Of a stretch of 41,372 nt of DNA, positions 1 through 41,372 are shown one piece after another. The stretch covers positions 1 to 41,372 of the forward strand of contig WHTQ01000036.1 in assembly GCA_009377645.1 (NCBI GenBank), in the 5' to 3' direction. Made by a program: the position numbers and the translations under genes. The stretch is from Micromonosporaceae bacterium. Its GTDB lineage: Bacteria > Actinomycetota > Actinomycetes > Mycobacteriales > Micromonosporaceae. The notes beneath the pieces were generated by a model that was given only the letters and a program-made list of their open reading frames with translations, ran no database searches and had not been told where the DNA came from. Within the stretch, counting starts at the first letter, position 1, and each line of letters opens with the position of its first letter.

Positions 1-267
1 GACGCCGTACCGCAGCAGCCCGTACGCGTTCGGGGCGTAGTAGGTCTCGTCGAAGATGATGTGCCCGGGCCGGCCCAGGTCGACCAGCCGGACGATCGCG
101 GCGATCACGGTGACCACCCCGGCCGCCACCCACGACCACGGGTCCCGGTCCGGGACCAGCGGCGCCAGCCGGCGCCGGGTGGTCTCCGGAACCGCCGGTC
201 CTGGCTCCGGCTCGGGTGCGTCGCCGGCCGCCGCCGCCTGGTGCGGTGTCGCCAGACTGGTGGTCAC
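1..267 (-). CDS. pmt: Protein O-mannosyltransferase, N-terminal fragment (Pmt family)
   Basis: Only the first 89 codons lie in the window; the gene runs off the left edge. The GTG at 267-265 opens a frame beginning MTTSLATPHQ, with an Ala/Pro/Glu-rich cytoplasmic stretch and a first membrane segment at about residues 46-62. A loop then carries GHIIFDETYYAPNAYGLLR at 69-87. An acidic DE pair just after the first membrane segment, followed by aromatic residues, is the hallmark of GT39 protein mannosyltransferases, which move mannose from polyprenyl-phosphate-mannose to Ser/Thr of exported proteins. Divergence from rsmI is the arrangement known in mycobacteria and supports the call. Another polyprenol-sugar-using GT-C enzyme is possible because most of the protein is missing. 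Confidence 0.82.
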   Translation of the reverse strand, partial: MTTSLATPHQAAAAGDAPEPEPGPAVPETTRRRLAPLVPDRDPWSWVAAGVVTVIAAIVRLVDLGRPGHIIFDETYYAPNAYGLLRYGV

Positions 268-359
268 CGGTGAATCGTAGGCTGCCGACGACCCGGACGG
301 CAGCCGCGCCGCCGCCCGTGGTGGAGTCGTAGGCTGCTGACGAGTCAGACGGGAGGGAG

Positions 360-1199
360 GTGCCGGCGGTGGCCGACGGGCGGATCGTGCTGCTCGGGGC
401 GCCGCTGGGCAACCCGGCCGACGCCTCCGGCCGGCTCCGGTCGGTGCTGGCCAGCGCGGACCTGGTCGCGGCCGAGGACACCCGCCGGCTGGCCCGGCTG
501 GCCAGCGACCTGGACGTGGTGATCTCCGGCCGGGTGGTCTCGTACTTCGAGGGCAACGAAGACCGGCGTACGCCGTCGTTGGTGGCCGCCGCTGCGGACG
601 GCGCGTGCGTGGCGCTGATCACCGACGGCGGGATGCCCAGCGTGTCCGACCCGGGCTACCGGCTGGTGGTGGCGGCGCACGCAGCCGGGGTGCCGGTCAC
701 GGCGGCGCCCGGCCCGAGCGCGGTCACCACCGCGCTGGCGGTCTCCGGGCTGCCCTGCGACCGGTTCTGCTTCGAGGGGTTCCCGCCCCGCCGGGCGGCC
801 GCCCGCCGGGCCCGGTTCGCGGCGCTCGCCAGCGAGCCGCGCACGCTGGTCTTCTTCGAGGCCCCGCACCGGATCGCCGGCACCCTGGCCGACCTGGCCG
901 GCGGGTTCGGTCCGGACCGGCCGGCGGCGCTGTGCCGGGAGCTGACCAAGCCGTACGAGCAGGTCCGGCGAGGCGGCCTCGGCGAGCTGGCCGAGTCCGT
1001 GGCCGCCGACCCGCCGCGCGGCGAGATCACCCTGGTGGTCGCCGGCGCGCCGGCCGCCCCTCGCCCGGACGACGCGGCGCTGCGCGCCGAAGTGGCTGCC
1101 CGCCGAGCCGCCGGCGCCACCGGCCGGGACGCGGTCGATGCGGTCGCCGCCGCGCACGGCCTGCCCCGTCGGGAGGTCTACCGGCTGACTGCGGACTGA
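360..1199 (+). CDS. rsmI: 16S rRNA (cytidine1402-2'-O)-methyltransferase RsmI
   Basis: A tetrapyrrole-methylase-fold enzyme that uses SAM to methylate the 2'-O of C1402 in the 16S decoding centre. The 279-residue frame has the family blocks in order: the N-terminal loop LGAPLGNPAD (12-21), AEDTRR (38-43), TDGGMPSVSDPG (88-99), PGPSA (117-121), CFEGFPPR (137-144) and FFEAPHRI (165-172). The GTG start at 360 has a purine-rich GGGAGGGAGG just upstream. The length is normal for the family. The last 22 bp overlap the 3' end of the convergent F420 oxidoreductase gene. It diverges from the mannosyltransferase fragment across about 90 bp that must hold both promoters. Confidence 0.95.
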   Translation: MPAVADGRIVLLGAPLGNPADASGRLRSVLASADLVAAEDTRRLARLASDLDVVISGRVVSYFEGNEDRRTPSLVAAAADGACVALITDGGMPSVSDPGYRLVVAAHAAGVPVTAAPGPSAVTTALAVSGLPCDRFCFEGFPPRRAAARRARFAALASEPRTLVFFEAPHRIAGTLADLAGGFGPDRPAALCRELTKPYEQVRRGGLGELAESVAADPPRGEITLVVAGAPAAPRPDDAALRAEVAARRAAGATGRDAVDAVAAAHGLPRREVYRLTAD

Positions 1200-2152
1200 C
1201 TGGCGGGTGCGAGCGCCCGCACCTGCTCGGCCAGCGGCGGCCCGCCCGGCGCCGGCACCAGCGCCAGCACCGGAGTGGTCACCCCGGCGTCGACGTACCG
1301 CTGGACGTGCGCCCGGCACCGGTCCGGTGAACCGTGCACCACCAGCGCGTCGAGCACCTGGTCCGGGACCGCCGCGGCCGCCCCGGCCCGGTCCCCGGCC
1401 GCCCAGGCCCGCCACATCGCCGCCAGCGCCTCGCCCCGCCCGAGCCACTCGTGGAACCGCCGGTACACCTCCACCGTGAGGTAGGCCGCGACCAGCGGCC
1501 GGGCCACCGCCCGGGCCCGTTCCGGATCCTCCTCGACCAGCACGAAGATCCGCGCCACGATCTCCCGACCCGGGCCGACGTAGGAGGTGACCCGGGGCAC
1601 GTCCTCGACCGCCAGCCAGTTCAGGATCGCCCCGTCCGCCTCCCGGCCGGCCAGCCGCAGCATCCCCGGACGCAGCGCGGCCACCAGCAGCTTCGGCGGC
1701 TCCGGCGGGACCAGCTGCAGCCGGAACCGGTCCACTGTGAACGTCTCGTACCGCTCGCTGATCCGCTGCCCGGCCAGCGCCGAGCGCAGGAACCGGATCG
1801 TGTCCCGGACCCGCGCGTACGGCCGCTCGAAGGCTAGCCCGTTCCACCCGCGCACGATCGTCTCGGTGGAGGTGCCGAGCCCGATCGCGACCCGGCCCGG
1901 CGCGGCCGCCGCCAGCGCCGCGCAGCTCTGGGCGAGGGTGGCGGCGCCGCGGGTGAACACCGGCACGATCGCGGTGCCCAGCCGCAGCTGCGGCGCCCAG
2001 GCGCTGGCCAGCGCGAGCGGCGTGAACGCGTCGGCGCCGCCGGCCTCGGCCGACCACACATCGGTGTAGCCGAGCTCCGGCAGGCCGGCGATCACCGGCC
2101 GTTGGTCGGGCAGCGGGATGCCGGCGAGCGGGATGGTCAGCCCGTACGTCAT
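1178..2152 (-). CDS. LLM-class F420-dependent oxidoreductase
   Basis: A 324-residue luciferase-like monooxygenase-fold protein beginning MTYGLTIPLAG. Visible family features are the N-terminal barrel strand, the run LRLGTAIVPVFTRG (about 56-69), GRVAIGLGTSTE (about 85-96) and a later LVAALRPGMLRLAGREADG block. These resemble the F420-dependent tetrahydromethanopterin-reductase-like branch. Members carry out hydride transfer with reduced F420 in the cytoplasm; the substrate cannot be told from sequence. The ATG at 2152 is preferred because no ATG, GTG or TTG lies in frame just before it. No strong ribosome site is visible, so a leaderless message from the divergent 39-bp gap to the SDR gene is possible. 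FMN use cannot be excluded. Confidence 0.85.
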   Translation of the reverse strand: MTYGLTIPLAGIPLPDQRPVIAGLPELGYTDVWSAEAGGADAFTPLALASAWAPQLRLGTAIVPVFTRGAATLAQSCAALAAAAPGRVAIGLGTSTETIVRGWNGLAFERPYARVRDTIRFLRSALAGQRISERYETFTVDRFRLQLVPPEPPKLLVAALRPGMLRLAGREADGAILNWLAVEDVPRVTSYVGPGREIVARIFVLVEEDPERARAVARPLVAAYLTVEVYRRFHEWLGRGEALAAMWRAWAAGDRAGAAAAVPDQVLDALVVHGSPDRCRAHVQRYVDAGVTTPVLALVPAPGGPPLAEQVRALAPASQSAVSR

Positions 2153-2191
2153 GGTGCGCGCTACGTTACCAGTCAGTAGAGGGGAGAGCCG

Positions 2192-2974
2192 ATGGTCGAG
2201 GTACGCGGTGCGGTGGTGGTCGTGACCGGCGGGGCGGGCGGGATCGGGGCGGCGCTGGCCCGCCGGTTCGCGGCCGGCGGCGCGGCCGCTGTGGTGGTGG
2301 CGGACCTGCCCGGCGCCGACCCGGACGCGGTGGCCGCCGGCCTGCCCGCCCCGGTCGGGGCGGGGCTGGTGCTGGACGCCACCGACGAGCCGGCGGTCTC
2401 CGCCGCGGTGGCCCGGATCGAGGCCGAGCACGGGGCGATCGACCTGTGGTGCGCCAACGCCGGCGTCGCCAGCCCACCCGGGCTGGGCGAGGACGCCGAC
2501 TGGGAACGCTGCTGGCGGCTGCACGTGCACCAGACCGTGCTCGCCGCCCGGCACGTGCTGCCCCGGATGGTGGCGCGCGGCCACGGGCACCTGCTGGTCA
2601 CCGCCTCCGCCGCCGGGCTGCTGACCGAGCCGGACACGGCGCCGTACGCGGTGACCAAGCACGCCGCCGTGGCGCTGGCCGAGTGGCTGGCGATCCGGCA
2701 CGGCGACGACGGGGTCGGGGTGTCGTGCCTGTGCCCGCAGGCGGTGCGGACGCCGATGCTGGCCGGGCTGCCGGCGGACTCGGCCACCCTGGCCGCCGCC
2801 CCGGCGCTGTCCCCCGAGGAGGTCGCCGACGCGGTGGCCGCCGGGCTGGCCGCGAACCAGTTCCTGATCCTCCCGCACCCGGAGGTGGCCGAGTACGAGC
2901 GGCGGCGGGCCGCCGACCGGGACCGCTGGCTGGCCGGGATGCGCCGCGCCCGGGCCCGCCTGCGCCGTTCCTGA
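2192..2974 (+). CDS. Short-chain dehydrogenase/reductase (SDR)
   Basis: A 260-residue classical SDR. It has the Rossmann nucleotide loop TGGAGGIG (12-19), an Asp at the end of the second strand (VVVADLPG, favouring NAD(H) over NADP(H)), the NAG motif (89-91), and a complete catalytic set with Ser139, Tyr152 and Lys156 in YAVTK. The ATG at 2192 follows a GAGGGGAGAG ribosome-binding stretch. It is divergent from the F420 oxidoreductase, so the two may share a regulatory region. The substrate is unknown; a secondary alcohol or 3-oxoacyl compound is typical. Its TGA lies inside the left arm of a terminator-like repeat shared with the next, convergent gene. Confidence 0.9.
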   Translation: MVEVRGAVVVVTGGAGGIGAALARRFAAGGAAAVVVADLPGADPDAVAAGLPAPVGAGLVLDATDEPAVSAAVARIEAEHGAIDLWCANAGVASPPGLGEDADWERCWRLHVHQTVLAARHVLPRMVARGHGHLLVTASAAGLLTEPDTAPYAVTKHAAVALAEWLAIRHGDDGVGVSCLCPQAVRTPMLAGLPADSATLAAAPALSPEEVADAVAAGLAANQFLILPHPEVAEYERRRAADRDRWLAGMRRARARLRRS

Positions 2975-3054
2975 GGAGGGCGCCCCGCTGCGGCACCAGG
3001 TTTGAGGAGGGCTCCCCGGATCCCGCAGTCGCGGTGAGCGGGGTCCCCTCCTCA
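2972..3054. terminator. Shared bidirectional terminator-like inverted repeat with two alternative left arms
   Basis: Two near-identical left arms, TGAGGAGGGCGCCCCG (2972-2987) and TGAGGAGGGCTCCCCG (3003-3018), can each pair with the single right arm CGGGGTCCCCTCCTCA (3039-3054) with two internal mismatches. The stop codon of the SDR gene is the first three bases of the first arm. The stop codon of the convergent membrane protein is the last three bases of the right arm. There is no T-tract, as is common in GC-rich actinobacteria. A role in ending transcription from both sides is inferred from structure and position. Confidence 0.6.
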
Positions 3055-3858
3055 GAGCGCGGCGACCAGGAAGCCGGCGGTGAGCAGCAGTGGCCCGGCG
3101 AAGCTGAGCAGCACCGCCCGGCGGCGGGACCGGGCCGGTTCCAGCCGGAACGCTCCGGTCGCCCAGGCGATGCCCGCGCCGCACAGCACCACCAGGACCA
3201 GCCCGACCGTCCAGCGCAGGTGCAGGCCGGCTGGGCCGGTCGCGTAGGCCCGGGGCTCGTCGGGCGACACCATCCGGGCCGGTACGTGGTCCGGCCGGGC
3301 CGGGTCCGGGCCGCTCGGGTCCGGGCCGGCGCCGAGCAGCGTCACGTCCACCGCCCGGAACGAGCCGTCGGCGGCCTCGAAGGTGAGGCACGGGTAGGTC
3401 ACCGCCGGCCGGGACTGGTCGCTGGCCACCGTCCCGCCGGTGGCGTCGCAGCGGGTCGGGATCGCCGTGCCGTCCGCGCCGACCCCGACCGCCAGCCACA
3501 GCGGCGTGGCCGCCTGCCATCCGAAGAACGCGGCCAGCAACCCGAACAGGAGCGTCGCTAGCAGCCCGACCGCTGGATGCCGCGGCGCCCTCCGCGCCCG
3601 CAGCGCCCTCCCCGGCGGACGCCGGGCCACCGCAGGTTCCGGCGGATGGTGCTCCGACGGAAGTGGTGGTTCGCGGTGGGCGGTCGGGAACCGCTGCCGG
3701 GGCCGCCGCCCAGGCGGCGGCCCCGGGATCGGCACGGTCTCGTGCACCGCCGGGTCGGTGCGCTCCGGAGCGAGGTCCGGCGAGGACGTGACCTCCGGAG
3801 CGGGGTCCGGCGGGTCGGTCGGTTCAGGAATCGGGCTGGTCACGTCGCTATTCGACAC
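3052..3858 (-). CDS. Hypothetical three-helix membrane protein with proline-rich N-terminus
   Basis: I do not recognise a named family. The 268-residue frame from the GTG at 3858 starts with about 90 residues rich in Pro, Glu and Asp, then basic residues (about 78-95). Hydrophobic segments follow at about 97-120, 216-237 and 247-267. The loop between the first two is about 95 residues and holds two cysteines (Cys137, Cys157) that could form a disulfide outside the cell. By the positive-inside pattern, the basic run before segment 1 is cytoplasmic. The loop resembles the extracytoplasmic part of DUF3592-type proteins, but I would not assign it. An in-frame start at 3918 would add 20 residues; the GTG is chosen because a GGTGGAA stretch precedes it. 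Confidence 0.7.
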
Positions 3859-3918
3859 CGTTCCACCCGGTTTGCCCCGTACCGCCGGGGCGTGTCGCCG
3901 CGCCGCCGCGGGCGGCAC

Positions 3919-3924
3919 TACCCT
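3919..3924 (+). promoter_or_regulatory. Probable -10 element for leaderless metG mRNA
   Basis: TACCCT ends eight bases before the metG ATG at 3933. An actinobacterial transcript starting about seven bases after a -10 hexamer would begin at or next to that ATG, and no ribosome-binding sequence lies between. A clear -35 element is not visible. Confidence 0.45.
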
Positions 3925-3932
3925 TGGTCGGC

Positions 3933-5720
3933 ATGGCCCACGTTCTCGCCGCTGTCGCCTGGCCGTATGCGAACGGCCCGCGGCACATCGGTCACGTCTC
4001 CGGCTTCGGCGTCCCCTCCGACGTGTTCGCCCGCTACCAGCGGATGGCCGGCCACGACGTGCTGATGGTCTCCGGGACCGACGAGCACGGCACCCCGATC
4101 CTGGTGCAGGCCGAGCAGGAGGGGGTCAGCGCCCGGGAGCTGGCCGACCGGTACAACCGGGTGATCGTCGAGGACCTGGCCGCGCTCGGTCTCTCGTACG
4201 ACCTGTTCACGCGCACCACCACCGGCAACCACTACGCGGTGGCCCAGGAGCTGTTCCGCACCCTGCACCGCAACGGGTACATGATCGAGCAGCGGACCAA
4301 GGGGGCGATCTCACCGTCCACCGGCCGGACCCTGCCCGACCGGTACATCGAGGGCACCTGCCCGATCTGCGGGTACGGGGCGGCCCGCGGTGACCAGTGC
4401 GACAACTGTGGCAACCAGCTCGACCCGACCGACCTGATCAACCCGCGCTCCCGGGTCAACGGCGAGGCGCCCGAGTTCGTGGAGACCGAGCACTTCTTCC
4501 TGGACCTGCCGGCGCTGGCCGACGCGCTCGGCGACTGGCTGCGCAGCCGCACCGACTGGCGCCCGAACGTGCTGAAGTTCTCCCTCAACCTGCTCGACGA
4601 CCTGCGGCCGCGGCCGATGACCCGGGACATCGACTGGGGCATCCCGGTGCCGCTGCCGGGCTGGCAGGACAACCCGAACAAGCGGCTGTACGTGTGGTTC
4701 GACGCGGTGATCGGCTACCTGTCGGCCTCGATCGAGTGGGCCCGCCGCGCCGGCGACCCGGAGGCGTGGCGCAAGTGGTGGGGCGACCCGGAGGCCCGGC
4801 AGTACTACTTCATGGGCAAGGACAACATCACCTTCCACGCCCAGATCTGGCCGGCCGAGCTGCTCGGCTACGACGGCAAGGGGTCGCGGGGCGGCGAGCC
4901 CGGCCAGTACGGGCAGCTGCAGCTGCCCACCGAGGTGGTCTCCAGCGAGTTCCTGACCATGGAGGGGGCGCGGTTCTCGACCTCCCGCGGAGTGGTCATC
5001 TACGTCCGTGACTTCCTGGAGCGCTACGACGCGGACGCGCTGCGCTATTTCATCGCCGTGGCCGGGCCGGAGAGCCAGGACACCGACTTCACCTGGGCGG
5101 AGTTCCTGCGCCGCAACAACGACGAGCTGGTGGCCGGCTGGGGCAACCTTGTCAACCGGTCGGTGTCGATGGCCGCGAAGAACTTCGGCGTGGTGCCGCC
5201 GGTCGCCCCGGCCGGACTGACCGATCTGGACAGTGCCCTGCTCGGCAAGGCCCGGGACGGGTTCGGGGTGGTCGGCGACCTGATCGGCCGGCACCGGCAG
5301 AAGCAGGCGATCGGCGAGGCGATGCGGATCGTGGCGGAGGCGAACAAGTACCTCTCCGAGCAGGCGCCGTGGAAGCTGCGGGAGACCGACCGGGACCGGA
5401 TGGGCACCATCCTGCACGTGGCCTTGCAGGTGGTCAGCGACTGCAACACGCTGCTCACCCCATTCCTGCCGCACTCCGCGCAGCGGGTGCACGAGCAGCT
5501 CGGCGGCACCGGGGTGCACGCGCCGATGCCGCAGATCCGGGAGGTGGACGACCTGGACGGTGGCCCGGGCTACCCGGTGCTGACCGGCGACTACCGGGTC
5601 GGCGCGCGCTGGGAGTCGGTGCCGCTGCCGGCCGGCCGGCCGCTGGCGCCGCCGAAGCCGGTGTTCCGCAAGCTGGACCCGTCGATCGTGGACGAAGAGC
5701 TGGCCCGGCTCGGCGGCTGA
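3933..5720 (+). CDS. metG: Methionyl-tRNA synthetase
   Basis: This class I synthetase charges tRNA-Met and initiator tRNA. The 595-residue product has the HIGH-type motif [11 protein letters not shown] at 11-21 and a zinc knuckle with Cys143, Cys146, Cys156 and Cys159. The KMSKS loop is the variant FSTSR at 348-352, a form known in this subgroup. There is no C-terminal dimerisation or tRNA-binding (Trbp111-like) domain, so this is the short form. A TTG at 3924 is in frame, but the ATG at 3933 fits the family N-terminus, which begins immediately before the first strand. It converges on the toxin-antitoxin pair with only three bases between stop codons. Confidence 0.97.
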
Positions 5721-5723
5721 CTC

Positions 5724-6149
5724 TCAGGCGGCCGGCGCCACGGCCGGCGGGCTGACCAGCTCCACCCGTGGGTCGAGCCGGGGCCACTTCTTGTCACCGG
5801 TCAGCACGGTCTCGGCATCGACGACGTCCGCGGTGGCGAGCACCAGCGCATCGGGCAACCGTAGGAAGCGGTGACGGGCGCGTAACCTGGCGGCGGTGAC
5901 CGCCACCGGCTCGTCGAGCGGCACCGGCGAACCGAAGGCGGCGGTCACCTGCTGTCGACGGGTCTGCAGCTCGCCATCACCGCGGCGGGCGGCGCCGACC
6001 AGCAGCTCGGCGAGCGCGCTCGCGGGAAGCGTGAACTGGGCATGCCGGTCGCGGTGGCGGCGCATCGCGTCGACGGCGGCGTGGTGCAGGGCGTCGTCGG
6101 GATCGAGCACCGCGAGGACAACGCTGGTGTCGAGGACTACCCTTCCCAT
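5724..6149 (-). CDS. PIN-domain ribonuclease toxin (VapC-like)
   Basis: A 141-residue PIN domain. The four acidic residues expected to bind the catalytic metal are present: Asp7 in VLDTSV, Glu48 in ALAELL, Asp100 in LPDALVLATA and Asp119 in TGDKKW. VapC toxins cleave tRNA or rRNA and are held inactive by the partner made from the upstream gene. The ATG at 6149 lies inside the end of the antitoxin gene (13-bp overlap), so translation is probably coupled, with the antitoxin first. The pair sits between metG and the kelch gene. All catalytic acids are intact, so the toxin is likely functional. The RNA target is unknown. Confidence 0.88.
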   Translation of the reverse strand: MGRVVLDTSVVLAVLDPDDALHHAAVDAMRRHRDRHAQFTLPASALAELLVGAARRGDGELQTRRQQVTAAFGSPVPLDEPVAVTAARLRARHRFLRLPDALVLATADVVDAETVLTGDKKWPRLDPRVELVSPPAVAPAA

Positions 6150-6385
6150 TCGTCCCGCAGCGCTTCGAGATCGGTGGCCGCGGACAGGCCGGGGGCGGAT
6201 CCGATCAGCGCCTCCAGCGGGTCGATGACCGGCGTGAGGATCAGGCGGCCGTCGCCATCGACGGTCACCTGCAGCTCGTCCCCGGGCTCCAGGTGCGCCT
6301 CCCGGAGAGCGTCGGTTGGCAGGGTCACCTGGTGCTTCCGGGACACCCGGGTTACCCCACGCCGCCGCTTTACTTCCGTCGCCAT
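6137..6385 (-). CDS. AbrB/MazE-type (SpoVT-AbrB) antitoxin
   Basis: An 82-residue protein with a swapped-hairpin AbrB DNA-binding domain in its first half. VSRKHQVTLPTDALREAHLEPGDEL (about 14-38) is the typical core, with basic residues in front (KRRRG). The acidic, less ordered C-terminus (LEALIGSAP...LRDEWEG) probably wraps the PIN toxin. The usual role is to neutralise the toxin and repress its own promoter. It is the first gene of the pair. A TATGCT element six bases before the ATG suggests a leaderless transcript. PIN toxins are more often paired with RHH or Phd partners, but AbrB partners are well known. Confidence 0.88.
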   Translation of the reverse strand: MATEVKRRRGVTRVSRKHQVTLPTDALREAHLEPGDELQVTVDGDGRLILTPVIDPLEALIGSAPGLSAATDLEALRDEWEG

Positions 6386-6391
6386 GAGTAA

Positions 6392-6397
6392 AGCATA
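6392..6397 (-). promoter_or_regulatory. Probable -10 element of the toxin-antitoxin operon
   Basis: On the minus strand this reads TATGCT, six bases before the antitoxin ATG, with no ribosome-binding site between. That fits a leaderless, autoregulated antitoxin transcript. No convincing -35 was found. Confidence 0.4.
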
Positions 6398-6454
6398 GCC
6401 TCAACGGGGTGGCAGCCGCCAGCGTGCGCCCGAGCTTTGACCTGCGGTGAGTTG

Positions 6455-7015
6455 TCAGGGGCGCCAGATCTCGGTCGCCGCGGAGTAGCTGAGCGACGGA
6501 GTCGGGCCGCCGCCGATCACCGCGTGCGCGCCCGTCGACACCGGCAGCGGCGGCCCCAGCCGCCAGCTGTCGCCGGCCACGTCGTAGACGAACAAGGTGT
6601 CGGTCGGGTCGCCGAACGGGAACACGTCCGAGACCCGGTTGGCGAAGCCGGCGACGACGTAGATCCGGCCGTCGTAGGCGGCCAGCGGGGCGTGGTGCCG
6701 GTCCTCCGGCAGCGGCGCCAGCTCACGCCACGCGTCCGACTCCGGGTCGTACCGGTAGAACGCGTCCCCACCCGGGCCAGGGGCCAACCCGCCGGCCACG
6801 TACACCGCGCCGTCCAGGACCACCGCGCTCAGCTCAGTCCGGGCCTGCGGCAGGTCGGCCAGCGGGGTCCAGCTGCCGATCTGCGGCCGGGTGGGGGTGG
6901 GCGTTCCGCCGGTCGGGACGGGTATGTCCTGATCGGAGGGTTGGTCGTCGCCGGTGCAGGCGGTCAGCGCCACCGCTAGCGTCCCGGCCAGCAGGGTGCA
7001 CCAGGTCTTCCGCAT
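6455..7015 (-). CDS. Kelch-repeat lipoprotein, apparently internally shortened
   Basis: A 186-residue secreted protein. A lipoprotein signal MRKTWCTLLAGTLAVALTAC puts the lipidated cysteine at residue 20, followed by a Thr/Pro-rich linker. Kelch repeats follow, recognisable from GAVYVAGG, GRIYVVAGF and the paired FYRYDPESDAW and LFVYDVAGDSW strands. Kelch propellers normally have six or seven blades. Here there are about two and a half, and PLPVSTGAHA runs straight into VIGGGPTPSLSYSAATEIW, which looks like the closing blade of a full-length protein. An in-frame deletion between repeats is the simplest reading. It lies 119 bp downstream of ispE on the same strand. Confidence 0.75.
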   Translation of the reverse strand: MRKTWCTLLAGTLAVALTACTGDDQPSDQDIPVPTGGTPTPTRPQIGSWTPLADLPQARTELSAVVLDGAVYVAGGLAPGPGGDAFYRYDPESDAWRELAPLPEDRHHAPLAAYDGRIYVVAGFANRVSDVFPFGDPTDTLFVYDVAGDSWRLGPPLPVSTGAHAVIGGGPTPSLSYSAATEIWRP

Positions 7016-7077
7016 ACCGACTCGACGCGCCAGCCGGCGGGACAGGTTGTCGGCCGCGGCGGGCTTCCGGGCTCCAA

Positions 7078-7160
7078 CACCCGGGCGCCGGGCTACGCAC
7101 CTCGGGCGCCGGGTTACAGCACCCGGGCGCCGGGTTACAGCACCCGGGCGCCGGGGACCG
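7078..7160. repeat. Four tandem copies of a 20-22 bp repeat across the ispE stop codon
   Basis: The unit CACCCGGGCGCCGGGTTACAG occurs at 7078-7097 (diverged), 7098-7119, 7120-7140 and 7141-7160 (diverged 3' end). Each unit has a GGCGCC-centred near-palindrome. On the coding strand of ispE the unit supplies the last codons and the TAA stop, and two more copies lie beyond it. The array could act as clustered short hairpins at the 3' end of ispE or simply reflect slippage. It is too short and spacer-free to be a CRISPR. Confidence 0.85.
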
Positions 7161-8091
7161 GGCCGTGGGCGGTCTGGGCCGCCCGGCAGCCGGGCGCGCC
7201 GTCCAGCGTGCCGGCGACGGTGGCGGCGTGCGCCGCGTTCCGGACCAGGAACACGCAGGTCGGGCCGGAGCCGGAGACCAGCCCGGCGAGCGCCCCGGCG
7301 GCGGTGCCGGCGGCCAGCACCTCGCCCAGCTGCGGGCGAAGCGACACCGCCGCCGCCGCCAGGTCGTTGCCGAGCGCCGCGCCCAGCACCGCCGGGTCGC
7401 GCTGGCGCAGCGCCGCCAGCAGCGTCGACGGCTCCGGCAGCGGCGGCGGCGCGGTGCCGACGGCCCGGAGCCGGTCCAGCTCGGCGTAGACCTGCGGGGT
7501 GGCCAGCCCACCGTCGGCCAGCGCCGCCACCCAGTGCCAGGTGCCGCTGCGGGCCAGCACCGGGCTGACCTGCTCCCCGTACCCGGTGCCCAGGGCGGTC
7601 CCGCCGGACAGCAGGAACGGCACGTCGGCGCCGAGCCCGGCCGCCACCCGGGACAGCTCGTCCCGGGGCAGGCCGAGATCCCACAGCGCGTCGCAGGCCA
7701 CCAGCGCGGCGGCCGCGTCCGCACTGCCGCCGGCCAGCCCCCCGGCCAGCGGGATCTGCTTGCGCAGGTGCAGCCGCGCGTGCGCCGGCACTCCGGCGTG
7801 GGCGGCCAGCGCCTGCGCGGCCCGGATCGCCAGGTTCGACTCGTCCAGCGGCAGCTGTCCGGCGCCCTCCCCCTCCATCGTGAGGGCCAGCGTGTCCCCC
7901 CGCCGGGCGGTCAGCTCGTCGTACATCGAGATCGCGTGGTAGACGGTCTGCAGCTCGTGGAACCCGTCGCCGCGCAGCGGCCCCACCCCGAGGTGCAGGT
8001 TGACCTTCGCGGGCACCCGGACCCGGACCGGCCCGGAGGCGGCCAGCCGGGGCCGCTCGTACTCGTCGTCGGCCCACAGCGGCCTGGTCAC
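7135..8091 (-). CDS. ispE: 4-diphosphocytidyl-2-C-methyl-D-erythritol kinase
   Basis: IspE phosphorylates CDP-methylerythritol at the 2-hydroxyl in the MEP route to isoprenoids. The 318-residue GHMP kinase has the substrate strand [12 protein letters not shown] (27-38), the ATP-binding loop [17 protein letters not shown] (114-130) and the C-terminal GSGPT motif. The N-terminus (about 20 residues before [10 protein letters not shown]) is slightly longer than in most homologues. The GTG at 8091 overlaps the rsmA stop by four bases (GTGA), so translation is coupled. The order tatD-rsmA-ispE matches the mycobacterial locus apart from rpfB. The final seven codons lie in a tandem repeat. Confidence 0.96.
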
Positions 8092-8933
8092 TCGCGAGCC
8101 CCCTCAGCGGCGATGGCGGTGAACTGCTCTATCGTGAGCGACTCCCCGCGGGCGGTGGGCGGCACCCCCGCCGCGGCAACCAGCGCCGCCGCCCGGTCGG
8201 CGCCGCCGGCCCAGCCGGCCAGCGCCGCCCGCAGGGTCTTGCGCCGCTGGGCGAACGCGGCGTCGACCACCGCGAAGACCGAGGACCGGTCGCCGAGGGC
8301 CGGTGGCGCCGGGTGGCGGGTGAAGGCGACCAGGCTGGAGTCCACGTTGGGCACCGGCCAGAACACGGTCCGCGGCACCCGGCCGGCCGGGCGGGCGGCG
8401 GCGAACCAGGCCAGCTTCGCGCTCGGCGCGCCGTAGACCCGGGACCCGGGCGGGGCGGTGAGCCGGTCGGCTACCTCCTGCTGCACCAGCACCAACCCGT
8501 GCCGGAGCGTTCCGAACCTGGCCAGCAGGTGCAGCACCACCGGAACGGCCACATTGTACGGAAGGTTGGCGACCAGCGCGGTCGGGGCCGGGTCCAGCGG
8601 CGGAGCCAGCCGCAGCGCGTCGGCATAGTGGACGGTGAGCCGGCCGGCGTACCCCGGCGCCCGGGCGGCGACCGTGGCCGGCAGCGCGGCGGCCAGCACC
8701 GGGTCGATCTCCACCGCGTGCAGGTGGGCGGCGGCTGGCAGCAGCGCCAGCGTCAGCGAGCCGAGCCCCGGCCCCACCTCCAGCACCACCGCGGCCGCCG
8801 CCAGGTCGGCGGTGGCCACGATCCGGCGCACGGTGTTCGGGTCGTGCACGAAGTTCTGGCCGAGCTGCTTGGTGGGCCGCAGCCCGAGCCGCTCCGCCAG
8901 CCCGCGCACCTCGGCCGGGCCGAGCAGGCTCAC
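8088..8933 (-). CDS. rsmA: 16S rRNA (adenine1518-N6/adenine1519-N6)-dimethyltransferase
   Basis: RsmA (KsgA) dimethylates two adjacent adenines in helix 45 of 16S rRNA late in small-subunit assembly. The 281-residue product shows [11 protein letters not shown] (22-32), the SAM-binding loop EVGPGLGSL (52-60), an acidic end of the second strand (AVEIDP) and the catalytic NLPYNV (123-128). The C-terminal helical domain with [10 protein letters not shown] is complete. The GTG at 8933 follows GGAGCGG; a second in-frame GTG at 8942 is possible. Both junctions are four-base overlaps: with the tatD stop upstream and the ispE start downstream. Confidence 0.96.
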
Positions 8934-9778
8934 CCGCTCCACCGGCCGAATGCGCGCTCGCCGGTGGCCGAGATGGCGGCGCACAGCGCCGCGAGGTCCA
9001 GCTGCTTGGTCTGCGCCAGCGACCGGACCGTGTGCGGGATCAGGTACGGGGCGTTGGGGCGGCCCCGGTGCGGGACGGGAGTCAGGTACGGGGCGTCGGT
9101 CTCCACCAGCAGCCGGTCCGGTGGGCACGCCCGGGCCGCCTCCCGGAGCGGATCGGCGTTGCGGAAGCTGACGGTGCCGGCGAAGCTGAGCAGGAACCCG
9201 CGCCGCAGGCACTCGGTGGCCATCGCGCCGTCGCCGGAGAAGCAGTGCAGCACCACTGTCTCCGGCGCACCCTCCTCGGCCAGGATCCGCAGCAGCTCGG
9301 GGTACGCGTCCCGGCAGTGCACGATCAGCGCCTTCCGGTGCCGGCGGGCGATCGCGATGTGTGCCCGGAAGCTTGTCTCCTGCGCCGGGTGGCCGTCCGG
9401 CCCGGTCCGGAACCGGTCCAGGCCGGTCTCGCCGATCCCGCGTACCCGCGGGTGGGCGGCCAGCGCCTCCACCTCCCGCACCGCCTCGTCCAGGTCGGTG
9501 GGGGAGAACCGGGGGGCCTCGTTCGGGTGGATGCCGACCGTGGCGAGCACCGCCGGCTGCTGCTCGGCGAGCGCGACCGCCCACCGGGAGGAGGCCAGGT
9601 CCACTCCCACCTGGACCAGCCGGTCCACCCCGGCCGCCGCGGCGGCGGCGATCTGGTGCGTGGGGTCGCCCCCGATTAGGTCGAGGTGGGTGTGGCTGTC
9701 CAGCACCGGGACCGGCAGCGGTTCCGGCGCCGGGGGAGGCGGGTGGTGGGTGCGCGGCTGCGTTTCCATCCCGGCCAT
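8930..9778 (-). CDS. tatD: TatD-family metal-dependent deoxyribonuclease
   Basis: A 282-residue TIM-barrel hydrolase. Metal ligands are all present: His29 and His31 in DSHTHLD, Glu117 in GIGETGLD, His154 in VHCRD, His178 in LHCFSG and Asp228 in VETDAPYL. TatD proteins are 3'-5' DNases acting in DNA repair and turnover. The start is uncertain. The ATG at 9778 is chosen, 9769 is a second candidate, and the first 24 residues are Pro/His-rich and unlikely to be structured. It heads the operon tatD-rsmA-ispE. In mycobacteria rpfB lies between tatD and rsmA; here the two genes overlap, so no resuscitation factor is encoded at this site. Confidence 0.95.
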
Positions 9779-9834
9779 GATCTCAGACCGCAGCTCACAC
9801 GCATGATCGGTGGTGATCCGGGGAACCTTCGGGT

Positions 9835-10404
9835 ATGGCACACCTACCGGTCAACCATCCCGGGCGGCCGTTCTACCGGGTGCTGGCGGCCGGGATCGGG
9901 CTCTACATCCTGGTGTTCGGGATCGTCGGGCTGGTCCGGACCTGGGACCTGCCGTTCTTCGACCGGGGGGACAACTGGGCGCTGGGGCTGCAGACAAACC
10001 CCGCGTTCGGCCTGCTGTCGATCGGCGCCGGGGCGGTGCTGCTCGGCGGGGCGGGGTACGGGCGCAACGTGGACCACTTCATCAACCTGGCCGGCAGCGG
10101 GGTGTTCCTGGTGGCCGGGCTGGTGATGATGACCCTGCTGCACACCGGGGCGAACCTGCTGAACTTCGCGATCGTGAACTGTGCGGTGTCGTTCCTGATC
10201 GGGCTGGCGCTGCTGCTGGCCGGGCTGTACGGCAAGACCGGGCCGCCGGAGCTGGCGGCGGCCGAGGAGCAGCTGCGGTGCGGCGAGCGGGGGGAGGCCG
10301 CCCCGGACCCGGAGCTGGCCGGCCAGGCGCAGGTCAGCGGGCGCGGCGGGTCTCCAGCAGCGGCTTCGCCTCCAGATGGGACAGCCCGTTCCAGGCCAGG
10401 TTGA
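9835..10404 (+). CDS. DUF4383 four-helix membrane protein
   Basis: A 189-residue membrane protein of the DUF4383 type, found in many actinobacteria and of unknown function. The start HLPVNHPGRPFYRVLAAGIGLY and the internal NPAFGLLSIGAGAVLLG are characteristic. Four hydrophobic segments lie at about 16-36, 56-76, 83-104 and 108-130. The last 55 residues are polar and of low complexity. The final 71 bp are antisense to the end of the convergent tetR gene, so the tail may be under little constraint. The gene is divergent from tatD, with 56 bp between start codons. No ribosome site is visible before the ATG, so a leaderless message is possible. Confidence 0.82.
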   Translation: MAHLPVNHPGRPFYRVLAAGIGLYILVFGIVGLVRTWDLPFFDRGDNWALGLQTNPAFGLLSIGAGAVLLGGAGYGRNVDHFINLAGSGVFLVAGLVMMTLLHTGANLLNFAIVNCAVSFLIGLALLLAGLYGKTGPPELAAAEEQLRCGERGEAAPDPELAGQAQVSGRGGSPAAASPPDGTARSRPG

Positions 10405-10978
10405 CCATGTGCGCGGCCACCATGGTCTTGCGCGGCTTGCGTACGTCCAGCCACCACCGCCCGACCAGCCCGACCATCCCGACCAGCGCCTGCGAGTAGA
10501 GCTCGGCCAGCTTCGGGTCGTACCCGCGGGTCTTGAACTCGGCCCCGAGGATGTGCTCGACCCGGTGCGCGACGTCGTTGAGCACCGAGGAGAAGTTGCC
10601 GGTCGCCGACATCGCCGGCGCCTCCCGGGTCAGCACCCGGAACCCGTTGGTCTCTTCCTCGATGTAGTCCAGCAGCGCCAGCGCGGCCTGCTCCAGCAGC
10701 GCCCGCGGATGGCCGGCGGTCAGCGCGCCGCCGACCCGGTCCAGTAGGGACCGGACCTCCCGGTCGACCACCACCGCGTACAGGCCCTCTTTGCCGCCAA
10801 AGTGCTCGTACACGACCGGTTTGGAGACCTTGGCCCGCGCCGCCACCTCCTCGATCGAGGTGGCGTCGAAGCCGCGTTCGGCGAACAGCTGCCGCCCGAT
10901 CGTGATCAGCTGCTCACGTCGCTGCGCCGCCGACATCCTCACCCTGCGTTTGGCCGGTTCCGCCGGGAGCTCAGTCAC
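10334..10978 (-). CDS. TetR-family regulator linked to fatty-acid desaturase
   Basis: A 214-residue TetR repressor. Its N-terminal DNA-binding domain has the helix-turn-helix SIEEVAARAKVSKPVVYEHFGGKEGLYAVV at about 41-70; the ligand-binding C-terminal domain contains GMVGLVGRWW. The GTG at 10978 has AGGATG upstream; an internal ATG at 10936 would remove 14 basic residues. The gene lies 34 bp downstream of the acyl desaturase on the same strand, so the two are probably cotranscribed. I infer that it controls this operon through the double operator before the desaturase, perhaps in response to acyl-CoA. Similar TetR-desaturase pairs control membrane unsaturation in other actinobacteria. Confidence 0.9.
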   Translation of the reverse strand: MTELPAEPAKRRVRMSAAQRREQLITIGRQLFAERGFDATSIEEVAARAKVSKPVVYEHFGGKEGLYAVVVDREVRSLLDRVGGALTAGHPRALLEQAALALLDYIEEETNGFRVLTREAPAMSATGNFSSVLNDVAHRVEHILGAEFKTRGYDPKLAELYSQALVGMVGLVGRWWLDVRKPRKTMVAAHMVNLAWNGLSHLEAKPLLETRRAR

Positions 10979-11012
10979 CCAGTCATCCTGTCAGGCCGGG
11001 CGCGGGGCCCGG

Positions 11013-11969
11013 TCACCGTGCCGTGGTCAGTCTGGCGGCCAGCCGCTCCGGCTTCGGCCAGCGCACGTCGTACACCCAGCCGAGCTTCTCCAGGAACCAG
11101 ATGGTGCGGGCGGTCGAGTCGATCTGCCCGCGCAGCGCGCCGTGCCGGGCGCAGGTCGGGTCGGCGTGGTGCAGGTTGTGCCAGCTCTCGCCGAAGGACA
11201 GGACCGCCAGCGGCCAGAAGTTGGCGGCCTTGTCGCCGTCCCGGACCGCGAACGGGCGCTCCCCGAACACGTGACACACCGAGTTGATCGACCAGGTGAC
11301 GTGGTGCAGCAGCCCGACCCGGACCAGCCCGGCCCAGAAGAACGCGGTCAGCGCGCCCTGCCAGGACCAGGTGATCAGCCCCCCGAGCAGCGCCGGTGAG
11401 ACCATCGAGACCGCCACCAGCAGGGGGAACAGCGAGTCGACCCGGCGGATGGCCGGATCCGCCTCCAGGTCCGGGGCGAACCGCACCCGGTTGGACAGCT
11501 CCCGGTGGAACAGCCAGCCCATGTGGGAGTAGAACAGGCCCTTGGCCAGGCCGCGCACGCTCGCGCCGTACCGCCACGGCGAGTGCGGGTCGCCCTCGAC
11601 GTCGGAGTACGCGTGGTGGCGGCGGTGGTCGGCGACCCACTGCACGACGCTGCCCTGCAGCGAGAGCGTCCCGGCGACCGCGAGCGCGACCCGCAGCGGC
11701 CGTTTCGCCTTGAACGATCCGTGGGTGAGGTAGCGGTGGAACCCGACCGTGACCCCCAGCCCGGACAGGAAGTAGAAGAACACGGCGAGCCCGACGTCGG
11801 TCCAGGACAGCCAGCCGCCCCAGGCGACCGGCACGGCGGCGATCAGCGCCGCGAACGGGATCACGACGAACGACCACAGCGCGATCAGGATGCCGATCGG
11901 CTGCTTTCCCTCGGTGAGTGGCTTGGGTCCGATGTCGCCCTTGGGCGGCTCGAGGACAGCGGTAGACAT
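11013..11969 (-). CDS. Acyl-CoA desaturase (membrane di-iron, delta-9 type)
   Basis: An integral-membrane desaturase that inserts a cis double bond in long acyl chains using a di-iron centre, O2 and an electron donor. The 318-residue protein has all three histidine boxes: HRYLTH (78-83), HRRHH (115-119) and HNLHH (264-268). Hydrophobic pairs lie at about 24-50, 58-76, 93-110, 182-200 and 207-222. The WSINSVCH stretch before the last box is typical of the stearoyl-CoA desaturase branch. The ATG at 11969 has TGAGGTG upstream. No ferredoxin or reductase gene is adjacent, so the redox partner must be encoded elsewhere. Confidence 0.94.
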   Translation of the reverse strand: MSTAVLEPPKGDIGPKPLTEGKQPIGILIALWSFVVIPFAALIAAVPVAWGGWLSWTDVGLAVFFYFLSGLGVTVGFHRYLTHGSFKAKRPLRVALAVAGTLSLQGSVVQWVADHRRHHAYSDVEGDPHSPWRYGASVRGLAKGLFYSHMGWLFHRELSNRVRFAPDLEADPAIRRVDSLFPLLVAVSMVSPALLGGLITWSWQGALTAFFWAGLVRVGLLHHVTWSINSVCHVFGERPFAVRDGDKAANFWPLAVLSFGESWHNLHHADPTCARHGALRGQIDSTARTIWFLEKLGWVYDVRWPKPERLAARLTTAR

Positions 11970-12023
11970 GGCACCTCACAGGTGGGGCTAGACGATCTTC
12001 ACAACGCAGCAACCCGCCTACGC

Positions 12024-12052
12024 CTACGTCACCGTAACCTACGGCACCGTAG
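12024..12052. promoter_or_regulatory. Double operator upstream of the desaturase-tetR operon
   Basis: Two related inverted repeats lie 15 bp apart centre to centre: CTACGGCACCGTAG (12039-12052, perfect 6-bp arms) and CTACGTCACCGTAA (12024-12037, TACG/CGTA arms). A further CTACG begins at 12018. A minus-strand TTGTCA (12055-12060) could be the -35 of the desaturase promoter, which the sites would then cover. Binding by the TetR protein encoded downstream is an inference from position and symmetry. Confidence 0.6.
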
Positions 12053-12213
12053 CTTGACAAGAGTGCGCAGCAGGTCGACCCGTTATACCGCGAGTCGGTG
12101 GCGCCTGGCTACGCGAGGCGGTTGCGATTGCGGCCACGGGTGTCGAGAACGTGGCGCTGGCTCCGTCCCAGGGACACGAGCGGCCACGAGGGCCGCGCGA
12201 CACGGGAGGGATT

Positions 12214-12651
12214 ATGACGATCCAGCGGATGGAGAACGTCGGCGTCGTTGTCGACGACCTCGCGGCTGCTGTCGCGTTCTTCCTCGAGCTCGGCCTGGTG
12301 CTCGAGGGCGAGGCACCTGTCGAGGGGCCGTGGGTGGACCGCGTCGTCGGGCTCGACGGCGTCCGGGTTGACGTGGCCATGGTGCGGACCCCGGACGGCC
12401 ACGGACGACTTGAGCTGATGAAGTTCCACACGCCGGCGGCCACCACCGCTGAGCCGAACGCGCCGGCCAACACCCTCGGTATTCGTCGCATCATGTTCGC
12501 CGTCGAGGACATCGAGGACGTCCTCGCCCGGCTGCGCGCCCATGGCGCCGAACTCGTGGGCGAGCTGGGGCGGTACGAGGACAGCTATCGGCTCTGCTAC
12601 GTCCGCGGCCCTGAGGGCATCATCGTTGCGCTGTCCGAGAAGCTCGACTGA
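12214..12651 (+). CDS. VOC (glyoxalase/bleomycin-resistance) family protein
   Basis: A 145-residue protein with two beta-alpha-beta-beta-beta modules: MENVGVVVDDLAAAVAFFLELG (about 6-27) and RRIMFAVEDIEDVLARLRAHGAEL (about 90-113). It ends in the usual YVRGPEGIIVALSEKL strand. VOC proteins bind a divalent metal and act as lyases, dioxygenases, isomerases or drug-binding proteins, so no reaction can be assigned. The ATG at 12214 has a strong GGGAGGG three bases upstream of the ATT before it. Codon use differs from neighbouring genes: CTC rather than CTG for Leu, CGT/CGC rather than CGG for Arg, and several T-ending codons. That suggests recent acquisition with the next gene. Confidence 0.85.
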   Translation: MTIQRMENVGVVVDDLAAAVAFFLELGLVLEGEAPVEGPWVDRVVGLDGVRVDVAMVRTPDGHGRLELMKFHTPAATTAEPNAPANTLGIRRIMFAVEDIEDVLARLRAHGAELVGELGRYEDSYRLCYVRGPEGIIVALSEKLD

Positions 12652-12723
12652 AGCAACACGGCTCTCCTACGTCGCGTAGTAGATCACCAACCAGCACCAT
12701 CCGCACCAGAAAGGACCGCCGCC

Positions 12724-13203
12724 ATGGCCGTCGCCGATGACCTCGACCGCGCCACCGACTCGAAGTGGGACTGGGTCGCTGAGCACACCCGTACGTATCT
12801 GTCCTCGGGCGGAACCGAGGGACACGAGTCGAACGGCGTGTACACACTCGTGCTGGCCACGACCGGACGCAGGACCGGCGAGCCACGTCGCACCTGCCTG
12901 ATCTACGGCACCTCGGGCGACGACTTCGTCGTCGTCGCCTCCAAGGGCGGCGCCGACGAGGATCCGGCGTGGTTCAAGAACCTCCAGGCGGACCCGAGCG
13001 TCGGGGTACAGGTCGGCACCCGCCGGTTCACCGCCCACGCCCGTGTCGCGTCCTCGGCCGAGCGCGAGCCCCTCTGGGCCCAGATGGCGCGCATCTTCCC
13101 GCTGTACGACGAGTACGCACAGAAGACTGCCCGGGTAATCCCGATCGTCCTGCTCGCCCCGCAGGACCGACCCCAACCCCCCTGTGCGCGAACACATGTT
13201 TGA
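12724..13203 (+). CDS. Deazaflavin (F420)-dependent nitroreductase-like protein (Ddn/DUF385 family)
   Basis: A 159-residue split-beta-barrel protein. LVLATTGRRTGEPRRTCLIYG (about 43-63), DDFVVVASKGGADEDPAWFKNLQADPSVGVQVG (about 66-98) and PLYDEYAQKTARVIPIVLL (about 126-144) are the family's conserved blocks. The Lys-Gly-Gly and WFKNL elements contact F420 in this fold. Members reduce quinones or other acceptors with reduced F420. AAAGGA lies upstream of the ATG at 12724. It follows the VOC gene by 72 bp and shares its atypical codon choice. The C-terminal tail (DRPQPPCARTHV) looks nonhomologous, perhaps from a shifted stop. Confidence 0.87.
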   Translation: MAVADDLDRATDSKWDWVAEHTRTYLSSGGTEGHESNGVYTLVLATTGRRTGEPRRTCLIYGTSGDDFVVVASKGGADEDPAWFKNLQADPSVGVQVGTRRFTAHARVASSAEREPLWAQMARIFPLYDEYAQKTARVIPIVLLAPQDRPQPPCARTHV

Positions 13204-13359
13204 TCAGACTGCGAAACTCAAGTGAACGGATGGCTGCCGGGCGCAGTACTGGGCGGATCGAGGGGATCATGCAAGATATCGCCCGTGCCCTGGCGGGTGA
13301 GTAGCTTGGGTAGGGTGAAGACCAACGGATAGGCAAAGTGTCCGTCTCATCCCTTTCGG

Positions 13360-13431
13360 TCGGCTGTGGTGTAATTGGCAACACTCGGGTCTTTGGTACC
13401 CGTATTCCAGGTTCGAGCCCTGGCAGCCGAG
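13360..13431 (+). tRNA. tRNA-Gln (anticodon UUG)
   Basis: The cloverleaf folds by eye. The acceptor stem TCGGCTG (13360-13366) pairs with CAGCCGA (13424-13430). The D arm contains GGTGTAATTGGCAACAC, the anticodon stem CGGGT pairs with ACCCG around the loop CTTTGGT, and the T arm is CCAGG-TTCGAGC-CCTGG. In the seven-base loop the anticodon is TTG, reading CAA/CAG. The discriminator base is G13431 and no CCA is encoded. A glutamine tRNA directly before glmU is a common actinobacterial arrangement. The 156 bp between the preceding gene and this tRNA hold no convincing gene. Confidence 0.95.
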
Positions 13432-13521
13432 CTGTCCCTAAAAGTTCGATTTTACCCGTGGTCTGCCTCCCGGCCTGGCGGCCGAGATTGGCGAGCCGGC
13501 CAGCGGTGAGGGAGCGTGCAG

Positions 13522-14988
13522 GTGAGCCGAGAACGACCTCGTACCGTCGTGATCCTGGCGGCAGGCGAGGGCAAGCGGATGCGGTCGGCGCTGCCGAAGG
13601 TGCTGCACCCGCTGCTCGGCCGGACGCTGCTCGGGCACGTGCTCGCGGCCGCCGAGCCGCTCGCTGCCGACCGCACCCTGGTGGTGGTCGGGGTCGGGGC
13701 GGAGCAGGTGATCGCGCACCTGGCCGAGGTCGCCCCGAAGGCCACCCCAGTGGTGCAGGCCGAGCAGCTCGGCACCGGGCACGCCGTCCGGGTCGCGCTG
13801 GCCGCCGCGCCCGACCCGGTCGAGGGCACCGTCGTGGTGCTCAACGGTGACCTGCCGCTGCTGCGGTCCGAGACCGTCCGCGGGCTGGTCGAGGCGCACG
13901 AGGCGGGCGGGGCGGCGGCGACCCTGGTCACCGTCGAGCCGGCCGACCCGACCGGGCTGGGCCGGATCATCCGGGACCCGGCCGACCAGCTGGCCGCGGT
14001 GGTCGAGGAGCGGGACGCCACCGCGCAGCAGCGGGCGGTGCGGGAGGTCAACGCCGGGATCTACGCGTTCCAGGCGGGCCCGCTGCGGGCGGCGCTGGAC
14101 CGGATCGGGCGGGACAACGCCCAGGGCGAGGAGTACCTCACCGACGTGCCGGGCGGGCTGGTTGCCGCCGGTCACCCGGTCGCCGTGCATCGCCTCCCGG
14201 ACCCGACCGACGCGCTCGGCTGCAACGACCGGGCGGAGCTGGCCGCGGCCCGGGCCCGGCTGCGGGACCGGGTCAACCTGGGCTGGCTCCGAGCCGGGGT
14301 GAGCATCGTCGACCCGGCCACCACCTGGATCGACGTGACCGCCACGCTCGGGCCGGACACGGTGGTCGAGCCGAACACCCACCTGCGGGGCGCCACCACG
14401 GTCGGGGCGGCCGCCACGGTCGGGCCGGACGTGTCGCTGATCGACACGACGGTCGGGGACGGGGCCAGCGTGGTGCGCGCCCACGCGGTCCGCTCGCAGA
14501 TCGGGCCGGGCGCCCAGGTCGGGCCGTACGCGTCGCTGCGCCCGGCCAGCCGGCTGGCGGCCGGAGCGAAGGTCGGCACGTTCGTGGAGACCAAGAACTC
14601 CGAGATCGGCGAGGGTGCCAAGGTTCCCCACCAGGCGTACGTCGGGGACGCCTCGATCGGTGCGGCGGCCAACGTCGGCGCCGGCACGATCGTCGTCAAC
14701 TACGACGGGCTCGCGAAGCACCCCACCGAGGTGGGGGAGGCGGCGTTCGTGGGCAGCAACTCCAACCTGGTCGCGCCGGTGACGGTCGGCGCGGGGGCGT
14801 ACGTGGCCGCCGGCAGCACGGTGACCACGGACGTGCCGCCGGGTGCGCTCGGGGTCGCCCGCGGCCGGCAGCGCAACCTGGACGGCTGGGTGCGGCGACG
14901 CCGGGCCGGGACGAAGTCCGCCGAGGCCGCCGCCCGCGCCGGCGAGCCGGGGGCCGGCGAAGCCACCGACCGCCCCGACCAGGCGTGA
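13522..14988 (+). CDS. glmU: Bifunctional UDP-N-acetylglucosamine pyrophosphorylase/glucosamine-1-phosphate acetyltransferase
   Basis: GlmU makes UDP-GlcNAc for peptidoglycan and other cell-surface polymers. The N-terminal uridyltransferase domain has the nucleotide loop LAAGEGKRMRSALPKVL (12-28) and the QLGTGHAV and NGDLPLL blocks. The C-terminal half is a left-handed beta-helix of hexapeptides (from about residue 265), with the acetyltransferase stretch KNSEIGEGAKVPHQAYVGD. The protein is 488 residues, and the Ala/Glu-rich tail after the helix is typical of actinobacteria. The GTG at 13522 has GAGGGAG eight bases upstream; the in-frame GTG at 13516 is too close to it. It is probably cotranscribed with prs. 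Confidence 0.97.
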   Translation: MSRERPRTVVILAAGEGKRMRSALPKVLHPLLGRTLLGHVLAAAEPLAADRTLVVVGVGAEQVIAHLAEVAPKATPVVQAEQLGTGHAVRVALAAAPDPVEGTVVVLNGDLPLLRSETVRGLVEAHEAGGAAATLVTVEPADPTGLGRIIRDPADQLAAVVEERDATAQQRAVREVNAGIYAFQAGPLRAALDRIGRDNAQGEEYLTDVPGGLVAAGHPVAVHRLPDPTDALGCNDRAELAAARARLRDRVNLGWLRAGVSIVDPATTWIDVTATLGPDTVVEPNTHLRGATTVGAAATVGPDVSLIDTTVGDGASVVRAHAVRSQIGPGAQVGPYASLRPASRLAAGAKVGTFVETKNSEIGEGAKVPHQAYVGDASIGAAANVGAGTIVVNYDGLAKHPTEVGEAAFVGSNSNLVAPVTVGAGAYVAAGSTVTTDVPPGALGVARGRQRNLDGWVRRRRAGTKSAEAAARAGEPGAGEATDRPDQA

Positions 14989-15044
14989 CGGTTACGGGTT
15001 AGTGTGGGGGCCGAGGCCAGGGTATGACTGGGGGGCAACCACCG

Positions 15045-16025
15045 ATGGGCAGCATCGTCGCGGCTAACCGCAAGACCCTGATGCTCTTCTCCGGGCGGGC
15101 GAACCCGGCCCTCGCCGACGAGATCGGCGAGGTGCTCGGGGTGGCGCCCACCCCCACCGAGCTGTACGACTTCCCGAACGGCGAGATCTTCGTGCGGTAC
15201 GAGGACTCGGTGCGCGGCTCGGACGCGTTCGTGGTGCAGTCGGTCAACGACCCGGTCAACCACCGGCTGATGGAGACGCTGGTGATGATCGATGCGCTCA
15301 AGCGCGGATCGGCCAAGCGGATCACCGCCGTCCTTCCGTACTATCCCTACGCCCGCCAGGACAAGAAGCACCGCGGCCGGGAGCCGATCTCGGCCCGGCT
15401 GGTCGCCGACCTGCTGAAGACCGCGGGCGCCAACCGGATCCTGACCGTCGATCTGCACACCGCCCAGATCCAGGGCTTCTTCGACGGGCCGGTGGACCAT
15501 CTGTTCGCGCTGCCGCTGCTGGCCGAGCACGTCGAGCGCACCTACGCCGGGCAGCCGCTGACCGTGGTGGCGCCGGACTCCGGCCGGGTGCGGGTCGCCG
15601 AGCGCTGGACCGACCGGCTCGGTGGCTGCCCGCTGGCGTTCATCCACAAGACCCGCGACGTCGCCACGCCCGGGCAGGTGGTGGCCAACCGGGTGGTCGG
15701 CGACGTCGCCGACCGGGTCTGCGTGATCGTGGACGACGAGATCCAGACCGGCGGCACGGTCTGCAAGGCGGCCGACCTGCTGTTCGCGGCCGGGGCGGCG
15801 GACGTGGTGGTCACCGCCACCCACGGGGTGATGCCCGACCCGTCGGCGGAGCGGATCAAGAACAGCCGGATCAAAGAGGTGGTGGTGACCAACACGCTGC
15901 CGCTGCCGCCGGAGAAGCAGATCGACAAGCTGGCGGTGCTGTCGATCGCACCGCTGCTGGCCCGGGCGATCCGGGAGGTCTTCGACGACGGCTCGGTGAC
16001 CACCCTGTTCGGTGGCCTGAGCTAG
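15045..16025 (+). CDS. prs: Ribose-phosphate pyrophosphokinase (PRPP synthetase)
   Basis: Prs makes PRPP from ribose-5-phosphate and ATP for nucleotide, His and Trp synthesis. The 326-residue class I enzyme has DFPNGEIFVRYEDSVRG near the N-terminus, ATP-loop residues in YYPYARQDKKHRGREPISA, the metal-binding DLHTAQIQGFF, and a PRPP loop VIVDDEIQTGGTV. The last is slightly unusual, with EIQTGG where DIDTGG or MIDTGG is common. The ATG at 15045 has GGGGGG at normal spacing and matches the family N-terminus; an ATG at 15024 would add seven residues. It lies 56 bp after glmU. Confidence 0.96.
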   Translation: MGSIVAANRKTLMLFSGRANPALADEIGEVLGVAPTPTELYDFPNGEIFVRYEDSVRGSDAFVVQSVNDPVNHRLMETLVMIDALKRGSAKRITAVLPYYPYARQDKKHRGREPISARLVADLLKTAGANRILTVDLHTAQIQGFFDGPVDHLFALPLLAEHVERTYAGQPLTVVAPDSGRVRVAERWTDRLGGCPLAFIHKTRDVATPGQVVANRVVGDVADRVCVIVDDEIQTGGTVCKAADLLFAAGAADVVVTATHGVMPDPSAERIKNSRIKEVVVTNTLPLPPEKQIDKLAVLSIAPLLARAIREVFDDGSVTTLFGGLS

Positions 16026-16033
16026 CCTCGGGG

Positions 16034-16039
16034 TAGACT
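16034..16039 (+). promoter_or_regulatory. Possible -10 element for rplY-pth
   Basis: TAGACT, 37 bp before the rplY start in the 51-bp gap after prs, matches an actinobacterial -10 at the key positions. No clear -35 was found, so read-through from prs may contribute. Confidence 0.3.
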
Positions 16040-16076
16040 CGCCCGTCGCCCCGCAACCAGACTTGGGAGTGCCGCC

Positions 16077-16757
16077 GTGTCCGTTTCCACGATCGAGGCC
16101 GAGATCCGCACCGAGCTCGGCCGGGGGCCGTCCCGGCGCCAGCGGCGGGCCGGCCGGGTGCCGGCGGTGCTCTACGGACACGGCGCCGAGCCCAAGCACC
16201 TGTCGCTGCCGGCGCTCGCCTTCGCCACCGCGATCCGGCACGGCGGGACGACCCAGGTGATCACCTTGCAGATCTCCGACGGGTCCACCGAGACCGTCCT
16301 GCCCAAGGCGATCCAGCGCGACCCGATCAGGAACACGTTTGAGCACGCCGACCTGCTGCTGGTGCGCCGGGGCGAGAAGATCAGCGTCGAGATCCCGGTC
16401 ACCCTGGTCGGGGAGGCCGCCAAGGGAACGCTGGTCATATACGAGCACGACCGGCTCACGATCACCGCCGACGCGACCCAGCTGCCCGACCACCTGGATG
16501 CCTCGGTCGAGGGCCTGGAGGTCGGCGACCGGGTGACCGCCGCCCAGGTGATCCTCCCGCCCGGAGCCGAGCTGGCCTCCGACCCGGAGACCGTGGTCGC
16601 GATGGTCAGCGTCGCCCCGACCGCCGAGCAGATGGAGGCCGAGGGCGCCGGCGAGGCTGCTGCCGAGGCCCCGGTCGAGGCGGCGCCGGTGGCGGAGGGC
16701 GAGCCGGCCGCGGAGGTCGCACCGGCGGCCGAGGCCGCGCCGTCGTCCGAGTCTTGA
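16077..16757 (+). CDS. rplY: 50S ribosomal protein L25 (general stress protein CTC form)
   Basis: This 5S-rRNA-binding protein has an N-terminal L25 domain ([18 protein letters not shown] at about 20-37) and a C-terminal TL5/CTC beta domain (about 98-185). An Ala/Glu/Pro-rich acidic tail of about 40 residues follows. The two-domain architecture at 226 residues is the long actinobacterial form. The GTG at 16077 follows TTGGGAGTG. The stop overlaps the pth start by three bases (TTGA). The pairing of rplY with pth downstream of prs is conserved across actinobacteria. Confidence 0.96.
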
Positions 16758-17404
16758 TCGACCGCCTGGCGCGGGTGGTCCGGGCGGTGACCGGGCGCGG
16801 CTCCGGCCAGCCCGATCCCCCGTCGGGGGGCGGCGAGGCGTGGCTGGTGGCCGGCCTGGGCAATCCGGGCCGGCAGTACGCGGGACACCGGCACAACGTC
16901 GGGTTCCTGGTCGCGGATCTGTTGGCCGGCCGGATCGGGGCGCGGTTCGCCCGGCACAAGCGGGCGTCCGCCGAGGTGGCCGAGGGGCGCCTGGGCTACG
17001 GCGGGCCGCGGGTGGTGCTGGTCAAGCCGCAGACCTACATGAACCTGTCCGGCGGCGCGGTGTCCGGGCTGAGCCGGTTCTACAAGATCCCGCCCGAGCG
17101 GATCGTCGCCGTGTACGACGAGATCGACCTGCCCTACGGCACCCTGCGGGCCAAGCGGGGCGGTGGCGAGGGCGGCCACAACGGGCTCCGGTCGCTGTCC
17201 CAGTCCCTGTCGACGAAGGACTATCTGCGGGTGCGGTTCGGGGTCGGCCGGCCGCCCGGCCGGCAGGACCCGGCCGACTGGGTGCTGTCGAACTTCTCCG
17301 CGGCCGAGCGCAAGGACCTCGACTACCTGGTCGACCGGACCGCCGACTTCGTCGAGACGATCATCACCAAGGGGCTAGAGCCAGCCCAGAACCTCTACCA
17401 CTGA
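16754..17404 (+). CDS. pth: Peptidyl-tRNA hydrolase
   Basis: Pth recycles peptidyl-tRNA dropped from ribosomes by cleaving the ester bond. The 216-residue product carries GLGNPG (34-39) and the catalytic His47 in HRHNVGF. Asn-containing [16 protein letters not shown] and [12 protein letters not shown], all active-site or substrate-groove elements, are also present. The first 28 residues are an extra low-complexity extension. A TTG at 16754 overlapping the rplY stop (TTGA) is the likely start, giving translational coupling; no ATG or GTG lies closer to the fold. The sequence downstream of the stop leads into an 84-bp gap. Confidence 0.95.
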
Positions 17405-17488
17405 CCCGCCGCCGGCAGTCACGCATCGTTACGGGCGGCCGGCTGGCGCGTTGGGCAGGCCGGGGGTCTGGCGCGGAGGGAGCGGGGT

Positions 17489-19027
17489 GTGCGGGACGGT
17501 CGGCTGGCGGGGCGGGCGGCGCCGCGGATCCTGACCAGCCCTCGACCGGCCGGCATCTCCACCAACCTCCGGGCCGCCGGGATCGTGACCGGACCGACCC
17601 GCACCATCCCGCCAGACCGGCCGGTCACCGCCCGGCGGGCTGGTTGGGAGGCCCGCTACCAGCGCGCCCTGGTCGGCACCGACCTGACGGTCGGGCTCGC
17701 CGCCGGGCTGCTCGGCTTCGCCGTCCGGTTCGGGGCCGACGGCGTCACCGCGTACAACCGGGTCTACCTGCTGGCCTCGCTGCTGTTCCCGGTCGGGCTG
17801 GTGGCGGTGCTGGCCGCCAACCGGGCCTACGAGCGGCGCCACCTCTACGTCGGCACCGACGAGTACCAGCGGGTGATCCGGGCCGGTCTGTGGCTGACCG
17901 CGGGAGCGGCGGTCGGCTCGTACGCGCTGGAGATCCCGCTGGCCCGCGGCTGGCTGCTGGTGGTGCTGCCGGCGGCTGTGCTGGCCGGGCTGGTGGCCAG
18001 GTTCGGGCTGCGCAAGCAGCTGCACCGGGCCCGCGCCCGGGGCGAGCGGCTGCGCCGGGTGATCGTGGTCGGCCACGAGCTGGCGGTGCTGGACCTGGCG
18101 GCCCGGCTCAGCCGGGAACGGTTCCACGGGATGGAGGTGGTCGGCGCCTGCCTGCCGCCGGCCCACGACCCGGTGTCGCTGCCGGTGTACGGCACGTTCG
18201 ACGACGTGGCCGACGCGGTCGAGACCGCCGGTGCGGACACGGTGATCGTGCTCGGCTGCCCGGAGCTGGACGGGCTGGCCCTGCGCCGGCTGGCGTGGCG
18301 GCTGGAGCGCGGCGACATCGACCTGATCCTGGCCAGCTCGCTGATCGACGTGGCCGGTGACCGGACCACCCTGCGGCCGGTGGACGGGCTGCCGATGCTG
18401 CACGTCGAGCATCCCCGGCTGGCCGGCGCCGGCCGGGTGGTGAAGGAGCTGGTCGACCGGGTGGGGGCGGGTCTGCTGCTGCTGGCCTGCCTGCCGCTGC
18501 TGCTGGCGGTGGCGGGGTGGATCCGGGTCGGCTCACCCGGACCGGTGCTGTTCCGGCAGGTCCGGGTCGGCAAGGGCGGCCAGGAGTTCGTGATGTACAA
18601 GTTCCGCACCATGTACCTGGACGCGGAGGCGCGGCTGGCCGACCTGCGGCACCGCAACGAGCACGACGGCGTCCTGTTCAAGATTCGCAACGACCCGCGG
18701 GTGACCCGGGCCGGCCGGTGGCTGCGCCGGCTGTCCCTGGACGAGCTGCCGCAGCTGGGCAACGTGCTGCGTGGGCAGATGTCGCTGGTCGGGCCGCGGC
18801 CACCGCTGCCGGAGGAGGTGGCGGCCTACCCGGACGACGCCCGCCGCCGGCTGGCGGTCAAGCCGGGCATGACCGGGCTGTGGCAGGTGTCCGGGCGGGC
18901 CGACCTGCCGTGGGAAGAGGCGGTCCGGCTGGACCTGCGGTACGTGGAGAACTGGTCGCTGTCCTTGGATCTGGTGATTATGTTGCGTACGCTGGCCGCC
19001 GTGTGCCGGACCTCCGGCGCGTACTGA
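17489..19027 (+). CDS. Polyprenyl-phosphate sugar phosphotransferase (exopolysaccharide-initiating, WcaJ/WbaP type)
   Basis: A 512-residue membrane enzyme that loads the first sugar-1-phosphate of a surface polysaccharide onto undecaprenyl or decaprenyl phosphate. Four hydrophobic segments (about 60-160) are followed by a Rossmann-like domain (about 188-300, RRVIVVGHELAV). One membrane-dipping helix comes next (about 327-345), then the bacterial sugar-transferase domain with GPVLFRQVRVGKGGQEF, YKFRTM, SLDELPQLGNVLRGQMSLVGPRP and VKPGMTGLWQVSGR. The GTG at 17489 follows GGAGGGAG. No other glycosyltransferase lies nearby. The next gene, cysQ, starts 25 bp after its stop, so it may be cotranscribed with sulfate activation. 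Confidence 0.93.
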   Translation: MRDGRLAGRAAPRILTSPRPAGISTNLRAAGIVTGPTRTIPPDRPVTARRAGWEARYQRALVGTDLTVGLAAGLLGFAVRFGADGVTAYNRVYLLASLLFPVGLVAVLAANRAYERRHLYVGTDEYQRVIRAGLWLTAGAAVGSYALEIPLARGWLLVVLPAAVLAGLVARFGLRKQLHRARARGERLRRVIVVGHELAVLDLAARLSRERFHGMEVVGACLPPAHDPVSLPVYGTFDDVADAVETAGADTVIVLGCPELDGLALRRLAWRLERGDIDLILASSLIDVAGDRTTLRPVDGLPMLHVEHPRLAGAGRVVKELVDRVGAGLLLLACLPLLLAVAGWIRVGSPGPVLFRQVRVGKGGQEFVMYKFRTMYLDAEARLADLRHRNEHDGVLFKIRNDPRVTRAGRWLRRLSLDELPQLGNVLRGQMSLVGPRPPLPEEVAAYPDDARRRLAVKPGMTGLWQVSGRADLPWEEAVRLDLRYVENWSLSLDLVIMLRTLAAVCRTSGAY

Positions 19028-19052
19028 CCGTTCTGGCCCTGGGAGGCGATCC

Positions 19053-19859
19053 GTGACTCCGCCGGTCGGCGACGGCGGGTTTGCCCGCTGGCTCGCGGCG
19101 CGCGCAGGTGACGAGCTGCTGGCACTGCGCGAGAAGCTGGGGTACGAGGACCCGGCTGGACTGCGAGCCGCCGGCGACAAGCGCTCCCACGACCTGCTGG
19201 TCAATGAGCTGGCCCGGGGGCGGCCGGGCGACGCGGTGCTCTCCGAGGAGGCGGCCGCCGACGACGTGGCCGCCCGCCGGTCCGCCGACCGGGTGTGGAT
19301 CGTGGACCCGCTGGACGGTACCCGGGAGTTCGCCGAGCCGGGGCGCACCGACTGGGCGGTGCACGTCGCACTCTGGTCGCACCAGCTGGGGCTGGAGGCG
19401 GGGGCGGTGGCGCTGCCGGCCCAGCACCGGGTGCTCGCGACCGACCAGCCCCCCGCGTACCCGCCGCTGCCCGATCCTGGGGCGGCCGGCGAGCTGCCGC
19501 GGATCCGGATCGCGGTCAGCCGGACCCGGCCGCCGGACTTCCTGGCCGGGGTGGTCGCCGAGCTCGGCGCCGAGCCGGTGCCGCTCGGCTCGGCCGGCGC
19601 GAAGATCGCCGCGGTGGTGACCGGTGAGGTGGACGCCTACCTGCACGCCGGTGGGCAGTACGAGTGGGACTCGGCCGCCCCGGTAGCGGTGGCGCTCGCC
19701 ACCGGGCTGCACGCCTCCCGGATCGACGGTTCTACCCTGAGCTATAACCAGGTCGACCCGCGCCTGCCTGACCTGCTGGTCTGCCGGCGCGACCTTGCCG
19801 ACCGGCTGCTGGCCGCGGTGGCCCGGCACGCCCGCCACACCGAGGAGGAGGTTCGATGA
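19053..19859 (+). CDS. cysQ: 3'(2'),5'-bisphosphate nucleotidase CysQ
   Basis: CysQ hydrolyses PAP (and PAPS) to AMP (and APS), removing the inhibitory by-product of sulfotransferase or PAPS-reductase reactions. The 268-residue protein is of the inositol monophosphatase fold. Metal ligands lie in LSEEAA (64-69) and WIVDPLDGTREF (82-93, with Asp85, Asp88 and Thr90), with a third in the C-terminal YEWDSAAP. A preceding GGGAGG precedes the GTG at 19053. The stop overlaps the cysD ATG by four bases (ATGA). Placing a PAP phosphatase first in the operon implies that PAP is produced when these genes are on. Confidence 0.93.
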   Translation: MTPPVGDGGFARWLAARAGDELLALREKLGYEDPAGLRAAGDKRSHDLLVNELARGRPGDAVLSEEAAADDVAARRSADRVWIVDPLDGTREFAEPGRTDWAVHVALWSHQLGLEAGAVALPAQHRVLATDQPPAYPPLPDPGAAGELPRIRIAVSRTRPPDFLAGVVAELGAEPVPLGSAGAKIAAVVTGEVDAYLHAGGQYEWDSAAPVAVALATGLHASRIDGSTLSYNQVDPRLPDLLVCRRDLADRLLAAVARHARHTEEEVR

Positions 19860-20761
19860 CTGCCGCGTACCGGGTGACCCACCTGGATGCCCTGGAGGCC
19901 GAGAGCATCTTCGTGATCCGGGAGGTGGTCGCGGAGCTGGAACGGCCGGCGCTGTTGTTCTCCGGCGGCAAGGACTCGGTGGTGATGCTGCGGCTGGCCC
20001 AGAAGGCGTTCGCGCCCGGGCCGGTGCCGTTCCCGGTGCTGCACGTGGACACCGGGCACAACTTCCCGGAGGTGATCGCGTTCCGGGACGCGCAGGTGGC
20101 CGACTTCGGGCTGCAGCTGATCGTGGCCAGCGTGCCGGAGGCGCTGGAGGCCGGGCTGGTGCACGAGCCGGCCGACGGCTCCCGGAACCGGATCCAGACC
20201 CCGGTGCTGCTCGCCGCGGTGGAGAAGTACCGGTTCGACGCGCTGTTCGGGGGTGCCCGGCGGGACGAGGAGAAGGCCCGGGCCAAGGAGCGGGTGTTCT
20301 CGTTCCGGGACGAGTTCGGGCAGTGGGACCCGAAGAACCAGCGCCCCGAGCTGTGGTCGCTATACAACGGACGGCACCATCCGGGCGAGTCGATCCGGGT
20401 GTTCCCGCTGTCCAACTGGACCGAGCTGGACGTGTGGCACTATCTGACCGCCGAGGAGATCCCGCTGCCGCCGATCTACTTCGCGCACGAGCGGGAGGTG
20501 GTGGAGCGCGACGGCATGCTGTACGCGGTCAACGAGTTTCTCCCGGCCCGGGCCGGCGAGCACCCGGCGGTGCGCCGGGTCCGGTACCGGACGGTCGGAG
20601 ACGCCTCCTGCACCGCCGCGGTCGCCTCCGAGGCGGCCACCATGGCCGAGGTGATCGCCGAGGTCGCCGCCACCCGGATCACCGAGCGCGGCGCCACCCG
20701 CGGCGACGACCGGGTCAGCGAGGCCGCGATGGAGGACCGCAAGCGGGAGGGGTACTTCTGA
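19856..20761 (+). CDS. cysD: Sulfate adenylyltransferase subunit 2
   Basis: CysD is the catalytic ATP-sulfurylase subunit, making APS from sulfate and ATP; the partner GTPase CysN drives it. The 301-residue protein has the PP-loop SGGKDS at 36-41, HVDTGHNFPE and the conserved GGARRDEEKARAKERVFSFRDEFGQWDPKNQRPELW block. GEHPAVRRVRYRTVGD follows, then EAAMEDRKREGYF at the end. The length is usual for the family. It overlaps cysQ by four bases and shares one base with the cysN start (TGATG), so translation is coupled. Confidence 0.97.
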   Translation: MTAAYRVTHLDALEAESIFVIREVVAELERPALLFSGGKDSVVMLRLAQKAFAPGPVPFPVLHVDTGHNFPEVIAFRDAQVADFGLQLIVASVPEALEAGLVHEPADGSRNRIQTPVLLAAVEKYRFDALFGGARRDEEKARAKERVFSFRDEFGQWDPKNQRPELWSLYNGRHHPGESIRVFPLSNWTELDVWHYLTAEEIPLPPIYFAHEREVVERDGMLYAVNEFLPARAGEHPAVRRVRYRTVGDASCTAAVASEAATMAEVIAEVAATRITERGATRGDDRVSEAAMEDRKREGYF

Positions 20762-22035
20762 TGCCGGAGCTCGAGACCCCGGCCGCCGCCGTGGACATGC
20801 TCCGGTTCGCCACCGCCGGCAGCGTGGACGACGGCAAGTCGACCCTGATCGGCCGGCTGCTGTTCGACACCAAGACCCTGTTCACCGACCAGCTGGCGGC
20901 GGTGGAGGCGGTCAGCGCCGCCCGCGGTGACGAGTACACCGACCTGGCGCTGCTGACCGACGGCCTGCGGGCCGAGCGGGAGCAGGGCATCACGATCGAC
21001 GTGGCGTACCGCTACTTCGCCACTCCGCGGCGCAAGTTCATCATCGCCGACACCCCCGGGCACATCCAGTACACCCGGAACATGGTCACCGGCGCCTCCA
21101 CCGCCGACCTGGCGCTGGTCCTGGTCGACGCCCGCAATGGCATGGTCGAGCAGTCCCGCCGGCACGCCTTCCTGTGTTCGCTGCTGCGGGTCCCGCACCT
21201 GGTCCTGTGCGTCAACAAGATGGACCTGGTCGACTGGTCGGAGCGGGTGTTCGAACAGATCTCCGAGGAGTTCAGCGCGTTCGCCAGCAAGCTGGCGGCA
21301 CCGGACCTGTCGGCGATCCCGGTCTCGGCGCTGCACGGGGACAACATCGTCACCCGCTCCGACCGGATGCCCTGGTACGAGGGGCCGTCGCTGCTGCACC
21401 ACCTGGAGCACGTGCACGTGGCCTCGGACCGGAACCTGGTCGACGTGCGGTTCCCGGTGCAGTACGTGATCCGGCCCCAGTCGAACGCGGTGCGCGACTA
21501 CCGGGGCTACGCCGGGCAGGTGGCCAGCGGGGTGCTCAAGCCGGGTGACGAGGTGATGGTGCTGCCCTCCGGGTTCACCAGCACGATCGCCTCGATCGAG
21601 ACCGCCGACGGCCCGGTGGAGGAGGCGTTCCCGCCGATGTCGGTCACGGTCCGGCTCGCCGACGAGCTGGACGTCTCCCGCGGGGACCTGATCTGCCGGC
21701 CGCACAACGCCCCGGCGGTGACCCAGGACCTCGACGCGATGCTCTGCTGGCTGGACGGCAGCCGGCCGCTGGCGGTCGGCTGCAAGTACGCGATCAAGCA
21801 CACCACCCGGTCCGCCCGGGTGGTCGTCCGGGACCTCCAGTACCGCCTGGACATCAACACCCTGCACCGGGACGAGTCCGCGGACTCGCTGCGCCTCAAC
21901 GAGATCGGCCGGGTGCGGCTGCGCACCACCGTCCCGTTGCTGGCCGACGAGTACCGCCGCAACCGGACCACCGGCGGGTTCATCGTGATCGACGAGCAGA
22001 CCAACCGCACCGTCGGTGCCGCCATGATCGTCTGA
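20761..22035 (+). CDS. cysN: Sulfate adenylyltransferase subunit 1 (GTPase)
   Basis: CysN is an EF-Tu-like GTPase that powers APS formation by CysD. G1 is GSVDDGKST (20-28), the switch region contains REQGITIDVAYRYF, G3 is DTPGHIQYTRNM (about 97-108) and G4 is NKMD (about 152-155). The C-terminal beta-barrels follow. The 424-residue length shows it is not fused to an APS kinase (CysC), and no cysC or APS/PAPS reductase follows, so the fate of APS depends on genes elsewhere. The ATG at 20761 shares its A with the cysD stop. It is the last gene of the operon. Confidence 0.96.
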   Translation: MPELETPAAAVDMLRFATAGSVDDGKSTLIGRLLFDTKTLFTDQLAAVEAVSAARGDEYTDLALLTDGLRAEREQGITIDVAYRYFATPRRKFIIADTPGHIQYTRNMVTGASTADLALVLVDARNGMVEQSRRHAFLCSLLRVPHLVLCVNKMDLVDWSERVFEQISEEFSAFASKLAAPDLSAIPVSALHGDNIVTRSDRMPWYEGPSLLHHLEHVHVASDRNLVDVRFPVQYVIRPQSNAVRDYRGYAGQVASGVLKPGDEVMVLPSGFTSTIASIETADGPVEEAFPPMSVTVRLADELDVSRGDLICRPHNAPAVTQDLDAMLCWLDGSRPLAVGCKYAIKHTTRSARVVVRDLQYRLDINTLHRDESADSLRLNEIGRVRLRTTVPLLADEYRRNRTTGGFIVIDEQTNRTVGAAMIV

Positions 22036-22153
22036 CCCGCAGTTGCAGTCCAGCTGAGTTCCCGCTCACAGCGATAATGCATAGTTATCTAGCACGGCGC
22101 GAGACACCACTCGGTTGTTGCATAACTAACGGATAAGGGCTGATATCGGCATG

Positions 22154-22190
22154 CCTCCTGGTCGGGGAGGTGCAGCGACCCCCAAGGTCG
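22154..22190. terminator. Two small hairpins downstream of cysN
   Basis: CCTCC (22154-22158) can pair with GGAGG (22166-22170), and CGACC (22176-22180) with GGTCG (22186-22190). They lie in the 204-bp gap between the convergent cysN and DUF4143 genes and could end either transcript. There is no T-tract. The rest of the gap is unusually AT-rich around 22070-22135, with an AATGCATAGTTAT-like palindrome, and contains no gene I can support. Confidence 0.35.
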
Positions 22191-22239
22191 TGCGTAGGAT
22201 TGTGCGCATGTGAGCAGTATTCTGGGCTGGCTGCCGCCC

Positions 22240-23505
22240 CTACCGCCAGAGCCGGTCCAGGGCCACGACGTAGAGGCGGTCGTCGTACCGGTAGGAACGC
22301 CGCCCGAGGTTGAGTAGGACGCCGGCCGCGAAGTCGTCGCCAAGCTTGTCTCGCAGCAGCCGCAGCCCGGCGAAGTCCTTGTCGTCGATGGTGCTCGACG
22401 CCTTGATCTCGATGCCTGCCGCGGTGCCGTCGCGCGTTTCGAGGACCAGGTCGACCTCGTGTTGACTGTGGGTCCGCAGATGGCTGAACGTGACGGAGTT
22501 GCGTGCCCAGCCGGCCTGTTTGAGGATCTCGTTGACCGCGAACGTTTCGACGACGTGACCGAACTCGCTGAGGGTGGCCGGCTTGCGTAGTTCGAGCTTG
22601 CGGCGGGTGATACCGAGCACGTGGGCTGCCAAGCCGCTGTCGACGAGGTGCACCTTCGGCGTCTTGGCGATCCGGGTGCCCAACGTGCGGCCGAACGCCT
22701 CCAACCGATGCACCAGGAACACCGACTCCAGCAGGTTGACGTAGTCGTGCAGCGTGCGCGCCTCGTGGCGCATGCTGTTGGCGATGTCGGCGACATTGAG
22801 GAGCTGTCCGGTCCTGGCCGCGAGATGCCGGGTCAGGGTCTGCAGCGCGCCCCGCTGGCGGACTCGACGGATGTCGAGCACGTCACGTAGCACGAGCAGG
22901 TCGACGAGGTCATCGAAGTAGCGACCGCGTGCGTCATCACTTGGCGCCTGCAAGGCGATCGGCAACCCCCCGGTGAGGATGGCCTGGACGTACTCGTCCC
23001 GGGTGGTGTCGCTGATCGGGTGGGACCGTAGGTCGTCGGTCTGGTCGATGACTGTGTCGATGAACGTCTCGCGGTGCTTCTTCAGCTCTGCCTGGGAGAG
23101 TGGCCAGACGGTCATGATGTGCGCGCGGCCGGTGAGAGCCTGAGCGGCCCGCGGCAGCATGGTGTAGCGCGTGGACCCGGTGAGCAGGAACCGTCCGAAC
23201 CGGAAGTCTTCGTTGAGCTCGGCCTTGATGGCGTAGAGAAGATCAGGAGCGTGCTGGAACTCGTCGATACAGACCGGCTCGCGAGGGCCACCGACAAACA
23301 ACCGTGGGTCGGCAAGGACCTGATCCAGCGTGGGTCGGTCGTCCAGGTCGAGGATGGGTACCTCCCGGGCCGCCGCGCAGGCGCGTAGCAGCGTGCTCTT
23401 GCCGACCGTGCGGATGCCGGTGAGCACCACCACCGGCGACTCGGTGAGCCGCTGGGATACCGTCCCGGCCAGGTGCCGGGTGATGAGCGCGTCGGGGTCC
23501 GTCAT
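22240..23505 (-). CDS. AAA+ ATPase with DUF4143 domain (winged helix plus PD-(D/E)XK-like C-terminus)
   Basis: A 421-residue P-loop protein of the AAA_14/DUF4143 family, whose function is not established. Walker A is GIRTVGKST (30-38; the family usually has RQxGKT), Walker B is VCIDE (78-82), and a FLLTGST sensor strand follows. The middle (about 240-300, RTGQLLNVADIANSM...LHDYVNLLESVFLVHRL) looks like a winged helix. The C-terminus has VDLVLE...IEIKAS with Asp352, Glu366 and Lys368, the spacing of a PD-(D/E)XK fold, so nuclease or DNA binding is possible. Base composition is lower in GC and T/A-ending codons are more frequent than in neighbours, pointing to transfer. It opposes cysN and diverges from trpS. 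Its start is 17 bp from a large palindrome. Confidence 0.88.
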   Translation of the reverse strand: MTDPDALITRHLAGTVSQRLTESPVVVLTGIRTVGKSTLLRACAAAREVPILDLDDRPTLDQVLADPRLFVGGPREPVCIDEFQHAPDLLYAIKAELNEDFRFGRFLLTGSTRYTMLPRAAQALTGRAHIMTVWPLSQAELKKHRETFIDTVIDQTDDLRSHPISDTTRDEYVQAILTGGLPIALQAPSDDARGRYFDDLVDLLVLRDVLDIRRVRQRGALQTLTRHLAARTGQLLNVADIANSMRHEARTLHDYVNLLESVFLVHRLEAFGRTLGTRIAKTPKVHLVDSGLAAHVLGITRRKLELRKPATLSEFGHVVETFAVNEILKQAGWARNSVTFSHLRTHSQHEVDLVLETRDGTAAGIEIKASSTIDDKDFAGLRLLRDKLGDDFAAGVLLNLGRRSYRYDDRLYVVALDRLWR

Positions 23506-23521
23506 CTAGCTCCCTGTTAGT

Positions 23522-23567
23522 TAAACTATGGCGGATTATCCGCCATAGTTTAGCGGATAATCCGCCA
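23522..23567. promoter_or_regulatory. 31-bp perfect palindrome and inverted second core copy in the DUF4143 promoter
   Basis: TAAACTATGGCGGAT (23522-23536), a single T, and its exact complement (23538-23552) form a 15-1-15 palindrome. Directly next to it, GCGGATAATCCGC (23553-23565) is a second palindrome, an inverted copy of the TGGCGGATTATCCGC core. The block starts 17 bp upstream of the DUF4143 ATG and 77 bp before trpS. Its size and doubling indicate a dimer- or multimer-bound operator. Which protein binds is not shown. Confidence 0.75.
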
Positions 23568-23571
23568 TTAG

Positions 23572-24653
<1,082 letters not shown>

Positions 24654-24654
<1 letters not shown>

Positions 24655-25532
24655 TGGTGCTGTCCCGGGTCACCGGGTGGTACGAACGGACCGTCGCGCG
24701 CGCCCGGGGGCGGTCCGAGCTGGTCGACCACGGGTTCCGCGCCAAGGACCGGTACGCGGGGGCGTTCGGCGGCCGGCTGGCGGCGGCGATCGCGTACTAC
24801 GGGTTCTTCGCCACCTTCGCGCTCGGCCTGGTCGGGTATTCGGTGCTGGGGCTGCTGCTGGAGCGGCAGGCCGAGCTGGAGGACACGGTCAGCCAGTTCC
24901 TGTCCGAGAACCTGCCGGTGCTGCAGGTCGAGGACATTTCGGCCGGGGCCGGGACCGCCGGCCTGCTCGGCCTGGTCGGGTTGGTGCTGGCCGGGGTGGC
25001 CTGGGTGGACGCGCTGCGGTCGTCGCAGCGCCGGATCTGGGAGCTGGAGCAGGAACCGGGCAACCCGCTGCTGCGCCGGGCGGTCGACGTGCTGGTGCTG
25101 CTCGGACTGGCGCTGCTGGTCGGTGCCTCGGTGGCGGTGGCGGCCGGGATTCAGTGGCTGCTCGGCGGGGTACCGGTGCTCCGGCACTTCGGCTGGGTGC
25201 TGGAGCTCGGGATCAACCTGGCGGTGGCGGTGGCGCTGCTGGCCGCGCTGCCCCGGCTGCGGATCTCACCGGGTCGGCTGCTGCCGGCGGCGGCCGCGGT
25301 GGCGGTCGGCATCCTGCTGCTGAACACCCTGGGCGGCATCTACATCGACCGGGTGCGGCACAACCCCGCGTACGCGGTGGTCGCCACCGCGGCCGGCCTG
25401 CTGGTCTATCTCTACCTGTTCCACCAGCTGCTGCTGGCCGGCGCGGCCTGGGTCGCGACCGCCCGGCGCGGCCGGATGCGGGATCTCGGCGGGGGATCAG
25501 GCCCGGCACCAGACGGTCCGGTCGACCGGTAG
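24654..25532 (+). CDS. YihY/BrkB-family inner-membrane protein (YhjD-like)
   Basis: A 292-residue membrane protein beginning with a basic amphipathic stretch. DRYAGAFGGRLAAAIAYYGFFATFALGLVGYSVL (about 32-65) is the first conserved membrane block of the BrkB/YihY family. Further segments lie at about 100-120, 142-165, 180-200, 212-232 and 242-265. Functions suggested for the family include lipid or osmolyte transport, but none is proven. It overlaps the trpS stop by one base, so the genes are translationally linked; trpS followed by yhjD is a recurrent actinobacterial pairing. The last 36 bp overlap the convergent alpha-glucosidase gene. Confidence 0.88.
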
Positions 25533-27104
25533 CACCCCGGCCTCGGGCAGCGGGCCGCTGGCGAGCACCGGATCGGCGGGGTCCGGCAGCCGTACCGGGG
25601 CGGTGCCGCAGTTGGTGATGCTGACCAGCCCCGGGCGGGCGAACAACAGCACGTCCGGGCCGGGCGGCTCCGGCCAGTGGATCGGACCGCGGCCCAGCCG
25701 CAGCTCGCGGCGCAGCCGCAGCGCCGTGCGATAGAGGGACAGAGTGGAGTCCGGGTCGGCCCGCTGGGCGGCGACGGTCAGGGCCGCCCACCCGGCCGGC
25801 TGCGGCAGCCAGGGGGTCGAGCCGTCCGGGCCGAACCCGAACGGCGGCTCCTGCCCGGCCCAGGGCAGCGGGACCCGGCAGCCGTCCCGGCCCAGCCGCG
25901 CCCCGCCGGAGCGGCGCAGCTCCGGGTCCTGCCGCCGGTCGTCGGGCAGGTCGAACACCTCCGGCAGGCCCAGCTCCTCGCCCTGGTAGAGGTAGGCCGC
26001 GCCGGGCAGCGCCAGCATCGTCAGGGTGGCCGCCCGGGCCCGGGCCAGCCCCCGGGCAGCGTCCCCGGGCGTCTCGCCCCGGAGCAGCCCACCCGGCTCC
26101 CCACCGGTACGCGGGTCCGGCCGGCCGAGCCGGCTGGCGTGCCGGACCACGTCGTGGTTGGACAGTACCCAGGTGGCCGGCGCGCCGACCGCGGCCATCG
26201 CCGCCAGCGTCGTCTCGATCGCCTCCCGGTATCCGGCGGCCGACCACAGAGTACCCAGGAACCGGAAGTTGAACGCCTGGTGCAGCTCGTCGGGCCGGAC
26301 GTACCGGGCCAGCCGCTCCGGTGGCGGCACCCACGCCTCGGCGACCGCGATCCGTTCCGGGGTGTAGCTGTCCAGGATGGCCCGCCACTGCCGGTAGATG
26401 TCGTGCACCCCGTCCTGGTCCCAGTAGCGGGTGCTGTTCCGGAGGGTCGGGTCGCTGCCAACGTCCGGTAGGCCAGGGGGCTTGACCAGCGCGTCGGCGA
26501 CGTCGATCCGGATCCCGTCCACCCCGCGGTCCAGCCAGAACCGCAGGATGCTGGCGAACTCGGCCCGCACCTGCGGGTGCTGCCAGTTCAGGTCCGGCTG
26601 CTCGGGCGCGAACAGGTGCAGGTAGGACTGGGAGTCCACCCGGGTCCAGGCCGGCCCGCCGAAGTTGCTGCGCCAGTCGTTCGGCGGTGCCTCGCCGGCG
26701 CGGTGGTCCCGGAACACGTACCGCTCCCGGGCCGGGCTGCCGGGGCCGGCGGCGACCGCCTCCCGGAACCACGGGTGCGCCTCGGAGGTGTGGTTCGGGA
26801 CCAGGTCGATGATCACCTTGAGCCCGCGCCGGTGGGCGCCGGCCAGCAGCGCGTCGAGGTCGTCCAGCGCGCCGAAGACCGGGTCCACCCCCCGGTGGTC
26901 GGCCACGTCGTAGCCCCCGTCGGCCATCGGCGACGGGTAGAACGGGCTCAGCCAGATCGCGTCCACCCCGAGCCAGGCCAGGTACTCCAGCCGGGAGGTC
27001 ACCCCGGGCAGGTCGCCGACCCCGTCGCCGTCCGAGTCCGCGAAGCTGCGCGGGTAGACCTGGTAGATCACGGGGTCGCGCGCCCACGATTCGGCAACCG
27101 GCAT
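25497..27104 (-). CDS. Alpha-glucosidase, GH13 family (oligo-1,6-glucosidase type)
   Basis: A 535-residue cytoplasmic TIM-barrel glycosidase; no signal peptide. Conserved regions are DLVPNH (100-105), GIRIDVADAL with nucleophile Asp201, VAEAW with acid/base Glu256, and SNHD with transition-state Asp318. The ESWARDPVIYQVYPRSFADSDGDGVGDLPG N-terminus is typical of alpha-glucosidase or oligo-1,6-glucosidase rather than alpha-amylase. It probably hydrolyses imported maltose- or isomaltose-type oligosaccharides; trehalose-related activity cannot be excluded. No sugar transporter is adjacent. The ATG at 27104 has TACCCT six bases upstream and no ribosome site, suggesting a leaderless message. It overlaps the BrkB-like gene at the 3' ends. 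Confidence 0.93.
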   Translation of the reverse strand: MPVAESWARDPVIYQVYPRSFADSDGDGVGDLPGVTSRLEYLAWLGVDAIWLSPFYPSPMADGGYDVADHRGVDPVFGALDDLDALLAGAHRRGLKVIIDLVPNHTSEAHPWFREAVAAGPGSPARERYVFRDHRAGEAPPNDWRSNFGGPAWTRVDSQSYLHLFAPEQPDLNWQHPQVRAEFASILRFWLDRGVDGIRIDVADALVKPPGLPDVGSDPTLRNSTRYWDQDGVHDIYRQWRAILDSYTPERIAVAEAWVPPPERLARYVRPDELHQAFNFRFLGTLWSAAGYREAIETTLAAMAAVGAPATWVLSNHDVVRHASRLGRPDPRTGGEPGGLLRGETPGDAARGLARARAATLTMLALPGAAYLYQGEELGLPEVFDLPDDRRQDPELRRSGGARLGRDGCRVPLPWAGQEPPFGFGPDGSTPWLPQPAGWAALTVAAQRADPDSTLSLYRTALRLRRELRLGRGPIHWPEPPGPDVLLFARPGLVSITNCGTAPVRLPDPADPVLASGPLPEAGVLPVDRTVWCRA

Positions 27105-27110
27105 GGGATC

Positions 27111-27116
27111 AGGGTA
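27111..27116 (-). promoter_or_regulatory. Probable -10 element for a leaderless alpha-glucosidase mRNA
   Basis: On the minus strand this reads TACCCT, the same hexamer as before metG, six bases before the ATG. The 23-bp gap to tetR would then carry a separate promoter for the glycosidase. Confidence 0.4.
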
Positions 27117-27127
27117 GCGACCGGGGA

Positions 27128-27736
27128 TCAGGCGCCGGCCGGGTTGGCCGGGAGCAGCGCGCGCAGGCCGGCGGCGAACGTGGCGGCGTCCGGGCCACCG
27201 GTGAGCACCCGCTGCAGGACGAACCCGGGCAGGATCGCCATCAGCACCGCGCCGGCCGCCTCCGGATCGGTGCCCGGCGGCAGCTCCCCGGCCTGCCCGG
27301 CCCGGCGGGCGAGGGTGATGAACGTGTCCCGCATCCCCCGCAGCGTGCCGGCCACGAACTCGCCCAGCGCCGGGTCGCGGACCGCCTCCCCCCAGGCTTG
27401 GATCCCGATCCGGGCGATGCTGTCCGGCTCCGCGAGCCGAGCCTCGACCACGTCGACCACCTGGACCATCGCCTCGGCCAGCGGCAGCGGCGGATCGTAC
27501 GCGGTGACCGCGGACAGCGCGCCGATCAGCGCCCCCACGTTCTCTTCCGCGACCGCAGTGCGCAGCTCGTCCTTGCCCGTGAAGTAGCGGTAGACCGCGC
27601 CGACCGACAGCCCGGCCTCGGCGATCACGTCCTGCATCGAGGTGGCGTGGAAGCCGTTGCGGGCGAAGCACCGGCGCGCCGCGGCGAGGATCTGCTCCCG
27701 CCGGGCCTCCCGGTGGGCGTCCGAAACCCGAGGCAT
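27128..27736 (-). CDS. TetR-family repressor divergent from a membrane protein
   Basis: A 202-residue TetR regulator. The helix-turn-helix spans TSMQDVIAEAGLSVGAVYRYFTGKDELRTAV at about 32-61; the C-terminal domain starts near residue 80. The ATG at 27736 is supported by a consensus TATAAT that ends seven bases upstream, indicating a leaderless transcript. Beside this lies a perfect 12-bp palindrome that overlaps the -35 of the divergent gene, so it probably represses both itself and the neighbouring membrane protein. This is the usual layout for drug- or lipid-responsive efflux systems. The ligand is unknown. Confidence 0.92.
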   Translation of the reverse strand: MPRVSDAHREARREQILAAARRCFARNGFHATSMQDVIAEAGLSVGAVYRYFTGKDELRTAVAEENVGALIGALSAVTAYDPPLPLAEAMVQVVDVVEARLAEPDSIARIGIQAWGEAVRDPALGEFVAGTLRGMRDTFITLARRAGQAGELPPGTDPEAAGAVLMAILPGFVLQRVLTGGPDAATFAAGLRALLPANPAGA

Positions 27737-27743
27737 GGAACAT

Positions 27744-27771
27744 ATTATAAAACGAACGATCGTTCTTGACA
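27744..27771. promoter_or_regulatory. Divergent promoters with a TetR-type operator
   Basis: Minus strand: TATAAT at 27749-27744 for tetR. The centre is the perfect palindrome GAACGATCGTTC (27754-27765). Plus strand: TTGACA at 27766-27771 and, 17 bp on, a weak CAGGCT at 27789-27794 for the membrane protein. The operator abuts both promoters, so a bound repressor would block both directions. Confidence 0.7.
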
Positions 27772-27831
27772 CGTAGCGCACCGGGCGGCAGGCTGGACGG
27801 CTAGAGCGAACCTTCGTTGTGGGAGGACAGG

Positions 27832-28821
27832 ATGGCATCCGCGAAGTCTCCGCCGTCGCTGGCAACCGCCCTGCTGGTCGCGGCCGGGATCGTCGTGCTC
27901 CAGGCCGTGCTCGTGCCGCTGTTCGCGGGACTGGCCGCGAACGCCGAGCCGCGCGACCTACCGGTGCTGGTGGCCGGCCCGGCGCCGGCCGCCGACCAGC
28001 TCGCCACCCGGCTGGCGCAGGAGCGGCCCGGTGCCTTCGAGATCACCCGGGTGGAGAGCGCGGCCGCCGCCGACCAGGCGTTGCGCGACCGGGAGGGGTA
28101 TGCGGCGTTCGTGCTCGGCCCGGGCGGGGTCAGCCTGCACACCGCCTCGGCCGCCAGCCCGGTGGTGGCACAGCTGCTCACCAGCGCCGCCACCGAGATC
28201 GGTGGCGGCCAGGTGGTGCCGGTGCGGGACGTGGTTCCGGGCAGCCCGGACGACCCGCGCGGGGCTGGCTTCGCCGCCGGGTTCCTGCCGCTGGCGCTGA
28301 CCAGCATGCTGGCCGGGATCGTGCTGGCGTTGGTCGTCCCCGGCCGGTGGGCGCGGCTGGCCGGGTTGGTGGTCTACGCGGTGCTGGCGGGGCTTGCCGG
28401 CGCCGCCGTGCTGCAGAGCTGGCTGGGTGTGCTCGGCGGTGACTTCCTTATGGTCGCGGCGGCGATCGGGCTGTTCGCGCTCGCCACCGCCGGGCTCGTG
28501 CTCGGGCTCGGCGCCGCCCTCGGGGGCCCCGGCATCGGGCTCGGTGCGCTGCTGGCCTTCCTGGTCGGCAACCCGCTGTCGGCGGTGGCGGCGGCGCCCG
28601 AGCTGCTGCCGCAGCCGTGGGGGCTGGTCGGGCAGTGGCTGCCGCCGGGCGCCGGTGGCGCGCTGCTGCGCTCGGTCGCCTGGTTCGACAGCGCCGGCTC
28701 CGAGCAGCCGTTGTGGACACTTGGCGGGACGGCGGTGCTGGGGATCGCCCTAGTGCTGGTCGGCCGGGCCAGCTTCGGCCGGGTGAGTGAGGCAACGGCC
28801 GCCCAGGCGCCGGCCGGGTAA
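27832..28821 (+). CDS. Polytopic membrane protein, ABC-2-permease-like (YhgE/Pip-like layout)
   Basis: A 329-residue protein with one N-terminal membrane segment (about 10-31), a periplasm-facing domain of about 120 residues (PRDLPVLVAGPAPAADQ... to VVPGSPDDPRGAG), then five hydrophobic segments (about 145-165, 172-190, 203-222, 228-250 and 295-315). This is the layout of ABC-2/YhgE-type exporters without an adjacent ATPase. The start at 27832 has GGGAGGA at ideal spacing. Expression is probably repressed by the divergent TetR protein. The transported compound is unknown, and a non-transport role cannot be excluded. Confidence 0.75.
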   Translation: MASAKSPPSLATALLVAAGIVVLQAVLVPLFAGLAANAEPRDLPVLVAGPAPAADQLATRLAQERPGAFEITRVESAAAADQALRDREGYAAFVLGPGGVSLHTASAASPVVAQLLTSAATEIGGGQVVPVRDVVPGSPDDPRGAGFAAGFLPLALTSMLAGIVLALVVPGRWARLAGLVVYAVLAGLAGAAVLQSWLGVLGGDFLMVAAAIGLFALATAGLVLGLGAALGGPGIGLGALLAFLVGNPLSAVAAAPELLPQPWGLVGQWLPPGAGGALLRSVAWFDSAGSEQPLWTLGGTAVLGIALVLVGRASFGRVSEATAAQAPAG

Positions 28822-28943
28822 CGGCGCGATAACGACGGCCGTCCGGAGCGCTGGTTGCACCCCGCGAACCGGGCAGGCAGGCGTACGCTCGCGTCCTACC
28901 CACTGCGAAGCGGCGTGGGTGGATGGCGCGGAAGGAGACCATC

Positions 28944-30014
28944 GTGGGCAGGAAGTATCGGCTCGTATCGGTTCTCGCGATCGCAGGGATCGCGCTCGCC
29001 GCCTGCGGGGAGGCGCCGGATGATGACGAAGGCGACGGCGCCAGCGGGGACTACCTGGCTTGCATGGTGACCGATATCGGCGGCATCGACGACCGCTCGT
29101 TCAACGAGTCGGCCTGGGCCGGCCTGCAGAACGCGGCGGCCGCCAGCGACCAGCTGGCCGATCCGGTCAACGTCTCGTCCGGGGCAGAGGCAGACTACCT
29201 GCCCAACCTCACCGGTTATGTGGAGCAGGACTGCGACTTCATCCTGGCGGTGGGTGGGCTGATGGCCACCGCCACCGCGGAGGTGGCGGCCGCCAACCCG
29301 GACCAGCAGTTCGGCATAGTGGACGGCAAGCTGCCGGACAACCCGAACGTCTACCCGATGCAGTTCGACACCGCACAGGCGGCGTTCCTGGCCGGCTATC
29401 TGGCCGCCGGCTACTCGGAGAGCGGCGTGGTGGCCACCTACGGCGGCGAGCAGATCGACTCGGTGACGATCTTCATGGACGGCTTCGCCGACGGCGTCGC
29501 GCACTACAACGAGACGAACGACGCCGACGTCGAGCTGCTGGGCTGGGACAAGGAGGCCCAGGAAGGGTCGTTCACCGACGACTTCGAAGAGCAGGCGCTG
29601 GGCCGGGCGCTGTCCGACTCGTTCGTCGCCCAGGGCGCTGACGTGATCATGCCGGTGGCCGGCGGCGCCGGGCTGGGCACCGCCGCCGCCCCGGGCGCCG
29701 GCGAGGACTACGTGGTGATCTGGGTGGACGTGGACGGCTGCGAGAGCGCCGAGCAGTACTGCTCGACGTTCCTGACCACGGTCGTGAAGAACATGCCGGA
29801 CGCCGTGCAGCAGGCGGTGCTGGAGTCCGCCGGCTCCGACGGGCTGGCCACCGGCGAGGTCCTCGGCACGCTGGAGAACGAGGGGGTGTCGCTCGCTCCT
29901 TACCACGAGTTCGAGGACGCCATCTCCGAGGAGCTCAAGACCGACATCATCGACCTCCAGGCGGACATCATCGACGGTACGATCACGGTGACCTCGCCGG
30001 CTCAGCCAAGCTGA
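28944..30014 (+). CDS. BMP-family nucleoside-binding lipoprotein
   Basis: The substrate-binding subunit of a nucleoside ABC importer. The 356-residue precursor has a lipoprotein signal ending LAAC with the lipid-bearing Cys21, then an acidic linker. The Bmp/Med fold shows in DIGGIDDRSFNESAWAGLQNA, YVEQDCDFILAVGGLM, MQFDTAQAAFLAGYLAAGYSE and VIWVDVDG. The bacterial homologues bind purine and pyrimidine nucleosides, which fits the downstream deaminase and phosphorylase. The GTG at 28944 has AAGGAG at six bases; upstream in-frame starts would add residues before the signal. The 122-bp upstream gap must hold the operon promoter, which I could not place with confidence. Confidence 0.92.
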   Translation: MGRKYRLVSVLAIAGIALAACGEAPDDDEGDGASGDYLACMVTDIGGIDDRSFNESAWAGLQNAAAASDQLADPVNVSSGAEADYLPNLTGYVEQDCDFILAVGGLMATATAEVAAANPDQQFGIVDGKLPDNPNVYPMQFDTAQAAFLAGYLAAGYSESGVVATYGGEQIDSVTIFMDGFADGVAHYNETNDADVELLGWDKEAQEGSFTDDFEEQALGRALSDSFVAQGADVIMPVAGGAGLGTAAAPGAGEDYVVIWVDVDGCESAEQYCSTFLTTVVKNMPDAVQQAVLESAGSDGLATGEVLGTLENEGVSLAPYHEFEDAISEELKTDIIDLQADIIDGTITVTSPAQPS

Positions 30015-30036
30015 CTTAGCGTTCCAGGAGGTTCCG

Positions 30037-31553
<1,517 letters not shown>

Positions 31554-31557
<4 letters not shown>

Positions 31558-32861
31558 CCAGCGACCCGGCCGAGCCGGCCCCGGCCGAGCCAGCCCCGTC
31601 CACACCAGCCCCGGCCTCGGGCCCGGCCCCGGACTCCGCCCGGTGGGGGACCCGCTTCCTCTATCACCTGTGGAGCGCGAACGCCTTCACCGTGACCGCG
31701 CTGGCGATCGTGCTCGCGCTGCTGATCGGGGCGGTCCTGATCGTGGTCTCGGACGCCGAGGTCCGCGCCACCTACGGATACCTGTTCGCGCGCCCCGGCG
31801 ACGCCCTCACCGCCAGCTGGGAGCGGATCAGCGACGCGTACGCGACCTTGTTCCGCGGTGCGGTCGTCGACCCGGGCGCGATCGGCCGGGCGCTGGACGG
31901 CACCGGCAGCTGGGCGGCGGTCTTCGGCCCGAGCTCGGAGACCCTGACCGCCGCTGCCCCGCTGGTGTTCACCGGGCTGGCGTTCGCGCTCGCGTTCCGG
32001 GGCGGACTGTTCAACATCGGCGTGCAGGGCCAGACCATCCTGGGCGCGATCGGTGCCGGGCTGGCCGGGTTCCTGCTGCCGCTGCCGGTGCTCCTGCACC
32101 TGGTGTTGGCGCTGCTGGCCGGTGGGCTGGCCGGCGCCGCCTGGGCGTTCGGGCCCGGCATCCTGAAGGCCCGCACCGGCGCCCACGAGGTGATCACCAC
32201 GATCATGCTGAACTCGGTCGCCGCCATCTTCATCGGCTGGGTGATCATCCAGAGCTGGGCGCTTGACCAGTCCCGGCAGGGTGCGATCAGCCACCCGGTC
32301 GACCAGTCCGCCCGGCTGCCGCGGCTGTTCGGCTGGCTGGACCCGGGGCTGCGGGTGCACCTGGGCATTCTGGTGGCACTGGCCGCCGTGGCCGGCGTGG
32401 CCTGGCTGTTGAACCGGTCCAGCGTCGGCTTCGAGCTGCGGGCGGTCGGGCTCAACCCGCAGGCCGCCCGGGTCGCCGGGATGAGCGTCACCGGCACGTA
32501 CGTCCTGGTGATGGTGATCGCGGGCGGGCTGGCCGGGCTCGGCGGCGCCACCGTGGTGCTCGGCACCGCGTACGCGCTGACCACGCTGGTGGCTGGTTCG
32601 GTCGGGTTCGACGGGATCCTGGTCGGCCTGCTCGGCCGGGCCAAGCCGTGGGGGGTGTTCGCCGCCGCGCTGCTGTTCGGGGCGCTCCAGGCCGGCGGCC
32701 GGGCGATGCAGACCGGCTCCGGGATCTCGCTGGAGCTGGTGCAGGTGATCCAGGCGCTAATCGTGATCTTCGTGGCCGCCCCCGCCCTCGTGAAGGCCAC
32801 CTTCGGGCTGCGGGCGATCCGGATCGGCCGGATCTCCGGGGTTGCGGCGAGGGGGTGGTGA
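31554..32861 (+). CDS. Nucleoside ABC transporter permease, subunit 1
   Basis: A 435-residue permease of the BPD_transp_2 (branched-chain amino acid/simple sugar/nucleoside) family. The first 35 residues are Pro/Ala-rich and cytoplasmic. Hydrophobic segments follow, and the family loops GLAFALAFRGGLFNIGVQGQTILGAIGAGLAG and GAHEVITTIMLNSVAAIFIGW are clear. RAVGLNPQAARVAGMSV, just before the last group of helices, is the conserved coupling-region sequence. The start overlaps the ATPase stop (ATGA). It pairs with the next permease to form a heterodimeric channel. A large loop between helices 1 and 2 (about 70-135) is longer than usual. Confidence 0.94.
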
Positions 32862-32865
32862 GGCG

Positions 32866-34134
32866 ATGACCGCGGCCGTGCACACCCCGACCAGCGAGCC
32901 GGTCCGGTTCTGGAGCCGGGAGCGGAAGGTCGGCCTCGCGGTCACGGTGGCCGGCGTCCTGGCGGCGTTCGGGTTCGGGGCGCTCGCCGGTGACCAGCCG
33001 GCCAGCTTCACGCTGGCCGACAACACCAGCGGGGCCGCGGTCTCCATCAACGGCCTGCTGGGCGCGGTCCTGTTCGGCCTGCTCGGGGCGGCGGCCGGTG
33101 CCGGGCTGTGGCTGCCGGGCGCGCGGCGGTGGTTCGGCGCGCTGCTGGCCGCCGGCATCGTGGCGGTGGTCGGGTCCTTCTTGTGCTGGCAGCTGTCCGA
33201 CTCGGCGCTGAACATCATGCCGCTCGGGCAGGTGGCGCAGGGCTCGATGCGGTTCGCGCTGCCGCTGATCTTCGGCGGTCTGGCCGGGGTGCTGGGGGAG
33301 CGGTCCGGGGTGATCAACATCGCGATCGAGGGCCAGTTCATTTCCGGCGCGTTCGCAGCCGCGATGGTGGCCACGCTGCTGGCCAGCGTGTGGGCCGGGA
33401 TCCTGGCCGCGGCGGTCGGTGGGCTGGTGATCGCGGCGCTGCTGGCGGTGCTCGCGATCCGGTACCTGGTGGACCAGATCGTGGTCGGCGTGGTGCTGAT
33501 CGTGTTCGCGCTGGGCCTGACCGGGTTCCTGTTCGAGCAGCTGATGCGGCAGGACCCGAGCCGCTACAACCAGCCGGCCCGGGTGCCGACCTGGGAGGTC
33601 GGGCTGCTGTCGGACATCCCGCTGCTCGGGCCGGTGCTGTTCCGCACCAACATCTTCGTCTATCTGGCGCTGGCGCTGGTGGCGGCCGTCCACTTCGGGC
33701 TGTTCCACACCCGGTGGGGGCTGCGGACCCGGGCGGTCGGCGAGCACCCGACGGCGGCCGACACGGTCGGGGTCCGGGTGCTCGGGATGCGCTACCGCAA
33801 CGTGCTGGTGGGCGGGGTGCTCGCCGGGATCGGTGGCGCCACGTTCACGCTGGAGGCGACCACCAACTTCAGCAAGGGGATGACCGCCGGGCTGGGCTTC
33901 ATCGCGCTGGCCGCGATGATCTTCGGCCGGTGGAGCCCGGTCGGGGTGCTGCTGGCCGCCCTGTTCTTCGGGTTCTGCCGCGCGTTGGCGATCTACCTGG
34001 GCACGATCGGCAGCCCGATCCCGAGCCAGTTCCTGAACATGCTGCCCTACCTGGCCACGATCGCGGCGGTCGCCGGGCTGGCCGGCCGGGTCCGCGCCCC
34101 GGCCGCCGACGGCAAGCCCTACGTGAAGGGCTGA
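32866..34134 (+). CDS. Nucleoside ABC transporter permease, subunit 2
   Basis: A 422-residue BPD_transp_2 permease. It contains PLIFGGLAGVLGERSGVINIAIEGQFISGAFAA, RYLVDQIVVGVVLIVFALGLTGFL, RAVGEHPTAADTVGVRVLGMRYRNVLVGG and GFIALAAMIFGRWSPVG, all typical of the second subunit of nucleoside importers. Two extra N-terminal hydrophobic segments precede the conserved core (about 25-45 and 60-105), which is longer than in most homologues. The ATG at 32866 follows GGTGAGG, five bases after the first permease's stop. It is probably translated with subunit 1 in equal amounts. Confidence 0.94.
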   Translation: MTAAVHTPTSEPVRFWSRERKVGLAVTVAGVLAAFGFGALAGDQPASFTLADNTSGAAVSINGLLGAVLFGLLGAAAGAGLWLPGARRWFGALLAAGIVAVVGSFLCWQLSDSALNIMPLGQVAQGSMRFALPLIFGGLAGVLGERSGVINIAIEGQFISGAFAAAMVATLLASVWAGILAAAVGGLVIAALLAVLAIRYLVDQIVVGVVLIVFALGLTGFLFEQLMRQDPSRYNQPARVPTWEVGLLSDIPLLGPVLFRTNIFVYLALALVAAVHFGLFHTRWGLRTRAVGEHPTAADTVGVRVLGMRYRNVLVGGVLAGIGGATFTLEATTNFSKGMTAGLGFIALAAMIFGRWSPVGVLLAALFFGFCRALAIYLGTIGSPIPSQFLNMLPYLATIAAVAGLAGRVRAPAADGKPYVKG

Positions 34135-34136
34135 CC

Positions 34137-34529
34137 ATGACCATGGTCGACTGGCAGCGGTTGCGCTCGGCGGCCGGAGCGGCGGCAGAGCACGCGTACG
34201 CGCCCTACTCGGGCCTCTCGGTCGGTGCGGCCGGGCTGGTCGACGACGGCCGGGTGGTCACCGGCTGCAACGTGGAGAACGCCTCGTACGGGCTGACCCT
34301 GTGCGCCGAGTGCGGGGTGGTCGGCGCGCTGCACGCCTCCGGCGGCGGCCGGCTGGTGGCGCTGTCCTGCGTGGCCGGGGACGGACGGCTGCTGCTGCCC
34401 TGTGGCCGGTGCCGGCAGCTGCTGTCCGAGCACGGCGGTCCGGAGTGCCTGGTGGACGCCTCCCCCGTCCCGCTCCCGCTGGCCACCCTGCTACCCACCC
34501 CCTTCACCGCCTCCGACCTGGGGCCGTGA
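34137..34529 (+). CDS. cdd: Cytidine deaminase
   Basis: This enzyme hydrolytically deaminates cytidine and deoxycytidine to uridine and deoxyuridine. The 130-residue protein is of the small tetrameric zinc class. Zinc and proton-shuttle residues lie in CNVENASYGLTLCAE (44-58, Cys56 and Glu58) and PCGRCRQ (88-94, Cys89 and Cys92). YAPYSGLSVGA is the N-terminal substrate loop. The ATG at 34137 lies two bases after the permease stop; a second ATG at 34143 is possible. The stop shares a base with the deoA start (TGATG). Its position in a nucleoside-import operon shows that imported cytidine is a likely substrate. Confidence 0.95.
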   Translation: MTMVDWQRLRSAAGAAAEHAYAPYSGLSVGAAGLVDDGRVVTGCNVENASYGLTLCAECGVVGALHASGGGRLVALSCVAGDGRLLLPCGRCRQLLSEHGGPECLVDASPVPLPLATLLPTPFTASDLGP

Positions 34530-35827
34530 TGCCGTCCCTGTCCGCCGTCGACGTGATCCGCACCAAACGCGACGGCGGCACCCTCACCGACCCCGAGATC
34601 GACTGGATGGTCGACGGCTACACCCGCGGCACGGTCGCCGACGAGCAGATGGCGGCGCTGGCGATGGCGATCCTGCTGCGGGGGATGACCCCGGCCGAGA
34701 CCGCGCGGTGGACCCACGCGATGATCGCGTCCGGCGAGCGGCTGGACCTGTCCGGGGTGGCCCGCCCGACCGTCGACAAGCACTCCACCGGTGGGGTCGG
34801 TGACAAGCTCACGCTCCCGCTGGCACCGCTGGTGGCGGCGTGCGGGGCCGCCGTACCGCAGCTGTCCGGCCGGGGGCTGGGCCACACCGGCGGCACGCTG
34901 GACAAGCTGGAGGCGATCCCCGGCTTCCGGACTGCGCTGCGCCGCAGCGAGTTCCTGGCCCAGCTGCACGCGGTCGGCGCGGTCGTGTGCGCGGCCGGCG
35001 AGTCGCTCGCCCCCGCCGACCGCAAGCTCTACGCGTTGCGGGACGTCACCGCCACAGTGGAGTCGGTGCCTCTGATCGCGAGCTCGATCATGAGCAAGAA
35101 GATCGCCGAGGGGACCGGCGCGCTGGTGCTGGACGTCAAGGTCGGCTCCGGCGCCTTCATGAAGACGGTCGAGGACGCTCGCGAGCTGGCCCACGCCATG
35201 GTGTCCCTGGGTTCCGCCCACGGCGTCCGGACGGTGGCCCTGCTCACCGACATGTCCACTCCGCTCGGCCGGGCGGTCGGCAACGCGGTCGAGGTGGCCG
35301 AGGCGGTAGAGGTGCTGGCCGGTGGCGGCCCGGCGGACGTGGTGGAGCTCATGCTGGTCCTGGCCCGGGAGATGCTGGCGGCGGCCGGGCTCCCCGACGC
35401 CGACCCGGACGCCGCCCTGGCCAGCGGCCGGGCGATGGACGTCTGGCGGGCGATGGTCGCGGCCCAGCACGGCGACCCCGACGCCCCCCTCCCCACCGCC
35501 CGCGAAACAGAGCTGATCCTCGCCTCCCGGACCGGCGTCGTCTCCGCCGTCGACGCCCTCGCCATCGGCACCGCCGCCTGGCGGCTCGGCGCCGGCCGGG
35601 CCCGCCAGGACGACCCGGTTAGCCCGGTAGCCGGCGTGCTCCTGCATCGCCGGCCGGGAGACCCGGTCCGGCGCGGTGACCCGCTGGTCGAGCTGCGCAC
35701 CGACGACCCCGCCCGGCTGCCCGCCGCCCGCCCCGCCGCCGAAGCCGCCGTAACCATCACCCCTACCGCCACTCCCACCGTCCCCACCCTGCCCCCGCGC
35801 CGCCTGGTCATCGACCGCCTCGCCTGA
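34529..35827 (+). CDS. deoA: Thymidine phosphorylase
   Basis: DeoA cleaves thymidine or deoxyuridine with phosphate to the base and deoxyribose-1-phosphate. The 432-residue protein has the alpha-domain DVIRTKRDGGTLTDPEIDWMVDGYTRG (8-34), the phosphate site KHSTGGVGDK (84-93) and the family signature SGRGLGHTGGTLDKLE (113-128). The C-terminal domain is complete but ends in a Thr/Pro-rich insert before LPPRRLVIDRLA. It receives deoxyuridine from the upstream cytidine deaminase, so the pair forms a direct degradation route. It overlaps cdd by one base. Confidence 0.95.
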   Translation: MPSLSAVDVIRTKRDGGTLTDPEIDWMVDGYTRGTVADEQMAALAMAILLRGMTPAETARWTHAMIASGERLDLSGVARPTVDKHSTGGVGDKLTLPLAPLVAACGAAVPQLSGRGLGHTGGTLDKLEAIPGFRTALRRSEFLAQLHAVGAVVCAAGESLAPADRKLYALRDVTATVESVPLIASSIMSKKIAEGTGALVLDVKVGSGAFMKTVEDARELAHAMVSLGSAHGVRTVALLTDMSTPLGRAVGNAVEVAEAVEVLAGGGPADVVELMLVLAREMLAAAGLPDADPDAALASGRAMDVWRAMVAAQHGDPDAPLPTARETELILASRTGVVSAVDALAIGTAAWRLGAGRARQDDPVSPVAGVLLHRRPGDPVRRGDPLVELRTDDPARLPAARPAAEAAVTITPTATPTVPTLPPRRLVIDRLA

Positions 35828-35839
35828 CGCGCCCGCGTA

Positions 35840-35857
35840 CTGCGGTTGATCATGGAG
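35840..35857 (+). repeat. GTTGATCATGG-type repeat half, left copy
   Basis: CTGCGGTTGATCATGGAG. The first 16 bases are an exact inverted copy of 36748-36763. This copy has no paired arm. It sits in the 32-bp gap between the stop codons of deoA and the convergent DUF4272 gene. Confidence 0.75.
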
Positions 35858-35859
35858 CG

Positions 35860-36540
35860 TCACGTGGAGAGGTCGACCTCTTCCCATCCCCGGGGCGGGC
35901 CGTGATACGGCCCAAGGAAGACCACCGCCCACTCCAGCGCCCACCGCCGCTGCCCGATCGAGTAGGAGTCGATCAGCCCGGGCAGCGGCATCCGGCGCCG
36001 CTCGGCCTCCAGGAACGCCCAGTCCAGGCAGTAGTAGCGGTCCAGCATCGCCGCCGCGCCGGCGGCGTCGCGTGGGGCGACCAGCGTGCGCGACCGCCAC
36101 CCGGTCATGCTCTCCGAGTTCGGCAGGTTCGGCAGCAGGTCCACCAACCGGTCCTGCGCCGGCTCGGTCGGGTCCAGGTGCTTGGTGACGCCCAGCAACC
36201 ACATCAGACCGAAGATCGCCTCCAGGTGCAGGGCCAGCGCCCGCCGGTCCCCCTTACCGGCCACCACGAACTGCCACTCCGGCTTGGTCACCGCCTCGAC
36301 CAGGTGAGCACCGAGCAGCCAGCTCATCGCCGCCTCCTGCGGCATCCCGTAGCACCGGGCGAGCACGATGTTGAGCACCGCGGTGCGCGCCTCCAGCTCC
36401 GCCGTCGACCGCAGCGTCACCGCGTCGCCGGCCTCCCACACCAACGGGAACTGCGGCGGCGGGACCGGCAGCCCGAGCCGGTCGATGTCCTCCAGGCTCG
36501 CGGCCCGGATCGCGCGCGGGTCAGGGGCGGGTACGGTCAC
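35860..36540 (-). CDS. DUF4272-domain protein
   Basis: A 226-residue cytoplasmic protein of unknown function. The recognisable DUF4272 block is RTAVLNIVLARCYGMPQEAAMSWLLGAHLVEAVTKPEWQFV (about 50-90), with LEAIFGLMWLLG and YCLDWAFLEAERRRMPLPGLIDSYSIGQRRWALEW further on. The many hydrophobic and aromatic residues are spread along predicted helices, not membrane segments. The GTG at 36540 follows AAGGAGGG, a strong ribosome site. The gene is bracketed by inverted 16-bp repeats and interrupts the deoA-to-add salvage group. Base composition is like that of its neighbours. Confidence 0.85.
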   Translation of the reverse strand: MTVPAPDPRAIRAASLEDIDRLGLPVPPPQFPLVWEAGDAVTLRSTAELEARTAVLNIVLARCYGMPQEAAMSWLLGAHLVEAVTKPEWQFVVAGKGDRRALALHLEAIFGLMWLLGVTKHLDPTEPAQDRLVDLLPNLPNSESMTGWRSRTLVAPRDAAGAAAMLDRYYCLDWAFLEAERRRMPLPGLIDSYSIGQRRWALEWAVVFLGPYHGPPRGWEEVDLST

Positions 36541-36696
36541 CTGCGCGCGCCCTCCTTGTCGGTCGTTCCCGGTTCCGCTCGTCCCCCCTTGGCGAGGCAG
36601 CCTACTCGCCGTGCGCCGAGCATCACACCCCTGGAGTGGCCGGTTCGGGCAGGTCACTGTGCCCGGGCGGGCACATCCACCGGACGGTCACGGTCT

Positions 36697-36758
36697 GTTG
36701 ATCATGGAGTCGCGGCGGGACACGCCGGGCGACACGCCCAGAAAACGCCATGATCAAC
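36697..36758. repeat. Palindromic REP-like element, GTTGATCATGG arms
   Basis: GTTGATCATGG (36697-36707) and CCATGATCAAC (36748-36758) are exact 11-bp arms around 40 bp that contain two direct GACACGCC units. The sequence just outside the right arm extends the match to the lone copy at 35840 to 16 bp. The stop codon of the methyltransferase gene lies inside the right arm, so the element could also act as a 3' hairpin. I recall similar arms being widespread in Micromonosporaceae, but that is memory, not a search. The 213-bp gap here holds no gene. Confidence 0.75.
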
Positions 36759-37644
36759 CGCAGCGAGGCGGCTGGCGTGGCCGGTAGCGGGTGAGGTGGA
36801 CCGCGGCGGTGACCGGGAACGGCTCCGGCAGGTCGGCTACGGCGGCGGCCAACGCGGACGGGTCGGTGTGCGCCGCGCTGGGTCCCATCTGGACCAGGGC
36901 GCGGATCAGGGGACGGGGGAGAGCGAGCTGGTGGGTGTGGGTGGTGGTGGTGGTGTCGATGGCGCAGAACCACGGGTCGAGGGTGGCGGCGAGGCGGGTG
37001 GGCTTGGTGGGGTCGATGGTGAGCAGGCGGAGTCCAGGCAGCGCCGGGCGGAGCTCGGCCAGGTGAGCGGGGGTGGGGGTGACGACGAGCAGGGCGCCGT
37101 CGGGATGCAGGGTGCGGTGCAGCTCGGCGGGGTTGCGGGGGGCGAAGACGTTGAGCAGGACGCCGGCGGTGTGGTCGCGCAGCGGCAGGGCACGCCAGGT
37201 GTCGGCGAGCACCGCCCCGGCGCGCGGATGGGCGCGGGCGGCCCGGCGCAGCGCCGGCTTGGAGACGTCCACGGTCAGGCCGAGCGCGGGCTGCTGCCGG
37301 GCGTCCAGGACCCGGGCGAGGTGGTGGCCGGTCCCGCCGCCGACGTCGACCACCAGTCCGGAGTACGGGGCGGCGGCGGCGGACAGAGCGGCGGAAATGA
37401 AGTCGTAGCCGCCGGAGGCGAGGAACGTCTCCCGGGCGGCGACCATGGCGACCGGGTCGCCCGGGTGGGTGAGCCGGCCGGTGGCCAGGTGCGCGTACCC
37501 GGCGCGGGCGAGGTCGAAGCTGTGCCCGCGGTGACAGCGCAGCGACCGCGGCGCACCGGTGAGCGGGCAGTGGCAGACCGGGCAGCGCAGGTGGGGTACG
37601 AGGTCGGCCAGCACGGCGGGCACCTCCGATAGAGTCGACCCCAT
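36754..37644 (-). CDS. 23S rRNA guanine-N1 methyltransferase (RlmA/TlrB-like)
   Basis: A 296-residue methyltransferase with an N-terminal zinc finger. Cys21, Cys24, Cys37 and His41 have exactly the spacing of the RlmA zinc site. A SAM-binding fold follows, with [17 protein letters not shown] (about 96-112) and [27 protein letters not shown]. RlmA methylates G745 and TlrB methylates G748 of 23S rRNA, the latter giving tylosin resistance; which applies here cannot be decided. The ATG (37644-37642) overlaps the divergent add ATG by two bases. A GTG start at 37623 is a possible alternative, though it would remove only seven residues. Confidence 0.88.
37630..37635 (+). promoter_or_regulatory. Probable -10 element for leaderless adenosine deaminase mRNA
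   Basis: TAGAGT ends seven bases before the ATG at 37643, and no ribosome-binding sequence lies between. The element is inside the methyltransferase coding region, as required if the two start codons overlap. Confidence 0.45.
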
Positions 37645-38722
37645 GGTCGCATCGCCGACGTACGAGGAGATCCGGGCCGCTCCGAAGGCGCTGCTGCACG
37701 ACCACCTGGATGGTGGGCTCCGGCCGGCGACGATCGTGGAGCTGGCGGCCGAGGTCGGGCACGAGCTGCCGGTCGCCGAGCCCGCCGGGCTGCAGCAGTG
37801 GTTCGCCGAGGCGGCCGGGTCCGGGTCGCTGGAGCGCTACCTGGAGACGTTCGTGCACACCGTGTCGGTGATGCAGACCGACCGGGCGCTGCGGCTGGTG
37901 GCGGCCGAGTGCGCCGAGGACCTGGCCGCGGATGGCGTCGTGTACGCGGAGGTGCGGTTCGCGCCGGAGCAGCACCTGGCCACCGGGCTGAGCCTGGAGC
38001 AGGTGGTGGAGGCGGTGCTGGCCGGGTTCCGGGATGGCGCCGCCGGTTCCGGGATCCGGGTCGGGACGCTGCTCACGGCGATGCGGCACGCGGCCCGCTC
38101 GATGGAGATCGCCGAGCTGGCGGTGCGGTACCGCGACGTCGGGGTGGTCGGGTTCGACATCGCCGGCCGGGAGGCTGGCTACCCGCCGACCCGGCACCTG
38201 GACGCGTTCGAATACCTGCACCGGGAGAACTTCCACTTCACGATCCACGCTGGGGAGGCGTTCGGGCTGCCGTCGATCTGGCAGGCGATCCAGTGGTGCG
38301 GGGCGGACCGGCTGGGTCACGGGGTACGGATCGTGGACGACGTCACCCCGGGGCCGGGCGGCGGCGCGGCCGGGGCGAGGCTGGGGCGGCTGGCGGAGTA
38401 CGTGCGGGACAAGCGGATCCCGCTGGAGCTGTGCCCGTCCTCGAACGTGCAGACCGGGGCGGCTGCCTCGATCGCCGAGCACCCGATCGGCCTGCTGCAC
38501 GACCTGCGCTTCCGGGTGACGGTGAACACCGACAACCGGCTGATGAGTGGTACCTCCATGTCGCGAGAGATGAGCCTTCTGGCCGAGGCCTTCTCGTACG
38601 GTCTGACCGAGCTGCAATGGTTTACCGTCAACGCGATGAAGAGTTCGTTCCTCCCGTTCGACGAGAGGTTGGCCATAATCAATGACATGATCAAGCCCGG
38701 GTACGCAGAGCTACTAGCCTGA
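37643..38722 (+). CDS. add: Adenosine deaminase
   Basis: This zinc enzyme converts adenosine and deoxyadenosine to inosine and deoxyinosine. The 359-residue TIM-barrel protein has the first metal site [12 protein letters not shown] (17-28), the catalytic HAGE in [10 protein letters not shown], a His in RLGHG, and the metal-binding Asp in [10 protein letters not shown], which replaces the common [16 protein letters not shown] precedes it. The ATG overlaps the divergent RNA methyltransferase start. A family-typical ending [14 protein letters not shown] closes the frame. Together with the nucleoside importer and cdd-deoA it forms a salvage cluster, though it has its own promoter. Confidence 0.96.
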
Positions 38723-38727
38723 TTTCG

Positions 38728-38741
38728 CCCGGCAAGCCGGG
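38728..38741 (+). terminator. Short hairpin after adenosine deaminase
   Basis: CCCGGC (38728-38733) and GCCGGG (38736-38741) form a small GC-rich stem six bases after the add stop, with no T-tract. The remaining 200 bp to the next gene carry a locally AT-richer patch (about 38800-38845) likely to hold the kinase promoter; no gene was found in it. Confidence 0.45.
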
Positions 38742-38943
38742 TATGTCGTGATGTCGTAGGCGGGCATTTACGGCCGAAGGTGTCCCAACACCGCGTACGG
38801 AACATCCCTCCGCATTTTAGCTGCACACTGACCAGGACTTTCTCTTTGCCGCTGGGCGTGATGGAATCGCGAAGGTCCGACCCGGGTGGGTCGGTCGGCC
38901 TAAGGTGCCCAGCGACGGGGCACGCTGTGGGGAGGGCGGTGAC

Positions 38944-41372
38944 GTGAGCGAGCGGCCAGCTGCGACGGACCGGGAGGTGCCACGTCCCCGTCAGTCCTGG
39001 CGACGGTTCCGTGACCTTCCGATCTGGTCGAAGCTCGGCCTGATCATGATTGTCCCGACCCTGGCCACGATCGTGGTCGGAACCAACGGGCTGGTCGGTC
39101 AGATCGACACCGCGAGCGACGCGGACCAGGCCCGGGTGCTGGCCAACCTCTCCGGCGCCTCCGGTGACCTGGTGCACCGCCTGCAGGACGAGCGGGCCGC
39201 CGCGGTGCTGCTGCTGGGCGCCGGCGACGAGCAGTCCGAGCAGCGGCAGGGGGAGTACGGGGACGCGCAGCCGGCGGTCGACGAAGCCGAGCGGCGGTTC
39301 CGCAGCGAGAGCGACACCCTGGCCGATGTCCCGGCTACCTTCCGGGGGCTGTTGGGCGACGTGCGCGGCCAGCTGTCGTTGCTGCCGCAGACCCGGGGTG
39401 AGGTGGCCGCTGGGGAGCTCGGGCTGACCGCCGCCGCCGCCAGCTACGGCGAGCTGGTCACCGGCCTGATCAACCTGCGGGACTCGTCCGCCCAGCTGGT
39501 CGGGGACACTGAGCTCGGCGACCGGATGCGGGCCGCCGCCGCCATCTCCCGGGCCAAGGAGTTCCTGTCCCAACAGCGGGTGATCGGCCACGAGGCGCTG
39601 ATCCGGGATGCCTACCCGCCGCACCTGCGGACCGCGTTCATCGCCGCCCAGGCCGGCTCCGAGAACTTCCTGCAGATCTTCGCCGCCGCCGCCACCGGGC
39701 CGGAGCAGGCGATGCTCGACCAGGCGCTGGAGGGCTCCGACGTCCGCCAGTCCCAGCTCTACCAGGACTATCTGGAGAGCCTGGAGGGCGAAGAGCTGGG
39801 TACGCCGCCGTGGGACGCCGACTCCTGGGACACCGTGCTGTCCACCCACTCCGACCTGATGCGCGATCTGGAGAGCGAGCTGGACCGGGTGATCGTCGCC
39901 GACGCGACGGCGCTCCGCAACGACGTCACCCGGCAGGTGCTGGTCGAGGCCGGTGCGCTGCTCGCGGTCGTGCTGCTGGCGATCCTGCTGGCCGCTCTGG
40001 TCGCCCGCTCGATGGCGCGGTCGCTGCGGGAGCTGCGGCAGGGCGCGCTGGCGGTGGCGCAGCACGGGCTGCCGCAGGCGGTCGCCCGGCTGCGTGACCC
40101 GGCGCTGTCCACCCAGCTCTCCCCGGCCCAGGTGGCCAGCCAGATCGCCGAGCCACTGCCGGTCCGCAGCCGGGACGAGTTCGGCCAGGTGGCGGAGGCG
40201 TTCAACGCGGTCCACCTGGAGGCGGTGCGGACCGCCGCCGAGCAGGCGCAGCTGCGCTCCTCGGTGGCCACCATGTTCGTCAACCTGGCCCGGCGCTCGC
40301 AGATCCTGGTCGACCGGCTGATCAGCCAGCTGGACCGGCTGGAGCGTGGCGAGCAGGATCCGGACCGGCTCAGCGAGCTGTTCCAGCTCGACCACCTGGC
40401 GACCCGGATGCGGCGCAACGACGAGAACCTGCTGGTGCTGGCGGGCGCCGACTCGACCCGGGTACAGCGGGAGCCGGCCTCCCTGGTCGACGTGCTGCGG
40501 GCGGCACAGTCCGAGGTGGAGCACTATACCCGGATCGAGTTCGGGATGGTGGACCGCGACCTGGAGATCGCCGCGCACGCCGTCAACGACCTGGTGCACC
40601 TGGTGGCGGAGCTGTTCGACAACGCGACCGTGTTCTCGCCACCGGACTCGGTGGTGCTGGTGGAGGCCCGCCGGGTGGGTGACCGAGCGGTGCTCTACGT
40701 GGAGGACCGTGGTCTGGGTCTGTCCGCACAGCAGCTCACGGACATCAACGAGCGGCTGGCCACGCCGCCGCTGGTGGACGTGGCGGTGTCCCGGATGATG
40801 GGGCTGGTCGTGGTGTCCCGGCTGGCTGCCCGGCACGGCGTGACGGTGGAGCTGCGACCGGCCGCCGAGCGGGGCACGGTCGCGGACGTCACGTTGCCGG
40901 CCTCGGCGCTGGTCCCGCGCGCGGTCGGGAGCGGTCCGGCCCCGCCACCCTGGTCGGTCCGGCTGGAGCCGACCCGGCCGGAGCCGGCGGTGGAGCGGCT
41001 GGCGCTGGAGAGTGGGCGGTTCGTGGATGCCCGGTCCGCCGATGGGCGGTTCGGGGACGGGCGGCCCGGGGACGGGCGGCCGGCGCCGCCGTTCGACCCG
41101 CCGGCGTTCGCGCAGCCACCGGGCTATCGACCTCCGTCATCGTTCGACCCGCCGCCGCCGTTCGGACTACCTCCGGTGGCGCCGGCGCCGGCGGACCCAG
41201 CCGCACCGGAGGGTCCCGCCGCGGGGCCGGACGGGCCGGCGGGCGGGTCCCCGGAGCCGGCACCGCCGCTGCAGCGGCGGTCCCGGCCGGCCGCCGCGCC
41301 GGCCGAGCCGACCCGGCCCGCCGCCGGGCGGTCGATGCCGGCCTGGTCCGACCTGACCGGCGCCGCCGGTCC
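38944..41372 (+). CDS. Nitrate/nitrite-sensing-domain histidine kinase, conservon CvnA-like (3' end outside window)
   Basis: The frame is open from the GTG at 38944 (GGGGAGGG upstream) to the right edge, 809 codons. One membrane helix (about 33-50) is followed by an extracellular all-helical NIT-type sensor domain (about 55-315). A second helix comes next (about 332-352), then a HAMP-like region and a DEFGQVAEAFNAVH linker. The LDHLATRMRRNDENLLVLAG block stands in for the dimerisation domain, and the HATPase has VAELFDNATVFSPPDSV (N box), YVEDRGLGLS and a final TVADVTLPA strand. The C-terminal tail from about 660 is Pro/Gly-rich with DGRxGDGRP and FDPP repeats. Conservon kinases precede a Roadblock protein, a DUF742 protein and a small GTPase; those would lie beyond the window. 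Confidence 0.9.
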   Translation, partial: MSERPAATDREVPRPRQSWRRFRDLPIWSKLGLIMIVPTLATIVVGTNGLVGQIDTASDADQARVLANLSGASGDLVHRLQDERAAAVLLLGAGDEQSEQRQGEYGDAQPAVDEAERRFRSESDTLADVPATFRGLLGDVRGQLSLLPQTRGEVAAGELGLTAAAASYGELVTGLINLRDSSAQLVGDTELGDRMRAAAAISRAKEFLSQQRVIGHEALIRDAYPPHLRTAFIAAQAGSENFLQIFAAAATGPEQAMLDQALEGSDVRQSQLYQDYLESLEGEELGTPPWDADSWDTVLSTHSDLMRDLESELDRVIVADATALRNDVTRQVLVEAGALLAVVLLAILLAALVARSMARSLRELRQGALAVAQHGLPQAVARLRDPALSTQLSPAQVASQIAEPLPVRSRDEFGQVAEAFNAVHLEAVRTAAEQAQLRSSVATMFVNLARRSQILVDRLISQLDRLERGEQDPDRLSELFQLDHLATRMRRNDENLLVLAGADSTRVQREPASLVDVLRAAQSEVEHYTRIEFGMVDRDLEIAAHAVNDLVHLVAELFDNATVFSPPDSVVLVEARRVGDRAVLYVEDRGLGLSAQQLTDINERLATPPLVDVAVSRMMGLVVVSRLAARHGVTVELRPAAERGTVADVTLPASALVPRAVGSGPAPPPWSVRLEPTRPEPAVERLALESGRFVDARSADGRFGDGRPGDGRPAPPFDPPAFAQPPGYRPPSSFDPPPPFGLPPVAPAPADPAAPEGPAAGPDGPAGGSPEPAPPLQRRSRPAAAPAEPTRPAAGRSMPAWSDLTGAAG

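Follow-up and report, generated by a model that had tools for sequence, protein, structure and literature searches.

What reads the palindromic repeats that stand directly before a solitary ATPase gene in a Micromonosporaceae bacterium, and to what effect? An earlier note on this DNA (a stretch of 41,372 nucleotides, hereafter the window) had described the gene as acquired and controlled by a 31-bp palindrome with a second palindromic core, and had suggested that the encoded protein itself might bind there. The gene and the elements upstream of it are as follows.

22240 to 23505, minus strand: PDC-S01-type gene of 421 aa, encoding an AAA_14 ATPase, a winged helix and a DUF4143/PD-(D/E)XK-like domain (ORF, Pfam and PADLOC profile matches, AlphaFold2 model)
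23522 to 23552, no strand: array copy 1, a perfect 15-1-15 palindrome with core TGGCGGATAATCCGCCA on the coding strand (repeat search and shuffles)
23551 to 23568, no strand: array copy 2, core TGGCGGATTATCCGCTA on the coding strand, 22 bp from copy 1 (repeat search and shuffles)
23547 to 23552, minus strand: TAnnnT (TAAACT), a candidate -10 element between both cores, read from the sequence
23510 to 23515, minus strand: AGGGAG, a probable ribosome-binding site, likewise read from the sequence

Both the palindrome and the second core are real. The repeat search returned two 15-nt arms (23522-23536 and 23538-23552) that are 100% complementary with 1 nt between them, together with a second core, GCGGATAATCCGC, that starts at 23553 and is a 16-nt direct repeat of the first, 94% identical to it at a spacing of 22. 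Because the core is itself palindromic, this second core was scored as a direct and also as an inverted repeat; the window cores are tandem copies, 22 bp apart. The 17-mer core with up to three mismatches has four matches in the window, whereas 100 shuffles of the window gave a mean of 0.08 and never more than 2, and its presence there is unlikely to be a product of chance. Between the palindrome and the ATG start codon lie 16 nt, one fewer than the 17 bp given previously. In the organism's own 4.97-Mb genome the 17-mer core at no more than one mismatch is found only as the two array copies; there are four further matches (one at two mismatches, three at three), against five per strand for a backward-pattern control. 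A second TAnnnT occurs in the window at 23523-23528, and a sigma-70 consensus scan of the window's array region found no promoter.

The GC content of the gene is 66.5%, compared with 70.1-71.3% for the adjoining genes and 73.1% for the window; the drop remarked on earlier is real, though modest in size. A low-GC stretch (47% over 23506-23575) separates the ATG from trpS. The neighbours are presumably cysN downstream and trpS upstream, names that were given from the sequence without a family-library scan, and no regulator gene adjoins the PDC-S01-type gene in the window, in keeping with its description as a lone gene with no partner regulator. Over 19053-24654 of the window, cysD/cysN-like and phosphatase-like genes, also named from sequence, lie on one side of the gene and trpS on the other. 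In an empty-site comparison trpS was present in 15/15 relatives and their DNA similarity to the window ended at the start of trpS; in none of these 15 loci was cysN found next to it. Elsewhere in the same genome (contig C94, 8037-8333) there is a second DUF4143 piece, consisting of the C-terminal part only in a 127-aa frame, which is probably the remnant of another copy.

By profile, the window protein is a member of PDC-S01, a named phage-defence candidate family whose protective role is putative. It matched the PADLOC profile PDLC04790 (PDC-S01) with an E value of 6.6e-144 over residues 6-421 (profile positions 10-419 of 422), and two Pfam families over their curated cut-offs, PF13173 at 74.3 bits (cut-off 27) and PF13635 at 135.7 bits (cut-off 28.1). 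The PDC-S01 family corresponds to COG1373. A sequence search for relatives of solved structure returned none at E≤0.01, and a model was built with AlphaFold2 from 15 homologues (pLDDT 85.4, pTM 0.87). It is laid out as an ATPase core, a winged helix and a C-terminal alpha/beta domain, and the P-loop ATPase, winged helix and PD-(D/E)XK-like C-terminus that had been recognised from the sequence are borne out by the Pfam matches, the model and the fold matches. The relevant parts of the protein are encoded as follows.

23392 to 23418, minus strand: Walker A, residues 30-38, GIRTVGKST, with G30, R32, G35, K36 and T38 invariant in 15/15 homologues
22642 to 22857, minus strand: predicted winged helix-turn-helix, residues 217-288, with helices 218-230, 238-245 and 249-261 and strands 265-268 and 284-287 in the AlphaFold2 model
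22720 to 22767, minus strand: predicted recognition helix, residues 247-262, the start of which (245-255) is the best predictor of array similarity in the pair statistics
22402 to 22452, minus strand: PD-(D/E)XK signature, D352 to E366-x-K368, invariant in 15/15 aligned homologues and supported by the fold of residues 289-421

Residues 1-298 have their best fold matches in the archaeal structures 2QEN and 2FNA, followed by the STAND cores of NLR, CED-4 and Avs5, and Cdc6/Orc1 on origin DNA was third among the Foldseek matches. The two archaeal STAND-like ATPases, SSO1545 (2FNA) and PABY2304 (2QEN), aligned with VIA Z scores of 14.8 and 15.5 over 255 and 253 residues at an rmsd of 4.3 and with 14-18% identity; to our knowledge no self-specific array has been described for either. 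With the STAND NTPases Avs5, CED-4 and plant NLR, the nucleotide-binding and winged-helix core aligns at Z of about 10-14; in contrast to these the window protein has no C-terminal sensor repeats, and shows instead a nuclease-like C-terminus and evidence for DNA reading by its winged helix. The nucleotide-binding, helical and winged-helix domains of a STAND protein are present as a fold resemblance only, and in place of a C-terminal sensor of repeated units, which is absent, the protein ends with a 133-residue PD-(D/E)XK-like domain. We therefore call it STAND-like rather than STAND. When residues 289-421 were folded alone (pLDDT 78.1), they matched Can2 (Z 9.2), McrC (Z 8.3), Card1 (Z 7.8) and more nucleases of the same fold, at moderate Z. 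The C-terminal domain resembles PD-(D/E)XK enzymes in having the D...E-x-K signature within a restriction-endonuclease-like fold, and its nuclease activity is putative; Asp352, Glu366 and Lys368, which had been singled out beforehand, are the invariant residues of that signature.

Upstream regions were compared over loci with near full-length homologue matches, leaving out fragments and some contig-end matches. The first set comprised 93 full-length loci, the window included, 17 having been dropped (truncated, short or without usable upstream DNA) and six others left out (L112 and L113, with no tblastn hit, and four copies of the window locus or of L016). A second, held-out set that was collected later gave 84 loci, 4/88 being dropped. 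All but one of the kept loci (176/177) come from the window's phylum, the exception being a Burkholderiales metagenome bin (L020). A locus was counted as array-bearing if the 150 nt upstream scored at least 6 at a period of 23±1.

It was found that 2-6 copies of a unit specific to the locus, spaced at 22-24 bp, lie upstream of the gene in 164 of the 177 kept homologues, compared with 4-15% of control regions, and that 13/177 have no scored array. The first set reached the score in 85/93 cases, its controls in 10/93, 7/86, 4/93, 7/93 and, for other large ORFs of the same loci, 10/68; in the held-out set the figures were 79/84, with 8/83 and 12/84 for the controls. Taken period by period, 81, 85 and 69 of the 93 loci scored at least 6 at 22, 23 and 24, respectively, and the remaining periods from 15 to 40 gave 0-6 each, except for a shoulder of 15 at period 21. 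A general test, in which the best of periods 12-45 was taken, placed the peak of 78 of these loci at 22-24 and of 8 more at 43-45; 64/93 beat all 50 shuffles. The commonest number of copies is four (80/169 registered arrays). Of 503 steps between copies, 373 are of 23 bp, 113 of 22 and 17 of 24, the search having allowed 22-24 only. The core was better conserved than the spacer in 218/235 pairs, to which we give little weight: the register had been set so as to obtain the most core matches, which biases the comparison.

Fully palindromic units are found in just 4 of the 169 registered arrays, that of the window among them. The palindrome that had been taken as the key element is indeed present, but the relevant unit is a tandem array with 22-24-bp spacing, and the window's cores are a case of this common layout in which the unit happens to be palindromic. 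Units elsewhere are quite different, for example about GCGACCAAACTAACAC (L034), CGGCCAAGTGACCA (L036) and CGGCAGATCTGAAA (L047) in five copies each and AAACGCGGAA (L019) in four. Searching for enrichment of TGGCGGATTATCCGCCA upstream of homologues, the check suggested in the earlier note, did not succeed, as TGGCGGATWATCCGCCA was found in 1/396 phylum genomes, the window's own; this is a false negative, because each homologue has its own sequence and it is the layout that is common. Among 197 upstream regions, only that of the closest homologue, from Stackebrandtia (L004, 76% identical), has nearly the same core as the window, within one mismatch, and the next best region has four mismatches. 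A Glycomyces homologue (L005, 70%) has another unit, TCTCNGATTTTCAG at 22 bp, with an apparent leftover, AAATCCGCCATG, at the far end of its array. The helices of the window, Stackebrandtia and Glycomyces proteins (RHEARTLHDY, GHDARTLHDY and GHEARTLGDY) differ at residue 253 among other sites.

The family has a patchy distribution, being found in 24/61 genomes with the window's own included. Genome scans with the unit gave matches at up to one mismatch only inside the array in one genome (G402); in another (G564) two 1-mismatch sites lay outside it, against a backward-pattern background of 10 and 12, so that uniqueness of the unit is not clean there. Two genomes of the window's order show expansions of the family. 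One of them (G439) has 11 matches in 2.4 Mb and arrays in 5/6 copies examined, all different, the copy at L087 having none; the other (G645) has six matches in 2.7 Mb (6/21 candidates scored), and the four copies examined have four different units.

The position of the arrays places them on the promoter. In the last 60 nt before the start codon, two positions stand out for TAnnnT over the 169 loci: 63 loci have it beginning at -12 and 18 at -13, and no other position has more than 5. The array abuts such a leaderless-type -10 box in about half of the loci. The unit nearest the gene has a median start of -34, on the -35 region, and the start codon is GTG in 74/169. The -12/-13 pattern is the picture of leaderless transcripts beginning at the start codon; leaderless transcripts are common in actinobacteria. 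The window differs from loci of this type in having a probable ribosome-binding site, with its candidate -10 element TAAACT between the cores.

If a host factor read the arrays, paralogues within one genome should share units, yet only 1/81 same-genome pairs (28 genomes) have the same one. By comparison, the unit is common to a protein and its nearest relative in another genome in 45/45 cases at 90% identity or above, in 31/43 at 75-90%, in 14/47 at 60-75%, in 0/33 at 45-60% and in 0/1 below that. These counts show that the unit is private to each gene and tracks the protein rather than the host.

To locate the part of the protein that the unit follows, the 169 loci were reduced to 83 non-overlapping pairs, same-genome pairs included, and local identity was compared with unit similarity after overall identity had been removed. 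An unbiased scan of 413 9-residue windows peaked at residues 245-253 (r 0.45, family-wise p 0.004), with a weaker second peak in the C-terminal domain. When the data were split, the top windows overlapped (246-254 with 43 pairs and 248-256 with 38 pairs). The start of the recognition helix, 247-255, gave r 0.43 and p 0.0005 over the 83 pairs; as this region was picked after a first-pass analysis had pointed there, the unbiased window scans are the fair test. That first-pass analysis used non-independent pairs and gave several peaks, and the non-overlapping pairs supersede it. The wing reached p 0.03 in the 83-pair set and p 0.11 in a 73-pair variant, C-terminal residues 337-348 also correlated with unit similarity (p 0.008), and the AAA domain gave no signal over the 83 pairs (p 0.97).

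Two further analyses set bounds on this result. APC-corrected mutual information between motif positions and residues had D254 in its top pair and E248, L312 and D254 as top columns, and the 5 helix pairs in its top 40 were not significant against permutations, with strong phylogenetic noise. Among pairs below 45% overall identity whose residues 245-256 are at least 66% identical, 0/30 share a unit; the recognition-helix signal is thus gone at low identity, and no portable code is shown. Given these two null results, our claim is limited to specificity among related proteins, with a code that is not readable: the predicted recognition helix appears to help set array specificity among such proteins.

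The reading that we favour, with a probability of about three in four, is that the repeats form an iteron-like operator array of their own gene, and that the protein binds this array in an autoregulatory circuit that is probably repressive. The mark of such an operator, tandem repeats at the promoter of the gene itself, is found as two copies at 22 bp in the window and throughout the 164 array-bearing loci of the family. From the covariation we infer that the product binds its own repeats and, probably, represses the gene, and the suggestion that the protein itself reads the site is supported by the privacy of the units and by the recognition-helix signal. Several adjacent copies of the protein would bind the array through their winged helices and cover the -35 region and the spacer beside the -10 element, in the window on both sides of TAnnnT. 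Transcription of the gene would in this way be kept low by a single-gene, cis-encoded circuit that travels with it, and because each gene has its own code, no cross-regulation would be expected among paralogues in the same genome. More speculatively, infection might switch the ATPase through its ATP state, oligomerisation or titration by foreign DNA; the switched protein might then leave the array, so that the gene is derepressed and the PD-(D/E)XK domain attacks nucleic acid. Plasmid Rep iterons offer a precedent, being repeats in tandem, each about two helical turns long, that lie upstream of a gene whose winged-helix product binds them and represses that gene. They differ from the present case in that no replication gene or origin is seen at the window locus and PDC-S01 is a predicted ATPase-nuclease found on chromosomes and plasmids. 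We consider improbable a more far-reaching version of this model. In it PDC-S01 genes would form an extensive family of protein-DNA pairs that diversify fast and are mutually orthogonal, with transcription regulator, ATPase switch and nuclease in one polypeptide; the array would be a private self-address whose occupancy is sensed, and the nuclease would be both induced and armed when the protein is stripped from it or titrated away by foreign DNA or by a phage factor.

The same geometry could serve activation, the array being a positive-feedback switch that fires the gene when the protein, or its ATP-bound form, accumulates. In some loci copies extend as far as about -150, where the scan ended, as is often so for activator sites, and Table 1 of PMC4406477 lists a Thermus gene of this kind, TT_P0211 (AAA_14, DUF4143), as 6.6-fold up in plasmid-bearing cells with Argonaute, so that such genes are inducible; this shows that a family member is regulated, and the manner is not indicated. 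Against activation, the last copy overlaps the -35 region and spacer beside the -10 element and the window cores flank TAnnnT, which is not decisive, and we regard an activator as unlikely. More doubtful is the proposal that the array is mainly a substrate or address of the nuclease, for protection, replicon exclusion or homing, with promoter control secondary. A PD-(D/E)XK-like domain fused to an array-reading domain would suit it, as would arrays that diversify fast and are private to each gene; against it, where a -10 element can be recognised its distance from the start codon is constant and the last unit lies closely upstream, an arrangement for which a mere substrate would have no need. 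Self-targeted DNA processing, raised in the earlier note, found no evidence in our analysis.

A regulator encoded elsewhere in the host that binds the arrays, leaving the encoded protein uninvolved, is very unlikely in view of the single matching pair among same-genome paralogues, the lack of any regulator adjoining the window gene, and the way in which the unit follows the encoded protein's own recognition helix. Defence-gene operators can nonetheless have dedicated repressors: in the account of it in PMC12255303, RptR, the repressor of a type I R-M defence island, represses its own promoter via three 9-bp direct repeats that carry the palindrome TAGCTA, and two of the three repeats extend into the -10 box. 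RptR, as described there, is a separate regulator with a conserved site, whereas in PDC-S01 arrays the ATPase-nuclease is apparently the reader, the spacing is 22-24 bp and the unit differs per locus. Least probable of all, and disfavoured by us, is a mobile single-gene element that has the repeats as its ends or insertion sites. The patchy distribution, the modest drop in GC and the plasmid homologues that lie near transposase or integrase genes would fit such an element, but the repeats are on the promoter side, and the 150 nt after the stop codon score as the other controls do (7/93).

Outside the main sets, a shuffle-based array test (60 shuffles per locus) was applied to 20 plasmid and phage loci, of which nine passed at p≤0.034. 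These nine include plasmid homologues of Mesorhizobium, Sphingomonas, Agrobacterium, Rhodoferax and, weakly, Azotobacter, as well as one of Roseivivax with the unit ACTTTCAATTGGTCGG at 22 bp; Thermus loci L116 and L123 did not pass. Only five of the 20 (L117, L118, L120, L121 and L122) entered the covariation set. Distant homologues often have no 22-24-bp array, and some have inverted repeats instead. Of 13 loci, most of them more distant (L123-L135) and each compared with 40 shuffles, eight have an upstream inverted repeat at p≤0.05; three of the eight also passed the array test. A distant DUF4143 ATPase gene on a Moraxella bovis plasmid (L124) has a perfect 21-3-21 palindrome from 50 to 6 nt before its start codon, and the inverted repeats TTTATGTAATTTT...AAAATTGCATAAA stand directly before distant DUF4143 ATPase genes on two faecal phage contigs (L134 and L135, p 0.02 for each) and on a related Runella plasmid (L125, p 0.07). 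Promoter repeats that are specific to their own gene may be a general feature whose geometry varies between clades, although the sample is small.

Within a few kb of several plasmid homologues are defence or addiction genes, namely VapC, Fic with an antidote, a restriction enzyme with Qat, and Cas3. On a Roseivivax plasmid (L121, 2727-3632) the homologue overlaps at its end with a gene for a restriction endonuclease, which is followed by qatA; this is possibly a two-gene variant. The phage collection yielded six records with relatives, all from human faecal samples, and the two examined are marked UNVERIFIED; scanning viral contigs with short peptide patterns, taken from the protein and from the alignment, found no relatives.

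The gene had been put forward as an undescribed system. This does not hold for the protein, which is the named defence candidate PDC-S01, matching the PADLOC candidate over its whole length and having an ATPase fused to PD-(D/E)XK as in the relevant passages of PMC12988326. Those passages rank PDC-S01 fourth in frequency among the defences of all prokaryotes and give no mechanism, and the text of that paper mentions no promoter, operator or autoregulation and uses "repeat" in other senses only. It may hold for the arrays, of which our searches found no description in the open literature, the study that defined the PDC systems being known to us through citation only. Autoregulation through operator repeats is known; what appears new is that the reader of the operator is apparently the effector itself and that the code is private to each gene. 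The finding is broader than the earlier note assumed, and is tied to a named candidate defence family that is mechanistically unexplained. With an array before nearly every sampled member, each protein has a DNA ligand and a reading helix that can be predicted, the model of regulation is testable, and the family amounts to an extensive natural set of winged-helix/operator pairs that are apparently orthogonal. The autoregulation model would also explain how the gene moves between hosts without poisoning them.
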